Positions 1 to 64,000 of a stretch of 64,000 nucleotides of DNA are shown in pieces (position 1 is the first letter of the stretch; each line of letters starts with the position of its first letter). This stretch comes from Leishmania mexicana MHOM/GT/2001/U1103. Lineage: Eukaryota; Euglenozoa; Kinetoplastea; Trypanosomatida; Trypanosomatidae. The notes under the pieces are model-generated. The model did no database searches and was not told the DNA's origin. It worked only from the letters and a program-made list of their open reading frames with translations. Both the position numbers and the translations under genes were made by a program. Where the stretch lies: positions 520,222-584,221 of the forward strand of contig NC_018337.1 in the NCBI RefSeq assembly GCF_000234665.1. The letters are read 5' to 3'.

Positions 1-1719
1 ATGGACGTGTAGCCGGCGGCGGTGCTATGCGGACTCGTCCGCGGCGGGAGAAGAATGGTGGTGCTGCGCAGCGGAGGCAGCTTGCCGCTTTTGGGCACGG
101 AAGACTTCATTGGATGGGAGAGTATAGATACTTATATATGTGTTTGTCTGCGCGTAGGGTGCCGTACATGTCGTGATGGCCCCCCGTTCCAACAAGAGGA
201 GGAAGCAATAAGATGCCTGTGCCTCCGTGCGTGTTGAGAGAAAAAGCAGAAACAGAAACCGAGAAGCCCGTTGGCGGCGCAGCGCTAGGCAGCTGACCTT
301 CGAAAACACACAAGCACCGCAGAGAGGTGCTCTTTCGCGGGGTGCCACGTGTGTCTCTCTGCGGCTCCCGTTTAGCCTCCGGAGTGGCGCGCACTTGCTG
401 CGCAGAGCAAAGCCTTGACAGCACTGCACACTTCTTTTGACGACGCTGTGGCGGACAAAGGGCGAATGCGGAGATGCGTGTGCTGTCACGAGCATGAATG
501 AGGCAAGCGGCCGAATCGAGAAACACGAAGTTGAGGAAGACTGAAGCAAGTCGCCAAGATCATTGGACGCGAAAGGGCGTGTTGAGGTCGACGGCAGCGA
601 GACTCGATGCCCTCAGTAAGCATGTCGATAGCGATGCGTTTTGTACATGCGTGTTTGTGTGCGTGTGCGTGTGTGTGTGTGTGGAGGAAGAGACCAACAT
701 GAAACGAGCACCGGCAGGCAGGAAGGGGAGGGGGCGAGGGGAGGGTGGGCAAAGGATGCAGGGTGTGTGTGTGTGTGAGGGGGGGGGGAGCACTCCGCAA
801 CAGCGGAGAAACAACGAGGAGAGGAGGAAAAACCAGAAAAGCACGCGAGAGAGGAAGCAAAGGAAAACGCGCAGACAGAGAGAGAGAGAGAGGACCGAGT
901 CGACATGAGGAGGAGATGCCCACGCATAATACACGAAGCTGAAAACCAATAGCATGAGGCAAGAAGAAAGAGAGACTTCTGCGCGTCCATGACACGGGCC
1001 GTTTCGTTTCTGGAGGCAGAGCGAGCCCTCCCTCTCCCCCACCCACAGCAACCGCACAAAGCGGCTGAGCTGCCCGTATCCGCTAATGTGCGTATCACTA
1101 TTCTTTTTTTGTTTGTGTGTGTGTGTGTGTGCACCCTCTCTCCCTCCCTCGCCCTTTCTTCCAGTAGGCACCGTCAAAGCCCTCTCCGCATTGAGAGATG
1201 CACATGCGCGCACACACACGCACACGCATACACACACGCACGCATACAGACATGGACAAGAGCGCTTCCTCTGCGTGTTTTTTCGTTTTGTGTTGTTTGG
1301 TTGTTGCTGTTTTTTCGCCCTGCAGCACCTCTACTTTGATGTGTTTCCTGTGTCATCCGCATCTCGAGGGGCGCCTACGCTCTTTCGTTTTCTCGTGCTC
1401 CACGGTGCTTCTTCCGTCGCCTGCCCGTCCCCCCCTCCCCACCCGCCACCACTCTCCCTCCTTTTTCGTTTGCCGCAGCACACATCAGCATCGATCTCTC
1501 TCTCTCCATCACCCACGCGCGGTGCAGTGTCTCCGATGCCGCACGCAAGGAAAAAAACAAACGCACCCTCGACACAAGAGGGGCACACGGGAGGGGAGGG
1601 GAGGGGAGGAGGGGGCGAGAGAGGGAGAGAGGGAGATAGATAAGGCCTGTAGCAAGAGCGAACAGGGTAGGCCCCTGTCGGAGGGAGGAAGGCGAAAGCG
1701 AAGAAAAAAGGGAGCGTCG
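1..1719. other. Non-coding, low-complexity flank
   Basis: I see no credible gene here. The plus strand carries GT runs (for example around 669-683 and 1115-1131), G-rich and GA-rich stretches and CA runs near 1210-1240. Open frames on both strands consist of repeated His-Thr, Val-Cys, Ser-Leu or Arg-Glu pairs, which are translations of these simple repeats. The part next to 1720 should hold the 3' UTR of the 5-phosphatase gene and the intergenic sequence before the next gene downstream on the minus strand. Confidence 0.7.
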
Positions 1720-4011
1720 TCAATTGATCACTTGCTGAACCTCCCTCACGATCTTGCTGACCAACGCCGGCTCTATCGCAATAACTTTCACTTCAAACCG
1801 CGCGCGTACCGGGCGATGATCTGATTGCCGAAGACTCGACGCACACGCGTATTCTAACGGATGGATGTGGTTGGTGACCATCGGAAAGCGTGTTGGAATG
1901 ACAAGCACCTCCCCCGACGACGGCTCTAGTGCGCATCGTGGACGACGCGCGGCACAGAAGGTGGGCGCACACCATCTCTGTTCCCACACCCCATGCGTGG
2001 GTGCACGGCACGGCAATGACGTCGAGGGGCACTGGAACAGCTTATCTGTCGAGCCAAAGTCGTTCTGCGAGGCGTCGGCGGCCATGCCGCCGGTATCCTG
2101 CCCGTCACGCGACAGCGATCGCTCGCTGGCAAGGTCTTCAGAGCTTGTGAGCGACGAAGAGCCGGCGGAGGCTGGCTTCTCTAGTGCCGCCGAGTTAGGG
2201 GAAAGGTGCTTACTTTCAAGCTCTTCTAGTGACATCCACACCCCGGATGTTATCAAATCACATCCCAGCAACGAGGGGGATTGCAGGTCGTGTAGGGGCG
2301 GCTCAAAGCTGGCTGAACTCTCGGGCGTCTCCGCACATATTTCCCCCTTCGATGTCGCCGTCACTGCATCGTTCTCTAGTACGCGGAAGAGGACGCGATC
2401 ACACCAAGCCGGGTCGCGGCGCTTGCGACTTGTGTCGAACACGTCCGTGCCTCTGTCGTACCTGTACGTGGGCGGAAACGAAATCCACTGCTCCTGAAAG
2501 CCGTCGAAGGCCTCACCAGACACCATCAGCTGGCGCAGCTCGTCGTGGCAAAGTAGGTTGTCGTACTCGCCACGCTCCACCGACTCTTTGATGAGTGGGC
2601 TGGGCAACGCGTGCAGGCGAGAGTTCAAGTCTCCGAGGAAAAAGACGTAGTCGTGTTCATCCAGTACCCGAGTCTCGGCAGCTGACGTGAAAGACGCCCG
2701 AAAGGCGGAATGGCCGAAGCTGAACAAGCGATCCCACGCACTGTTCCCCTGCACGGACGAATGCTCGATGCTGTGGCTCAGCACCTCTTTCGCGTTCAGA
2801 AAGGTCTGCAACACTTCGCTCTCGTCGTCGCACCAGACAGGCATGTCAAAGCGAATATCCTTCAGCGCCGCTTGGTAGTTACTCGTGCGGCGCTTCTCGT
2901 TGTGCTTGTGTGCCACAAAATGGGCGGAGATGAAGAGAAAACGCTTGCCGTAGATGGTGACGCGCATAGCAACGGAGCCTTTGTTGCCCAGCACGGACAG
3001 GGCTCCGGTGCGGGTGAGGGACAGGCGCACGTGAGAGACGTAGTCTACGTGTTTTGCCTGGATCAGCACAATTAACACGAGCCCAACGAGCTGCACCACC
3101 TGCACCTTCTTGTATTCGATGTTGCGGTCTGAGGCGGCGGCGAGGGTTTCGATGATGGCGTCCGCCCACTCCCAGCTGCGCTGCGTCGACTCCTTCACGA
3201 GCGCTGTCCCGGTCATCTCGACCTCCTGTAGGCTAATGAGAAACAAGTCCGGAAACTTTGCCTCGATCCACTGCCACTCTCTCTCTAAGATGGCGGCAGC
3301 CCTCTGTTGATCAGCTAGGCGGAAATCCTCGGCGGTGGTGCGCTTCAGACTTCTGGGATCCTCACTGGAGCCGGCGTTCGCAGACGCTTTTCGGGAGCGC
3401 ATCGTCGAGGAGCCGGTTGGGTAGTGGGGCTTACTGAGAGAGCCACCGTAGGCCAAAACGGCCTGCTTGTGCTCCTGATAGCGCATCACCTCGTCTGTGA
3501 GCTCCTGTCCAATCAGCCAAGACAGGAAGGCGTCTTCATACAAAGGCGGCGCCTGCTGGTCCACGTTCCATGTGCACGCATTCACGAGAAACGGCGCCTG
3601 CAGGTCGTCCACCGGGACGTCGCGGAGGTAGCCGCGGATGCGCGCGTTTACCTGCTGTCGTCTCTTCAACGTCTCCCTGTACACCGTCGCTGTTAATGGC
3701 GTGAGAGCGCCGCTGCTGTCGCCACTGCTACACTCCGTAGAGAACTCTGTCTCGATGCGAAGAAGCGGCCGCGCGAGACGGCGCGCCGCACCCATACCAG
3801 TTCGCAGAGCGCCTTTGATACTTGCCTCTGCCCTGTCTCGCTTCCTCCAGTGAGGCGAGTAGTGAAACAGCGCCTCCAGCGCCTCCACACGTTTCACTGT
3901 GCCGAGGGTCACCAGCCAGATGATCACCTCGATGATGATCACCGTAGCACGTGCCCACAGCGGCGCCTCTTCCTTTTTCCACCGTTGCCCGGGAGGGACC
4001 TTTGTCCCCAT
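1720..4011 (-). CDS. Inositol polyphosphate 5-phosphatase-like protein
   Basis: Predicted 763-aa enzyme of the endonuclease/exonuclease/phosphatase fold that removes the 5-phosphate from phosphoinositides or soluble inositol phosphates. The signature motifs are present in order: NACTWNVD near residue 150, FLGDLNSRL near 456, PAWCDRVLF near 533 and SDHRPVRARF near 730. The 5-phosphatase diagnostic is the P-x-WCDR motif after GDLN. Residues about 21-39 are strongly hydrophobic, suggesting a membrane anchor or signal anchor near the N terminus. Two features are odd: the spacing between the WCDR and SDHRP motifs is about 190 residues, filled with Ser/Glu-rich sequence, where family members usually have a few dozen; and the N terminus is highly charged. 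The open frame continues upstream to 4287, but that part is Pro/Thr/Ser low complexity and runs through a pyrimidine tract, so I start at the ATG at 4011. The family is clear; the substrate is unknown. Confidence 0.88.
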   Translation of the reverse strand: MGTKVPPGQRWKKEEAPLWARATVIIIEVIIWLVTLGTVKRVEALEALFHYSPHWRKRDRAEASIKGALRTGMGAARRLARPLLRIETEFSTECSSGDSSGALTPLTATVYRETLKRRQQVNARIRGYLRDVPVDDLQAPFLVNACTWNVDQQAPPLYEDAFLSWLIGQELTDEVMRYQEHKQAVLAYGGSLSKPHYPTGSSTMRSRKASANAGSSEDPRSLKRTTAEDFRLADQQRAAAILEREWQWIEAKFPDLFLISLQEVEMTGTALVKESTQRSWEWADAIIETLAAASDRNIEYKKVQVVQLVGLVLIVLIQAKHVDYVSHVRLSLTRTGALSVLGNKGSVAMRVTIYGKRFLFISAHFVAHKHNEKRRTSNYQAALKDIRFDMPVWCDDESEVLQTFLNAKEVLSHSIEHSSVQGNSAWDRLFSFGHSAFRASFTSAAETRVLDEHDYVFFLGDLNSRLHALPSPLIKESVERGEYDNLLCHDELRQLMVSGEAFDGFQEQWISFPPTYRYDRGTDVFDTSRKRRDPAWCDRVLFRVLENDAVTATSKGEICAETPESSASFEPPLHDLQSPSLLGCDLITSGVWMSLEELESKHLSPNSAALEKPASAGSSSLTSSEDLASERSLSRDGQDTGGMAADASQNDFGSTDKLFQCPSTSLPCRAPTHGVWEQRWCAPTFCAARRPRCALEPSSGEVLVIPTRFPMVTNHIHPLEYACASSLRQSDHRPVRARFEVKVIAIEPALVSKIVREVQQVIN

Positions 4012-4050
4012 CTCGCTGAATTGAGCTCGGCAAAGCGTGTCTCTCTGTCC

Positions 4051-4105
4051 CTGCTTGGGGAGGGGGGAGGGAGAGGGGGAGGAAGGGGTGGTGGTGGTAG
4101 TGGTG
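4051..4105 (-). promoter_or_regulatory. Likely spliced-leader acceptor for the 5-phosphatase gene
   Basis: The minus strand has a long C/T tract followed by CAAG and CAG at 4057-4051, about 40 nt before the ATG at 4011. This fits kinetoplastid trans-splicing and argues against the longer open frame starting at 4287. Confidence 0.55.
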
Positions 4106-7100
4106 GTGCGTGGAGGAGGCGAAGGCGTGGAGGGTGACGAGGGCTGCTTCGCCGACTGCTGTCGTGGTGACGCTGACAGTGACGATGGCAATGAGAGGAC
4201 GAAGAGAGAAGAGAGCGTTGTGCCACGACTCAGGGCTGTGCGTCGACACACTTCCGCTACGTGAGCCCGCGCGACGCAGCACAACACACAAAGAGCGAGA
4301 GGAAGCCGACAAGGCGGTGAAGACTACGGTGACGGAAAGACTGAGAACGAGAAAGAGTTGGACCGATCTGCGGATCCGCAGAGGGAGCGACTCAACATGC
4401 AATCACAAGAGGACAGCCAATGCAGACGATACAGAGGCGAGGTGGGGGAGGAGAGAGAAAAAAGGCAACAGCAATATAGGTCCAGTGCGTGAATGGGCAG
4501 CGGCTTCGACGCACATTAGCACAGCCGCGGAAAGCAGCAACAAGAGCAACAGAAAACCAACAAGAACGACAAAACGAAAAAAAAAGTAGCGGGATATAAA
4601 GTCGAACCGAAGGAAGAGCTGACTGAAAAAGCAACCGTGGACTGCAGCGCTGCCTCTATCGAATTAGCCCCAGATGCAATGCGACGTGGCTTTCCAACAC
4701 GCAGGACATGACAGTACAGAGAGAAAAACAACAACAACAGGAAATGCAGCAGGTGCTGTGTGACGGTGAAACGCTCCCGGAGCCGTCGACACCACCAACA
4801 CAATAGCACTAGCCACAAAAACGAGCGCGTGTTGGAGCAGCTGGAGACGTGTTGTTGAGCAGTCAGTCCTGTGACGGCACAGGATTCTCCTGCGCCGTCA
4901 CTTTGTCCCCACCCCCGCCACCCTCGGACAGGAGGCAAGTAGAAACGGGAGAGAAGGTGATACGGAAGAGCACACAGCGGGGGAGGGGGAGGCACCTCAC
5001 CAAGTGTTGTTCACCTCCTTCCCAGGAAAGGCAAGGAAAAAAAAATGTATTTCCGTTCAAATATGCGCTCGCACAGACACAGGCATGCACACAGAATGGG
5101 TAGCGAAGCGCGTGTATGGGGGGGGGGATTGGGCTTGCAGACAGACAGATGGAAAAGAGACTCAGCGAGTGTGAAAAGTGGAAAGCAGAAGAGGGAAAGG
5201 AGAGTGAACGACAGGGGTGCACTCACAAGTACACACACACACACACGCACACGCACCAAATCCACAGGGCACTCACACAAGTCCAAGTCAGCAAACATAC
5301 AAGCAACGAGATGTTTTTATGGCCAGCGGGGGGGGAGGGGAGGGGAAGAGGGAGGGCTTCCCTCTTTACGTCCGGCAGTGGCTTGTGTGTGTACCCGTGT
5401 TTGTGCACTGTGACCAGTTGCGGGGGTGGGGGTGATGGTAGGGTGTCTGCGTCTCTCTCTCTGTGCGCATATGCGCCTATTTCTTGAGCGAGTGTGCTCT
5501 CCCACTGCCCACGGCAGCTCTGACCTGCAGCGACGCAAGCGCGCCGATTGTGCATGTGTTTGTGATTGTGTGGAGGTGATTCAAGCGTTGTTAGAGAGCG
5601 GAGACGTGCGAGGAAAGAGGGAGGATAAAGAAAGAAATTCCCACTGAGGTATTCAGATGCGCACGCCGACTGGGGGAGAGGTGACGTGCTTCGCTGAGGT
5701 ACACACACACACATTATGCTCAAGACCCAGGTCCCCTCTCAACACTGTCATCGACACTTGCCGAGGGTGATGAACGGCAAGACGCGTATCTAACGCGGCT
5801 GCTGACACGCAAGGAGGAGTCTGTGAGCGCAGCAATGGCGATCACACGAGACAGCAACCACGCTCGCAAAGGACGTTGGCAACACGTCACGTGCCGACAA
5901 TCCAGAAACAATGAAAATGCGTCCACGGTGCCGAGTCCCACGCACTCGTGTGCTCGCCCGGTTTTTCAACTTCTTCACATGGGCGGTTTCGCCTTCTCAT
6001 TTGTGGTTGTGGATGTCGAGAGTGGGTAAGACGCCACCAGGAACTGAGAGCTATGAACAACATACAGGACGAGTGTACCGATGCATCACGCCTTTCCCCT
6101 CACAGGGGAGAGGGGGGGGGGCGGATGTTGAACAGCACAGTATAAAGCAACTACACTACGTGTTGCGCAGGTGAGGGCACCATCATCAACGCAATAAAAA
6201 GAGACATGTATACATGCACACAAAGAGGAAGCGTGAACGCAAAGGAATAGGAGAGGGAATGAAGAAGAGGAACAACAGCAACGACAAAAAAGGCAGAAGG
6301 TAAGCGAAGGCGGGAAGGATGCGGGGCGGACCGGAAGAGGGCGGGGCGGGGCGGGGCGACCAGAGAGAAAGGGAAAGGAGGGAGGGATGAGGGGGCTCGC
6401 TGATGCGCTTGCTATCTTTGTGTGGTGGTTGCCACGACGTCCACTGTCTATCACTACTGAAAAGACATAACCACAATCCACGTCGCCCTCAGCGACACAG
6501 CATGGGGGGACCAGTTCCCCAGTGAATGGGAGAGGGAGGGAGGGAGGGGGGAGTGGGAAGTGCCATTTTTTTCTTTTTTGGCAGAGGCATCTGCACGGGT
6601 GCGGCATGTGTCACCAAAAAAGGAAATCCCTCGCAAGAGCAAGAAAAAGACAAAGAGAGACGGCCAATGCCGCACGGTGAACGGGCGGTGGGGTGAGGAA
6701 GGAGGTGGGGACGGAGAAGGCTGTGGAGCAGGCGAAATGAAGACACCATGCACACCACCACCACCACCACCCCCCGTCCATAACAAGCGATCTACATCAA
6801 CAAGTATACGAAGAAAAAAAGAGAACAACAACAACAAAAGAAACAAAAAAAAACGGAGACCATCCGCGCCGCCGCTTCAATTCCAACCACCACCGTCCTC
6901 TCTCACAAACGGACCACATAAACACACCACCTCTCTCTTGATTGCCACGAGCGGTGTGAGTCGCGCAGAAGGGTGTGGCAGGGGGGAGGGGGGAGGGGGC
7001 GGCATAGGCATTGTGCTGTACATTGGTGTGCTCGCGGCACTGGAAACGAAAACCAAGATAAAGAGCTGAAAAGAAACCCCTCAACAGCCTCCCCCCCCAA

Positions 7101-7403
7101 AAAGAAAGACACAGGTGGACCGGAGGGTAAAGTAGGGGAGGGATAGAGCATAGGGGAATCCATCGCGGCAGAGGGAGCGACGTTTGCGTGCACTAAACAC
7201 TCCCCACGCATGTTTCCACGCCAGCAGCCCTCTCCCTTTCCCTTTCCCCCTTCTCCTAACTAAGTGCTGTCTGCAGCCCATTTCGCTCTCACTTCACGCT
7301 CTCCAGGCGGCTTTACAGGCTTCGATATACCCTTGGCGCTGCCCACACCGTCCATCACCGCAACTACCGTCCACATACACCTGCTCGCTCCAGCGCCGCC
7401 ATG
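4106..7403. other. Long intergenic region
   Basis: About 3.3 kb without a supportable gene. It contains G-rich and A-rich plus-strand stretches, a CA run near 5228-5245, a short CA run near 5700-5712, and a GGGGC repeat near 6341-6359. Open frames are short, lack domains and mirror the simple repeats. It must contain the 5' region of the 5-phosphatase mRNA and the 3' UTR of the cyclase-like gene that ends at 7404. Confidence 0.6.
6341..6359 (+). repeat. GGGGC tandem run, potential G-quadruplex
   Basis: Plus strand carries four closely spaced runs of three to four G separated by single C residues, with further G runs just upstream. This matches the sequence requirement for a G-quadruplex. It lies in the intergenic region, on the strand opposite to the coding strand. 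Confidence 0.5.
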
Positions 7404-10400
7404 TTAGTGACGCCGTGCGCTGTTGGAACGGAACGGAAATGTCTTGGACTTCGACAGCGGCGCCGCTGGGATCTTTGCCAGTTTGCCCAGCCCCGTGTCT
7501 GACACCTGTGCCAGCGTGCGACATGCATCATCGAGGTAGTCAAGTGCGCTTAGGAACAGTCGTTCGGGGCTGACCTTGAAGTCCTCACAGAGTGAGTCGG
7601 AGGAGCCCCTTTCCTGCGGCTCCGCGTCACGGCTCAGAGGGGGAGACATGAGGCTCGCACGCGCCCCGGCAGGGGCCTTGTTCGAAAGCCGCCCGTTGGG
7701 TGGCGAAATGCCGGGTAGAGAGGAGAAGCACGACTCGCGCGCGCTGCCCGATGACGAGTATTCGATGGCATGAAAGGATGTGCCGTGAACCCGCGCGCTA
7801 GAGGCGCTACGAGAGTTCCTCTGCGAGCCACTGCCGGCACTACCACCGAGAGGACCTGCGGGGCTACTGTCACTAGATATAGGTGGCGGGGCGACAGCTG
7901 TGACCTTGCTGCTTTGTCCGCAGCGTGGCAGCGGCAGGGCAGGTGGAGAGCGCTGGTCAACGCAGATCGCAAGCGCGTTCAGAAGCACCGTGATGAGATA
8001 CTTGGAAAAGTCCATGAAAAGCGCATACTGCTCGACGATTGCGGCTCGAGTAGTCACACGCGTCGCGGAGGAGGCCGCGGACGCCTTTGGGGGTGCAGCG
8101 TCCTTCGATCGCCGGGTGAGGTTCACACTTCCACGCGTGGCAGACAGCGATGTCGGCGGTGCGGGGATCTTAGTGGACGAACAATTTTCGGCACTCGTCT
8201 TGCTTCCGGCTGCGCCACCGGCAGCCGCACTGGTGGACCTTTCAGCCTGGAACACAGCCGGCAACTCACTCGCAGACTCGTCTGCCACGCCCTCCACTGC
8301 CTGGGCTAGCAGCTGCGCCGAGGGAAACATCTTGAGCAATTCCTGCAGCTCTGCCTGAATCCTACACGTCACCTCCAAGAGACCGAGATCCTTGAGGCGG
8401 TCAGCCGGGTGCGGCGTCACGGTGCTCCAGTCCGTGAGCGACGCAGCCGGCAGGGGATTGAAGGATTCTTCGGGCTCTACAAGCCACGCATGCTGCGCCA
8501 TCATAGCTGTTGGCAGTACCATGGTCTTGGGAAGCGTTGCCAATGCGAGGCCCGCCGTTTCCGTCGTGGCAGCCGCGGGTGTTGCTGACTCGAGCCTCCC
8601 GGTGTCGTCAGCCGGGACTGCACCATCATCCTCGCCGCTTGTGCTCTCCGCATTGCCTTCGGCCACCGAGGCTGTTGCCATCGCCAAGGCCGCCTCGGTG
8701 CGCTTGGCAGCACCAAAGGCAGTGCTCGTCGACGGCGGTATCAGCGCCAAGCGACCCTCGAGCCGCCGCGGCACAGAAGCCACGCACTCCTCGACAAAGA
8801 CGTTCGCTTTCACAGCCTTCGGTTCGCTATCACCCTGTGCCTTCTTGGCCTCCTCCGTTGTGGTGCTACTCTTCCTCTTGGCACCTTCGACTGAGTGAAT
8901 GATTCTCGGCGTCACCACCAACTCCATCCTTAGCTGCGCCAGCAGCAGTTTTCCGCTCGGGTGCGCGCCCACTGCGTTTAGCAGCGATCGACTAAGACGT
9001 ATCTCACCACCGCGCGCGTGCAGGCCGAGCACAAAGGTCTCATCCACACCAACACCGCTGATATGGACAACGCTCAAGGGCTCAGCGGTAGCGCTACCAC
9101 CGTCGGCACCGCCTTCACTCACTGCCTTGCTGCTGGCGTCGCTCTTGAGAGCTGGGGGCGAAGACGAGGAACACATGAAGCACCACATGTACTGGTCCGA
9201 CACATGGACGGAGATCTGAGGCCGAGGTCCGTTGAAAAGTACCGTGTGGGATTTTATGTCCTTCACATGCAGCGTCGATTCCAGCATGCGCAGTTCCTCT
9301 GGCCAGATCGATTCGACCATCTCTAGCTGGATTTGCCGCGCTGCCTCAAGCGCCATGGTGGGCTCCTCGAACACCACCAAGTACGAAGTCGTGGAGTTTG
9401 TCTTGGCCACGTAGCCGCTAAAGCTGCGCACAGCGTTCTGCACAATGTAGTTGTAGTGTGCCCAGACTAGCCTTAGGAGGGGTGGTGCTACAGACCGGGC
9501 GATCGCGCCAGCACCGGCGACGTCGCAGTAGAGAAACGCCAGGGGTTTTGTCGAGCGCCGAACATACATGAGGTCCGCCTCTACCTCTTCCACCGTACGA
9601 AACCGCACGGAACGGCGACGCGCAGGCACGTTCTCCGATTTCTCCTCTGCCTGGGGCTGGCACAGCAGCAACCACGGGCTGCGCAGCGGCGAGGTCGTCG
9701 CCATGCTGACCTCCCAGCCGCGCTCGTAGTTGTCCTCGGCGCTCATGCGGGCCATCTCACCAAGTTCCAGTCGGCGCTGCTGCTGTTCCATCATGTCGAG
9801 CACGCCTTGTCGTGGCAGCTCATCCCGGCGCAGCGTCAGCGCTGCCAGAACGGAACGGTAGGGTAGATACAGATTCTTGTTCTGCATGGCGGCCCTCCCA
9901 AAGTTGCGCAGCTGCTTGTGACGGTATGCAAAGGGCTTGGGCAGGATCGAGTGCACCATCGCCGGGGGGTCGTGGGAGCCGATGAACTGGGGTCTTTGCT
10001 TCACGATGTACTGTGTATCAAGCAAGTTCTCTTTCTTCGAGTAGAAGCTGCGGACAACGTCCTCCATGGCAAGAATTTCTCCGCTTTCGGCGAGGTCGCA
10101 CAGAGTACCAGAGAGGCGAATGGCCGGACCGGTGCACTTCAGCACACCGTTTTCTAGGTTGCGGTAAATGGAGGTCATGGGCCCGCTCGCCACGCCGGCA
10201 CGGAACAGGAAGACATCGCGACCCTTGCCCAGCGACGTGTGGGCGTACTTCGTGCCTGTGCGGTTGACCTTGATGTACATTTCAGACACAAAAGCAAGGG
10301 CTTGCTCGACCTCGCGAAACACGTACGTGAACACATCAGAGTAGTTGCCGCTCATGAGGAATCCAAAGTGCACCTTGGCGGCGTTGTGGATGTCACCACG

Positions 10401-12176
10401 GATGGTGTTCTGAATCGACTCAAACTGCTCATCCGAGATGCTCTTCAGAAGCAGCTGCTTCCAGATACTCTCATCACCTGTGTCGATGGTGCAGATATAG
10501 GCTGTCTCCGACGAATGCAGTGTTTTGTGCTTCCTGATCTCAAAACGGTCTTCGGACTCCATCATGTTCCGCTCCAGCGCCGCGCTAGCAGCCTCCGTCT
10601 TGCGATAGAGCGCTATGAGATTACTATTTTCTTTTTGCACCACAAAAAGTTCCAGCAGCTTGGCAGCGCTATCCGAGAACTCGGTGTTCGGCTCCTGCGT
10701 CGAGGTATGCAAAGGCGCCTTGACGACAGCGTCATGCCAAAAGTTCGCGCGGCGTCGCATCTGTTGCAGAATGACGTCACCACCCCCGTTCGACTTTTGA
10801 CGCCCCTCCTCTGGACCTTCAAAGGCGTCAGGGAGCATTCCTTTCATCCCCTTGACCACCATGCGCACCTCGGAGGCGCTGTCTTTCATCTCCAAGCACG
10901 GGTATTTGCGGCTCGGGTACAGAACGGATGCCTCCACTCCACGGCGACTGCGCAGTCCTGACGGCAGGATTGAGGCAATAATATGATGCGCACCAGGGAG
11001 CCCCACAACGTTCCACATAGACCCCAGACACTCACGCAGCTCGGCTGCGTTGCTCTCCGTCGGCACCGATCGATCCTCTCGCATCCGCGACTGCATGCAC
11101 ATGAGCTGCGCCCACTTCTCATTCACTACAATTTCGCCAATTGGGCACTGCTCAATGGCGGCCTGAACTGCTTCCGCGACCTCCGGTCCGAAAAAGGCGT
11201 ACTTTCCGGAAACAGGGTCTACGTACGACTCTGGCGAGCATGTAAAGATGCAGGTGTGAATGCGGGGCCCTTTGTATAACACCTTGTTGTTTTCAGTGAT
11301 GGTGGAGAATGCCGGCATACTCTCAATGCACGAAAACCACGAGAGGCGCACCAGCTGCTCGTGGCACTCCTTTGCAAACAGAAGCGCGTCAGACGGCGCC
11401 TGGAAGGCAAACACCTCCATGCTTTTATAGAACCCCACGCGGTAGCCACGGCAGCAGGAGCTGCTGTGAAAGAGAAGCTGTTGGTATACCCTCATGACGA
11501 GTTCCTCGATGTCGCCCAGAGGATATGTCACATTTGAGACAAAGTGAAAAACAAAGGAGACGTCGCGCTGAGGAAGCAGGATTGCGTCCCAGCGTTGCAC
11601 ATGATAAACATCATCGTGAGCTTCCATCAAGTTCGCCTCTGCTGCCTCGAGTCGGTGAAGCCCGGCTGCCCGCACTCGCGCAGCGATGCGACCGCGTTCA
11701 AACGCCACTTCGATACGATTTGCTTGTCGCTGCCGCAAGACATCGTCCCCTATGCGGGCCTTGAGCGAATCGTTCTCGCGCAGCAGTCTCTCATTCTCCT
11801 TTCTCAGCTGGTCAAGGCGATCGGTAAGGGTAATGAGCTGCGCCTTCGAGTCCGCTTCCAGCTGAATGAGTGAGCGCTGCAGTTGCTCGATTGTGTGGAT
11901 AAGTTCCTCATTCCAAATTGATATCTCCTCTATTGATGTATTTTTTAGGGCAGTTTTCTCCGCAGCAAAGGTGGATGAGAGTCCTTCATCGTAGGGAAGC
12001 AGTCTCCGGGATGTTGCCTGTGAAAGTCGCGCTCGCAGGTCGGCTATCTCGGCCTTCAACCCCTCTATTTGCTTTGCTGCCTCACGCTTCTCGATAATTA
12101 GGTTCGTCAGATGAGCATCCTTTTCCTTCATGCGCGCGTCCGCACCAGCGTCAGACATCACTGCAAAACCTTCCAT
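7404..12176 (-). CDS. Large protein with three tandem class III nucleotidyl-cyclase-like domains
   Basis: A 1590-aa protein. Residues about 10-170 form a coiled coil. Three segments then resemble the class III adenylyl/guanylyl cyclase fold: about 205-360 (VSFVFHFVSN, then YAFFGPEVAEAV and GEIVVNEKW), about 557-710 (YICTIDTGDE, then FRAGVASGPM, TGPAIRLSGTL and ESGEILAME) and about 877-1090 (LAFLYCDVAGAGAIA, then ARGGEIRLSRS). The catalytic pattern is degraded. In domain 1 the first metal-binding Asp is replaced (F-x-H), and the usual GD after the substrate loop is absent in all three. The C-terminal ~450 residues are Ala/Ser/Pro-rich and probably disordered. No transmembrane helix is obvious, unlike the receptor-type cyclases of trypanosomatids. 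The first codon of the longest frame is GTG, so I use the ATG at 12176; the ATG at 12158 is an alternative. A regulatory or scaffold role is inference. Confidence 0.72.
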   Translation of the reverse strand: MEGFAVMSDAGADARMKEKDAHLTNLIIEKREAAKQIEGLKAEIADLRARLSQATSRRLLPYDEGLSSTFAAEKTALKNTSIEEISIWNEELIHTIEQLQRSLIQLEADSKAQLITLTDRLDQLRKENERLLRENDSLKARIGDDVLRQRQANRIEVAFERGRIAARVRAAGLHRLEAAEANLMEAHDDVYHVQRWDAILLPQRDVSFVFHFVSNVTYPLGDIEELVMRVYQQLLFHSSSCCRGYRVGFYKSMEVFAFQAPSDALLFAKECHEQLVRLSWFSCIESMPAFSTITENNKVLYKGPRIHTCIFTCSPESYVDPVSGKYAFFGPEVAEAVQAAIEQCPIGEIVVNEKWAQLMCMQSRMREDRSVPTESNAAELRECLGSMWNVVGLPGAHHIIASILPSGLRSRRGVEASVLYPSRKYPCLEMKDSASEVRMVVKGMKGMLPDAFEGPEEGRQKSNGGGDVILQQMRRRANFWHDAVVKAPLHTSTQEPNTEFSDSAAKLLELFVVQKENSNLIALYRKTEAASAALERNMMESEDRFEIRKHKTLHSSETAYICTIDTGDESIWKQLLLKSISDEQFESIQNTIRGDIHNAAKVHFGFLMSGNYSDVFTYVFREVEQALAFVSEMYIKVNRTGTKYAHTSLGKGRDVFLFRAGVASGPMTSIYRNLENGVLKCTGPAIRLSGTLCDLAESGEILAMEDVVRSFYSKKENLLDTQYIVKQRPQFIGSHDPPAMVHSILPKPFAYRHKQLRNFGRAAMQNKNLYLPYRSVLAALTLRRDELPRQGVLDMMEQQQRRLELGEMARMSAEDNYERGWEVSMATTSPLRSPWLLLCQPQAEEKSENVPARRRSVRFRTVEEVEADLMYVRRSTKPLAFLYCDVAGAGAIARSVAPPLLRLVWAHYNYIVQNAVRSFSGYVAKTNSTTSYLVVFEEPTMALEAARQIQLEMVESIWPEELRMLESTLHVKDIKSHTVLFNGPRPQISVHVSDQYMWCFMCSSSSPPALKSDASSKAVSEGGADGGSATAEPLSVVHISGVGVDETFVLGLHARGGEIRLSRSLLNAVGAHPSGKLLLAQLRMELVVTPRIIHSVEGAKRKSSTTTEEAKKAQGDSEPKAVKANVFVEECVASVPRRLEGRLALIPPSTSTAFGAAKRTEAALAMATASVAEGNAESTSGEDDGAVPADDTGRLESATPAAATTETAGLALATLPKTMVLPTAMMAQHAWLVEPEESFNPLPAASLTDWSTVTPHPADRLKDLGLLEVTCRIQAELQELLKMFPSAQLLAQAVEGVADESASELPAVFQAERSTSAAAGGAAGSKTSAENCSSTKIPAPPTSLSATRGSVNLTRRSKDAAPPKASAASSATRVTTRAAIVEQYALFMDFSKYLITVLLNALAICVDQRSPPALPLPRCGQSSKVTAVAPPPISSDSSPAGPLGGSAGSGSQRNSRSASSARVHGTSFHAIEYSSSGSARESCFSSLPGISPPNGRLSNKAPAGARASLMSPPLSRDAEPQERGSSDSLCEDFKVSPERLFLSALDYLDDACRTLAQVSDTGLGKLAKIPAAPLSKSKTFPFRSNSARRH

Positions 12177-12246
12177 GCTGCTCAAGCAAATCACTCAGCG
12201 ATGGTTGTGCGGCTTTTTTGTGATACGTGAATAAGCAGGTGTACAT
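12151..12246 (-). other. Upstream ORF overlapping the start of the cyclase-like gene
   Basis: If the transcript begins at the acceptor near 12260, its first ATG is at 12246, in a different frame from the main ORF. It opens a 31-codon frame ending in TGA at 12153-12151, which runs past the main ATGs at 12176 and 12158. An upstream ORF that overlaps the main start usually lowers translation. It depends on where the leader is spliced on. Confidence 0.35.
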
Positions 12247-12259
12247 ATTCCAGCGAAAG

Positions 12260-12355
12260 CTCAATCAGGAAAGATAAAGTAGGGATGAAAGTAAATGATG
12301 CAAAGGGAAGAAGTCGAAATAATAGAAAAGAGAGGACAAAGAAAGAGATGTCCCA
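12260..12355 (-). promoter_or_regulatory. Likely spliced-leader acceptor for the cyclase-like gene
   Basis: On the minus strand, a long run of T and C (complement of 12290-12355) is followed by the first AG at 12261-12260. It lies about 85 nt before the ATG at 12176. Confidence 0.5.
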
Positions 12356-12547
12356 CCGAAAAAAAAGGATTCATCATGCAGAATCAGCATAGAAAGAGAC
12401 TTCCCATCTGCGTTGAAGGTACCCTTCTCGTGACTGCCTACAAAAGCATAAGCAGATGCGCGCCATCCACCCAGCACCTGTATATTAGACCGGGTGAATT
12501 TTCAGTATTTTTTTTCTGATTCAGTAGAAATCGACGTCGCATTGATA

Positions 12548-14293
12548 TCAACAGCCCTGCTCAATTTTCGAGTGATCTTTCTGCGGAGTGCCGTCCTCGT
12601 CATCGGCTTGCAGCTCGCCCTCATGAGCGCGGTAGGCCTTCCAGTCATTATAGCTCATGTGGTTGCTCTTCTTTTCCATCATACCACATGTACTAAAGCA
12701 GTAGTCACGCCAACGCGTATTGAACTGTTGTGCCTTTTCCTGATTGTCGCCAACGAGAGTGCCCATGGCCACTTTTGCTCTCGTATCACCGGGGACCATT
12801 TTCCCGAGCCGCTCCAGGAACACCGCGTTTTGCTCCACGGGCTCATGAATTTCAAATCCAAGATTGAAATCTTCAAAGAGGGTGCTCTTCCAGTTTTGCT
12901 TCACAAATTGCTGGAGTTCCTCGCGGCGGTTCGCGGGCATTTTTGTGAGCTTGTCGGTGTCCAACAACAGGCGAGCATACCAAGCGCACTTTGCCACGAC
13001 TTTGACGTCGCACATCATGGTGTTCAACTCCTCGGCCTGGGTGTAGCATCTCTTCATCTCCTCGTCATAGTAGAGGCGCAGAATTGAGTTACATTGCTTA
13101 CATACAGGTAGATAATCGCCGTCCAGTGCGTGTTGATGAGGCGGCGGCATGAATTTTCGAAACGACGGGGGCGTTATAGCGTGGCGCAGGAGCCCCCTGG
13201 TGCCCAAACAACAAGCACAGCTTGGGATTTTGGACTCCACTAAGGCTGCGGCATCTGCCTGCAGCTCGCTCACGCCGTGGGCAAATGGGCACTGGTCTTG
13301 CAGCTCACAGACCCCCAAGGCATGATACATGCAAAGCCGCGTTTTCACTTTCGGATCAACCAAAAGCTGTATCTCAAGAGCTTTGCGGGGATCGCGCTTG
13401 ACATGCTTCGTGATCACCGCCAGCTTCTTTTCCATCACGTAGCATTTTGCCCTTCCTGGCGAGCACTCGAATAGAAAGTTTCCGTTCCTGTCCAGTACAC
13501 GCACTTTGGTGCCGCTGCGGATCTGCGCTAGGAGTGCATCGCCGCCACTGATCTCGGATGCGGGGCACGCTTTTTTCTCCTTTTCGGAGTCCGATTTTAA
13601 CATTTCCCGCTGCAGTTTCTTCAGCTCCATTGCCGCCTTCGACGAGGTGCGCTGGAGCCACTGCGCAACATCGAAGGCGTCTGCGCTCATGTTGGTCACC
13701 TCCGATGCCTTCTGCATCACGGCCCGGCCGACCAAATAGGAGGCCAGTGCGTCTTCCGCTGCATAGTTGACCCTGCTGTCGGAAAGCGGCAGTTCCCAGT
13801 TGCTGCGTGTAATCATCTTGTCCTTCTCGATAGATAAATTGGCCACACTCTTCGCAAGTACTTTCAGGTTTGATTGTGCACCTTGATGAAGGCCAAGCAG
13901 TGCGCTGTAGTGAGCTATGTCAAGCACACTCTGAATCGTGATGTTCTGCTCTTTTTGGAGGCGCGAGACATCGCCGCTTACACCGACCCCACATTTTATA
14001 ATGCTCGGGTCACAGAGCGCCTCCTTCACGGCGGCGGGCAAAATGCGGCCGTCGAAAAAGCTGATGTGAAGCACGAAGCAGTGGCTGGATGTTGCGAATT
14101 GAACGACCGCCAGCGGCAAGTCGCGGAACCACTCCGAGTCCATCCCCATTATTTTCAAATGCACCGGCTGCTGCCGCAGAGTCTGCATCATCTCTGCCCA
14201 TATACGCTCTCCATAGGATAGCCAGGCCGCGCTAGTGTCCACAAAAACACCACACACCCTGGCCGCGACCACGCTCGATGTTATAGTTTTCAT
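12548..14293 (-). CDS. EXD2-like 3'-5' exonuclease with CCCH zinc finger
   Basis: A 581-aa protein. Residues about 10-200 are a DEDDy 3'-5' exonuclease domain of the WRN/RNase D type: GMDSEW gives D52 and E54, VSGD gives D107, and Y-x3-D gives Y176 and D180. A CCCH finger follows at C320, C328, C334 and H338 (spacing 7-5-3). A C-terminal Cys-rich module (C358, C360, C361, C397, C400) contains RHAITPPSFRKF and LPVCKQCNS, which resemble the zinc-binding part of human EXD2 and its plant relatives. The enzyme should remove nucleotides from DNA or RNA 3' ends; the CCCH finger favours RNA. The longest frame begins upstream at a TTG codon, so I chose the first ATG, 14293. A pyrimidine tract and AG lie just upstream. 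Whether it acts in the mitochondrion or nucleus cannot be read from the sequence. Confidence 0.82.
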   Translation of the reverse strand: MKTITSSVVAARVCGVFVDTSAAWLSYGERIWAEMMQTLRQQPVHLKIMGMDSEWFRDLPLAVVQFATSSHCFVLHISFFDGRILPAAVKEALCDPSIIKCGVGVSGDVSRLQKEQNITIQSVLDIAHYSALLGLHQGAQSNLKVLAKSVANLSIEKDKMITRSNWELPLSDSRVNYAAEDALASYLVGRAVMQKASEVTNMSADAFDVAQWLQRTSSKAAMELKKLQREMLKSDSEKEKKACPASEISGGDALLAQIRSGTKVRVLDRNGNFLFECSPGRAKCYVMEKKLAVITKHVKRDPRKALEIQLLVDPKVKTRLCMYHALGVCELQDQCPFAHGVSELQADAAALVESKIPSCACCLGTRGLLRHAITPPSFRKFMPPPHQHALDGDYLPVCKQCNSILRLYYDEEMKRCYTQAEELNTMMCDVKVVAKCAWYARLLLDTDKLTKMPANRREELQQFVKQNWKSTLFEDFNLGFEIHEPVEQNAVFLERLGKMVPGDTRAKVAMGTLVGDNQEKAQQFNTRWRDYCFSTCGMMEKKSNHMSYNDWKAYRAHEGELQADDEDGTPQKDHSKIEQGC

Positions 14294-14298
14294 GTGCT

Positions 14299-14345
14299 CT
14301 ACGACAACCAAAAGGGTAGAATAAGGAAGGGAGCGAGAGAGAGTG
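14299..14345 (-). promoter_or_regulatory. Likely spliced-leader acceptor for the exonuclease gene
   Basis: Minus strand: a CTCTCTCTCGCTCCCTTCC-like tract (complement of about 14322-14345) is followed by GTAG at 14302-14299. This gives a very short 5' UTR before the ATG at 14293. An upstream AG would lengthen it. Confidence 0.4.
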
Positions 14346-14392
14346 TATCTAAGATTCCTCCGCTGTGAGGTCAATGCAATCCGATTCGCGGT

Positions 14393-14625
14393 TTTCTTTT
14401 TTTTTCATAACTGTGGCTTTCTCTGATGACAAAAGGGGAGACACCTCAATGCATGGCATCTAAGGCTCTCAAACCTGCTCTATGGGGAAGCCGGGCAGCC
14501 CTCCCTATCCCTGCGAATGCCGGGCCACCTCTGGTGGTGGCGGGGTCGAGTGCCTGGGAGATGGGGGAGGCCAGAGCGAGTCATCGCTGCGCATGTCGGC
14601 GGTGAGGTCCTGGATAGCGTTGCGT
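14393..14625 (-). mobile_element. Degenerate SIDER-like retroposon copy, sense to transcription
   Basis: Read on the minus strand, this stretch matches the repeat at 38.9-39.1 kb. Both share a GCCGACAT...GCAGC block, the core CACCACCAGAGGTGGC, a GGCTTCCCCA block, and a GAT-CCA-GCA-TGAG block before GGTGT. Both end in an A-rich tail (here the complement of 14393-14407). Short, degenerate elements with A tails in 3' UTRs are typical of Leishmania SIDERs. This copy is in the sense orientation, downstream of the 92-aa gene. The 5' boundary is uncertain; similarity fades above about 14620. Confidence 0.6.
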
Positions 14626-15617
14626 TAAAGCCACCTGCGACAGTGACCGGGCTCTTAGAGTGGAGATGATGGAGGAAAAGAGAAAAATAACTGTGGCTTC
14701 TGTTGCCAGTGCACCGTTAGGTGGAGGCAAAGGAGATGTAGCGATCTCAAGCGTTCGAATCGGATGAAATGCTGCTCTGTCTAACAACGAAAATCTGTAT
14801 ATGGCGAGGTGGGCTTCCTTTTGTCAGCTGCAGATAACCGTGTTCTCATTACATGGTCTTTGGCACGAGCACCGGTGCCCCCGTGGCTGAAAACCGCTGA
14901 AGTTGTGCGATGCGATGGATTGCAAAACTTCCCCACTGCAGCTGAAGCGGTGTCGTTGCTGAAACGGGGTCTCTTCGAGGGTTGTGCCGTGCTGTTCCAG
15001 GTTCGCTCGCATTTCCGGCGGTTGGATCCTCCATGGGAAAGTTTCGGCACCCTCTGTGACTCCATCAAACGTTTCCTGCAGCAGCGCCGAGGCGCTGTGA
15101 AGGAAGGGTCTGGGGCTTTCGCTTCTGCGGGCTGTTTCGGTCGCAGCGGTGGCGGCTCCAGTCCGCCGTCCAGCCGCGCGCTGTGGCGTCATCCTTCGGC
15201 GGGTCGCCACCGGGTGTTGGCGCTCCGCGTCAAGGGGGGTGCGCGTGTTTCTAGCGGGCCCCCGCTGGGCTGATTCCTTTGCGTGGCGCTTTTTGGCTTT
15301 GGGGCTGCCCGTTTCGCCGCCGGGGCCTGACGTGGGCCGGCGTTCAGGGGGCCCCGAGGCCGCGGGGGGGGGTGTTCCATTGGCCACCGCCGCGCCCACC
15401 CACCCCCGACGCCGCTGGCGCATCGCCGCGTTGCCAAAAGGGGCGGTTCGGCCCGGGGGGAGGGTGGGGTGGGGGGGGGTCGGTTTCGTTGGGGTTTGGG
15501 GGAGGGGGTGAGAGGCCTCGCTGGCACGCAGGGGTTGCCCCCGCCACGCTTTGGGGGCGGGGTGCCGCTAGAGCGCTTTTGCTGTGTTTCGGTTTGGGGT
15601 ATGCGTATGTAGGTTCT
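14626..15617. other. Non-coding stretch with odd GC-rich block
   Basis: No confident gene. The left half (14783-15270) has an open plus-strand frame without an ATG that reads like ordinary protein. The right half (about 15140-15600) is unlike the other spacers in the window: very GC-rich with many plus-strand runs of four to nine G, and few of the usual dinucleotide repeats. It may be 3' UTR of the 92-aa gene, an old element remnant, or poor-quality sequence. Confidence 0.5.
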
Positions 15618-15896
15618 TCACGCCTGCCAGATAGTATCGCGCAGGAGTCGAATGGCACGACTGCAGCCTGCTGCCTTCATGCGTTGCTTCGCCGAGTCGT
15701 CGCCCTCGCCGGCGGCGGCTTCGAGAGCCTGTCTGAGTTGGTCGAGGCCAGCGCCGGTGGAGTCGACGCCTTCGACGTAGTCCGCGACGGCGTTGAGAAT
15801 CGCTGGTTCAATGGCGGCATCGTCGCCGCCACATTCTTGCGAGACAAGTAGAGCTGTCAGCTCCTCGAGAAGGTGGTCGATTTCCTGTAGCTCCAT
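15618..15896 (-). CDS. Small acidic conserved-looking protein of unknown function
   Basis: A 92-aa product I do not recognise. It begins MELQEIDHLLEELTALL and has an acidic, Ala/Leu-rich, probably all-helical sequence with two Cys, ending RLLRDTIWQA. Evidence that it is real: it starts at the first ATG after a good splice-acceptor signal on the minus strand (tract at 15962-15999, AG at 15961-15960), composition is balanced rather than repetitive, and it lies on the same strand as all other genes. No membrane segment or targeting signal is visible. The sequence directly after its stop is the GC-odd block, so the C terminus could be affected if that block is an assembly fault. Confidence 0.6.
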   Translation of the reverse strand: MELQEIDHLLEELTALLVSQECGGDDAAIEPAILNAVADYVEGVDSTGAGLDQLRQALEAAAGEGDDSAKQRMKAAGCSRAIRLLRDTIWQA

Positions 15897-15959
15897 CGGG
15901 GCAACGGCTGCACTTCGCTATGCGTGGGGCGCGAACAGGGCACTATGAGCCGCTGGTGG

Positions 15960-15999
15960 CTGAGGTGTGGCAAAGGCGAGAGGGAGAGACACGTGGAGG
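15960..15999 (-). promoter_or_regulatory. Likely spliced-leader acceptor for the 92-aa gene
   Basis: Minus-strand pyrimidine tract (complement of 15962-15999) ending in CAG at 15962-15960. No ATG occurs between it and the chosen start at 15896. Confidence 0.55.
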
Positions 16000-16364
16000 G
16001 GGTGCTGAACTGCTTACGGTGTGAGGCGTTGGATTGCGGGTGCCAGGAGGGCCAGACATGGTCTGGAAATGCGCGCACCAATGCGACAGAACTGAGCAGA
16101 GCACTGACGTGCACCGCGGCTGGTCCATGCCTTCGCCTGTTGGAGACAAGCGGCAAGACGGCAAATGTACAGTGACGGGGTGCGCGGCATCGTTCGCGAG
16201 GGCACTAGTTCATCTAAGCCATGTGAGTGAAAGCCACGGCAACAACAACCTACATCAGAACGCGCGTGCACCACACATTGCAGAGAGGGCACGAACAACG
16301 CGTGGGGAGCGGCACGGGGCTCACTTCGGCACACCTCTCCGCTGGACGGCGGCTCTGCGAGGGA
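16000..16364. other. Short intergenic region
   Basis: About 365 bases between the phosphatase stop and the acceptor of the 92-aa gene. No coding potential, repeat or RNA gene is visible; presumably 3' UTR. Confidence 0.5.
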
Positions 16365-17441
16365 CTACAGATTGGAATGGCGCACGCTACGAGCGTGGTG
16401 CAGCGTCATCTCTGCGTTCGCTGATTCCAAAAAGCCGCTGTTCATGAAACCCAGCTTCTGCGCCGGAATCGGTGTGGTGCGCCGTTCGGCCAGCGTGACG
16501 CCGAGTATCTGCTGCCGCACCGCGGAGCGCACATTCATGGTTTCCATAAAGTCGTCGCAGCGGACGTAATCGAGGTCACGCCAGTGGTCCAGCTCCTTTG
16601 TCACGTCCTTGCCGGCGGGCACCTGCGCCACCGCTCGCAGCACTGGTAGCACATCCAGCAAGGCACGATCCTTCTCCAGACGGGCAACCTCTTGCTGTCC
16701 CTGCTGCAGGCACTGCACCAGGGCGTCTTCCATCTCATGCGGCTTCTCTTCCTGGACCCGGCGCAGGGCGAACATGTAACGCTGTAACACACGGTCGTCA
16801 GGGTCGAAGGGGTCAATGCGAATGCCGTTGCGTGGCGTGAGTGGGAAGCTGCGCACGTTGTCGTCCAGCATAACGACGCTGCTCATCTTCCGCCCGAGCA
16901 TGGGAAGGTACTTCATGTACCCTTGCTGCTCCAGCGTCTGTGTGCGTGAGAGGGCGTAGAAGTTTGTGTGGCTTGTGCTGCTTTTCATCTTATGACTTTC
17001 CTTGGCTAGCTCCACATGGCTGTAGAAGGAGCGCGGCAGCTGCATCACCTGCTGCTCGAGCGCGTCAAGCACGGCGCAGCAGTACGAGGCGGTCCCTGCC
17101 GTCCAAAAGACCACCTCGAAGAGTTGGTTCACCTCTTCCAGGAACTCCTTCAGATGCGGGCGAAGCAGCACATTGTAGTCGATGAGGGAGACACCCTGCA
17201 ACGCTGGGTCGCGGGTTTTATCCTTGCTGCTGTCATGAAGGCTCATGGCGTACGTATGGATGAGCGTCTCATCAATGTCCAGCACCAGCGTATGCTTTCG
17301 CTTGTGCATCGGCAGCGGCGGCGGAAGCGGAAGTGGCCAGTGCGGCTCAAACTCTTGACGCAGCCCAATGGCCACAATAGAGCGGAGGGGTTGCAGCGTC
17401 GCGGCTGAGGCCTGCTGCCGCAGGAGAGAGCGAGCACGCAT
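16365..17441 (-). CDS. FCP1/SCP-like HAD-family protein phosphatase (NLI-interacting factor type)
   Basis: A 358-aa protein with the DxDxT phosphatase signature: LVLDIDETLIH at residues 52-62, D55 nucleophile and D57 acid/base. RPHLKEFLEEV, FEVVFWTAG and VVMLDDNVRSF follow in order, as in the FCP1/SCP (NIF) domain that dephosphorylates Ser/Thr of protein tails. In trypanosomatids, whose RNA polymerase II tail lacks heptads, the substrate cannot be assumed. The first ~44 residues are basic with several Arg and little acid, and could be a mitochondrial presequence. They may also be skipped: an in-frame Met at 45 (MHKRKHTL) lies just before the catalytic domain, and a C/T tract with CAG occurs within codons 4-9. 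The C-terminal ~130 residues are helical and charged. Confidence 0.85.
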   Translation of the reverse strand: MRARSLLRQQASAATLQPLRSIVAIGLRQEFEPHWPLPLPPPLPMHKRKHTLVLDIDETLIHTYAMSLHDSSKDKTRDPALQGVSLIDYNVLLRPHLKEFLEEVNQLFEVVFWTAGTASYCCAVLDALEQQVMQLPRSFYSHVELAKESHKMKSSTSHTNFYALSRTQTLEQQGYMKYLPMLGRKMSSVVMLDDNVRSFPLTPRNGIRIDPFDPDDRVLQRYMFALRRVQEEKPHEMEDALVQCLQQGQQEVARLEKDRALLDVLPVLRAVAQVPAGKDVTKELDHWRDLDYVRCDDFMETMNVRSAVRQQILGVTLAERRTTPIPAQKLGFMNSGFLESANAEMTLHHARSVRHSNL

Positions 17442-18203
17442 TTCGGCGCCGACGGTGCGTAGGGTGGATTAGATCCCAAGAAAAACACACACAAAAGAAC
17501 AGGAACAGTAGCCGCAGCTGATTAGGGACGTGCGCATGTGTATAATGACAAGTGAGCTCTGCCGACGAAAAGCGGTGCCGTATGCGGTTGTGGGAAATGA
17601 TGCAGACCGGTAATAGGAAACAGGTGACCGAGGGGAAGTGCACACAACCGCGTCAGCAGTAGCGTGGTGAGTGCGCGTGTGCTCCACACGCGTTGGCCGG
17701 CAGGGTGCGATGATGGCAGGGCAGTAGGCCGGGAAGGAGGTGCACAGGAAGAGGGGGGGGGGGAAATGCAGAAAAAGAAGACACAGATTATAAATAGGAC
17801 AGAGCTGCGGGGATGTTACGGTGGACCGGCTCGGTGCCTTGCCCGAGCTCGTCTCGTCGCTGAAGGAGGAGGGCGTACCATACATCGCGGATGGTCTGTC
17901 GAGCGCCGTCCTGTTCAAGGAGAGAACAGGACCAACGTTCCTTCGAGTTTTTCCCTGTACCAGAGATCAGGTGTGTGTGTGTGTGTGCTTGTGTGTCTGT
18001 GCTGATCCGCGCAGTGGTTCCCTTACAACGAAGAAAGCCCGCATCTTGCAAATCGAAGAGATGATGAATGACTTGCAGAGCAGCAGCAGCAGCAGCAGCA
18101 ATTTCGCGAGTTCTGAAGAGGGGCTCGCACCTCCTACCCACTCCACCTCTTCGTTATTTCTCATGCACATGCGCGCGCACGCTATCGGCGCACTGCTACA
18201 CGT
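17442..18203. other. Intergenic region with GT and CAG repeats
   Basis: About 760 bases with a GT run near 17970-17990 and a CAG run at 18080-18100 (CTG on the transcribed strand). No credible gene. It contains the 3' UTR of the polymerase gene and the 5' UTR of the phosphatase. Confidence 0.55.
18080..18100 (+). repeat. CAG trinucleotide run
   Basis: Seven consecutive CAG units on the plus strand, about 100 bases downstream of the polymerase stop codon, so CUG repeats in its likely 3' UTR. Confidence 0.8.
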
Positions 18204-21200
18204 CTACACCACGCCTAGGTCGTGCTCCACGGACCACTCCTGCAAGTTACCCAGCGAATCGCCAAACTTAGCTGTCACACTCAGCGGTACGAGCAACTGC
18301 ATGGCGTGCGACATCGCTGAGGACACCAGCGGCACCACCATCGGGAGCAGCTCCTTGCGCACCATGAAGACCATCTCGTCGTGGATCTGCGAAAGCAGGG
18401 ATACGTCGGAGCGATCGTAGCGCTGCAGCACCTCCTTTGACACGGCAAGCATCGCCATCTTCATCACGTCTGCCGCGCTGCCCTGCACGACGCTGTTGAA
18501 GGCCTGCCGTTCCGCATACGACCGTCGCGAGAGCACCGTGCTGCGGATGTCCGGCAGGTACCTCAGGCGACCGCTGAGGGTGCGCACGAACCCATTGGCG
18601 CGGGCTTCCTCGACGACGCGGCGGTGATACGCGTCGATGCCGGGAAAGGCGTTTGTCAGCAACGAGGTGATGTGCAGCGCCCGATCAACCGTAACGCCCA
18701 TGTGCGTCGCAAGCGTCTTGGGGCCGGCGCCGTAGAGCACACCAAAGACGACGCGCTTGGCCAGACTGCGCTCCTCAGTGCTTACGGGCTTCTTCTTGAA
18801 GACCACCTCGGCGATCGCCCGGTGAATATCTGCCGACGTCGTCAGTGCCTCTACGAGTGCGGCGTCGCCGCATAGGTGCGCTAGTACGCGTAGCTCGATC
18901 TGTTCGTAGTCAATGGACAAGAGCACGCATCCGCCAGCGGCAACGAAGCAGCGCCGAAAACCCAAGAGGTCATCATCGCCGTCCTCCTCGGCGTCATTGC
19001 CTGCCACGGCGGCTGTGATGCCATTACGTGGAAGATTCTGAAGATTCGGCTCAACGCAGGATAGCCGTCCAGTGTCGGTGCCTTCCTGAAGAAAGTTTGG
19101 GTGCAGCGTGGCGTACCCCCTTGCAGGAAGAATAACCTCGCCCGCCGGCGTCGCGTTTGCATCCTCTCGGCTGCTCCGTTGGTTTCGTGCTGGCATTGGC
19201 TCGGCGCTGCTAGTGCCGTATCCGTTGCTGCTCGTGTGAAGCCAGCGATCTACAAACGGGCTGTCGTCGTTCATGTCCACCGCTTCTCTTATAACCAGCG
19301 GCGACACGGCCTTGGCGCCCTCATCATTGTCGTGCGCCTGCTGCCGCCCCTCCGTGCTCTCACTGGTCCCCGCCTCAGCGTTAACGCCGTCGCGACAAGG
19401 GGCTGGGCTTGCTTGTGCCCTAGAGCGCACCACGGCGTAGCCCATCATCCCTTCGACGTATGTCTGCATCAGCTTCGACACCTTGCGATAGCGCAACAAG
19501 CACGCAGGAAACTCGTGATGCCGGGCGAGGGCACGCAGTGTATCCTCCGCCGTTGACAGCCGCCCCCCTTTTGTGACTGTGAGCCCAGTGGCGCCGACGG
19601 CTTCGCCATTTCCGGATTTGAGCAAGTATTTGCCCAGCTGAAGCACCTCGTAGAGTGCCTTGCGGCACTGATCGTGGCTCTGAATATTGAAGTCCTCGCC
19701 AAGCTCCGGGACAAGTTTGCTGGCAAGTCGGCGCTGCTGTGCCATCTCCGCCTCGCAGCTCTTCTCGTAGCGGTGAACCTCGTGCAGATCCACGCGCATG
19801 CCATTGTACTTCAGAAGCGCCAGCAGGAGCGCAATCCGCTTCTCCTGCCGCAGGAACGCTTGCAGGAGCCCTTTGCTGCCCAGCAAACCGTAAAGACTGC
19901 GGTACACAGTGGCCAAGTAGTACACTTGATGGGCTAGTTGGCACTGTGCGGACGTTAGGGGCGGCGCGGGGGCTGCTGTTGCGGCGGCGGCGGCAGTCCC
20001 GATGCTTTCGGCAAAAATGGTCCTTGAGTGCGAGAAGCACCCTGCGTTGCTCACGTTCTCCAGCTGCACTGTCGGCGGCAGCTTCCCGCTACAAACGTGC
20101 AGGAGCAACTGACTGTAGTCGTAGAGGACGCTCGTGTCCGCGTCACTCGCCCCGTCCGCGGCGGCGGCGGAGCCTCCCCCCGCTAAAGCGTGCACGGCGG
20201 GAGGAGCCTTCGACAGAGTACTTGCCACGTGCAGCTGAGCCATCCACGCCATCACGCGCACGTCGCTGACACAGTTCGACCACAATGTGCCCTTGCAGTA
20301 AGCGAGTAGCGCCACCAGGAGCACCTGCGCATTGAAGGTAATGAGCTCCACCCCAGGTAGCTCTGTGAGAACGCGGCACAGAAACGCCAAGCCAACGGTC
20401 TGTGCCGGCAGCGCGTACATGTCGTCTTTCCACCGTATCAGAACAAGCTCCAGGTGCTGGTGGCTACGCACGGGGTCGAGGGAGGAGAAGCAGCACGACA
20501 CGCGGCGCTTAGCCGTCTTGGCGCCGCTGCTGTAGCAGGTAAAGTTCGTGCGGGACTCCACCCTCGCGAGCGCCGCTGCCGTGCTGGTATTGCCAGTGAG
20601 GGCCGAAACGCCGACAAACAGGGGTGGTGCTTGGATGCGATCCGGGTCGTTGAGGGCACGGCGCACGTCGCTGAACAGCTCCTCGGCCGATTCCTGCAGA
20701 TAGATGTAGGGGACAGAGACCGTGGCCGCCGCGGTGGGTCCATTCTGCAGCTCCGCCATCGCGCCCCCGCCAGCTTCGGAGGACGTCAGAGAGAAAAGCG
20801 TGCGAGGAGCCGGCATCGCACACACAGAGGGGTCCAGGGCACCAGGAAGGATTGCGTCGCCCCCACTCCGCTTCCTCGTCTTCGGCTTCCTCTTCGCAAC
20901 GGAGGCGTCAGCAGCGGCATTCGTGCCGGCACCATCGCGCCTCCGTGCTGTTGGCTTGCTTCGTGCGCCGCTGCCGGACGCGCCCCGGTCTTGCATGACG
21001 GCGCCGGTCTCGTCTCGCGTGCTGCCCACGTTTGCTTCCGCCCTCTCGTCGCGGTCATTGCTGTGAGCTGCCTTCGCATCCCTCTTCCGTTTCTTGCCGC
21101 CCCAGTGCTTCGCTGTCCACAGGGATGATCCGCAGTCGCCACTGACGCTGCTGTTGCGTTTTGGAGGCCCACACCTTTGCTCCTCAGAGCTGTGCTGCAC

Positions 21201-21872
21201 CTTCTCTGATAGCTTTGCCAGCTCCGCCTGCAGTCGAAAGATGACGTCGGTGCAGGCGGCGCCGCTTGTGTCAGGGGCCCGCTTGGGCAGCGTAACCAGC
21301 GCTGGACCGGGGATGCGGGTGCGCGGCGGGGCCGCCTCGGTTTGCCGTTGGCACGTCGCACTCCCGCCATTCGCGGCGTGCTCGTCATCGTCGCTCACCA
21401 CGACTACTTCGTCGTCGTGAGCAGAGTTCACCGCCGCTGCAGTTCTGTTCCGGCGGCGCTCGTGTAGCAACTGGACCCCGTCCCTGTCGTCGGCGCTTTC
21501 CTCGGGGCGAAGACGGGCGGTGGTTTGTGGCTGCTGCTGCTGTTCTGGTGGAGGTGACGGCCGCGACGAAGCCGCCGACCCAATCTGAAGTCCGAACTGA
21601 TGCCACTTCCGTACATTCCGTGTTGTTTCCTCGCTCTCAGGTAGCTTATGAAAGCTTGGCTGCATCCATGCAGCAGTGTCGCTCTGAAGGACCCCTGAGG
21701 CGAGGCCGCCAGATGGCTGTGCGCCGATGGCAGAGGAGGAGGACGCACTCCCATCAGGGAAGGACCAGGCAGACCCAGACGGCTTGGCCCCGGTCGTGGA
21801 GGTGAGGTGTGTCATCGGCACCATGCGAAAGGCGTGGCGCGGGAAATCGGCCGTTCGCTGAAACGGGTCCAT
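18204..21872 (-). CDS. Family A DNA polymerase, Pol theta-like, without helicase domain
   Basis: A 1222-aa protein. The C-terminal third is a complete family A polymerase: RLSCVEPNLQNLP, motif A SIDYEQIELRVLAHL near residue 986, motif B KRVVFGVLYGAG near 1040, QGSAADVMKMAM, and motif C LSQIHDEMVF near 1160. The catalytic Asp of motifs A and C are present. Before it come a thumb-like segment (STAEDTLRALARHHEF, MQTYVEGMMGY) and a degenerate exonuclease-like region without obvious metal ligands. About 260 N-terminal residues are low-complexity, basic and Ser/Ala-rich, with KR-rich candidate nuclear signals near 265-350. No helicase is fused, unlike animal Pol theta; monofunctional Pol theta-like enzymes have been described in Leishmania. 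Likely role: translesion synthesis or end joining. The longest frame starts at GTG; the first ATG after a strong acceptor is 21872. The mitochondrial Pol I-like family is the main alternative. Confidence 0.85.
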   Translation of the reverse strand: MDPFQRTADFPRHAFRMVPMTHLTSTTGAKPSGSAWSFPDGSASSSSAIGAQPSGGLASGVLQSDTAAWMQPSFHKLPESEETTRNVRKWHQFGLQIGSAASSRPSPPPEQQQQPQTTARLRPEESADDRDGVQLLHERRRNRTAAAVNSAHDDEVVVVSDDDEHAANGGSATCQRQTEAAPPRTRIPGPALVTLPKRAPDTSGAACTDVIFRLQAELAKLSEKVQHSSEEQRCGPPKRNSSVSGDCGSSLWTAKHWGGKKRKRDAKAAHSNDRDERAEANVGSTRDETGAVMQDRGASGSGARSKPTARRRDGAGTNAAADASVAKRKPKTRKRSGGDAILPGALDPSVCAMPAPRTLFSLTSSEAGGGAMAELQNGPTAAATVSVPYIYLQESAEELFSDVRRALNDPDRIQAPPLFVGVSALTGNTSTAAALARVESRTNFTCYSSGAKTAKRRVSCCFSSLDPVRSHQHLELVLIRWKDDMYALPAQTVGLAFLCRVLTELPGVELITFNAQVLLVALLAYCKGTLWSNCVSDVRVMAWMAQLHVASTLSKAPPAVHALAGGGSAAAADGASDADTSVLYDYSQLLLHVCSGKLPPTVQLENVSNAGCFSHSRTIFAESIGTAAAAATAAPAPPLTSAQCQLAHQVYYLATVYRSLYGLLGSKGLLQAFLRQEKRIALLLALLKYNGMRVDLHEVHRYEKSCEAEMAQQRRLASKLVPELGEDFNIQSHDQCRKALYEVLQLGKYLLKSGNGEAVGATGLTVTKGGRLSTAEDTLRALARHHEFPACLLRYRKVSKLMQTYVEGMMGYAVVRSRAQASPAPCRDGVNAEAGTSESTEGRQQAHDNDEGAKAVSPLVIREAVDMNDDSPFVDRWLHTSSNGYGTSSAEPMPARNQRSSREDANATPAGEVILPARGYATLHPNFLQEGTDTGRLSCVEPNLQNLPRNGITAAVAGNDAEEDGDDDLLGFRRCFVAAGGCVLLSIDYEQIELRVLAHLCGDAALVEALTTSADIHRAIAEVVFKKKPVSTEERSLAKRVVFGVLYGAGPKTLATHMGVTVDRALHITSLLTNAFPGIDAYHRRVVEEARANGFVRTLSGRLRYLPDIRSTVLSRRSYAERQAFNSVVQGSAADVMKMAMLAVSKEVLQRYDRSDVSLLSQIHDEMVFMVRKELLPMVVPLVSSAMSHAMQLLVPLSVTAKFGDSLGNLQEWSVEHDLGVV

Positions 21873-21918
21873 GTCGAGCTGCGCACGCCACCGCGCAAGG
21901 CCAGATAATCCCCCGTGG

Positions 21919-21955
21919 CTACAACGAAAAAGGAAAAGAGGCACTCAAAACAGGG
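21919..21955 (-). promoter_or_regulatory. Likely spliced-leader acceptor for the polymerase gene
   Basis: Minus strand shows a TTTTCCTTTTTCGTTGTAG-type signal, AG at 21920-21919. The first downstream ATG is 21872, in frame with the polymerase. Confidence 0.65.
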
Positions 21956-23861
21956 GACGGTGTGGAGAGCACGACCACCGCCGCTGCGCTCTTGCTCCTT
22001 GAATGGTGACCTCTCTTCCTCTCTCCGAAAGGCTGTGCGGTAACGTAACGCGTGAGGCGGTGGACGGGGCCACGGTGAAGAGATGAGGGGTGAGAGGGAG
22101 ACGTGCCTTGTAGATCCGAGAGGATGGGACGGCGGAGACTGCGAGGGATGAGCAACACTTCAGTGCATTCTGTCTGTCTCTCTGTGTGTGTGTGCGCGCT
22201 TTCAAGAGGGTGATGCGTCATGTACCCTCGCCTCTCTTGCGATGGGTGGAGTTTTCCTCTCTTGTCTACCCCTGCGCGCGCGTCTCGGTGAGTGCGTCCT
22301 CTTTTCAGATCTCTGTACAGCACGACAGAAAACGTTTCTCTTTTTCGCGTGCGCGTGTGTGGAGGACACGGAGGTTACACGAGGACAAGGGAGGCGTGGG
22401 TGAGGTGGGACGAGCCCTTCAACGGGGGCACGGGAACAGGTGAGAGGGATGTAGGCAAGAACGGGGGAGGGGCCAAGGCCGAGATGGACGCGTTCGAGAG
22501 CGACACGGAAAAAAAAAGAAGCACCCACCCACGCACGTACACGCACACACACACATGAATGTGAAGGGCTCCTGCCTTACCATCGAAAAAACAAAAACAA
22601 AACAAAGCGTCGATGTTTTACGTCATTGCCGCCATGGACGGTTGTGCGTGCGTCTGCGTGATGGCAGTCGAGGGGCCGGGTCGACAGGGACGAGAAGAAA
22701 GACAGATAGGTCCCACTTCGCTCAAGTAATGAGCGCCACCACCACACGGGAAGCCACAGAAGGAAGCCATACCAATATCCATCCACACATAGATGTATAC
22801 AGATAGATGTATGTGACGTGGGCCAAGAGAGTGACAGCGCTGGAGAAAGCAGAAGCTACACATGCGCACCCACACAAGCAAAGATGGAAGAGCAACAACA
22901 ACGCATGCATCTGGCATATGAACAGAGAGGATATGTGTGCGGCGGAAAGACGCACAGCCGGCGATCCGTCCCGGGCCCATGCGCGCACGAGCGATGCGTG
23001 TGCTGGCAAGCGTATAGCCTAGGGTGCAAGGAAGGCACACAGAGGAGGGGGAGGGGTTAGAGAGGGATAAGGAGAGAGCAGTGGCATGAAGAGGGGATGG
23101 GAAGGGAAGGAGGGAGGCTATGAAAGAAGGGGGCCCAACCGCGTACAGGTAGAGCAAAGTAAAAGGATGGAGGGTACAAACGGGGTGGCAGTGGGGGGGG
23201 GGATGGGTGGGTACAGAGGGAGGGAGAGAGGGAAAAGGGAAGGGAGGGGAGGGGGTGGGAGAGAATAGGATGGAAGACGTCGAAGAGAGGGTGGCCAATG
23301 AACTGATCAAGTCCATGCAGACATGTTTGAACAGGAAAAAAAACACGACTAAGAGCGGAAAGAAAAGGCAACGCGGCGAATATAGACAGTGGGAGGGGAG
23401 GAAAGGAGGAGGAGGAGGAGGAGGCAGCGGTAACAGTAGAACACACACAGACACACACACACACGGCAACACATGTGAGCAAGCGTAGACGCGGAAAGAA
23501 CACAAGACGCGCAGACAAGAGTGATGCAGGGGCCTCTCCCGCAAGGACCTTCACAACGCTTGCGCACACGCATATATGCATGCATGTATCTGTGCTGGTG
23601 TCTGCCGTGCCATATTCGCCTTGTGGACGTGCTGTAAAGCGACGTGGTGAAAACAAAACCACGCGCGTGTACAGAGAAAAAGGGCCAGCGAGCAACCATG
23701 CACGCAGACGCCGTGCTCAAGAGCGGCACCCGCCGCACGAGCCCGCACGAGAGACCAAGGATGCTGCGACGCTCCACAATGTGGTTCCGCAGCGCAGCAC
23801 CGCCAATCGGCGCGACCAAGAAACAAAGGAAAGAGAACGGCACATGTACAAGGCATCTCAG
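21956..23861. other. Intergenic region
   Basis: About 1.9 kb of low-complexity sequence. GT/CA runs occur near 22180-22195, 22540-22556 and 23440-23465, GGA runs near 23400-23425, and G/A-rich plus-strand stretches around 23040-23270. Open frames are short and repeat-derived; no gene supported. Confidence 0.6.
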
Positions 23862-26800
23862 CTAACTCCTTCGCTTATCTGGAAGCGCAAAAGGCCGCCT
23901 CGTCGCGTCGTAGAGCGCTTGTCGGTAGGTTGCATCTGCGTAGTCGTCGACGCGACGGCCACCCAGTCGCAGTAGGCGCTCTGGTGAGCGGAGGAGGTCG
24001 AGAAGCTCCAGGAAGAGAAGCTGCTCCATGACCAAGTCACCTACTTGTCCGTCGTTCGCGGAGGAGCGGGCGAGGTACAGGTAGCGCAGCAGCTCCGTTA
24101 CTGGGTCGGGATTGGCCAGCTGCAGGAGTACGACTCGGTGCGCGTCGCCAGAAAAGTAGTTGCGGATGTAGCTGCTCATCACCAAAACAAAGCTCGTGTA
24201 GAGGGCGATGATGCCAACGTTGGGGATCAGCGAGAAACTGCTTTGCACGATCGCCACGTTGTTGGACGCAACCACAAACGTCACTGGGCTTGACATTTCG
24301 TTAATCTCCGCTCGTGACGCGATCTGCGATGAGCCTGCGGAATTGGCGGTCGTAGCAGCCGCGAAGGTGGCTGTTGCCGTGCTGCTTTGGTCACCCTCGG
24401 CACACTTGACACAGCTGAACCCGCGGTATCGCCCCATGCGGTGTAGTGTCAATGAGCAGTTCGCCCTTTGCATGGTTACGTCGGACAGGAATGAGACACC
24501 CGTTCCATAGCTCAGCACATACGGCGAGTACAGGAGCGGCAGTGGGACTACAACAGGCTCCCACACGCTTGCTGAGTATTCTGCCGTGCCAGCTGAGTCA
24601 GCGTCATCCGTTGCGCGCCACACCTTGAGCGCCTCGGCGAGAAGAGCCTGTGAGGTGGACGGCAGCTCGTACGACTCTTCGAGGCCAACCGTGGTCATCG
24701 TAGCCTCACTGGCACGGCTGCGAGTGACGCGGTGACGCGCAAGAAGAGTAACTACCTCAGTTCGTTTACCAAGCCGATCGACAAATTCCTGCAGAGCTGC
24801 TGGTGTGTAGGACCACATCCGGGCGCTGCACGACGCGACATGCGCCGTCTGCCAAGTGTCCGTGACGGCAGCAAAACGTTGGAGGCTCGCGGTTTCCACG
24901 GTGGCGCCGCCCAACGAAAGCGTTTCTGGTGCGTGAAAGCTGAACGGACGTAACGTGGCGTCGGCGCTAAACAGCGGCACGGAAGACATCCCAGCAAAGG
25001 CCACCTCTGTCGCCCAGGCCGTGACGTGGCTCGCGCGCACTTGCGGGCTAAACGTCGAGTACCAAAACAGAGGAAAGAAGAGCACAAGCAGAATGACGGT
25101 GAACCCGAGAACGCCTTGGTAGAGGCGGACCAGGTATGGAAAGTGCCGCCCATGGTGACGGCTTGTGTGGTACAGGTCGTGCATGTCGACGTAGCGCCGA
25201 TACACAGTGTGGTGGATGTCCTCTAGGAGCATCCAATGCTGCACTTTCAGCGTTGTGGCGCTGAACGACCAGTCCAGCATGACACGCAGCTCCACGAGGA
25301 ACGGCACAGCGCGAAACGTCACGTGGCCCAACCAATGAAACAGGTCCGTCTTGATCGTGAAGGGATCATGCAGGTGATACAGTGCGTAGCCGTGACGCAG
25401 CTGCAGCGCGCCACACCAAAGAGAGGCGAGCTTCGCAGAGAGCAGCAGAAATACCGACGCCGTGGTGGCGGCTGAGGGGGTGGGACCGCTGCCTCCCTTG
25501 CTCTCCTGCGCGGTGCGCCAGAGCACATAGAGCACGTGGTAGACAGCGGCCAAGAAGAAGTGTAGCACGTACTTGGCGAAAAGGGCGTGCAGCACGTAGA
25601 GGATGCGCTCCAGGAAGAGGACAACGACGAGCCCCAGCGCGGTGGCCACGAAGATGCCTGGCAGGTTGTTCTGCTGCACTGCGTGGAGAAGGTTACCTTC
25701 AGAGGTGGCGGTGTCCTCTGGCACAATGGCGTAGTAGGCCCAGCCGAAAAGCGCGAGCGAGAGGCCGTCAAAGAAGAGTTGCGCGGCGTAGTAATCGGCG
25801 CCAGCGCCGCAGCGGTGCGCGCTCCAGCAGTGCACATGACGTTTGCAGCTTCCCCACAGCTCCGCGACGGCCCGGTGCGGCTTGTCCTGGTGTGCTTCGC
25901 GAGTGGGCGGCCCGGAGGGCTCTAATGAAGCGAAGGCGGCCACCGAAACGCTGGCCGTCGCGCCAGGCTTGCCTTTGTAATTCCAGAATACGCAGTGGTC
26001 CGAGTAGACGACCGCCCACTGGATAGCAACAGCCGCCACGACGCATCCACTCAACATAAGATCCACCCACATATCGCGGTGGAATTCGCTGCCGAGCATG
26101 GCGGACGGCAACGTGGACGGCGACGACGCCAACAGAGCGGATGGCGCGGTCACGTCGACGCGTAGCAGGAGCAGGTTAAGCCAACGACAGGTGGTCAGGC
26201 TCACAGATGGCCCTATGGTGAGGAGATAGACACGCGCAGCGCACTTGGCGAGGAAGGCGGAGACGGAGAAGAGCATCTGCAAGCGCCAGTACCACAATGG
26301 TGGCCAGGGTCGCTGCAGAAGCGCGTACACGATGCTCGCAAACGACGGCGCAAGATTGATGACGGTGCCGCACACCGCGAATCGGATCAGCATGAGAAGC
26401 GCGCACAGACACGACCAGTGCTGCAATGCGTACAGCTCCAGCAGCCGCCATAGAGAGGGCAAGCGCACAACCTCACGGCGCGAAGCGGTGGAAGAGGGTG
26501 CGCCAACATGAATGCCCAGCGGCGGCATGATTCCTTCCGCAGCCGTGAGTGGTGCTGCTGATGCAAAGGCTGGTCGCGTGTTCTCGGCCACTTCCTCCAT
26601 GGTCTGACGGCATCGTTGCCGCTGAGGATGCGCTGCGTCGGTGCGTGGAGCGGCTGGACACTCGGCTCCTGAACTCTCCACTTCTGCTGGAAGAGGGACT
26701 GTATGGCGCTGCAGGTAGTCACGGAGCAGCTCCACCACTTTATGTGCGACCAGTTGGGCTCTGCCGCGTAGACGCACCAGCAGTGACGACACAGGTGGTC

Positions 26801-29456
26801 GGGCGTCTGCGGCCCTTCGCGTTTCCTCGGCGCCGACCATCGACAACGACACCGGCGCGTGTTCAGCTCGCAACTCCTTCGGATGTGTCGAATCTTCCAG
26901 CCACAAGGACGGATGTTGGTGCGCAGCCTCTTCCGCGAACGATGATGCATAGTCGACCGCAGATATGTCGACTGATGTGCCATGGACCATCGACGGCCAC
27001 CGTGCACTGGAGAAACCGCCGCCACTGCCGTTCTGACGCGGCGTGGCATTCGCGTAAGCGGCCCCATGCAACCTCGCGTGGCCCGCGCGGGGGCCTGACG
27101 TGGCAACAGAAAAGGTGTAAGGGGAGTGCGCACTCGAGTTTGACGGAGGCGGGCCCCACCGATACGGGCGGTGCTCTCCGTTGCTGTATGCCCCACAGCT
27201 GCTATGGCGGACGTCAGTGTCATCCTCGTCTCCGTCCACTCCGTCTCTATTCAGACTTCGTGTTGACGCCCGGGCCCACCCCTGCCACATGTACAGCGAA
27301 GGCTCCACCTCGGGGTCGTGGCGCTTCAGCGGTTCGGCCGCGCTTTCGCTCAGCACCACGGCTGGGGTCTCGGTGATCAGCACAGCTGCGGAGTCGCCTT
27401 CCGCGCTCGGCAGGCTCGGCTGCGCTGAGGCGTTCTCGGAGTACTGCCACGGCGCACGCATCCCCGCGAGGCAGTCGTACACGGAGGTGTTCGAGTAGAG
27501 CAAACTGCTTTCCACTGCATCCGCAGTCCAACAAGTGTCGTGCCCGTGCACCCCTGCAGCGCTGGAAGGGGAAGGTCCATTGTGGAAGAGGGTCGGGTTG
27601 CACCCGTGCCTGTCGCGACGGCCGCCACCGATGGAGGTCGGTAGGTGCTGTGGGTATTCTCTGCAGAGCCAGCAACAGTGACTAGCGTTGCTGCCAAACG
27701 GCGCATGCCCGCTCCTGCGCGACTCGTCGCGTTGCGCGTGTCGCCACGAATCGTTGCTACCTGCTCGATAAGGTCGATAAAGATAGGCGTCTCGCTCAAG
27801 CCGAAGCTGCTGCAGTTTGCCGTGTGCCGCGCGCTGCTGGTTGACGGCACGTGACCACTGATTTTCATCCCGCTGCGCAAGTCCTTGCAAAAGAAGCGCT
27901 CGCTGCTTCTGTCCGCCTTTGAGGCGCGTCACCTGGGAAGTCGCGGGGGTGGCGGCGTGGTAGCAGACAAACTCCGTCCCGGCCCACCACAGTCCAATGG
28001 CCTGGACGATACGCCAGCGGAGCACCGAGTTGTGGGACGCTGCTGGCACTGCGCCGACAGCAACGAGCCAGCGGCCGTGCCTGGCCCACACACTTCTCGC
28101 TTTGAGTGAGTGTTGCACTGGTGGCAGCAGAACGACCATTTGCACTTCCCAAAGACACAGGAGCATGCAGGTGTAGGGGACCCACAACCGTCGACGGGGG
28201 TGACCCACGCGCTGTCTTTGAACCTGCCCAACATTCGAGGAGAGAAGCAGCACCACCATCACCACAGCCACAGAAAGCAGCCCCAACGCGGTCCCTTGTC
28301 CGACACCCGCTGCACCCACCCACCCCAAGGAGTAGGGCGCAGACGTGACAACGCCAGCGAAGAGTCGCAATGCCGTGCTCCACCAGACTCGTACGCGCGA
28401 CAACCTGGAGGTGGTCGTCACACGCGAACCAGCGGCAACAAAAGACGCGGCTTTGTGAGTCCCTTGTACGCACCGGCCCAGTGCCCGGCAGAGAAGCAAG
28501 CACCAGCTCGTCAAAGTCACGACGGAGAGGCAAGCAGTCGCCTCATAAAAACGCCGCCTTACATTCGAACTGTCCACTTGAATGCCCACACAAACGGTAA
28601 GGAGCGACTTGGCCGCTGGTGTGGTGGCCCATCCAGGCAAGACAGAGCCGGCGGGGGACGGATCGACTTGCACAGACGAGTGGAGAAGCTCGAAAAGGAC
28701 GACCGACGCGCACACCGTGGCGAGACTGATGACTGCTGTTGCGAACACCCAGTCGCTGCGCGGCGCTAGGTAGAAGGACTGCACGCGCATCTGAGACCGG
28801 GATACCGGTGCGCCACGTCGCCCGTGCTGCATCTCCGCTTGTGCGTCGCCTTGGTCACCTTGAGTGTGCACGTTCTCGACGATTTGCTTCTCCGTCTTCG
28901 GCTTGTCCAATGCGGAGGAGAAATAGATGAGTGTGTCGTCGGCGCCGTTTTGAATAGGAGAGTACGGCTCTGCAGAGATGTTGCCCGCATCTCTGCAAGG
29001 CTCGCGTTCACGATTCGTACTCGGAGGGCCCATGACAGGTGACGCAAGGTCACCGTCGCGCTCCATGCAGCTCGCGATCGCGACAGAACTGCGTTCTTCG
29101 CTTGGTGGTGGTGGCGTGCAGCGGTAATGAGATGCACGGCAGCTGTCGGGCGCAGGCGACTCGTGTGTGGCGTACAGCGCGGACACAAACGCCTCTGTGT
29201 CTCCGTCCTTCTCTTTTCGGCCTACATCTGCGGTTGAGGACCTAGCGACCACGACCTCAGCACTCAGAGACTGGTGCTGCTGCTTCCCCGAGTCCAGCAC
29301 GCCCCAGGTCACTGACTCCAGACAGGAGAGGGACACAAACGAAAACAGAAGACTCGCTGCGACGACGCTCTGCCACACGACTGCCAGCAGAAAAAGAAGT
29401 TGCAGCACAAGGAAGAGGTACGCACCGTTCACCACGGCATGCGGCAGCTCAGACAT
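23862..29456 (-). CDS. Piezo-family mechanosensitive ion channel homologue
   Basis: A 1864-aa multi-pass membrane protein with many hydrophobic segments, starting MSELPHAVVNGAYLFLVLQL. The C-terminal half carries the Piezo signatures. Residues ~1370-1470 read VPFLVELRVMLDWSFSATTL, then HWMLLEDIHHTVYRR, then FPYLVRLYQ and LLVLFFPLFWYST. Residues ~1740-1830 read GIIALYTSFVLVMSSYIR, then FFSGDAH-like YFSGDAHRVVL, then MEQLLFLELLDLLRSPERLL, matching the pore inner helix and C-terminal domain (RSPE) of Piezo. In animals Piezo forms a trimeric cation channel opened by membrane tension. This copy is shorter than animal versions (about 2500 aa), with long Ser/His-rich loops in the middle (roughly 550-1020) and probably fewer N-terminal blade units. 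The open frame extends upstream to 29819, but that part crosses a pyrimidine tract; the ATG at 29456 follows a good acceptor. Likely location: plasma, flagellar or contractile vacuole membrane (inference). Confidence 0.88.
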   Translation of the reverse strand: MSELPHAVVNGAYLFLVLQLLFLLAVVWQSVVAASLLFSFVSLSCLESVTWGVLDSGKQQHQSLSAEVVVARSSTADVGRKEKDGDTEAFVSALYATHESPAPDSCRASHYRCTPPPPSEERSSVAIASCMERDGDLASPVMGPPSTNREREPCRDAGNISAEPYSPIQNGADDTLIYFSSALDKPKTEKQIVENVHTQGDQGDAQAEMQHGRRGAPVSRSQMRVQSFYLAPRSDWVFATAVISLATVCASVVLFELLHSSVQVDPSPAGSVLPGWATTPAAKSLLTVCVGIQVDSSNVRRRFYEATACLSVVTLTSWCLLLCRALGRCVQGTHKAASFVAAGSRVTTTSRLSRVRVWWSTALRLFAGVVTSAPYSLGWVGAAGVGQGTALGLLSVAVVMVVLLLSSNVGQVQRQRVGHPRRRLWVPYTCMLLCLWEVQMVVLLPPVQHSLKARSVWARHGRWLVAVGAVPAASHNSVLRWRIVQAIGLWWAGTEFVCYHAATPATSQVTRLKGGQKQRALLLQGLAQRDENQWSRAVNQQRAAHGKLQQLRLERDAYLYRPYRAGSNDSWRHAQRDESRRSGHAPFGSNASHCCWLCREYPQHLPTSIGGGRRDRHGCNPTLFHNGPSPSSAAGVHGHDTCWTADAVESSLLYSNTSVYDCLAGMRAPWQYSENASAQPSLPSAEGDSAAVLITETPAVVLSESAAEPLKRHDPEVEPSLYMWQGWARASTRSLNRDGVDGDEDDTDVRHSSCGAYSNGEHRPYRWGPPPSNSSAHSPYTFSVATSGPRAGHARLHGAAYANATPRQNGSGGGFSSARWPSMVHGTSVDISAVDYASSFAEEAAHQHPSLWLEDSTHPKELRAEHAPVSLSMVGAEETRRAADARPPVSSLLVRLRGRAQLVAHKVVELLRDYLQRHTVPLPAEVESSGAECPAAPRTDAAHPQRQRCRQTMEEVAENTRPAFASAAPLTAAEGIMPPLGIHVGAPSSTASRREVVRLPSLWRLLELYALQHWSCLCALLMLIRFAVCGTVINLAPSFASIVYALLQRPWPPLWYWRLQMLFSVSAFLAKCAARVYLLTIGPSVSLTTCRWLNLLLLRVDVTAPSALLASSPSTLPSAMLGSEFHRDMWVDLMLSGCVVAAVAIQWAVVYSDHCVFWNYKGKPGATASVSVAAFASLEPSGPPTREAHQDKPHRAVAELWGSCKRHVHCWSAHRCGAGADYYAAQLFFDGLSLALFGWAYYAIVPEDTATSEGNLLHAVQQNNLPGIFVATALGLVVVLFLERILYVLHALFAKYVLHFFLAAVYHVLYVLWRTAQESKGGSGPTPSAATTASVFLLLSAKLASLWCGALQLRHGYALYHLHDPFTIKTDLFHWLGHVTFRAVPFLVELRVMLDWSFSATTLKVQHWMLLEDIHHTVYRRYVDMHDLYHTSRHHGRHFPYLVRLYQGVLGFTVILLVLFFPLFWYSTFSPQVRASHVTAWATEVAFAGMSSVPLFSADATLRPFSFHAPETLSLGGATVETASLQRFAAVTDTWQTAHVASCSARMWSYTPAALQEFVDRLGKRTEVVTLLARHRVTRSRASEATMTTVGLEESYELPSTSQALLAEALKVWRATDDADSAGTAEYSASVWEPVVVPLPLLYSPYVLSYGTGVSFLSDVTMQRANCSLTLHRMGRYRGFSCVKCAEGDQSSTATATFAAATTANSAGSSQIASRAEINEMSSPVTFVVASNNVAIVQSSFSLIPNVGIIALYTSFVLVMSSYIRNYFSGDAHRVVLLQLANPDPVTELLRYLYLARSSANDGQVGDLVMEQLLFLELLDLLRSPERLLRLGGRRVDDYADATYRQALYDATRRPFALPDKRRS

Positions 29457-29555
29457 CGTGACCGCGAGGAAGCTAACGCACCGAGGAGGACAGTGGAGGA
29501 TATGTATAGGTAATGGGATGCCGGGGGGTGGGTGCAGCTCAACGGTGGGGGTTTG

Positions 29556-29615
29556 CTTTCCGGCGTCCAAGAGCGAGAGGGCGCAGGAATGAAAGAAGGG
29601 GGAGGGGGCGGACGG
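29556..29615 (-). promoter_or_regulatory. Likely spliced-leader acceptor for the Piezo gene
   Basis: Minus strand C/T tract (complement of about 29565-29615) followed by the first AG at 29557-29556. No ATG intervenes before 29456, about 100 nt downstream. Confidence 0.5.
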
Positions 29616-30246
29616 ACGGACGGACCACACAATGTGCTGCGAAACTCGAATCGGCACGGTAAACTTCACCAGCCATGGATGCTGAGGGAAAGACCCCCCC
29701 CCACACACACAGACAGAGCGAGTGCGAGTGCGAGAGGGAGAGGGAGAGGGAGAGGGAGTGAGGGTTGCAGAGGATGACAGATTGATGATGTTTTCAAGAG
29801 ACGGAGGTGCGGTGGACACTCATCATGAGCTCTGCGAAAGTCGCCTCCATCAGCGCCTTCTTCCACCATTCATTACTTTCATCAGCGGAGGCACCTTACC
29901 ACCTCCATCACACACACATATATATATATATATATATTCTGCATTGTGGTTGTCGGCGGTTTATCACACGTGCGTACGTTGGCCTTGTCGTCCATTTGTG
30001 CGGCGCCGCTCACTTGTACAGAACGCCAATCTGCAGTTCACACACGAGCGGCACGCATGCAGATCGTGCTGATGCTCACGTATGCTCTTGGACTGTCGAC
30101 TAGAAAATAGACTTCCCCACACACCCACACACCGTTCGACAGGGCACGCGATAGGGGTGCGAGACACAGTCGCAGACGCCTCTCCGCACGTCGAAAGGAA
30201 CGCGCGCGCAGGAATGGACACGAGGAGCCGCAAAAGCTCGATCGCC
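29616..30246. other. Intergenic region with hexamer and TA repeats
   Basis: Holds a CA run near 29700, (AGAGGG)4 at about 29733-29758 and CA plus TA runs at 29908-29937. No gene visible; it spans the 3' UTR of the 346-aa gene and the start of the Piezo transcript. Confidence 0.55.
29908..29937 (+). repeat. CA then TA dinucleotide microsatellite
   Basis: About five CA units followed directly by about ten TA units. Similar short TA runs occur at 38055-38065 and 38513-38526. Confidence 0.85.
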
Positions 30247-31287
30247 TCAAAGTAGTTCAACCGAGTCACCGCCTTCCATCAGCGTCACGTAAGGGCGAAA
30301 GGCTGCCTTGCACGCCACCTCGTCGAGCGAGAGGGGAAGGTCAACCAGATGCTGCCACAACTCTTCCCCAACCTTTTCCTCGCGGGTCGTCGCTGCTCCT
30401 CCCGCTGCCGCGTCGCCACTAGTCTTCAGCTCCACTGACAGTGTAGGAACCACCGCCCTGGAAGACCCACCGTCAGTGGTGCTTTGGCTCCCCGTACCTG
30501 CAGTGCTCCACCGCAGGCGCAGCGCAGCATCGTAAACCACTGGTGCCACCTCCTCATCCGCCGCCGCGGACGATGGGGATGGGTCAGGTGAGGGTAGCGT
30601 CGGAATGCCGCTTCGCTTCGCTTCACCCTGGCGCACCTCCAGGCAGCGGTCGGCAATTTTCCTGCCGAAGATACCCCAGTGGTCACTCCACAGAAAGACC
30701 CCATGAGTCGTGCACTCCACCGACAGCGCGTACGGCTCTTCCCAGATTAACGGCGTCTCCAGCATGCGCTTGTTGTAGAGGTCCTCCTCTTCCGCTGAGG
30801 GGGCGCATGGCAGGCAGGCCAGAGTCGCCGCATTGGCCTTGTGGATTTCGCCGGTGGCGGAAACCAAGTTCGGAAAGTATGCTGGCGCGACGCTGAGGAG
30901 AATATGAGGCTCGTCAGTGGCCGTAGAGCTCAGCCGGAAGCCAACAGCCCAGCTTTGGTATGCCGTCCACGCCTGCTCCGCCCATCCAGGAGCGCCAAAG
31001 GACTGGGCACCCGCACCACCGGTGGGGGGGACCGTTGGGCTCACGAGGGCACAGCGGGCGCTAAATGCGTGATGAGTGCGCCATATCGTCGGGTTGTGCA
31101 CTTCCGCGGCGCCGAGCAACTTCCCTTGTGCGTCAAACAGGTAATTGTTTCGGTTCTTCTTCCACAGGTACCGCGGTGGCGCCAGAGGCGCTGCTTCTCC
31201 CTCCTGTGGTGCAACGCCGGCGAGAGGTGCACCGTGTCTGTTGGGTGTGGTGGACAGGCCCTCTGCGTACGCTTCAAATCCCCACAT
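30247..31287 (-). CDS. Protein of unknown function (346 aa)
   Basis: I do not recognise this protein. It begins MWGFEAYAEGLSTTP. Residues ~35-60 are YLWKKNRNNYLFDAQGKLLG, which reads like a compact beta-rich module. A central part contains WEEPYALSVECTTHGVFLW and WGIFGRKIADRCLEV, followed by an Ala/Ser/Thr-rich segment and a C-terminal helical stretch ending YVTLMEGGDSVELL. No transmembrane helix, signal peptide or catalytic motif is evident. The upstream extension of the open frame (to 31461) encodes a His-Thr repeat and a Phe-rich stretch from the GT run and pyrimidine tract, so I chose the ATG at 31287, which follows an acceptor AG at 31312-31311. Confidence 0.7.
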   Translation of the reverse strand: MWGFEAYAEGLSTTPNRHGAPLAGVAPQEGEAAPLAPPRYLWKKNRNNYLFDAQGKLLGAAEVHNPTIWRTHHAFSARCALVSPTVPPTGGAGAQSFGAPGWAEQAWTAYQSWAVGFRLSSTATDEPHILLSVAPAYFPNLVSATGEIHKANAATLACLPCAPSAEEEDLYNKRMLETPLIWEEPYALSVECTTHGVFLWSDHWGIFGRKIADRCLEVRQGEAKRSGIPTLPSPDPSPSSAAADEEVAPVVYDAALRLRWSTAGTGSQSTTDGGSSRAVVPTLSVELKTSGDAAAGGAATTREEKVGEELWQHLVDLPLSLDEVACKAAFRPYVTLMEGGDSVELL

Positions 31288-31310
31288 GAGTGCTCTCGGC
31301 GGATCTGTGC

Positions 31311-31345
31311 CTAGGGAAGCCAAGAAGAAGAAGAAGCGAGCGACA
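31311..31345 (-). promoter_or_regulatory. Likely spliced-leader acceptor for the 346-aa gene
   Basis: Minus-strand CTTCTTCTTCTTCTTGG tract followed by CCCTAG with AG at 31312-31311; 23 nt before the ATG at 31287. Confidence 0.6.
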
Positions 31346-31421
31346 GACGCACTCAAGAAAGAAAAGGTAAGAGACTCCAGCGGCCGAGGCAGCGTAGAGT
31401 TGTTAGGGGGTAGCGAGAGAG

Positions 31422-31446
31422 GTGTGTGTGTGTGTGTGTGTGTGTG
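31422..31446 (+). repeat. GT dinucleotide microsatellite
   Basis: About 12 GT units between the gap and the 346-aa gene. Confidence 0.85.
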
Positions 31447-31698
31447 GAGGCGCAGCAACAAGAAAAAAGAAGAAACGGCTCACCTCTGGAGTGACGGTGT
31501 TGCTGTCGTCCAATGGGAGCAGAGTCGAGCGGGGAGAACGGCGTGCGTGTGCGTGAGGACGGGTGGGGGTGCGGTGCGGTAAGGAAAGGAGAAGGCAGAG
31601 TTGGTTGATAGGATAGGAGAAACAGACAGACAGGTTCGCGTGTCGAACACTCGTCGGCTCTCATTTACAATGACGCACCTCCTGAAGGGCATAACACG

Positions 31699-31798
31699 NN
31701 NNNNNNNNNNNNNNNNNNNNNNNNNNNNNNNNNNNNNNNNNNNNNNNNNNNNNNNNNNNNNNNNNNNNNNNNNNNNNNNNNNNNNNNNNNNNNNNNNN
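31699..31798. other. Assembly gap (100 N)
   Basis: Exactly 100 consecutive N, the conventional placeholder for a gap of unknown length. Flanks are non-coding low-complexity sequence; genes on both sides stay on the minus strand. Confidence 0.98.
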
Positions 31799-32260
31799 CC
31801 CGATTACAGTGTAGCCCGGAAAGAAAAAAAAAACAGTGTGATACCCGGAGAGGTGGGGATGGACGGCGAAGAGGGGGGGGGAGTCCACAAACGTGCGGAG
31901 TAAGGCGGGGGTGGGTGGGTGGGTTCTATTCAGAATTAGCGGCCATTCGTATGCACGCGAAGGTCGAGTGGCGAAAGAGGGGTGGTGGTGGTGGTGGTAG
32001 AATGGCATGGGAAGGGAACAGAAGAGCAGAATAGCCGTGAGAGACGTGGCATTCAAGAAAGCGCAGGCTTTTTGACCCAGGACACTCCACACGTGTCCAA
32101 GCAAAACAGGTGCGTCGACCCCACTATGGAATACGAGAACTGCACAAGTGGACAGCACAGGGAGAGAGGAGAGAGGAGGGGAGAGGGAGGGGGTCGCCGC
32201 ACGCTCACCTGTGATGCACACCCATTGCGTGCATGACGCAGTCCCTTTCCCGGCTCTTCT

Positions 32261-34528
32261 CTACTGCTTCTTTCGCCCTTCCGAAGGCATCTGAGAGTAG
32301 TACGGCACTGTGCCGGCGTCGTCGGCGATGTCCCCTGAGTGCAGACTGAGACAGCTTTTGTCCTCGCTGTTCACGCGCTGCGTGGAGCTCTGTCGCACCA
32401 CGGAAGCATCGCCACCGTTGCAGACAAGTGACACCGCCACCTCTGAAGGTGAGGCGCGCTCGGCAGCGAACGTCGCCGTGTTCATCTTCGTGTTCACCGT
32501 GACCGCCTTCAGGACGGTCTGCGTGCTCTCGAGCGATGACGGCGGTGCCCGACGATCGCCGTTGTGTGGTGTGTGGTGAAGGATAGGGACCAGAGAGGGG
32601 GCCAACCCGTGTGGGATGTCCATTTTTCTGTTACGCACGGCGGAGTTGCCTTCCTTTGTCGATTTCGTCGGCGATTCGGTGCTGTCCGACAAGGCGGCAT
32701 CAGGGAAAAGCGTGCCGCTCGACCTGCTCACCGGCAACGCCAACCCGCCGTAGGTGCTGCCCAAAGAGCAGCCGAAGGGACCGCTACCAGCCGCGGCGCT
32801 GGCGCCAGCGCCGCGCTGCCGGTTGGATGCAAGGAAGTCCTCTAGCTTCATGTCGAGCGCGTCGCTGCCAGCGCGGGTGTACCACACCTCTACAAGGGTG
32901 CGGTTGCCGCTGCGCTCGATGCAGGCGCACAGCTCCTCGATGTCATCCGTCGAAATGTTCACCCCTAGCATCACAAGCTGTGAAAGGGAGCGGTTCTTGT
33001 GGAGGCTGCGAATGATAGGGAGCAGCGGGTGCTGACGCTCTTCGCGCGATGGCACCTCAGCACCGCTGCTGCTGAGGTCTTGCCGCGCCATTTCCGCGGC
33101 GGTGTAGCCCACTGTCGAGATAAAGGACAACCGCCGCTTTGATGAGCTGCGCAGCTCCGCCATGAAGGCGGGGTGTGCAATCGTGTTGGACTGGTAGGAC
33201 ACATCGAGCATGCGCAGCACTTTATTTTTGCAGAGTGCGTCACCGATTACCCCAAGCGCCTTGCTCGAGAGGTCGCAGCCGCGCAGGCTGAGGTCAAGCA
33301 GGTGCGGCGTTTGTGCAAGGCCGATGGAAAGCGTCTGAACCGCCTCGTCGCTGAGCGGAAAGCGGAGGATAAGCGTGGACAGATTGCTGGTCGCAGCATT
33401 CAGCGCTGTGGCAAGCGCCTGCATCGGCTGCAGCAGCTTCTCTGGTGCCCACGAGTCATCGAGATCAGCTCTCACGGCCTCCTTCCCGCCTCGTGGGGCC
33501 TGCACCGTGAGAGGCCCTACCACGCCCGGCTTTGTGCTGAAGCATTCCTGCAGATACAGCTCCTTAAGAGCACTGTCACCAACAACGGCGTCTACAAACG
33601 CGGTCATCCCATCCGGCGTGAAGCCGCTGCGGGCGTAGTAGTTGCCGTTTCCTTTGTACAGAAAGGTCACCAGCTTTGGTGTGCGCTGGATGTACCTGGA
33701 AAGGGCTGTGATGTGCTGGGCACTGAGGGTGTCGCGGACGTCGTCGACATCGCCACCGCCGGCGCTCTGGCCGCGACCCACCTCGAGCTGCTCCAGGGAG
33801 AGGAAAAGCGGGGCTACGGTGGTAAAAGTGGCAATGCCTTCCGAGGTGATAAAATTATCGGTGAGCGCAAGCAGCTTCAGCTTACATGGGAGTCTTTTCT
33901 GGGGCACACTGCCTGCGGCCGTCCCTGCTTCCGCGGCAGCTGATGTCCCACTGTCCACTGTTGGCGTGTTGTTGAAGCTCTGTATATGACTGACGAGTCG
34001 ACGTACACCGTCATCGGTGATATTGTTACCAGCGAAGATCACGTTCTCGATGAGTGTGTCCTCCAGTAGCGCACTCATCATCTCCACAAAGCCGTCGTCG
34101 CCGACGTGCAGCGCACGCATGTCAAGTGTGCGGATTTGGTGCCACGGTCGCTTCTTGAGTGACTGTGGTGCAGGCGTCACAGGACCGGACACGACCAGCG
34201 GCAGTCCTTGGATGTGGTTCACAATGACAGACACAGCGGCAGGGCCAATACCAGGCGTTTTGAGATATTGCCGTCGCCACTTCATCGTGGGGATCTTCGA
34301 TTCACCGGCGCAAAGGGACTCGACCAGCGCCTGCAATGCCCGTCTGCGTACGCGCGCCCTCATCTCCTCTGCCGGGGCCCCCGCCGCTGCGGCTGCGCCT
34401 GCGACGGCCCTGCCAGCCGGACAGGTGGTGCGCTCCGCTGCTTTGCCCTTCCAGCGCTGCATGTCAGCCGGCGCAAGCGCCGTGGGGCTGTTCGATTGAC
34501 TTTTCCTACGGGAGCAGCAGCACCCCAT
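32261..34528 (-). CDS. Leucine-rich-repeat protein with N-terminal acylation motif
   Basis: A 755-aa protein starting MGCCCSRRKSQSN. Gly2 followed by three Cys and a basic patch is a classic N-myristoylation plus palmitoylation signal, so the protein should be anchored to the plasma or flagellar membrane. Residues ~130-555 carry degenerate leucine-rich repeats of the ribonuclease-inhibitor type, for example IENVIFAGNNITDDGVRRL, LKLLALTDNFITSEGI, LLDLSLRGCDLSSKALGVIG and LVMLGVNISTDDIEEL. Residues ~555-755 are Ser/Thr-rich and likely disordered. LRR domains mediate protein binding; no enzyme domain is seen. The open frame extends upstream to 34951 through G- and C-rich sequence, but the acylation motif directly after the ATG at 34528, and an acceptor at about 34622, support this start. 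Confidence 0.8.
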   Translation of the reverse strand: MGCCCSRRKSQSNSPTALAPADMQRWKGKAAERTTCPAGRAVAGAAAAAGAPAEEMRARVRRRALQALVESLCAGESKIPTMKWRRQYLKTPGIGPAAVSVIVNHIQGLPLVVSGPVTPAPQSLKKRPWHQIRTLDMRALHVGDDGFVEMMSALLEDTLIENVIFAGNNITDDGVRRLVSHIQSFNNTPTVDSGTSAAAEAGTAAGSVPQKRLPCKLKLLALTDNFITSEGIATFTTVAPLFLSLEQLEVGRGQSAGGGDVDDVRDTLSAQHITALSRYIQRTPKLVTFLYKGNGNYYARSGFTPDGMTAFVDAVVGDSALKELYLQECFSTKPGVVGPLTVQAPRGGKEAVRADLDDSWAPEKLLQPMQALATALNAATSNLSTLILRFPLSDEAVQTLSIGLAQTPHLLDLSLRGCDLSSKALGVIGDALCKNKVLRMLDVSYQSNTIAHPAFMAELRSSSKRRLSFISTVGYTAAEMARQDLSSSGAEVPSREERQHPLLPIIRSLHKNRSLSQLVMLGVNISTDDIEELCACIERSGNRTLVEVWYTRAGSDALDMKLEDFLASNRQRGAGASAAAGSGPFGCSLGSTYGGLALPVSRSSGTLFPDAALSDSTESPTKSTKEGNSAVRNRKMDIPHGLAPSLVPILHHTPHNGDRRAPPSSLESTQTVLKAVTVNTKMNTATFAAERASPSEVAVSLVCNGGDASVVRQSSTQRVNSEDKSCLSLHSGDIADDAGTVPYYSQMPSEGRKKQ

Positions 34529-34621
34529 CCTCAAGCGTGTGCGTGTGTATACGTGTATGTGTGCTACCCGCTCCTTCCTGACGATCCAGCTGACGGATTC
34601 GTTTGCGCCAGCCGATCTCCC

Positions 34622-34652
34622 CTGCTCATATAAGAAGAGAGGGACAGAAAGC
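34622..34652 (-). promoter_or_regulatory. Likely spliced-leader acceptor for the LRR gene
   Basis: Minus-strand TTTCTGTCCCTCTCTTCTTA tract followed by GAG and CAG at 34626-34622, about 95 nt before the ATG at 34528. No ATG lies between. Confidence 0.5.
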
Positions 34653-36083
34653 GGTGTGCGATGCCAGTCACAGAGTTGGCACCGTTCTCCAGCAAGAGCT
34701 GGGGGTTTTGCTTGCAACGTGGGCAGCGCAGAGATGCGAAGGAAGATGGACGGAGAGGGCGTGAAGAAAGCAAGGAGAGGCGAAAAAGCGGCGCAGCGCA
34801 AGACAGCAGCAACACAAAAGGGGTGCCGGTGGCGCTGGGGAGAGAGAGGGAGGGAGGGAGGGGGAAAGCACCAAGGGGGACTCCCCCCCCCAAAGCAAAA
34901 AAACCGCGGGGCCGCCTGCAGTGGCGCACGCACACCCACACCCACACCCACACACGGTACCGCACGATTCGGTTCGATTGATTACTGCCTCTGAGACAGA
35001 GAGACCTTTTCCCTGTGTTGAACGAAAACACAAGCAAGGACCAAGAGACGCCACACAGAGCGACGACACTGGCATGCATGCGGGCTGCACAGCGGGAGAC
35101 GGAGAGAGACAGAGAGCCTTGCTTTCGCTTTTTTTTTTCGCGTGTACCCACTACGTTCTCTCCCTCTCTCCGTCGGCTGTTTCGCACGTCTTGGCTTGGC
35201 ACCTTCGCACAGCTTCTCTCTTCGATGCTTGCGTGCACTTGTGAAATGCTCCCGTGTGCACATTGGACCAGACAGAGAGGGAGGGGGAGGGGGAAGGGTC
35301 TTGGAGAGGGCACCAGTTGGAGCACAGGCATGAGCACGGAGGAGGGCAGCGCGAGAGGGATGCGGGTAGAGTGCAGAGGTGTGACGAAAAAAAGGGGAGG
35401 AGGGAGGAAACACCGATGAATCGTACGCCTGGCCTCCACGCAAGCAGCCGGAGGTGTAAATGTCACTGCGTCTCTCTCTGTCGGTGCAGCACATACGACC
35501 ATCGCATAGTCTTGCCTCCTTCGATCCGCCCCTCCAAAGTCCTCTTGAAAGGCCAAGACACAACGCAGTAACGACAAGAAAGAAAGCCACCGCAATCACT
35601 GCGCACCGCGTATTCGCACAGGTGCGTGTGTTTGTGTGTGCGTGTGTGCCACATCACCCAGGCGTGTCGGCCGGCCTACGCAAGAATCGTTTCTTTCATT
35701 GTGTGTGTGTGTGTGCTCGACACATCTGTGAATGGACACTGTGACTCAGAACGCGGAACAGAGGTAGCGTAGGCAAGGCACGAAGAGGCGTGCGACTAAG
35801 CCAACCACCACCACAAAAGCGTCGAGGGTAAAAGGTGGGTCGTGCGTTTCATGCGTAATTTTGGTCAGCAGGGTCAAGAGCGCGAGCCGCCCGTTGTACA
35901 CACACACACAACCACAACCACCATCACCATCACCGCAACCAGCACACACATTTATGTGTACACAACGTGCCAAACACCGTACACGCACATAGAAAAGCAT
36001 TGTGACTCGACAATGCGACTGCGTGTGCCAACACGCATGCCATTCGCTCTTTTCCCCCGCCTTGCTGCTTGATGGGAGTTGCT
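34653..36083. other. Intergenic region
   Basis: About 1.4 kb without a gene. Includes an ACACCC hexamer run near 34930-34950, GT runs near 35625-35650 and 35700-35715, and CA/ACC repeats near 35905-35940. Open frames are short and biased. Confidence 0.6.
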
Positions 36084-37163
36084 TCAGGGCTTCGGAGACG
36101 GGGAGGAGGAAGCCGGGTCGCTGTTACGTGGCCCCGGCGGTGCCGCCGCGGCAGGCGTTGATTCAGGTGGCGGTGACGGATGGCTAGCAGCGCTCGTCTC
36201 CGTTGACAGGTGTTTGGCGCGGCTGGTGCCGCAGCGCACGGAATCCCAAGCTGCGTCCCTTCTCTCAAAGCCCGGAAAATGCAGCTCGTCTTCGTCGTCT
36301 CGCAGGCTGCCACTACCGCCGCCTCGGGTCGCCCAACTCGACGTCGACGAATGAGCCCTTCGGGAGCCTGGCATCCCTGCCGGCATGCTCTCGACACTGG
36401 TCGTCGATGCGGCATCAGCAACAGAAGAGGGACCACCGAGGTTGCTGCCGGTACGGCTCTCAGCCCACTCCACACCGCTGGCGGCCTGCTCCATTTCACG
36501 GTGCAGTCCATCGGCGCGGCGGACGGAGCCATCCTCGTGCCCGCGCGAGTCAGCGTTGCCTTGACGCCATTCGATATGCATGCTTTTCGCCACAGGGCAG
36601 GCCTTGTGCAGTTTTTCGGCGAACGCCATCACCTCCTCATGCGAGGCGCCTGGTGCGTCGATGTAGCCAACGACAATTTCTTCGCAGCCAACCGAGTTGT
36701 TTGCCGCCGCCTTTTCAAAGACCATCTGAATGTTTTTGACATCGATGCCTTGTTCCAGCGCCACCTCCGCCGCGTGCGAGGCGGTGCAGTGCTGCAGCAG
36801 CGCCATCACTCCGGCCTTCGCCGACGTCATCTGCGCCACGCTTTCTCTCGCCTCCTTGAAGGACAGCTGTAGCTTCTCCTTCCATGACAGATTGGCGCGC
36901 CTTTGCGCCGCATCCTCTTGCGCCTTCGCAGCTTGCTCGCGGAGGACAGCCTGGTACAGTTCTCTGTGCTGGCGGCGCTTGCCACGCATGACCGGGTCCT
37001 CGTTCGGGTCCTCTCCTTTCAAAAACTCCATTGCTTTGGACGCGGAGTCGACATACGCCTTGGCGCCTTCCCTCGCCTTGTAGGAGACGTACGCCGGAAC
37101 CTTCTTGAGCTCACCCACAAGAACGGCAAGTAGGCCGCAGTGCACTCGTGTGCATCTGTACAT
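36084..37163 (-). CDS. OsmC-like domain protein
   Basis: A 359-aa protein. Residues ~112-200 resemble the second half of the OsmC/Ohr peroxide-resistance fold: LLQHCTASHAAEVALEQGI with Cys126 on a helix, then ACPVAKSM with Cys189, matching the paired reactive and resolving Cys (CPV motif) of the family. OsmC proteins reduce organic hydroperoxides. The N-terminal beta-rich half usual for the family is not apparent; instead residues ~20-110 are highly charged and helical (KRRQHRELYQAVLREQ). The C-terminal ~150 residues are Ser/Gly/Pro-rich and probably disordered. The short hydrophobic N-terminal stretch GLLAVLVG could be part of a targeting signal. The start at 37163 is the first ATG after a tract and AG at about 37198. 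Peroxidase activity is uncertain because half the fold is missing. Confidence 0.55.
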   Translation of the reverse strand: MYRCTRVHCGLLAVLVGELKKVPAYVSYKAREGAKAYVDSASKAMEFLKGEDPNEDPVMRGKRRQHRELYQAVLREQAAKAQEDAAQRRANLSWKEKLQLSFKEARESVAQMTSAKAGVMALLQHCTASHAAEVALEQGIDVKNIQMVFEKAAANNSVGCEEIVVGYIDAPGASHEEVMAFAEKLHKACPVAKSMHIEWRQGNADSRGHEDGSVRRADGLHREMEQAASGVEWAESRTGSNLGGPSSVADAASTTSVESMPAGMPGSRRAHSSTSSWATRGGGSGSLRDDEDELHFPGFERRDAAWDSVRCGTSRAKHLSTETSAASHPSPPPESTPAAAAPPGPRNSDPASSSPSPKP

Positions 37164-37197
37164 GCCGGTTGAGGCGAGACTGCAAAGGCGGGGGTTG

Positions 37198-37275
37198 CTA
37201 GGTGTGCGAAGAATGATGAGAGAGAGTGGGGAGGGGAGGGGGCAGACGGAGGCTATGGAGGAGAGCGAAGAGCTG
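37198..37275 (-). promoter_or_regulatory. Likely spliced-leader acceptor for the OsmC-like gene
   Basis: Long minus-strand C/T tract (complement of 37210-37275) followed by CTAG with AG at 37199-37198; no ATG before 37163. Confidence 0.5.
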
Positions 37276-37502
37276 CAGGGCCCAGGTTGCAGCGGCGGTG
37301 CCGTGAATCGTTTTTTTTTTCGTGCTGTTTTTATTTATTTACGAAGCCAAAACCGCTGACTGTGGCCGATGTTTTCCTCAATCAGTATAGTCGTGGCGTG
37401 TGAGTATGATGAAGGCGTACGGGCGTCTTACATTGCCTATCGTTTCTTTTTTTTTTCGCCCCTTTCGTGAGAAAAGGCAAAGCGAGCCAGATCCATGGCA
37501 GA

Positions 37503-37540
<38 letters not shown>

Positions 37541-38554
37541 TGGCTTCGCAGGGGTCTCTCCTGGCGACAATCAACAGAAGCCAACGTTGCTGCCACACGG
37601 CAGGCACCTCGACGATGGACAATGAGGGAGAGCAAAGAATGGGTGTGGGTGAGGAATGGTGAGCAGCGGGCGCGAGCAGGAAGTAGACGTGTCAATGAAT
37701 GCGAGAGAGAGCAAGTGCATGGGCATCAGAGGATCGACCCGTTGTGCGCCTATTCTCATCAGCCATCGCTGAGCGACTCCGCTCCGCTGCAGAAGAAAAA
37801 AGAGGGCGTGCTGAGGTACCAGCGCAGAGTTGCCGACAACGTATCGGAGAGCCAAACAGCCCTTAGTTGACGCATGTGCTGTTTCCCGAGGGGGAGAGAG
37901 GGAAGTGAACCAGCTGCGGTATGGTGTTGCCACACATTTGCTTAGCTCCTTGTTATCACCAATGCCGTAGTTCAGGTGCAACGGTGGTGTCAAACCCTAC
38001 AACAGAAGATATGGCGACGATGCAATGATACATGCCGATATACACATCTACGTACATATATATATAAAGGTGGGGGCGAGGAGACAAAATGAAAGAGTAC
38101 AGAACAACAACACGCGCACGCGACAAGGCCAACACGAGAAGTCTGCCATGCGCAGCGGACCGTCTATTCGATGCGAAGATGTGCTGTTCTGTGTGTTAGC
38201 GTCCCGCCGTCCTCCTAAATGTACATGTGCGCATGCGTCTGGGAATCGACATCGCGCTCTTCTCCTTTGCTACACACCGACGATGGCGCGACGACTAACA
38301 AACAAGGACAACCCAGTAGCATTGCGGCCCGAGTGCTGGCACAGGTTCGTGGCTGAAGCCACCGTTGCCCCATAAATGCTCGAGCTAGATTACATGCACA
38401 CCACCCTCCGCCAGACACATACACACTAAAGAAATTCAAGGACAGAAAACAAAGAAAAGGAGCAGAGCAAAGAGGGTGCCGCAACTATGCAGAGTAAAGC
38501 ATATACATCAATCTATATATATATATGTGCGTGTGAGCGTTAGCGCGCTCAGCG
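37276..38554. other. Intergenic region
   Basis: No gene. Holds a poly-T run near 37311-37320, a second T-rich run near 37446-37456, a long GT microsatellite at 37505-37541 and two short TA runs. Confidence 0.55.
37505..37541 (+). repeat. GT dinucleotide microsatellite
   Basis: About 18 GT units with one break; the longest dinucleotide run in the window that I noticed. Confidence 0.85.
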
Positions 38555-38559
38555 TCCCT

Positions 38560-39177
38560 CTACCCGGCCCCCTCCCCTCGCCGGTCACAGGCCCCATCGC
38601 CTGGTGCGAAGCAGCCCTGTGCACACGCGCTGCAGCAATGCGCCAACTCCGTCATCGATTAGAGCACCGCCCCCGCATTGCGGGCCGCCTCACAGCGGCT
38701 CCCATCATGCCGGCCGCCACCCCTGGTGCATCTCCCTCGGGGTGACACTCAGGCTCCCCGCACCAGCAGGCAGTGCGAGGGCCGGGGGGGGGAGGTGGAG
38801 TGAGATACGTTCGAGTCGCACGGACACGACGCCCATCACATGGATGGCACACGCGTGTGCACGGTCGCAGGTCGCTCCGACGCAACACCAGTCCCGGACA
38901 TGGCCGCCGACATCGGCAGCCATACATGGCCCTGACCACCCCTACGTCGTAGGCGCTTGACCCTGTCACCACCAGAGGTGGCTGGGCATCTAGCAGGGGC
39001 TAGCGGGGGCTTGGCTTCCCCACGCACAGAAAGCGGGGGCGTACGGGATCCTGTGATACCACGCACTGAGAGGTGTGCCCTCCCCCAAACACCACCACCC
39101 GCCCCGTCATGAGGGAGAGAGGGGGGAGGGAGACATAACAGTGAAGCGGAGACATGCGAAAAGAAAAAAAAAGAAAC
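38560..39177 (+). mobile_element. SIDER-like retroposon, antisense to transcription
   Basis: A ~600-bp GC-rich non-coding block that shares ordered sequence blocks with the minus-strand repeat at 14.4-14.6 kb, including CACCACCAGAGGTGGC and GGCTTCCCCA. It ends in an A-rich tail at 39156-39176. Its 5' part (around 38690-38790: CCCTCGGGGTGACACTC, then GGCAGTGCGAGGGCC) looks like Leishmania SIDER sequence. SIDERs are short, degenerate retroposons related to ingi/L1Tc elements, often in 3' UTRs, where some destabilise mRNAs. This copy is antisense, about 130 bp downstream of the stop of the 938-aa gene. It has no coding capacity. The 5' boundary is approximate. Confidence 0.65.
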
Positions 39178-39306
39178 CCACATATACGAAAAGGGACACC
39201 CATCGGTGAGCGCTTGGCTTAGCCCCCCCCCCTCGTGCGTGGTCGCCTTCAATCACTCGACAACACACGCGCGCGATCGCCATTGCTTCTCCCCGAATCC
39301 TCGCAC

Positions 39307-42123
39307 TCAGTCCAGCTGCATGAAGATCTCGCGTTGCCGATGAATGAACTGGTGATCACCGGTGCGGAAGGGCATGGAGGCTTTGCTCTTCTCTGCCTTG
39401 GCTGTGAGCTCCGCTTGCTGTGCATGTTGCTGCCGTGTAGTGTCAGCATTACCGTCGGTGCTTTCCGGTGTCGAGCCATACGTGGATAGCACATACGATA
39501 CCAACCCTTTGCGCGGCGGAACCGGTGGAAGGGGCAGACTCGCGGAGACACACGTGGGGGCTGACGCGCTCATCGCCGTGTGTAGCTGCGACCGCGTCGA
39601 CGACGGTGCGGATTCGAAGAAGGCAGCCGGGGGCGCCGCGGCAGGAGCGGCTAGATGTGGCGTGCGACGTTCAAGGTAGCCCACGACGGCGCCGACGGTG
39701 TTGCTGCCCAAGCCAGTATTCATGGGTCCCGTCTCGCACTGCCGCGTTCGTAGCTCCCGCTGCTTGCGTGCCCACAGGCTCAGATACGGCATTACTGGCT
39801 GAGACGGCGAACTCTTTGTGGATTCCGCAGCAGAGGTCGGCGGTGCTTCCGAACATGAGGCGGCGGTAATGCTGTGACCTTCACACACTGCTCGCGCCTT
39901 CACAGGTGCGACTCGTCTACTAGTGGCGCTGCTTTCTTGCCCCGGCACAGGCGTACGGGGGTCGAAGAAGGCGAGAGCGTCCGGTGCGTACTGCCGCCGC
40001 TCCGCATCCGCTTGCCGCACCAGCGCCCGCGCATAGGTCTCGTTAAAGTCGATGTAGGCATCATGCTGCTCGACAAGTCGACGAAGACGCACAGAAAGCG
40101 GTTCGCCCGTGTGCTGCGCACTGCAGTGCAGCCGCCCTTCCTCGTCTAGTTTTTGAAGGAGCTGCAGCACGGCAGTCGTGCGTGCCAGCTCCTCTCGCGA
40201 GGCGGCCGTCTCTCGCGGGTGCGTGGCGCAGAAGGCATCGTGGTCATCAAGGGCTGCAATCACATGCGTGGTAGCGTCAGGGCAATGCATAGTGAGACGC
40301 TCGAGGAACGTTAGAAGGGTCGCTCGATCACACTCTTTCAATCGGGCCTTGTACGGGGGTGGAAGGGGTGCGGGATTGCCAGCAGCTTCCTCAGGTTCCC
40401 CCACACTCGCACCAACCTCGCTTGCCTCCACGGGTGAGTGCGGGAGTTGCCATTGCAGTCGCAGCTGCCAGATTTTCGCGACTCCTTGTTGCGCTTTCCA
40501 CAGCACATCAGCTTGCTCCACTACCTGCCGCTCCATCTGCGACATGAACGCGCTGAGACAGTTCTCTTTCTTGGTGGCGAGTGAGCCGTACTCTTGCAGG
40601 ATTCCCTTGTCGAAGCACACCTCCGCGCTCTGCCCGGTGAGCGCCTCGAGAGCTGCCTTCATGTTCCTCTCGCTTACCTCCATCCGCTCACGCAGCTCCA
40701 ACGAGAGCTGCTGGGCGACAGCCACAGCGCTCAGCGCTTCAATTGTCCCCTGTGCCACAGTGTCGCGAAGCACGTCGTCGGCAAGCTTCATCCGCGTGGC
40801 TTGTGCGTCGAGCACAGACTTCTGAGCGGAGATCGTGCGCTGGTACTGCTGGTGTTGCACCTGAACGCGATTCATGAGCTGCACAAAGGCCGCACCCACC
40901 GCGTCGAGCTTCTGCTGCAGCTCGAGAACATACTGCGTGCGCTCCGCTTGCGGATCGCTCACAGCGGTGTCGTTGCGTTTCTCACCCACGCACTCCAGAT
41001 CGTCTTGGCGGGACTGCCGACGCGTCGAGTGCGAGATCGGTGAGGAGGACTGGGTGGATGGCGCCGAGCCCTCATCATCTCCGCTGCCCATCATCAGTGG
41101 TGGGTGCTCTGTAGTGGACTGTGTCGGCGACCCATTCGCCGCCAGGGTTGTGTGCGATGTGCTAGACGACGAACCACTGACTCTTCTCTCGTCCTCGTCG
41201 GCACAAATGCTCTCGAGGACGGTGAAGATGCGTTTCAGTCGCTCTCGCTCATCGTGGTCCGCCTTCGAGATGTGAAACGCCGGTGGATGGGGATCAGAAA
41301 GCATTGCATCAAGCCCACACACATCACGCACCGGGCTGCCGAGCACGTGCATGGCTGCCGAGGCAGCACTTCCGGCTTTCACCCCAAACCAACTCCATTC
41401 CTTAGCGCCTGCGGAACTAAGAAGCATATCTGGTTTCTCCGCCAGCACGTTGGTGTCCTTGCGGATCTGTGTGCCCACGGCGCTGACGCGCTGCAGCAGC
41501 TGCTGAATGCCATTCAGGGCACAGGAGGTCACTGCCTTGGCGTGTTGGAGCTTCTGTCGGCATCTCGACTCCATCAGCTGGATGTAGTCCACTAGACGCT
41601 GGAGTTCGTGACTGTGTGGAAGGTATGACGCGTCCACAAAGCTCTGCCAGATGATTTGGCGGTCTTCCGAAGACTGGCTCTCAATCTTGTGCATGCCGGC
41701 GCGGTGCGCTTGCAGGTACTCCTTCATGACGCGGCCGCCTATCTGTTTTGCTGACAAGTTAGCCTTCGTGAATAGACTGTGGTTGATGGAGGCGAGGGCG
41801 TCCGCAGTAATTTTGGACATCTCCCTCTTAGTGCGGCCAATTCCCCTTTTGCTTTTGACGCGCACCAGAGGCGTTGTCACCCTGGGAGACGGCGTCGAGG
41901 AGCGAATCGACGACGCGGCGCGGGCTCCGCTGCTGCTCCTCCCGCCGATCTGGGACTTCGAGTTGGTCCCTTTCGCCGCCGAGGACGGGTGACGACTCGC
42001 TGACGCCGACACACCAGGCTTCAGCTTTGCATTAGGCGACTGCGGTTTAGTGTCCGTGCCCTGCGCAGGGCCGGCGCTGGTGCGTGTGCCTGTTGAACTG
42101 CGATAAAACGACGTGGACTCCAT
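39307..42123 (-). CDS. Coiled-coil protein of unknown function (938 aa)
   Basis: I do not recognise this protein. Starting MESTSFYRSSTGTRTSAG, the first ~100 residues are Ser/Lys-rich and basic. From about 110 onward there is a conserved-looking helical region (ITADALASINHSLFTKANL, then VMKEYLQAHRAGMHKIESQ and WQSFVDASYLPHSHELQRLV). It is followed by long coiled-coil segments rich in Gln, Glu and Leu (residues ~210-260, ~410-560 and ~640-760) and a Pro/Ala/Ser-rich tail ending HRQREIFMQLD. The pattern suits a cytoskeletal or flagellum-associated structural protein, which is inference only. The open frame extends to 42657, but that part lacks coding character; the ATG at 42123 follows a C/T tract and CTCAG. 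A second ATG ten bases upstream (42133) opens an overlapping frame. Confidence 0.72.
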   Translation of the reverse strand: MESTSFYRSSTGTRTSAGPAQGTDTKPQSPNAKLKPGVSASASRHPSSAAKGTNSKSQIGGRSSSGARAASSIRSSTPSPRVTTPLVRVKSKRGIGRTKREMSKITADALASINHSLFTKANLSAKQIGGRVMKEYLQAHRAGMHKIESQSSEDRQIIWQSFVDASYLPHSHELQRLVDYIQLMESRCRQKLQHAKAVTSCALNGIQQLLQRVSAVGTQIRKDTNVLAEKPDMLLSSAGAKEWSWFGVKAGSAASAAMHVLGSPVRDVCGLDAMLSDPHPPAFHISKADHDERERLKRIFTVLESICADEDERRVSGSSSSTSHTTLAANGSPTQSTTEHPPLMMGSGDDEGSAPSTQSSSPISHSTRRQSRQDDLECVGEKRNDTAVSDPQAERTQYVLELQQKLDAVGAAFVQLMNRVQVQHQQYQRTISAQKSVLDAQATRMKLADDVLRDTVAQGTIEALSAVAVAQQLSLELRERMEVSERNMKAALEALTGQSAEVCFDKGILQEYGSLATKKENCLSAFMSQMERQVVEQADVLWKAQQGVAKIWQLRLQWQLPHSPVEASEVGASVGEPEEAAGNPAPLPPPYKARLKECDRATLLTFLERLTMHCPDATTHVIAALDDHDAFCATHPRETAASREELARTTAVLQLLQKLDEEGRLHCSAQHTGEPLSVRLRRLVEQHDAYIDFNETYARALVRQADAERRQYAPDALAFFDPRTPVPGQESSATSRRVAPVKARAVCEGHSITAASCSEAPPTSAAESTKSSPSQPVMPYLSLWARKQRELRTRQCETGPMNTGLGSNTVGAVVGYLERRTPHLAAPAAAPPAAFFESAPSSTRSQLHTAMSASAPTCVSASLPLPPVPPRKGLVSYVLSTYGSTPESTDGNADTTRQQHAQQAELTAKAEKSKASMPFRTGDHQFIHRQREIFMQLD

Positions 42124-42133
42124 CTTTCCGCAT
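42047..42133 (-). other. Upstream ORF overlapping the start of the 938-aa gene
   Basis: ATG at 42133, ten bases before the main ATG and in a different frame, opens 28 codons ending in TAA at 42049-42047. Both ATGs have A at -3. If the leader is joined upstream at the CTCAG near 42165 or the CATAG near 42178, ribosomes meet this ATG first. Confidence 0.35.
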
Positions 42134-42179
42134 TGTTGTTCCCAGGTTTGTGTTGCCGCTGAGCGAGCGAGGTGTACTA

Positions 42180-44473
42180 TGAAGTGGTAACGGGTCGGGG
42201 GGAGGAGGGTGGTAGGACCAAGGGATGCCTTGATGAGTGTGGCTTCTCTCTTGGCGGGGAAGGGGGGGGTGAGAGAGTGAGTGAGGAAGGCCACTTCCTT
42301 ATGGCAGATGCGGCAAGCGTTTCCGTCTTTCATAGACGTCGGCAGAAGGATAGAGAGACCATATACATGCATGTATGGTACGGTAGATGGAATGCGTCGG
42401 ATGGGAGATGGGGGTGCATGCCAGATGGGAAAGCGGACGCGGAGCAGAATACCCGAATAGGATGCGCATGTGGACGCGTGTGTATCTTGTTTCCATCCAC
42501 GAACCACGTCGCAGCTTTGGCGGCAACGGGGAGTCATCACTCTTCGATGATGGGTGCGCACCACTCGATGGAGTGTAGCTGAGAATATTGAATGCAAGAG
42601 AAGCATCCCGCATCCACCCTGCGCTTCTTCCCTCTTGCCATCCCTCTCCATAGACACTCACGCACGCACCGGGGTACGTCTCGGTGCGTGACGCACTCGA
42701 TGACCAGCTCGGACGACAAACCTACTTGACGGCACGCAATATGTGTGTTGTGTTTTCATCTTTTTCTTTCTTTGGCTTTCCGTTTCAGAGTTCTCTCCAG
42801 TGTCCAGCTTTTTTGGGCGAGGGAGAGCCACCACGAGTATAAAAACAAAAGGGACACGCCACGCACTTTGACATACGTTTGAGGCGCACCGGGGCCAACA
42901 TCGACCGCCCCTCTGCGGAAGCGACGCATCACAACACGCACAAGACAACACAAGCGACAACGAAAGAGCACACACACAGACAGACACAAAAGGACAAAGC
43001 GGTGCGGCAACAGCAATGATGGAAAAAAAGATGATGGAGGCTTGCCAAGGAGTATGTGCGCGCGCGTGTGTGTATGTGTGCGTGCCCACCCGGATTAGAA
43101 GCCGAAAATAAAAGTTATCCGCTGAGTAACAGAGACACCAAACGTGGGAGAGGAGGGAGATGTTGGGGAGAGAGGGGGGGGGGTACAAAGGACAAGAAGA
43201 CGCACACAACAGCCTAACACACACACACACACACACCAAAGAAAAAAGAATGAGCGGCGGACATGACACAAGCGCACGCGCCAGACACGCAGAGAGACCC
43301 ACGCACCGGTCTGAACGACACCACAGATAGAGGGAAAGGGGAGAAGAGGATGCGGGCGGCACTGTGCGCCATCGACAGGACACATAGCGCTGTTAGCGGG
43401 TGGTGGTGGAGAAACGTCACACAAAGGAGGTCTCTGACAACTTCAACTCAACAAGTCATCAGAACAAGAAAAAAGAAGAACAGGAAGAGGAGGCAAAAAC
43501 GAAAGCACTGCTTGAGAGGGAGCCAGTCGCACAGACGGACACGCGGAGAGGGAAGAGAGGCGCGCAAGCCAGAGAGGTGAGAGTCGAGCGAACAAAAAAC
43601 GGCCAGGCGGGCAAGCGCGTACATGCGGATAAGCAGGCACACACCGCGGTCTCACGTGCCACCTGTGCGTTCTTGTCCACATGGTGGACACTCAGAGAGA
43701 GAGGGGGGAAGGGGAAAACTCCGTGACACACACGTACGAGCGTGATGGGAAGGGAAGGTGAGCGGCGGCGACTGCCGCTCACGTTGTTTTCTTTACTCTT
43801 ACTAACGAAGATGGAAACGTCCACGGCCGTCAGCAGTGAGATGACCACACACGCACGGAGAGAGAGAAGACATGCTAAGGGAAGAGACGTCGAAGAAGCC
43901 TCGATCAGAAACCCATTAGTCGGTAACGGAGCCGGCCAAGTACGCACGAACACACACACACTTACAGACTGCTTCTCCTCGCTATACATGAACGCATGTA
44001 TGAGATGAACGGAGCATGAGGTCTGTCAGGTAAGCAGAGCGAAAAACAACAACAGCAAACGGAGCATTCTTACATAGAGGGTCAACACACAACACAACAC
44101 ACGCCCGTGTTGACGCCCGTGTCAGCATTTACGGAAAAAACCACACACACACACACAAAGGTGTAGGCGCGCTCTATTACACTCTCCATTTTTCTTTTGA
44201 AATGCTAAGGGCCATGCAGTACATCTATGAAAACGCACACGTGTCGCAGAGCAGATAGGTGCTCGTTGAGTGGGGAGGGACGGGGATGCAATTTTCTCTG
44301 CTTCGCTGTTATTCATACATTTGTCTTTGTGTCTTTTGCTTCACGAGCTCGCCCTTGACGGTGGGGGAGAGAGATATAGACCGCGCGCCGACTCCGCGTT
44401 GCACCCGCCGAGAGCCCCTCTCTGCCCATTCGTGCTTTCGCCTCACATCTCGCCTTGCGTGACCGCATACAAG
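42180..44473. other. Intergenic region
   Basis: About 2.3 kb without a supportable gene. Contains the pyrimidine tract upstream of the 938-aa gene, CA runs at about 43218-43235 and 44142-44157, a short GT run near 43065, and A-rich plus-strand stretches near 43450-43520. Open frames are short with skewed composition. Confidence 0.6.
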
Positions 44474-46831
44474 CTAGTACTCGCCTGCATCTTGAACGAG
44501 GCAATACAGATGCAGCGGTTTTTTGGGAGCTGGGTGGCCTTTTCCATCAGACGACAACGATTTCCGGTTCGACGCGGGCGACTGCAGCCCTGCCGTGTCG
44601 ACGCCGCCGCCGACCGAGGTGTCGTGGTGCCGATCCCGAGACGGATGCATCTCTGCGCCAGAGGACGAGGAGGACTTGCGCGTCGTACTGATTTCCGCGA
44701 GGGAAACGAGGTCGGAAGGGTCCATGTCATCGTGCTCGAGCATGATGGTGATGCGGGTGGAGTAGCGCGGCACCGTTGGAACCGCCCTCACCGAGAAAGG
44801 ACTCCACTCTGATTCTGCGCCAGAGGCGGACGCGGCCGATGGGCCAGGTGCGCACGTGCCGATCCACGCCTCGCGACGCGGCACGCAGCTCGCGCACACC
44901 GTCAGCAGCGGCTTCACCGTGTAGGGAGAGCTGAGGAAACTAGGCTGCTCCGGCGCCGGTGCGTCGTCGGCGGCTTGCGTGTCCACCTCACTGCTGTACA
45001 TGGATGGGTCGGGCATCGGGAAAGGCGGGACCGTGTTGTCGCCGTCGTCCTCTTCCCCTTCAGCGGTGAGCCAACTGGCGTTGCTGTCGCTGTCGGAGCT
45101 GCCCGAGTCGGCGCCACGCCGGTCTTGTGGCATGCTGCGCACAATGGCACGCAGGACGGAGGCGATGCTCTTGCACCACCCGCTGCCCATCGCCACTGTC
45201 AAGTCTGTCTGGTGGGGATCGTGGAAGCGCACCCGCGTGATGGCGTGATAGTGGGCGGGCACCAGGTAGCGGGCTTGCGTCTCCTCGGCGCGGCGCGCCG
45301 CCTCTTTTTTCCACGCCTGCAAAGCGAGAATGCGTTCCACAGGGGAAAGTGCGGGCAGCGGCGGGGTGGGCGGCGTTGAAGTGGAAGCAGGGGCTGTTAA
45401 AGGGTTCGCTGCACGAGCAATACCACGGCGCCGTCCGCGGCGCCCGCGCGTCTTGCCTTCGCGCTGCACGGATGCCGTCGTTTCGCCGGATGGCGCAGCT
45501 GGTGCATCGACGCTTTCGCTCTTGTCTGCATCTGTTACGGTAGGCAGCTGGAGGTGCAGCGGCGGCACCAGTTGTTCCATTTCACGCACATGGATGAAGA
45601 CGGTGTTGGTGGCGAGTTGCTCCGCGCAGAGGCGCTGCCGCAGCTCGAGAAACTGCTTTTCAGAAATTGCAGGAAGCGTGTGCGTGCCGGCAGCGGCATG
45701 GTCACTGCCGACACCCTCTTTCCCTGTGCTCGTCGCAGCATTCGACTGGCTGTGGGTTGCATCTTGCCCAAGTGCTCTAACGGAGTCGTGCGTCGGCGCC
45801 TGTGCGCGGTTGAGGTCCTTCACGTACATCTTCAGCGGCCCTTCGCTACGCGGAAGAGTTGTGGAGAGAAACGATACGGAGCCGGAGACCATGATCAGCT
45901 TGGTGATGCTGCACCGCTCGGCGACACGCTGCTCCTCTGTACGGGGGGTTGTGCCCATCATGTTGTATGTGTAGTACACCGGCTGCGGTGAGCCGAAGAG
46001 AGAGGACGGCGTTAGTGCGGCGGTGTGCGGAGCATTGGCAGCGAGTGTCACAGTTGACTCCAGGCCACCGGCAGCACTGCTAGCGGCATCCGAGGATAAG
46101 AACGAGCCGGCTGATCCACGCCTTCCGCGCTTCTTACCCCGCGACGACGAGGCGGCAACGATGATACCGTCTTCGCCAGCGACGAGGAGCGATTTCGGCG
46201 GCTCAAGTGGCGGTAGGGTGCTCGTGGCATCGTCGGGACCCTTGCGTGACGAGACCGTGGAGGGGGAGGAGTCTGAGTTGGCCGATGGTGTGCTTGCGCA
46301 ACGTGTCGCACTGGTGGCAGCCGCTTCCTGCTTTCTACGTCCTCGCTTGACCGCCTTGGGCCTGCCCGTGGCACTTTGTCCTGACACGTGGCGCGGCACC
46401 GACGATGCACTGCCGGTCTCAGCCCCCACGACAACCTCTGACGACGACGCGGCGAGCGGAAGGGACGCTGCCGCCGTAACGGTATCTAGCTCAGGCTCCA
46501 CAACAGCTTCAGCAGCACCATAGTTCGCCGCTGCCTTCTGCCGTGGTTGCTTGCGGCTTGCCTGACCGCTCGCGCGCGAAGATGCTGCAGAGGCGCCGGT
46601 GTTGGTGGGCTGGTGTTGTTTGAGGAGGACAGCCGTCGTACCGTAGCCACGGCGACCACCCTGTTCTATTGGAAAGCCCCGGGAGATCGACGACGAGCCC
46701 CATCCCAGAGCGTGGGCGCGTGCGAGTCTATGAAAAGAGGAAATGGGCCGTGACTGCGCGATGGGAGAGACACCGACACCGACACCGACGCCAAAGTCGA
46801 CAGCTGCGCGGTGGCAGATAAGCGAGCGCAT
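44474..46831 (-). CDS. Probable mitochondrial basic protein with AT-hook-like motifs
   Basis: A 785-aa protein I cannot assign to a family. It starts MRSLICHRAAVDFGVGV; the first ~60 residues contain many Arg and Ser with almost no acid, as in mitochondrial presequences. Residues ~80-260 are low complexity with basic clusters that resemble AT hooks (TGRPKAVKRGRRKQ, SRGKKRGRRG), and another (KTRGRRGRRRGIARA) occurs near 470. Two more ordered parts follow: ~285-345 (YYTYNMMGTTPRTEEQRVAE, SGSVSFLSTTLP) and ~380-590 (EKQFLELRQRLCAEQL, then RVRFHDPHQTDLTVAMGSG and LRAIVRSMPQD). AT-hook-like motifs suggest binding to AT-rich nucleic acid such as kinetoplast DNA or RNA, which is inference. The chosen start is the first ATG after an acceptor at 46857-46856; the longer frame to 47041 encodes Cys/Val-rich repeat-derived sequence. 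Confidence 0.65.
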   Translation of the reverse strand: MRSLICHRAAVDFGVGVGVGVSPIAQSRPISSFHRLARAHALGWGSSSISRGFPIEQGGRRGYGTTAVLLKQHQPTNTGASAASSRASGQASRKQPRQKAAANYGAAEAVVEPELDTVTAAASLPLAASSSEVVVGAETGSASSVPRHVSGQSATGRPKAVKRGRRKQEAAATSATRCASTPSANSDSSPSTVSSRKGPDDATSTLPPLEPPKSLLVAGEDGIIVAASSSRGKKRGRRGSAGSFLSSDAASSAAGGLESTVTLAANAPHTAALTPSSLFGSPQPVYYTYNMMGTTPRTEEQRVAERCSITKLIMVSGSVSFLSTTLPRSEGPLKMYVKDLNRAQAPTHDSVRALGQDATHSQSNAATSTGKEGVGSDHAAAGTHTLPAISEKQFLELRQRLCAEQLATNTVFIHVREMEQLVPPLHLQLPTVTDADKSESVDAPAAPSGETTASVQREGKTRGRRGRRRGIARAANPLTAPASTSTPPTPPLPALSPVERILALQAWKKEAARRAEETQARYLVPAHYHAITRVRFHDPHQTDLTVAMGSGWCKSIASVLRAIVRSMPQDRRGADSGSSDSDSNASWLTAEGEEDDGDNTVPPFPMPDPSMYSSEVDTQAADDAPAPEQPSFLSSPYTVKPLLTVCASCVPRREAWIGTCAPGPSAASASGAESEWSPFSVRAVPTVPRYSTRITIMLEHDDMDPSDLVSLAEISTTRKSSSSSGAEMHPSRDRHHDTSVGGGVDTAGLQSPASNRKSLSSDGKGHPAPKKPLHLYCLVQDAGEY

Positions 46832-46855
46832 GAGCACGTGACAGCGTTGATGCAG

Positions 46856-46890
46856 CTCAGGAAGAGAGAGAAAGGAGAAACAACCGGACA
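46856..46890 (-). promoter_or_regulatory. Likely spliced-leader acceptor for the 785-aa gene
   Basis: Minus-strand TTTCTCCTTTCTCTCTCTTCC tract followed by TGAG with AG at 46857-46856, 25 nt before the ATG at 46831. Confidence 0.6.
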
Positions 46891-47733
46891 CAACAAGATG
46901 GGACAGAGAAGGGAACGAAAAGCGAACGCGGCAGTGGGCCGAAGGGCACACACGCACGCACGCAAGCACACACGCACGCACAAAACAAAAAAAAACGGAG
47001 GCGCCTGTACGTGCGGTGGGCAGCTGAAAAAGGGGTAACACTCACCGTCACTCACATGCACTTCGCCTGCTTATGCGAGTGCGTCTGGGGTGGGCGACGG
47101 AAGAGCGGTGGGGCGAGAGAGAGAGATGAGGGGCGTCCCTCTAAGACACACACACACACAAAACAAAACAAGAGGCACGACAAAGAGATCGTTGTATGAG
47201 CGGTCTATGTGTATGTAACAAGGGAGGGGGAAGACGGGGAGAAGGGGAGAGGTCTGGCACAACCAAGAGACGTAAAAGACACACAGAGAAACACAAACCA
47301 AAAAACAACAACAACAGCAACAGCAGCAGTAGCAACAACAACAGCGATGGTACTGTACACGAGCCCGCACAGACGTGCACACCAAGAAAAAAAACACACC
47401 GACGCTCACCCTCCGCCCCTCACTGTACTTTTTTTTTGTTATTCAGGGAGGAGGGGGAACAGCGACGGCGAAGAGTCAACAAACACACAGCGAAACGCGA
47501 GAGATCGACGAGAACGTCAGTTCCTTGACAGTGAAAATAATAATAAGAAAAGGTGAGGCGTGCGGCGTGCCGTACACGAGGCAAACAAACAACAAACAGT
47601 AACAAACAGCAGTGGTGTGTCGTGGCCAAATATGCGAAAACACGAGAAAAACACAATTGCCGCGTTGTGTGTGTGTGTGTGGTGTGCTCGCGCCTCGAGA
47701 TCGATGAACCAACAAAACTCGAGCAGCGAAAGC

Positions 47734-47755
47734 CACCACCACCACCACCACCACT
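47734..47755 (+). repeat. CAC trinucleotide run
   Basis: About seven CAC units; GTG on the transcribed strand. Confidence 0.8.
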
Positions 47756-48790
47756 GGATCTGACGACAGATTCAAGGGTGGAGAGGGAGGGAGAGAAGTG
47801 CGAGGGGAGGGAGGGAAGGGGAAGGCAAGGGGCAAGAAGAAAAGGAGAGGGCAAAGAGGCTGGTCTCAGACAAGGACGAATGGGAAGCACCGCAGAGAGA
47901 GGCGCAAGTCCGGGTCGTGTCAGAACAAGGGCGAGAACGTTGAAAAGGCAATGAGGTAACACTGCGTAAGCGAGCAGCAACGCGTGGGGGAAGGTGAGGC
48001 TTTCAAAACTGTGACCTGCTCGAGACAGAGTAAGAGAGAGAGAGATCTAGGTAGACGCCCGTCGCTCCGCTACCTCGAATGCGTCTTCTCCTTGTGTTCG
48101 TTGACTCTATGAAACAAAGGGGCACTGCTGTTCGTATGTTTGGGAGTAGGCGAGTGTGCGGGTGTGCAGGGCGATGCGAATACGGCCCGGCGGAGCCAAC
48201 GTGTAAAAGGACGTGTGAGGTGAAACGTAAAGGAGAGGGTGTGCAGACAAAGGGAGCGGATACAGGGCGAAGGCGAGGCAAACGGAAGGAAAACATCAGC
48301 CACATCAACGTCGTCATAGCCTCATTGCCTGTTGCGCTAGTGGATCGCCGTTGTCGGTTCGCTGTAGTGCGCGCGGTATGGTTGCTGAGAGGTAAAAGAA
48401 GGTGTCCCGCAGCACTGACGCTTGGGGACACCAGCTTCACTTGCGACTTGCCTCTTTGTCTTTTTATCACGTGCTACCATTCTGAATGCGGCGCTGCTGC
48501 AGGCGCACACGTCTGCACGAGCTGTAAGGAAATCATTGCCGTTAAACACCCGACACTTTGCATGTGAGTGGAAGCCACTCGATCACAGTCAAGAGTCAGG
48601 AACAGTCCTCATGAGCATCACGAGGGGGTGGGGAAGCACAGCGCAGATGGGAGAGGGTGGCTCCAATCGTAAAGAAAGGCACATCCACACGGGGAAAACA
48701 GCGCCGCCGCCGATGCCTTTGGCGAGGAAAGAGATTTCGGGCGGCGAGGAGGCAGACAGAAGGAAAATCCACTACTGTGAAGAGGGCCAC

Positions 48791-48812
48791 AACACACACA
48801 CACACACACACA
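48791..48812 (+). repeat. CA dinucleotide microsatellite
   Basis: About eleven CA units, about 230 bp downstream of the BCS1-like stop codon. Confidence 0.85.
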
Positions 48813-49039
48813 GAAAGTCCCACGAGAAACACGCGGTGGTGGTGATGGTGGTGCATAGGCAGCGAGGGTATGGGAGAGAGGAGGAGGAGGAGGGGGGAGG
48901 GCACAGTGACGCAGAGAACATGCACGCAAGCAAGTCGGAAGAGATACCTGGAGAGAGGCGGTTAGCACAGGTGAGAGAAATAGAGGTGGTGGAGGTGAAG
49001 AGGGACGAAGACAGGCAGAGAGTTGCGGGCAGCACGCAG

Positions 49040-50521
49040 CTACTCGGTATCGATCCCGAGCAGCGGTGCGCGCGGCAGAGACCGCTGTAGCCTCGCCTTT
49101 TCGCTCCGCATTTGCTCCATACTTGCGTCGAAGGCGCGACAGCTGGATATGAATGCTGGCAGCGTTGCGGTTGCGGCGACGGCGTCGTCACGGTGGAAGA
49201 AGAGGTGCGACTGTAGCTGTGCAGCGCTGATTACGTGCGGTGGAAAGTTGCGGCCGAAAGCCTCCACCATATCCTCCGTTGCCTTTGGGAAGAACTTGCG
49301 GTACATGCGCTGCGACTGATTCACATCCAGCAGCCCGACTTCGATCTTGACATCTGCTCGGCCGGGCCGAATCAGCGCCGCGTCCAGCCGCTCCACGTGG
49401 TTCGTCGTCATGAAGACCAGGCGGCCCTCCTGGGCACCAACGCCGTCGAGCGCGTTAAGAAGGCCGCTCATGGTAACATTGCACTCATTACTGAAGGCGC
49501 GGTCGATGTCCTCCAGCAGCACAATCGTGTCCACGCGAGCCTCGTTCAGCAGCGACGTCAGCGACTCGTCGTTGAGGTTGCGGTTCGACAAGTTAAGGAG
49601 CGAGATGGAGAGGCGCAGTTCACCGGCCAGCGCCATGACAAGGCTCGTCTTGCCGCATCCTGGAGGACCGTGCAGAAGATACCCGCGGCGGTACGGTACG
49701 CCCAGCTGCTTGTAAAAGGAGCTCGAGTTGAGAAACTTCTTGACGTCAGCGAGGATGAACTCCGACATGCCCTCCGGCAGCACAACAGATTGAATGGCGC
49801 GCCGCGACCGCGGCCGAGATTGACGAGTCCAGCTGCTCCCACCATTCATGTACACCACCGTATGATCGCTGTCCTCATGCTCGGCAAACTGCTGCGCCTC
49901 TTTGACAATCTTCTGCAGCACTGTGGCACTCGTGCCGATGGTGGTGAACTCCAGCGTTTCGAAAATGTCATCGCTGTAGCCGGGACTGACGTTGTCGCGG
50001 CGTCGCCGCGTCAGGGTCAGCGGACGGCCATCGTAAAAGAAGTAGTGCCGCTGATTCGGACAGGGGCCAAAGAGGCACTCCGCTCGCGTACGGTCGCTCG
50101 AGGAGTGGTCGAAGGGTGCTGTTCGGGTCAGCACCGACATCTGCTGCACCTTAAACGATTTCTGGTGCGACAACCAGCGCAGCATCCACTCGTAGGCGCT
50201 GTCACGGTTCGACACCTCCAGCGAGACGACGAACTTGCGCCGCATGAGGGCTTGAAACATTACCGAGGCTTGGCGACCAAAGGCGCCGCCCACAGTGAGC
50301 ACCCATAACCCAGCACCAGCGCTGAAGTACGGATTGCTGAGCAGCGGCCCGATTGTACGCGCAAGGATACTGTTGGAGCTGTCCCACCCTGCCGGCAAAA
50401 GCCCAGCGAGGTCGATCGGCGGCGACGACACACCGCTCATGTTCGCTTGACTGAGATGCGCATCTGCGGCGGTGGCGGCCGGTGCGGCCTCAGTGGCACT
50501 GCCACTGCCTCGCGAGAACAT
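49040..50521 (-). CDS. BCS1-like mitochondrial AAA ATPase
   Basis: A 493-aa protein. Residues ~58-120 match the BCS1 N-terminal region: SNPYFSAGAGLWVLTVGGAF, with a hydrophobic segment, then RRKFVVSLEVSNRDSAYEWM. The AAA module has Walker A GPPGCGKT at 285-292 and Walker B TIVLLEDID at 332-340, followed by MTTNHVERLDAALIRPGR. BCS1 sits in the inner mitochondrial membrane and translocates the folded Rieske iron-sulfur protein into complex III. Unlike a typical BCS1, there are about 60 residues before the NPYF motif, so the start may be the in-frame Met28 (50440). The ATG at 50521 is the first after AGs at 50536-50531. Length is close to fungal and animal BCS1 (about 420-460). Trypanosomatids can have more than one BCS1-like gene, so Rieske specificity is not certain. 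Confidence 0.9.
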   Translation of the reverse strand: MFSRGSGSATEAAPAATAADAHLSQANMSGVSSPPIDLAGLLPAGWDSSNSILARTIGPLLSNPYFSAGAGLWVLTVGGAFGRQASVMFQALMRRKFVVSLEVSNRDSAYEWMLRWLSHQKSFKVQQMSVLTRTAPFDHSSSDRTRAECLFGPCPNQRHYFFYDGRPLTLTRRRRDNVSPGYSDDIFETLEFTTIGTSATVLQKIVKEAQQFAEHEDSDHTVVYMNGGSSWTRQSRPRSRRAIQSVVLPEGMSEFILADVKKFLNSSSFYKQLGVPYRRGYLLHGPPGCGKTSLVMALAGELRLSISLLNLSNRNLNDESLTSLLNEARVDTIVLLEDIDRAFSNECNVTMSGLLNALDGVGAQEGRLVFMTTNHVERLDAALIRPGRADVKIEVGLLDVNQSQRMYRKFFPKATEDMVEAFGRNFPPHVISAAQLQSHLFFHRDDAVAATATLPAFISSCRAFDASMEQMRSEKARLQRSLPRAPLLGIDTE

Positions 50522-50992
50522 TCTTCAGATCTATCTGCGAGACGTCCAATAGTTGACGAGCGCAAGAGACAAAGAAACGCCGGCAGCAACAGAGACGTGC
50601 ATGGCAGATACGGAGAGAGAGCGCGGGAGGGGGAAGGGTGGGGTGGCGTGAGAAAGATGCAGGGCATGATGTGGCAGGCCGTGCGTGAGAGCGGGCGGGG
50701 TGCTGAGGCACCCAAAGACAACTTCGCCTTCACGGGAAACAGCGGGAGAGGGAGATGTTGCCCGTTGCAGTGCCTGTTGTACGGTTTTGGTGTTTACCGT
50801 CACGGGAAGGCCCTCACGCAAGAGTGGCTGTGTGCACGGCGTGTGATGTAGCTTCGACAGAGGTTGCTTCCTTGCGTTTCTCTCGTGCTGCCCTCCGTAT
50901 CGACAGTCTCTCCATCTCGGAGGTTTTGCAGTGCAAGCCGTTGCGCCGGCGGTGTGGGGGCTCGTCTTTGGGGTAAGATCGGCTTCTGCTCA
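50522..50992. other. Intergenic region between BCS1-like and SFI1-like genes
   Basis: About 470 bases. Minus strand carries a C/T tract (complement of about 50608-50645), then a second T/C-rich stretch, and AGs at 50536-50531 before the BCS1-like start. An ATG lies between the first tract and these AGs, so the more proximal AG is the likelier acceptor. No gene. Confidence 0.5.
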
Positions 50993-53900
50993 TCACACAG
51001 CTGCGGTTGCCTGGGCGGGGTACCCAGCCTCCAAGTTGCGGATGCGCCGAAGCAACTGCTCCATCTGACCGAGCAGACGGTGGGCGGGGGCGGCAGACGC
51101 AGAGCCCAATCCAAGCGTTGCGTAGTCATCGCTGCCGCGTACATGGGTGCCACTCTGTGACTGTCGCTGCTGCGGAGGTGAGGAGGAGTGAGGTGACTCG
51201 ACAAGGGCGGCGCTGCGGGGTGACCGCAGTGCACGCTCAGTTTCCCGCACAGGGAATAGCGGAGTCGCTGTGCGCAATCGCTGCAGTGCTTGGCTTTCTG
51301 CGTCGCTGCCGGTCAGGTTGCTGTGCCAGTGCTGGTCGGGGGCCCTGGAGGGCGGTGGTGTCCTCGGACGTGTTGTTCTGCGTGGGGCCGCTGAGGTGGA
51401 ATACGGGAGCTCGGAGAAGACAGGTCGAGGTGGTGGCGTCGATCGCGAGCCGGTGGGTGCGGCACGCCCACAGACATCACGAGAGAAGAGAGGCGGCTGT
51501 TGCAGTTGTGTCGCCAGCAATTCTCTCTGCAGAGCAAGGGTGCGTCTTCGAAGCGGGACGGCGAGCTGCTTACAGAGAACGACTCGCGGGCCGCCATGTG
51601 GTGCGGCGAGGGCGGCCGCGCGACCTTCTTCATCCCTGCTATCACGCCATGTGCTTGCTGGCTCATGGAGTGCTGCTGCTGCTGCAGCGGCGGCGGCGGT
51701 GCTCTGGAGCATGGAAGTTGCGCTGCTGCGGCGAGATGGGAGCCTCTTCGGCGATGGTGCAGATACCGCGGAGCGCGTGGGCGCGCGGCGGGTATACTCC
51801 AGGCGACCTCGTCGCGAGCGGCCAGGAGGCACCGGTGGAGACGCTGCCGAGCTCGGAGGAGGTGGTAGCGGTGCCATGAGGGTCGGATTGGCGGTGATGT
51901 CGAAGTCTTCTTCGCCGACATCTGCTTCTGAATGGTGTTCGACTTCGGTGCCTCCCGAGATACTGAGCACCGCGTCGTGCCCTCTGCCGCTTCTCATCCC
52001 CGCGGCGCCGCAGGCGGCGACGGGCAAGCCACGCCGTCGGTCCAGGTGGTACCGCCGCAGCACGAAGCCGTGCGCACGCCAGTGGTAAAACGTGCGCGCG
52101 AGTCGGTTGAGCCGCAAAAAACGATCTGCATCAGCGTCCATTAACGCGTCGAGAAGTCCTCGACGGCCTGCCGCGTGCTGCGCAGCTCTTCGGCGCCACG
52201 TGCGAAGGGTTCTTCTCCCGCAAAGCTGCTCACTGACCTTCAGCGCCAGTTCCTCTTGCGCTTGTCTCACAATGAAGCGCACTTGCATGCGTTGCTGCCA
52301 CTGGAGAAACAAGGGACGGAGGACGTGGCGGCGTTGCTGCCGCGCCACGCAGATCTGAACATGTGTCTCGCGCCGCCATCGTTGCATCCACCGCGCGAAG
52401 CAGACTTCGGACAGTCGTGCCACTCGAAACGCGCGAAGCCGGTGTTCTTGCTCCCGCCGCTGCTGCCGCTCCCGCCACCGCGATCGCCACGTCTGCCACG
52501 CTTGCCGAACCAGAGTGCTGTGCGGCTGTCTTGATTCGATGAAGCTTCTCAGTCGTGTGGCAATCGTGCATCGCAGCGCCCACCGCTGCAGTGCGCGTTT
52601 CAGAACGGTGGTGTTGCGCTGCGATGTGGCGACGCGGGACGTCTGCCGGCGAGCACAGGCATCCTTCATGAGCAGCAGAGTCGCTGCACCATGCTTTAGG
52701 GCGCGGTGACGATCGGCGACGCACTCTTGGCGGCGCTCCTGCCACCGTGTCCAGACCTGCCACTTCACTCGGCGTGCTCCAATTAGCTGCTGCTGGATGG
52801 CGCGCTGGGCTTGTGCGAAGCGGGTATTACACTCCCAGGCCCGGAGGACGCGATGCCCCGATGTGGAGATGCGGAACCGCCGCACCAGGGCAGCTGTCTT
52901 CCACCGCTGCAGAAGCGCTCGAAAGTACTGGAGCGCCTTCTGTTCCGTGTAGACGTCGCAACGCGCAACGTCGCGGATTTCCTTGTCACGCCGCAGGGCC
53001 GCCGCGCGGCGACACCTCCACTGGGCCCAGCAACGCGCTCTCGTCAACTCCCGCTGCTGTGTGTGAATAAGGCGGGCTGCGAGAGACTCGTACAAGCGGT
53101 GATCGCGCCAATGCAAAAATGCCTGTCGAAGGACGGTGTTTTCGCGCCTCTGCACCATGACGCGAGCCAGCTCTTCTTGCTTTGCTTCTCGGGCGGAGAG
53201 GACGGGCGCAGAGCTTGCCGTAAGGTCGGATGCGGCGGAGAGGCGGCTTGCATCTGGTGAAGGGCCGCGCTTCGAGGACGAGATCGCGGCTGGGGTGCTG
53301 GTGGGTAAAGCGGGCTCAGCACCGCCTCGTCCCTGCGGCGGAGGAGTCCTTCGTTGACGCTCAGGTTCGTTCTGGTCACACTCCTCATTCAGGGCCCTTG
53401 CATGCTCCTCGGCACCCATGTTGCGTGAAGGCAAGTTTTGCATCGTCAGCTCGCCACGCAATACGCTGTCGAGTCGGCGTGTCTTTGACGCACTTGCGGC
53501 GGAGTCTGCGTGGCTGGTACACGCGAACACCTCTGCAGCTGGCGCGCTTGTACGCTGCGTGTCCTGACTCGGGATCGATGGAGGCGGAGCTGTGTCGTCT
53601 GCGATCATCGATACGTCGGCAGCCAGCTCTTCTCTGAAGTTCCATGCTGGAAGCTCTCCATTACCCCCGCTATCGAGCTTGTCGATGTCCGGCGTGCCTG
53701 CCATTGTCTGCGTGGCGATTGTGTGCGACAACGTAGGCGCTTCCAAGGCATCGCCGAGCCCCGAAGGTAATGACAGCGCCTCCTCCACCACCTTCCGCAC
53801 CACAGCGTAAAAAGGCGCACTTGTCTGCGGAAGGGGACTGAAGGAGTCAGTTGCCATTGCCGGCGAGTGCGGCTCTGCCACTGGAGCAGACGCCGCTGCG

Positions 53901-54970
53901 TGAGAGAGATGTGCTACCACCCGCAAGCCGCGCCGCGCCTGCCACCGCTCCAGTGCGCTTCTTAGGAGAGAGATGCGGTGCCACATCTTGCTCTGCTCCT
54001 CCAACGCAACCTGCGCACACCAACGAGGCAGGTCATCCAGAAGCCAGCGATGGGCACATCCACTTTCAAGGGCATCCGCAACGCGAGAGGGCTGCCACGG
54101 CGATGATACGGAGGCTCGGTTGCACTCCTTTCCATTCGGTAAGAAGGGAAAGTAAAGCGGCAGAGGATCAGCGACAAAGACCGTGCGCTGGTGCGCCGCA
54201 AACATCGAGGCGTCACGTAGTGCCCAGTCAGCAGCACTACAAAGAGGGGGCCAACTCCCCAAAACAACGTCACGACAATCTGTGGCGGTCGGTTCTACCT
54301 CTGCCACACTCAACGCTCGCGACGGCAGCGTCGACACCAGGGAGGAGGGGAAGTGGGGGCTAAGTGAGGACAGCAGCCATTCGGTGAGCTGGACGAGAGC
54401 CGTCGCACACCATCCAGGCTCACGCGTGCGCAACTCTTCGGCAGCCCGTGCTTGTGCGAGTAGCTGCGGTACCTGTGCCAGAGCTGAATGCCCTTCTATC
54501 CAGACACCCTGCACGAGGGACGCAGCCGTCCACGTTGAGCAGCGCAACAGATGTGCCGCCGTGAGGAGGCCGTAGAGGGAGGCGTGGGTGATGCACCTCC
54601 GGGCTTCAGCGGTGGAGGACAACACGCGCAACTGATCCCCGTTCTCTTGGCTGTGGGGTCTGGCGGAGGTGCCGTCATGCGAAGACGTGCGCTGAAAGAG
54701 CGACGAGCTCCCGACGTGACACTGAGGCGCGCAGCGGTGCACAACTTCCAGTGGAGAGCGCCAGCGTTCACTCATGGCCGTTCGACAGCGACGTAGCTCG
54801 TTTCCTAACTCCGCCACTCCCGACTGCGAGAGCGCGTAGAGGGCAACAACGACGCGGATGGCTTCTGCGCAGACGGCCTGGTAAACCACGGCGCACGCCC
54901 CCGGGTGCGCCGTTGCCAGTTCCTTGGTGGATGAGATGGTGAGGATGGACTCGTCCACTCGCGAGCTCAT
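50993..54970 (-). CDS. SFI1-like centrin-binding repeat protein
   Basis: A 1325-aa protein. Residues ~595-970 hold a series of Trp-centred helical repeats: QAFLHWRDHRLYESLA, ARCWAQWRCRRAAALR, FRALLQRWKTAALVRRF, VWTRWQERRQECVADR, LKRALQRWALRCTIATR, VRQAWQTWRSRWRERQQR, VCFARWMQRWRRE and RPLFLQWQQRMQVRF, plus LRTWRRRAAQ and FYHWRAHGFVLRRY. The spacing and the L/F-x-x-W pattern match SFI1 repeats, which bind centrin and build contractile fibres at spindle poles and basal bodies. Trypanosomatids have several centrins at basal body and bilobe, so a basal-body or bilobe scaffold is the likely role (inference). The N-terminal ~590 residues are Ser/Ala-rich with some helical segments; the C-terminal ~360 residues are Pro/Arg/Ser-rich and probably disordered. 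The start ATG at 54970 has no strong pyrimidine tract close by. Confidence 0.8.
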   Translation of the reverse strand: MSSRVDESILTISSTKELATAHPGACAVVYQAVCAEAIRVVVALYALSQSGVAELGNELRRCRTAMSERWRSPLEVVHRCAPQCHVGSSSLFQRTSSHDGTSARPHSQENGDQLRVLSSTAEARRCITHASLYGLLTAAHLLRCSTWTAASLVQGVWIEGHSALAQVPQLLAQARAAEELRTREPGWCATALVQLTEWLLSSLSPHFPSSLVSTLPSRALSVAEVEPTATDCRDVVLGSWPPLCSAADWALRDASMFAAHQRTVFVADPLPLYFPFLPNGKECNRASVSSPWQPSRVADALESGCAHRWLLDDLPRWCAQVALEEQSKMWHRISLLRSALERWQARRGLRVVAHLSHAAASAPVAEPHSPAMATDSFSPLPQTSAPFYAVVRKVVEEALSLPSGLGDALEAPTLSHTIATQTMAGTPDIDKLDSGGNGELPAWNFREELAADVSMIADDTAPPPSIPSQDTQRTSAPAAEVFACTSHADSAASASKTRRLDSVLRGELTMQNLPSRNMGAEEHARALNEECDQNEPERQRRTPPPQGRGGAEPALPTSTPAAISSSKRGPSPDASRLSAASDLTASSAPVLSAREAKQEELARVMVQRRENTVLRQAFLHWRDHRLYESLAARLIHTQQRELTRARCWAQWRCRRAAALRRDKEIRDVARCDVYTEQKALQYFRALLQRWKTAALVRRFRISTSGHRVLRAWECNTRFAQAQRAIQQQLIGARRVKWQVWTRWQERRQECVADRHRALKHGAATLLLMKDACARRQTSRVATSQRNTTVLKRALQRWALRCTIATRLRSFIESRQPHSTLVRQAWQTWRSRWRERQQRREQEHRLRAFRVARLSEVCFARWMQRWRRETHVQICVARQQRRHVLRPLFLQWQQRMQVRFIVRQAQEELALKVSEQLCGRRTLRTWRRRAAQHAAGRRGLLDALMDADADRFLRLNRLARTFYHWRAHGFVLRRYHLDRRRGLPVAACGAAGMRSGRGHDAVLSISGGTEVEHHSEADVGEEDFDITANPTLMAPLPPPPSSAASPPVPPGRSRRGRLEYTRRAPTRSAVSAPSPKRLPSRRSSATSMLQSTAAAAAAAAALHEPASTWRDSRDEEGRAAALAAPHGGPRVVLCKQLAVPLRRRTLALQRELLATQLQQPPLFSRDVCGRAAPTGSRSTPPPRPVFSELPYSTSAAPRRTTRPRTPPPSRAPDQHWHSNLTGSDAESQALQRLRTATPLFPVRETERALRSPRSAALVESPHSSSPPQQRQSQSGTHVRGSDDYATLGLGSASAAPAHRLLGQMEQLLRRIRNLEAGYPAQATAAV

Positions 54971-56388
54971 TCTATGCGTTTGCTTCGTTCTGTGGGTGTT
55001 TCTATGAGCAGCGGTGCCTCCTTCGTCGAAGCACGATGGTGAGTCAATTGCCTACTGGGGTCCGTGTGCTCGAGTCTGGTGCCAACCGCGTTATGTGAGG
55101 CGCACATGCACCCTCCCTTCCCCGCTTTTTACGACGCTGCGGATGTGCACGTAACCCCTCCCTCCCCCATGAAGCTGCCTGCGTGTTGCCAGTCGTGGTT
55201 GGGATGGGGGATGGAAGAAAATGTGAGAGGAAGGGCAAGTGCGGTCGTGAGCGCGCACGCACGGCGAAGACAAATTAGACGAACGGGAGAGGAGGCGCAG
55301 AGGCCGGCAGCACGGCGGAGTCTTTTCTGCTGCAGTCTCACACATTCACGCACGGACACACTCAAACGATCGAACATTACACGAGAATACGAGAAGAGAA
55401 GTGAGCACAACGCGTGGGAGGCTTTCGGCAAGCCATCGTGAGTCGAGTACCATCGTTGCATTGGTGATGCTACAGTTCGTGATCGATGGCCGGATGAATC
55501 CTTTTGGCATGTGCCCGAGCAAGCTCACGCGAATGTTACAGCTGTACAGCGGCGCCGTATTTGACGCTTGTGTTTGTGTGTGTGTGTGTGTGTGTGTGCC
55601 TTTCTGGGGCGGTCCGAGCAGCGTCACGGATCACGCAGTCAACGCATAGGCAGATGTAGCAGCTGGGTCCTTTTCTTGTTACAGAGAGAGGGGCCCTTGC
55701 CGGAGCATGTTCCCGAGTAGCATGGGGGGGGGGGCAGAGGCGAGAAAGCACAATGGGGCCCCAGAACGAAGAGACTAAGCAGTGGCACACGCGCAGGCAC
55801 TCGCAGAGGTGGAGGGAATGACATAGAATGAGGAGAGAGAATGAAAAAAAAACACAAACACGCGTTCTCGCGCCCACGCATCCAGCACAGCCAAATAATG
55901 TCCAGCGTAGGAGAGGGAGGGAGGGGGGAGGGGGTGCACAGGCGCAGAGGCGAGCGACGAGGCGCAAAAGCGCGCAGCACCGCGAACAACCGCATGCGTG
56001 CGCACGTTTCCGGTGCCCGTGACTGTATATGACGGGAAAAGTGAAGCAACTAGTAAAGCCAAAGAAAGGACAAACATCAAAGACCACCACTGCCCCCACC
56101 GGCGTGACCGCGGGGGAACGCAGCGCCACAACGCACCATATGGCACAGACACCTCAGTCCGGCCACACTCGCCAAGTCACACTCTCACAGACACGCACAG
56201 GGAAGAAAAGAAAGTGCGGTTGCTTTCCTCAGCCAAAGAAAGAGCCGAGCAAAGTCACGGGCACTGAGCCACAAGAGGCCTCAACACCAATCGTGCGCTT
56301 CTTGCGCGAGCCATCTCTCCAAGCGTGCGCGTCCGCTTCATCGTGCTGGTGCCTGCACGACTGCGCACCTCTGTCCGAAGCCCTCGCC
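54971..56388. other. Intergenic region
   Basis: About 1.4 kb without a gene. Has a GT microsatellite at 55575-55598 and G-rich plus-strand stretches. A plus-strand open frame (56029-56616) overlaps the tail of the next gene and shows no domain. Confidence 0.6.
55575..55598 (+). repeat. GT dinucleotide microsatellite
   Basis: About twelve GT units in the spacer between the SFI1-like gene and the 579-aa gene. Confidence 0.85.
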
Positions 56389-58128
56389 TCAAGTGATGAA
56401 GATGCCCACGGTCGCGTCGAGTGCGTCATGATTGACGGCGACACACTTCGAAACCACCTCGCCACTGGTGCGCGCGCGTGGCATTGCCAGCGCGGAGGCG
56501 GCCCCGTCGTCCGTGGTCAAGCCGCTCTCCACACAGTAGAACCTTGTGGGCCGCTTCAAGAGAAGAATCTCCTCGCTCCATACCTTGTCTGCCAGCAGCA
56601 TCTCCTGCGGAGTTAGAAGGGTGTCCGTGGTCAGCGTGCGCTGCAGCTCCGCTTTCTTCTTGGACTCCGCAGAAGCCTCTTCAGCGTCAGCCGCTGTCAC
56701 GGCATCCACCTCCGCCCACTTCTGCAAGCCGTACACGAGCAGATCCTCGATGATGTTCATTATGGCGCTGTCGAAGACGTCGTCGCCTGACTGCGTGTGC
56801 AGGTGGTGGCGAGGTATGTTGGCAATGCGACTGAGAACGCACGCCTTGTAGCGTTCTAGCGGCGTCGCAGAGCAAGACGGTGGGGTGCTGCTATCACGAG
56901 TCGATGTGGCGGTCGCCGACTCCGAGGATGGAGCGGTGCCGAGGTGTTGCTCCAGGGTGCGTTCCAGCACCATGCGATCCAGGTACTCGTCTTTCAAGTA
57001 CATGGCCGTGCTCACGACGCGCGCGACAAGATCTGGCATGGTAGCAGAGGCAGTAGCAGGGGCAGTCGCAGCAGCAGCCGTACCAGCATTGGACGGTGCT
57101 TGTGACGGGAACACGCTTGCCGCCCCGCTCTCGCGCTGCTGCTGCTGCTGTGGGGTGGGTGGCGAGTGGGCAGAGGAGGCAGGCGAGGGTGCGCTCCGGC
57201 TCAAGTGCTGCCCCACAGGGGTGCTGGCGCCGGCTGAGCTTGCTGGCGTAGGCTGTTGGGCTGGAGATCGTGACAGGGAAGGCGTCGGCATACCAGTCAC
57301 GCTGCTCTTCGAGGAGGCTGTCAATGATAGCTGAATTGGCGACTTCGGCGGAGCCGCAGCGACACGGGGCCGCGTCGCTGGCGTAACCGGCGGAGAGGCG
57401 CTAGAGGCCGGCAACGACCGCGAGTAGCCGGCAGTCACAGTTGCCCCCGTTGCGCCTGCTGCCGCACCGGTGGGCGGGGGGGCGGTTTGCGACGACTCCA
57501 TTCCATCTGCAGCCGCGCCAAAGATGCGCTCGCGATGCAGCAGCACCAGACGTGGAAACCACTGCAGCGGAAGGCCGTACTCGCGAACAAGGTGCTCGGC
57601 GATGTCGATTCGGTTCGTTTCGATCAAGTACTCGACCATCTCCGCGCGTAGGCGAAGCTGCTGGTGGGTGAAACGGAGGTTTTCGGGTTGCAGAAGGTGC
57701 GGAGTCAATGGCGGGCAGACCTGCTGGAGAAGATGAGTTGCATCGTCGCTTGTGTTCTTGGTGACAGAGGACGAGGAGCCCGCGGTCAGGCGCTCGTTTG
57801 TGGCGGTGCGAGTGCCACGAGACGCGCCGCCTGGGCGATGCTCCAGAGACTCCGCGTCTGCCGCCAGCAGCGGTGTCTGCTGCAGGTACGACGGCACCTC
57901 ATCGAGCAGCAGTTCCTGCAGGCGCGTCAGATACGGCTTGTACTTCTGCTTCACGCTTTCGAGGCGCGTGGCAACCTTCTTCAAAGAGGCCCCGGCTGCC
58001 GCAGCGTTTGGCGTGTCTGCCTCCCGTTTCTGAAGCGCGGTCACCGCAAAACGCACAGGCTGCAGCTCCTTCTGAAGTTTCTGCACCTCGCGCAGCAGAT
58101 CGGCCATTTCCTGACGAGCAGCCGCCAT
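56389..58128 (-). CDS. Coiled-coil protein of unknown function (579 aa)
   Basis: Not recognised. Starts MAAARQEMADLLREVQKLQK, with a coiled coil over residues 1-40 and another at ~50-90 (LESVKQKYKPYLTRLQELLL). Residues ~160-215 form a helical module, LRAEMVEYLIETNRIDIAEHL then PLQWFPRLVLLHRERIF, whose pattern faintly resembles LisH/CTLH dimerisation helices; this is weak. A long Ser/Pro/Ala/Gln-rich stretch (~220-370) follows, then helical sequence (YLKDEYLDRMVLERTLEQHL; IMNIIEDLLVYGLQKWAEVD; LTPQEMLLADKVWSEEILLL) to the end. No membrane segment or catalytic motif seen. The ATG at 58128 is the first after an acceptor AG at 58152-58151; the longer frame to 58245 encodes Cys- and Pro-rich sequence over the pyrimidine tract. 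Confidence 0.7.
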   Translation of the reverse strand: MAAARQEMADLLREVQKLQKELQPVRFAVTALQKREADTPNAAAAGASLKKVATRLESVKQKYKPYLTRLQELLLDEVPSYLQQTPLLAADAESLEHRPGGASRGTRTATNERLTAGSSSSVTKNTSDDATHLLQQVCPPLTPHLLQPENLRFTHQQLRLRAEMVEYLIETNRIDIAEHLVREYGLPLQWFPRLVLLHRERIFGAAADGMESSQTAPPPTGAAAGATGATVTAGYSRSLPASSASPPVTPATRPRVAAAPPKSPIQLSLTASSKSSVTGMPTPSLSRSPAQQPTPASSAGASTPVGQHLSRSAPSPASSAHSPPTPQQQQQRESGAASVFPSQAPSNAGTAAAATAPATASATMPDLVARVVSTAMYLKDEYLDRMVLERTLEQHLGTAPSSESATATSTRDSSTPPSCSATPLERYKACVLSRIANIPRHHLHTQSGDDVFDSAIMNIIEDLLVYGLQKWAEVDAVTAADAEEASAESKKKAELQRTLTTDTLLTPQEMLLADKVWSEEILLLKRPTRFYCVESGLTTDDGAASALAMPRARTSGEVVSKCVAVNHDALDATVGIFIT

Positions 58129-58150
58129 CTCGTCAATGCGTGTCTTGGTT

Positions 58151-58190
58151 CTGGGTGCCACAGCGGGTATGGGGGGGAGGGGTGGCGATG
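58151..58190 (-). promoter_or_regulatory. Likely spliced-leader acceptor for the 579-aa gene
   Basis: Minus-strand CCACCCCTCCCCCCCATACC tract followed by CCCAG, AG at 58152-58151; no ATG before 58128. Confidence 0.55.
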
Positions 58191-58399
58191 GGCACGCTCG
58201 CCAGTGTGTATGCTGGCGCGCACACCACCGGCAGCAAAACGGCAAAAGCTAACGAGTACAGGAGCAGATAGCGATGCGGTGAGGCAAGAGGAGGAGGTCG
58301 GGGGAGGGGGTGGGCTATGATTCGCTGTGCCTCGTCTCTCGCTGTGGTTGATGAGACACTGAGCCCGTGTGCGTGTGTGGCGGTCTGTCAGTTTGTGTC

Positions 58400-58434
<35 letters not shown>

Positions 58435-58987
58435 AGGACGCTCCTGGTTTTAGTGTTGAGGGAGAGGAAGGAACCGAAAAGGGAAAAGAAGCGTTGTTGA
58501 TGATGATGGTTGTAGGAGGCGGCTCGGCCGCTGCTCGTCCATCTCATGTTCTCCGCTCAGGGTGGTGACTTCGCAGTGCTCGCCTCTCTCCGTGCGTGAC
58601 GCCGAACCAGCACAACGCCGCCTGTTGAAGGCGCGCAAAGGCACCTGCTTCGGCGCTCTGAAGAGGAGCACTCGCCGGAGCTCAAGAGCGAGCGAAAGAA
58701 GTGTAGCGAGAGCCACACTACTTCGGGGTAGCGCGTTCAAGAGGGCTCTTCCAGCACCGGCGCTTTGCCTCGCGGGCCACACCAATTCTGCATCCAACGG
58801 TGTCTCTGAGCGCATGCTCACGTGCGTGTGCGGGTGTACATTAAAGACGAAATGTGGACTCTATGGGGACACTTTACTACGTTATAACGAGCGAGAGAGA
58901 GGGAGAGAGGGGGACAGACACCCGCTTACACAAATGATCCCCTTATCTACGGTATCGCCACGGGTGAGACACGCCCCTCACCCTCCT
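58191..58987. other. Intergenic region
   Basis: About 800 bases with a GT microsatellite at 58405-58431. No gene supported. Confidence 0.6.
58405..58431 (+). repeat. GT dinucleotide microsatellite
   Basis: About thirteen GT units in the spacer upstream of the 579-aa gene. Confidence 0.85.
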
Positions 58988-61900
58988 CTACGCGTTCCTT
59001 CGCACGATACTCATTGCCCCATTCGTTGCCCGCAGCGCGTTGGCGATTGCAATCTTCACCTGCCGCACTTCGTTTTCGACGTTCAGCACGTCCTTCCACT
59101 GTAGTGGCGCACTGCGGATGCCCGTGGAGTCCAAGTCACCGTCGACGACAGTGCCGGGGACATCGTGCGCCGTAGCCGAGTCGTACAGCCGCGTCCATTC
59201 ACCCTCATGTGCGCCACCGCGCCCCGGTAGCAGCTCCCATAGCGTAACGTCCGGGTTGAGCTTCGCCCCATCTTCCGTGGCAGGCAGCAGGAGGGCCTGG
59301 GTGTTGCTTACAGCCGACGCTGCACCAGGGCGAGCCCTCGCGTCATCCTGTCCCTGCACATGCGGGGGACGGGAAGAGGACCCATCGAGGTTGAACGCCA
59401 CCATCGTGTTCGGGTCATGTCCACTTCCTCCAATGTGACTTGCCGCGGTTGACGAAAGCGGGCCGCCGGAATGCGACTCGTGTCGCCCAGGCGACGCCGG
59501 GGCGAGCTCCGCCGCAGCTGAGGACTGCGGCATCGCCGGCGGCCCTGTCCCACTGTCGCGCCCGCCAAAGCGGCCATCAGCTGCGGGCAACAACCCTGGT
59601 GTCAGTGGCATGCTGATGGCGTCGGAGATGCCACTCCCACCATGTGCTGTTGCCGGCGGAGAGGATGGCGCGTTGGAAGGTGTAGACGACACGGTCGCTA
59701 TCTGATCTGCGGTGCTCGCAGCGCCGTTGGTGTTGGCAACGCGCACGCTGTTGCTCAGTGTGTGCGGTCCAGCAGAGGAGGCACCAATGACCCAGGCGTT
59801 TGCGGCCACCCGACTCGCGCGGAGTCCGCCACGGTAGTCGGTGTTGAATTCGCGCAACTGATACACGGCTTCTTGCGCCTGCCTCAGGGTGTCGGCGAAC
59901 TCGCTGAGCGGGAGCTCGGATAGATAGCGCACAAAATCTTCCGGCAGGCTGCTGGGGCACGACGACTGCTTCTGCAATGGCACTGCAGATGCCAGGGGAA
60001 GAACAAAGGAGTGCAGCAGGCAGACCATGGCGTGCAGCGCGTACAGGTAGCACTCAAGGCGGAACTCTCGCACCTCTGAAGTGCTTGTCTGCACTAGGGA
60101 CTGAGCGACATGGCGGACGATTTTCGCGACGAGTTGCCGCTTCCCAGCAGAATGGCGGAGCATCGGCGTGCTGTCGGCGTAGGCGATGAAGACGCCGGCA
60201 TCCTCGCTGCTGCGCTGCCCGTACTCCGTGTTAAGCAACAGATGGGCAAGATTGCGCACCGTCAGCGCCACAACATCGCGCCCACGTTCGGCTGCGGAAA
60301 CGGCGTGCGCTGCAGCGGTGCCAGTTGCCGCGGCTAACTTTGCCAGAGCCCCCTTTGCATCCTCTCTGCCGTTGTCGTCGTTTCGATCTGGGACCGCTGC
60401 TCCTGCCGTGACTGGCGAGGCCACGGATGCGCCTCCAGCGGCACCGCCCAAGCCGCCCTCCCCGCTGTCGACATCTGCGAAGCCGTACAGCTCCGTCGGA
60501 CCGCGGCGCCACACGTCGTCGCTGCTCAGCATACTCATCAACTCGGCCAGCGCCATGCCATCAACGAGGCTGCGGCAGTCCACCGCTAGCACAGAGCACG
60601 AGAGGGCGCGCAGGCAGTCAGAAAGCTCCGCGCACAGCGTCAGGTGCGACGCGCTGAGACGCGCTGATCCAGCGATGGTGCTGCTGACGGCCGCGGGAGC
60701 GAGGAAGACGTGGTCGATCAGTTGCCGGTTTTCGCGGATGAACTTTTGCACGTCGTACAAGAGCGGCGCCGCGTCGCCGAGGGAGGAGAGGAGCAGGTTC
60801 ACCCACCGCACCACACCTAGCAGAAGGTGCTGCAGCACCTCCTTGTTCTGCTCCACGAGCGACCTGCTCGGGACCTGGTCGAAGGAGGGATTCGCCTGAG
60901 AGTAGCCCAACACCACCAGCGTACTGTACTGCCACGCCCGCATCGAGAGGCACGAGTGGAGCAGGTCGCTGTGCAGCACCTGCGAGCTGTGGCTGAGGGA
61001 GATGACGGAGACGACGTCAAAGGCGCTGCGTAGGTGCCACAGCAGTGTGCCCACTTGCGCGCCGTTGCTGGCGAAGAAGTTACACACTGCATGGTCGGCG
61101 CTCTGGAGAAGTGCCGTTGCACACCGCATGGCCCACTTGCCGAGCCCATCACCGCTTCCGGTGTCCGGGTTGCAGAACTCGTCGCGAATCGGTGATGAGG
61201 CCTGCAGCAGTGCAACCAGGAGCGCCACCGCCTGCTGCGCCTGCGACGAGAGTGCGACCTCTCCGCTGTCGCTGCCGTTCGCCGGCGCAGCGCCGTTGAG
61301 GTCATTGTGTCTCTGCGCTGCGGCCGCGTTCGCACTGCGGCAGCTCTCACCGCGTCCGCCGGCGCTCGAGCCGCTGCTGCTACAGATGTCTGTGCACACC
61401 ACGTCAAGCAGCGCCCTCTGAAAACGCCACACAGCCACGTCGTCAAGGTTGACACCAGGTGTCTCGGCGAGGCACAGAAGACTAAGGTACAACTCTGCCC
61501 GTATCGTCGCGATGCGAGTTCCCCAATGCACAAGCGCGCGCACCAGCGGCTCCAACAGCAAGGCTGCACCAGCCACCCCCGACCTACTCCAAGATGCGCG
61601 CCTGGTACTCTGCTCACCCACCACCGAAACAGACTCTGCACCGCTGCGCTCTGCTCCGCGCTGCTGCAGCAGCGCCTGTGCCAGCTGGGAACGGCTTGCG
61701 GCACTAAATAAGTTACTGAGCTCGCCCGCGTGGGTGGCGAACGGCTTGCCAATGCCGACACTCGCGCTTCCTACCGTCGCTCCACCTTGACCACTCCGAT
61801 GTTGATGCGTGGCGTGGCGACTCTCGTCGCGCGGGCGGCGCTTCCCGATTATGACCTCTCTCTCCCCCTCACGGTCATGGCTGGGCAGTGTCTCGACCGC

Positions 61901-64000
61901 CATGGGCTGGGCTGACACGCGTGGTACGGTGCGACGCTCATACCTCCCGTGTAGATATGACGTCGCGCGTGCCGCATCAAGCGGTGCGCAACGGCTTCCC
62001 TGCACTCCAGGATAGTCCCCGCTGCACTGGTTGTACCAGGCCGCCTCCGCTTCTGCGTTCTGCGGCACCGTGAGCGACAGCGCCACCGACGCACAGACCG
62101 TCTGCCGGAGGTGTGCCATGACGGTGGACAGACAGTGGCACAAGCGAACCGCCACTTGCTCCTGGGCTGCTGCGGTCAGGCGCGTCGTGGCGTCCAGCCC
62201 GCGTAGAATGCACAAGGCAAACGAGCTCAGTCGCGACACCGACAAGCCCTTCACGACAGAGCACGACACACTCACCAGCTGGCACCAGCCCTCCACAAAG
62301 CTGACGCCTGCCGCGTAGGAGAAAAAACAGTCGTTCGCGGCAATGAAAGGGCGCAGCCGGTCGCGCAGCTCAGACATGGTCATCGGTGGCTTGTTTGCGC
62401 GCTCCTGCTCTGCCTGGATTGCACTATAAAGGCTCGTCATGTCATACTGCACGACGCCGTCCGTCGCAGCGGGCACCAGGTGGCTCAGCCCTCCCGCAAC
62501 GGAGGGCAGCTTCTCTGGGAAGGTCGGCAGCACTTGGAGCGCCTGTGGCAGCCAACTCGTAATGTCAACGGCGGCGTCGCGAGACATGACCGCCACATCC
62601 CCGTTCCACTGACGCTCCTTGTCCTCGTATGTGCCGCGTTTGGACAGTGCGTTCGCATGTGTTTCGCTGTCGTAGCCGTCTATCTCGTGGAGACTCTGAA
62701 CACCAGTATCCTCCATGGCGGTGTATTCACAGTCGCCCGGCGCGGAGGCGCCACCGTCCGCCGAGGCGCCGTTGCTGCTGCCGAAGGGGTGGAGGAGCGA
62801 CAGCAGCACCTCGACCGCGATGGACGTGATGGTCGTATTCTGCGCCACCCGCAGGCTCTCCGGGACTGTGCGATACGTGTAGCACGCCTCCAGTGCCAGG
62901 AGTTTGAGCACGTACGCGTACTTGCTGAGTGCGACCGGGGTGCACTGACTGGCTCGGTAGTGCTGCAGTCGCAGGAACAGCGTCTGGCAGACCGACTCCA
63001 AAAACGGACGAATGACAAGGGAGCCGTAGAGGCGGTTTGCGCGCAGGAGGTAGAGCAGCTTCACGTACTTGACGGCCAGTGCTGGATGCGCGTGCTCGAC
63101 CTCGCAGTCGCAGGCCCCCTCAACGACGGAGGTGAGGAGGGTGGTGCGCCACCATCGAGGCTCGCCGGCGGTGCCGTCCCCGTCTGTCACGCCGCCATGC
63201 GTGAAATCCGCGTGCGCGGCTGCGGAGACGGACGGCTGTCCCCTCCGGTCGCGGCGAGAGAACTCCTCACCATAAAAGCCGCCCATCCACGCGGTCAGAG
63301 ACGGCTCTGTCACGTCTGCGTGCTGCATGAGAAGTTCAAGCAGAAGCGACTTGGTCTCCGTAAGCAGCGCGGCCGACCACCCAGGGACGAGCTCTGACGG
63401 TTCAAAGTCGAGCTGCACTAGCTCTGGCGGCGCCTGCACCACCACTGGCGCAGTGTTCAGCGGATGCAGGAGCTGTGTAAAGGAGTCCAGAACTGCGGTG
63501 TACTTGTGAGTGAGCCCGGCCCAGTAATGCGCCGCCTGATTGGCCGTATCAAAAGGGAACAACACCAAGAGCTGCAGGGTGGTCTTCGTCATGAGGGTGT
63601 CGTGCAGTGAGCACATGCCCAACACGCGCACGGCGAGATCAGTGTTGAGAGTTGTGCGGTTGTCAAACAGTAGAAGCTCAATCTTTTGTTCCCGCGCTGC
63701 CTGGATCGCCGTGATGAGCAGCCGCATTGCCTGGCGCACGGAAGCGCGGTGGTGACTGAGCAGCTCGTACGGCGCATCGCTTGCGTCAAGAATTACCTTC
63801 AGCACCTCGCCCACCACGTCTGTCGGGGCCTTGTTGATGGCCATGATGGTGGCGAAAGGCAGCACCGCCGTGCGCGCGCTCTCACTGCTCCGGAAGCGCA
63901 CGAGCAGCGCCTGCCGCAGCGCCGCGGACGCCAGCGCCATCACCGTGTACCGCTCATGGGGCCGCGAAAACATGCGTTTCAGCACGCCGCGCAGTATTTC
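58988..64000 (-). CDS. Very large helical protein, 5' end beyond the window
   Basis: At least 1670 residues; the reading frame is still open at the right edge, so the N terminus is missing. Most of it (to about residue 1420 of the visible part) is ordered, Leu/Ala-rich and helical without low complexity, in the style of an alpha-solenoid: for example VLKVILDASDAPYELLSHHR, RQAMRLLITAIQAAREQKI and VAVRLCHCLSTVMAHLRQ. Then comes a Ser/Pro/Gly-rich linker (about 1420-1580) and a short C-terminal helical cap (LQWKDVLNVENEVRQVKIAI). Size and architecture resemble large scaffold nucleoporins (Nup205/Nup192 class) or other HEAT-like scaffolds, but I see no specific motif, so the family is open. No transmembrane segment stands out. 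An internal low-complexity insert lies near 710-770. Confidence 0.7.
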   Translation of the reverse strand, partial: EILRGVLKRMFSRPHERYTVMALASAALRQALLVRFRSSESARTAVLPFATIMAINKAPTDVVGEVLKVILDASDAPYELLSHHRASVRQAMRLLITAIQAAREQKIELLLFDNRTTLNTDLAVRVLGMCSLHDTLMTKTTLQLLVLFPFDTANQAAHYWAGLTHKYTAVLDSFTQLLHPLNTAPVVVQAPPELVQLDFEPSELVPGWSAALLTETKSLLLELLMQHADVTEPSLTAWMGGFYGEEFSRRDRRGQPSVSAAAHADFTHGGVTDGDGTAGEPRWWRTTLLTSVVEGACDCEVEHAHPALAVKYVKLLYLLRANRLYGSLVIRPFLESVCQTLFLRLQHYRASQCTPVALSKYAYVLKLLALEACYTYRTVPESLRVAQNTTITSIAVEVLLSLLHPFGSSNGASADGGASAPGDCEYTAMEDTGVQSLHEIDGYDSETHANALSKRGTYEDKERQWNGDVAVMSRDAAVDITSWLPQALQVLPTFPEKLPSVAGGLSHLVPAATDGVVQYDMTSLYSAIQAEQERANKPPMTMSELRDRLRPFIAANDCFFSYAAGVSFVEGWCQLVSVSCSVVKGLSVSRLSSFALCILRGLDATTRLTAAAQEQVAVRLCHCLSTVMAHLRQTVCASVALSLTVPQNAEAEAAWYNQCSGDYPGVQGSRCAPLDAARATSYLHGRYERRTVPRVSAQPMAVETLPSHDREGEREVIIGKRRPRDESRHATHQHRSGQGGATVGSASVGIGKPFATHAGELSNLFSAASRSQLAQALLQQRGAERSGAESVSVVGEQSTRRASWSRSGVAGAALLLEPLVRALVHWGTRIATIRAELYLSLLCLAETPGVNLDDVAVWRFQRALLDVVCTDICSSSGSSAGGRGESCRSANAAAAQRHNDLNGAAPANGSDSGEVALSSQAQQAVALLVALLQASSPIRDEFCNPDTGSGDGLGKWAMRCATALLQSADHAVCNFFASNGAQVGTLLWHLRSAFDVVSVISLSHSSQVLHSDLLHSCLSMRAWQYSTLVVLGYSQANPSFDQVPSRSLVEQNKEVLQHLLLGVVRWVNLLLSSLGDAAPLLYDVQKFIRENRQLIDHVFLAPAAVSSTIAGSARLSASHLTLCAELSDCLRALSCSVLAVDCRSLVDGMALAELMSMLSSDDVWRRGPTELYGFADVDSGEGGLGGAAGGASVASPVTAGAAVPDRNDDNGREDAKGALAKLAAATGTAAAHAVSAAERGRDVVALTVRNLAHLLLNTEYGQRSSEDAGVFIAYADSTPMLRHSAGKRQLVAKIVRHVAQSLVQTSTSEVREFRLECYLYALHAMVCLLHSFVLPLASAVPLQKQSSCPSSLPEDFVRYLSELPLSEFADTLRQAQEAVYQLREFNTDYRGGLRASRVAANAWVIGASSAGPHTLSNSVRVANTNGAASTADQIATVSSTPSNAPSSPPATAHGGSGISDAISMPLTPGLLPAADGRFGGRDSGTGPPAMPQSSAAAELAPASPGRHESHSGGPLSSTAASHIGGSGHDPNTMVAFNLDGSSSRPPHVQGQDDARARPGAASAVSNTQALLLPATEDGAKLNPDVTLWELLPGRGGAHEGEWTRLYDSATAHDVPGTVVDGDLDSTGIRSAPLQWKDVLNVENEVRQVKIAIANALRATNGAMSIVRRNA

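Follow-up and report, generated by a model that had tools for sequence, protein, structure and literature searches.

A probable non-catalytic protein with three tandem degenerate class III cyclase-fold domains in Leishmania mexicana and other trypanosomatids

The gene at positions 7404..12176 (minus strand) of the window, the whole 64,000-nucleotide stretch of Leishmania mexicana DNA that was analyzed, should encode a pseudo-enzyme, whose three tandem class III cyclase-fold domains would not be expected to produce cyclic nucleotides through the known mechanism. Computation showed to which family these domains belong, which residues they have lost, and that they are conserved from Leishmania to Trypanosoma congolense. 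Because every catalytic set is incomplete, the protein would very probably be a non-catalytic scaffold or regulator. We lean towards the narrower reading that the old active-site cleft of this non-catalytic protein may still be useful for a ligand or a partner.

Domain layout and membership of the cyclase family

The coding sequence starts with an ATG at 12176 and terminates with a stop codon ending at 7404. The minus-strand frame contains no internal stop and encodes 1590 amino acids plus the stop. Residues 1-190 (11607..12176, minus strand) form a probable coiled coil, since the weak Pfam and PDB matches of this stretch are mostly of coiled-coil types, in agreement with the coiled coil named in the initial annotation. 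It is followed on the same strand by pseudo-cyclase domain 1 (residues about 200-410, 10947..11579), domain 2 (residues about 553-750, 9927..10520), and domain 3 (residues about 873-1092, 8901..9560).

The C-terminal tail comprises residues 1093-1590 (7407..8900, minus strand). S, A, P, T, and G make up 51% of it, and no more than 8 of its 498 positions agree across 20 or 21 of the 21 orthologs. Two short, better-conserved pieces were observed in this otherwise poorly conserved region, one around FSKYLITVLLNALAI (residues 1387-1404, window 7965-8018) and one around ALDYLDDACR (residues 1544-1553, window 7518-7547), both on the minus strand; these are possible binding motifs. The highest 19-residue hydropathy mean of the protein (1.56, at residue 1388) also lies in the tail, just below 1.6, the customary cut-off for a transmembrane stretch. 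By hydropathy, no convincing transmembrane stretch was found in the 1590-residue protein, and the earlier description of it as soluble was supported as probable. Upstream of the gene, open reading frames on the same strand (window 12548-14374 and 18204-21944) matched a 3'-5' exonuclease domain and a family A DNA polymerase in Pfam, and their function shows no obvious connection with the pseudo-cyclase.

Pfam and NCBIfam scans recognized no cyclase in the 1590-residue protein and gave mostly weak matches of coiled-coil types. Thus, the three-cyclase reading proposed earlier concerns something that the standard libraries miss. Single-sequence scans against Pfam, NCBIfam, and PDB sequences returned mostly coiled-coil noise, and a Fis match among them was discarded as a chance match. 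At E-values up to 1, PF00211 matched none of the sequences P0001-P0015 and none in five of six further orthologs, with P0021 left out. The PF00211 search of the whole genome (32.0 Mb, 545 contigs) yielded seven cyclase matches among the best candidates scored, and even at E-values up to 10 the pseudo-cyclase gene was absent from these candidates.

To compare profiles, 70 class III cyclases were collected, consisting of 63 bacterial loci and the seven of the L. mexicana genome. Selection of the bacterial set relied on motifs of intact enzymes (FTDIE and others), so that it represents a sample of such enzymes and not all class III cyclases. Domain profiles were built from the 21 orthologs, and each E-value refers to a single profile pair, not to a database search. 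Domain 1 matched the cyclase profile with a probability of 94.9 (E 4.4e-8), domain 2 with 93.7 (E 2e-7), and domain 3 with 98.7 (E 3.3e-16), which bears out the three class III cyclase domains of the initial annotation. Negative controls gave E-values of 0.59 for the coiled coil, 0.63 and 0.39 for the two linkers, and 0.17 for the tail.

The excised domains 1, 2, and 3 scored 57.5, 53.0, and 109.2, compared to 19.1, 20.1, and 21.6 for the best column shuffles; none of 100 shuffles reached the observed score for any domain. In an unguided scan of the whole length, matches occurred only at residues 203-361, 583-746, and 876-1072 (E 1.8e-6, 8.4e-5, and 4.1e-13), and the next E-value was 0.46. These positions agree with the segments at about 205-360, 557-710, and 877-1090 that had been singled out by reading the sequence.

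The links between the domains themselves were less even. Shallow profiles from 15 orthologs connected domains 1 and 3 (E 2.6e-5) and not domain 2, and with 21 orthologs domain 2 had no direct match to domain 1 or domain 3 (E 0.025 and 0.035). A PDB search with the 15-ortholog profile at E-values up to 10 returned 12 sequences. Five of these were cyclases (E 0.39-1.6), all aligned to domain 3 within residues 869-961 and none significant alone, and the other seven were unrelated proteins matching coiled-coil stretches.

Predicted structures were compared for the same domains. The first model, covering residues 185-1100 and based on 15 sequences, was poor overall (mean pLDDT 45), with domain 1 usable, domain 3 partly modelled, and domain 2 unusable. 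Domain 2 folded alone with 21 sequences gave a usable model. In Foldseek and VIA-align searches, class III cyclases accounted for all 50 matches listed in each search, both for the first model (mostly domain 1) and for the domain 2 model, and 1fx2 and 1fx4 were the best matches of domain 1 among those listed. In the predicted structures, domains 1 and 2 have the class III fold. Matches to human AC9 and AC5 that spanned domains 1 and 3 had rmsd values of 13.1-13.8 and were rejected as evidence for the relative position of the domains.

The low identity to cyclases in the profile alignments, only 12-17%, could also be expected if the resemblance were that of a generic ferredoxin-like fold with no cyclase ancestry. 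This explanation is hardly credible given that the matches are collinear over 158-170 columns and beyond the reach of the shuffles, and that no other ferredoxin-like family appeared among the structure matches listed. Furthermore, one pairwise search of the genome with P0018, a distant relative, recovered genuine cyclases together with pseudo-cyclase domains 3 and 1 (E 9.9e-5 and 0.0064).

Catalytic residues, conservation, and age

Six catalytic positions were taken from the profile alignment and then read in the 21 orthologs. In domain 1, most orthologs have none of the six residues. The first metal aspartate position is occupied by Tyr, Phe, and others, the purine lysine is Gly in 17 of 21, the second metal aspartate is Gly or Ser in 16 (Asp in 1), and the purine aspartate is Ala or Ser in 20 of 21. 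The asparagine position is mixed, and the arginine position is Gln in 10 of 21, Arg in 1, and otherwise mixed.

Domain 2 showed a different pattern. Asp565 (codon 10482..10484, minus strand), the equivalent of the first metal aspartate, is Asp in 21 of 21 orthologs, and Asp614 (codon 10335..10337, minus strand), the equivalent of the second, is Asp in 20 of 21. The other positions have changed: purine lysine to Asn or Ser in 19 of 21 (Lys in 1), purine aspartate to Cys in 20, transition-state asparagine to Arg in 19 of 21, and arginine to Thr or Ala in 19. The assignment of Asp565 is to be read with caution, as it is the first aligned residue of the domain 2 match and lies outside the whole-length match beginning at 583; that of Asp614 likewise, as the domain 2 hairpin is one residue longer than in cyclases. 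In the domain 2 model, the first predicted strand (558-565) ends with Asp565, and Asp614 comes immediately before the third strand; these are the places where the metal aspartates of cyclases sit.

Domain 3 retained other residues. Lys925 (codon 9402..9404, minus strand), the equivalent of the purine-binding lysine, is Lys in 19 of 21 orthologs, and Asp885 is present in 16 of 21; the T. congolense ortholog lacks both. The second metal aspartate is replaced by Thr, Val, and others, the purine-aspartate position is His in 13 of 21 and Asp in 6, the asparagine is Asp or Glu in 20 of 21, and the arginine is Val or Ile in 15.

None of the three domains has the transition-state asparagine at its aligned position in any of the 21 orthologs. 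The transition-state arginine is likewise replaced throughout in domains 2 and 3, and in domain 1 a single ortholog of the 21 has it. By this reading of the alignment, the full catalytic set is complete in no domain, and no pair of domains supplies both the asparagine and the arginine. The earlier statement that key catalytic residues look lost was right in that the set is incomplete in every domain, but the loss is not uniform, as domain 2 has kept its two metal aspartates and the purine lysine is still present in domain 3. Lack of fold similarity and intact catalytic residues, either of which would speak against the initial annotation, were both checked, and the outcome was in its favor. An ordinary active cyclase was ruled out by the residue table over the 21 orthologs.

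An atypical cyclase or another nucleotidyl-transfer enzyme, active through a site at the interface of domains 2 and 3, could draw on the two metal aspartates of the former and on the purine lysine of the latter, together with its purine aspartate in 6 of 21 orthologs. Cyclase-type UniRef names ("adenylate cyclase", "adenylyl cyclase", "guanylate cyclase domain") on 7 of the 16 rows of a protein search (one of the 16 being the query itself) would fit such an enzyme. Nevertheless, the replacement of the asparagine and arginine across the orthologs makes it very improbable. The names indicate that automatic annotation noticed some resemblance; the activity they imply finds no support in the residues, and they could lead annotation transfer astray. 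The residue table therefore serves as a correction to the automatic "adenylate cyclase" names on the relatives.

Twenty other proteins aligned over the full length, with 30-92% identity over the searched regions, and all named ones are trypanosomatid. The hosts include Leishmania, Porcisia, Novymonas, Leptomonas, Phytomonas, and T. congolense (30% identity). Among the named relatives, the closest comes from Leishmania major, with 91% identity over the region searched. T. congolense was the only Trypanosoma among the matches of a protein search that relied on shared short words. An artefact or a pseudogene was ruled out by the full-length open frames in 21 proteins.

A domain tree was calculated with 66 of the 70 cyclases and 8 of the 21 orthologs, among them that of T. 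congolense. Domains 1, 2, and 3 each formed one clade, with support values of 1.0, 0.998, and 0.853. As each clade includes T. congolense, the three-domain form predates the split between Leishmania and Trypanosoma. Deep branches are unsupported (e.g., 0.08), so that the order of duplication is not readable from the tree. Recent duplication of a single domain was ruled out by the low similarity among the domains (16-18% in local alignments) and the old clade of each.

Conservation was then compared between the segments lining the cleft and the rest of each domain. In domain 2, the values were 0.85 and 0.75, and 4 of 198 circular shifts reached the observed value. The corresponding values were 0.73 and 0.60 in domain 3 (12 of 220 shifts) and 0.78 and 0.70 in domain 1 (20 of 211 shifts, not beyond chance). 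This pattern suggests that the cleft is under constraint, clearly in domain 2 and weakly in domain 3. At least 20 of the 21 orthologs agree in 19% of domain 2 columns, and the chance retention of both aspartates is about 0.04 as a simple product; because of this background, their retention is suggestive and not decisive.

Relatives in the genome and the proposed role

Six of the seven cyclase matches in the genome (L001-L006) are taken to be receptor-type adenylate cyclases. The seventh, L007 (C28:28752-29234), is presumably a HemAC-like cyclase with a presumed globin part; all six catalytic residues are present in it, and the genome would thus have another cyclase type alongside the receptor cyclases. 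An extra alpha3-beta4 loop (Delta-subdomain) marks the receptor-type cyclases; the alpha3-beta4 length, measured from the hairpin to beta4 and set by hand, is 53, 44, and 56 in domains 1, 2, and 3. The same distance is 54-71 in the cyclases of this genome and 29-38 (median 35) in the bacterial cyclases, where it was measured in 23 of 63. By length alone, the loops of domains 1 and 3 fit the cyclases of the genome, which may point to an origin from such cyclases.

In the P0018 search, the genuine cyclases had E-values of 4.9e-7 to 0.28, and a gene on contig 5 was found at 4.5e-7. This gene (C5:14470-17388 = L084:2471-5389, plus strand) encodes a protein of 972 amino acids with one degenerate cyclase domain. 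The frame shows long coiled coils by eye, and its start codon may be later than the first ATG. A PDB search at E-values up to 10 gave only two matches, both GRESAG4 cyclases (1.1e-5 and 1.9e-5), and PF00211 did not match the protein. The six catalytic residues are lost, as judged by eye on the alignment. The next listed open reading frame downstream of this gene presumably encodes a major vault protein.

P0016, P0018, and P0019 constitute a third, distant group of relatives, with coiled coils by eye. Five cyclase-like stretches were detected in P0018 by profile scan (E 3.1e-12 to 2.3e-4; next 0.27). PF00211 gave 16.0 bits for P0016 and 16.1 bits for P0018, against a curated cut-off of 21.9. 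A protein search with P0016 matched only P0016, P0018, and P0019.

On these data, a mechanism can be proposed for the non-catalytic protein. Through the coiled coil the protein would dimerize, and its domains 2 and 3 would pair head to tail like mammalian C1 and C2. The proposed pair follows from the residues kept: the metal aspartates in domain 2 correspond to the C1 role, and the purine lysine in domain 3 corresponds to the C2 role; the purine aspartate that domain 3 also keeps in 6 of 21 orthologs adds to its C2 likeness. We regard such pairing as possible, at somewhat less than an even chance. The composite cleft of the two domains might hold a metal-nucleotide or similar ligand, with no turnover because the transition-state asparagine and arginine are gone; ligand binding at this site is a tentative and rather doubtful proposal. 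Binding of the ligand or of a partner would then alter the shape of the scaffold. The roles suggested in the initial annotation, sensing of a cyclic nucleotide or bicarbonate or dimerization with real cyclases, are hypothetical.

A purely structural role, for example in the flagellar or subpellicular cytoskeleton, would treat the folds as protein-binding, dimerizing blocks with no small ligand. The probable coiled coil with tandem domains suits it, as do the loss of all six residues in domain 1 and the contig-5 relative, in which long coiled coils, judged by eye, likewise accompany a degenerate domain. What it leaves unaccounted for is the retention of the domain 2 metal aspartates in 20-21 of 21 orthologs and the better conservation of the cleft-lining segments of that domain, and we consider it unlikely, though deserving of attention.

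Alternatively, a pseudo-domain could pair with the catalytic domain of a receptor-type cyclase and activate or silence this putative partner. The longer alpha3-beta4 loop of domains 1 and 3, as in the cyclases of the genome, would be in keeping with this. According to PMC6027212, dimerization of the catalytic domain is required in trypanosome cyclases, and PMC9481589 describes T. brucei CARP3 as binding a receptor cyclase only with the catalytic domain present. However, the latter source calls CARP3 helical, with no sequence homology outside Trypanosoma; for this reason its value as a precedent is confined to the role. Regulation of genuine cyclases by this route is a distinctly improbable explanation.

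Returning to the non-catalytic protein with a useful cleft, a broader picture can be drawn. There could be a coiled-coil pseudo-cyclase family, consisting of the three-domain protein and the one-domain contig-5 protein, in which the dead domains act as nucleotide or metal sensors, the cleft of domains 2 and 3 binds without conversion, and the five-domain arrays are an extended version. This picture is speculative and on balance unlikely.

Comparison with known systems

No description of three tandem dead cyclase domains in trypanosomatids was found by title or abstract in the open-access literature; this absence is weak evidence, because only open-access work was covered and the gene identifier was not used. 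G-protein-coupled receptors are absent from trypanosomatids according to PMC8519429, and heterotrimeric G proteins are likewise absent, with cyclase activation there little understood, according to PMC6027212. In trypanosomatid cyclase signaling, the conserved pseudo-cyclase protein, whose three dead domains escape the standard libraries, is a candidate organizer or sensor.

In receptor-type adenylate cyclases, an extracellular part and a transmembrane helix go with a single catalytic domain that contains all six residues (PMC6027212). The pseudo-cyclase protein shares with this type (GRESAG4, ESAG4, and Leishmania RAC) the class III fold and, in domains 1 and 3, an alpha3-beta4 loop of similar length; the best structure matches of domain 1, 1fx2 and 1fx4, belong to this likeness as well. 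Unlike them, it has cyclase domains that are degenerate and three in number, and it shows no clear membrane anchor.

The initial annotation had regarded trypanosomatid cyclases as one-domain receptor types. This holds for the receptor cyclases but is too narrow, since HemAC-Lm is a soluble, heme-containing adenylate cyclase of trypanosomatids (PMC4534343). The pseudo-cyclase resembles it as a probably soluble trypanosomatid protein with the class III fold. It differs in that HemAC-Lm joins a single catalytic domain to an N-terminal globin, and L007, the presumed gene of that type, has the six residues; Pfam gave no globin match in the pseudo-cyclase.

Cyclase-like accessory domains are already known in trypanosomatids, because T. 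brucei membrane kinases (RDK1 and others) are reported to bear them (PMC8519429). The likeness lies in the use of a cyclase-like domain as an accessory module. The transmembrane kinases have a membrane anchor and a kinase domain, whereas no protein kinase match was found in the pseudo-cyclase by Pfam.

The arrays of P0016, P0018, and P0019 differ in having five domains, with no one-to-one domain correspondence firmly supported by the tree, and they are similar in their tandem degenerate cyclase-like domains and, by eye, their coiled coils. ADCY10 is a soluble cyclase with several cyclase domains per chain and divided roles. In mammalian cyclases, the metal role belongs to C1 and the nucleotide role to C2 (PMC6027212). 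The pseudo-cyclase departs from the mammalian transmembrane adenylyl cyclases, which are C1/C2 pseudo-heterodimers, in its three domains and in a composite site that would be without the transition-state asparagine and arginine. Like them, it carries several domains per chain, and by the residues kept, domain 2 is C1-like and domain 3 is C2-like.
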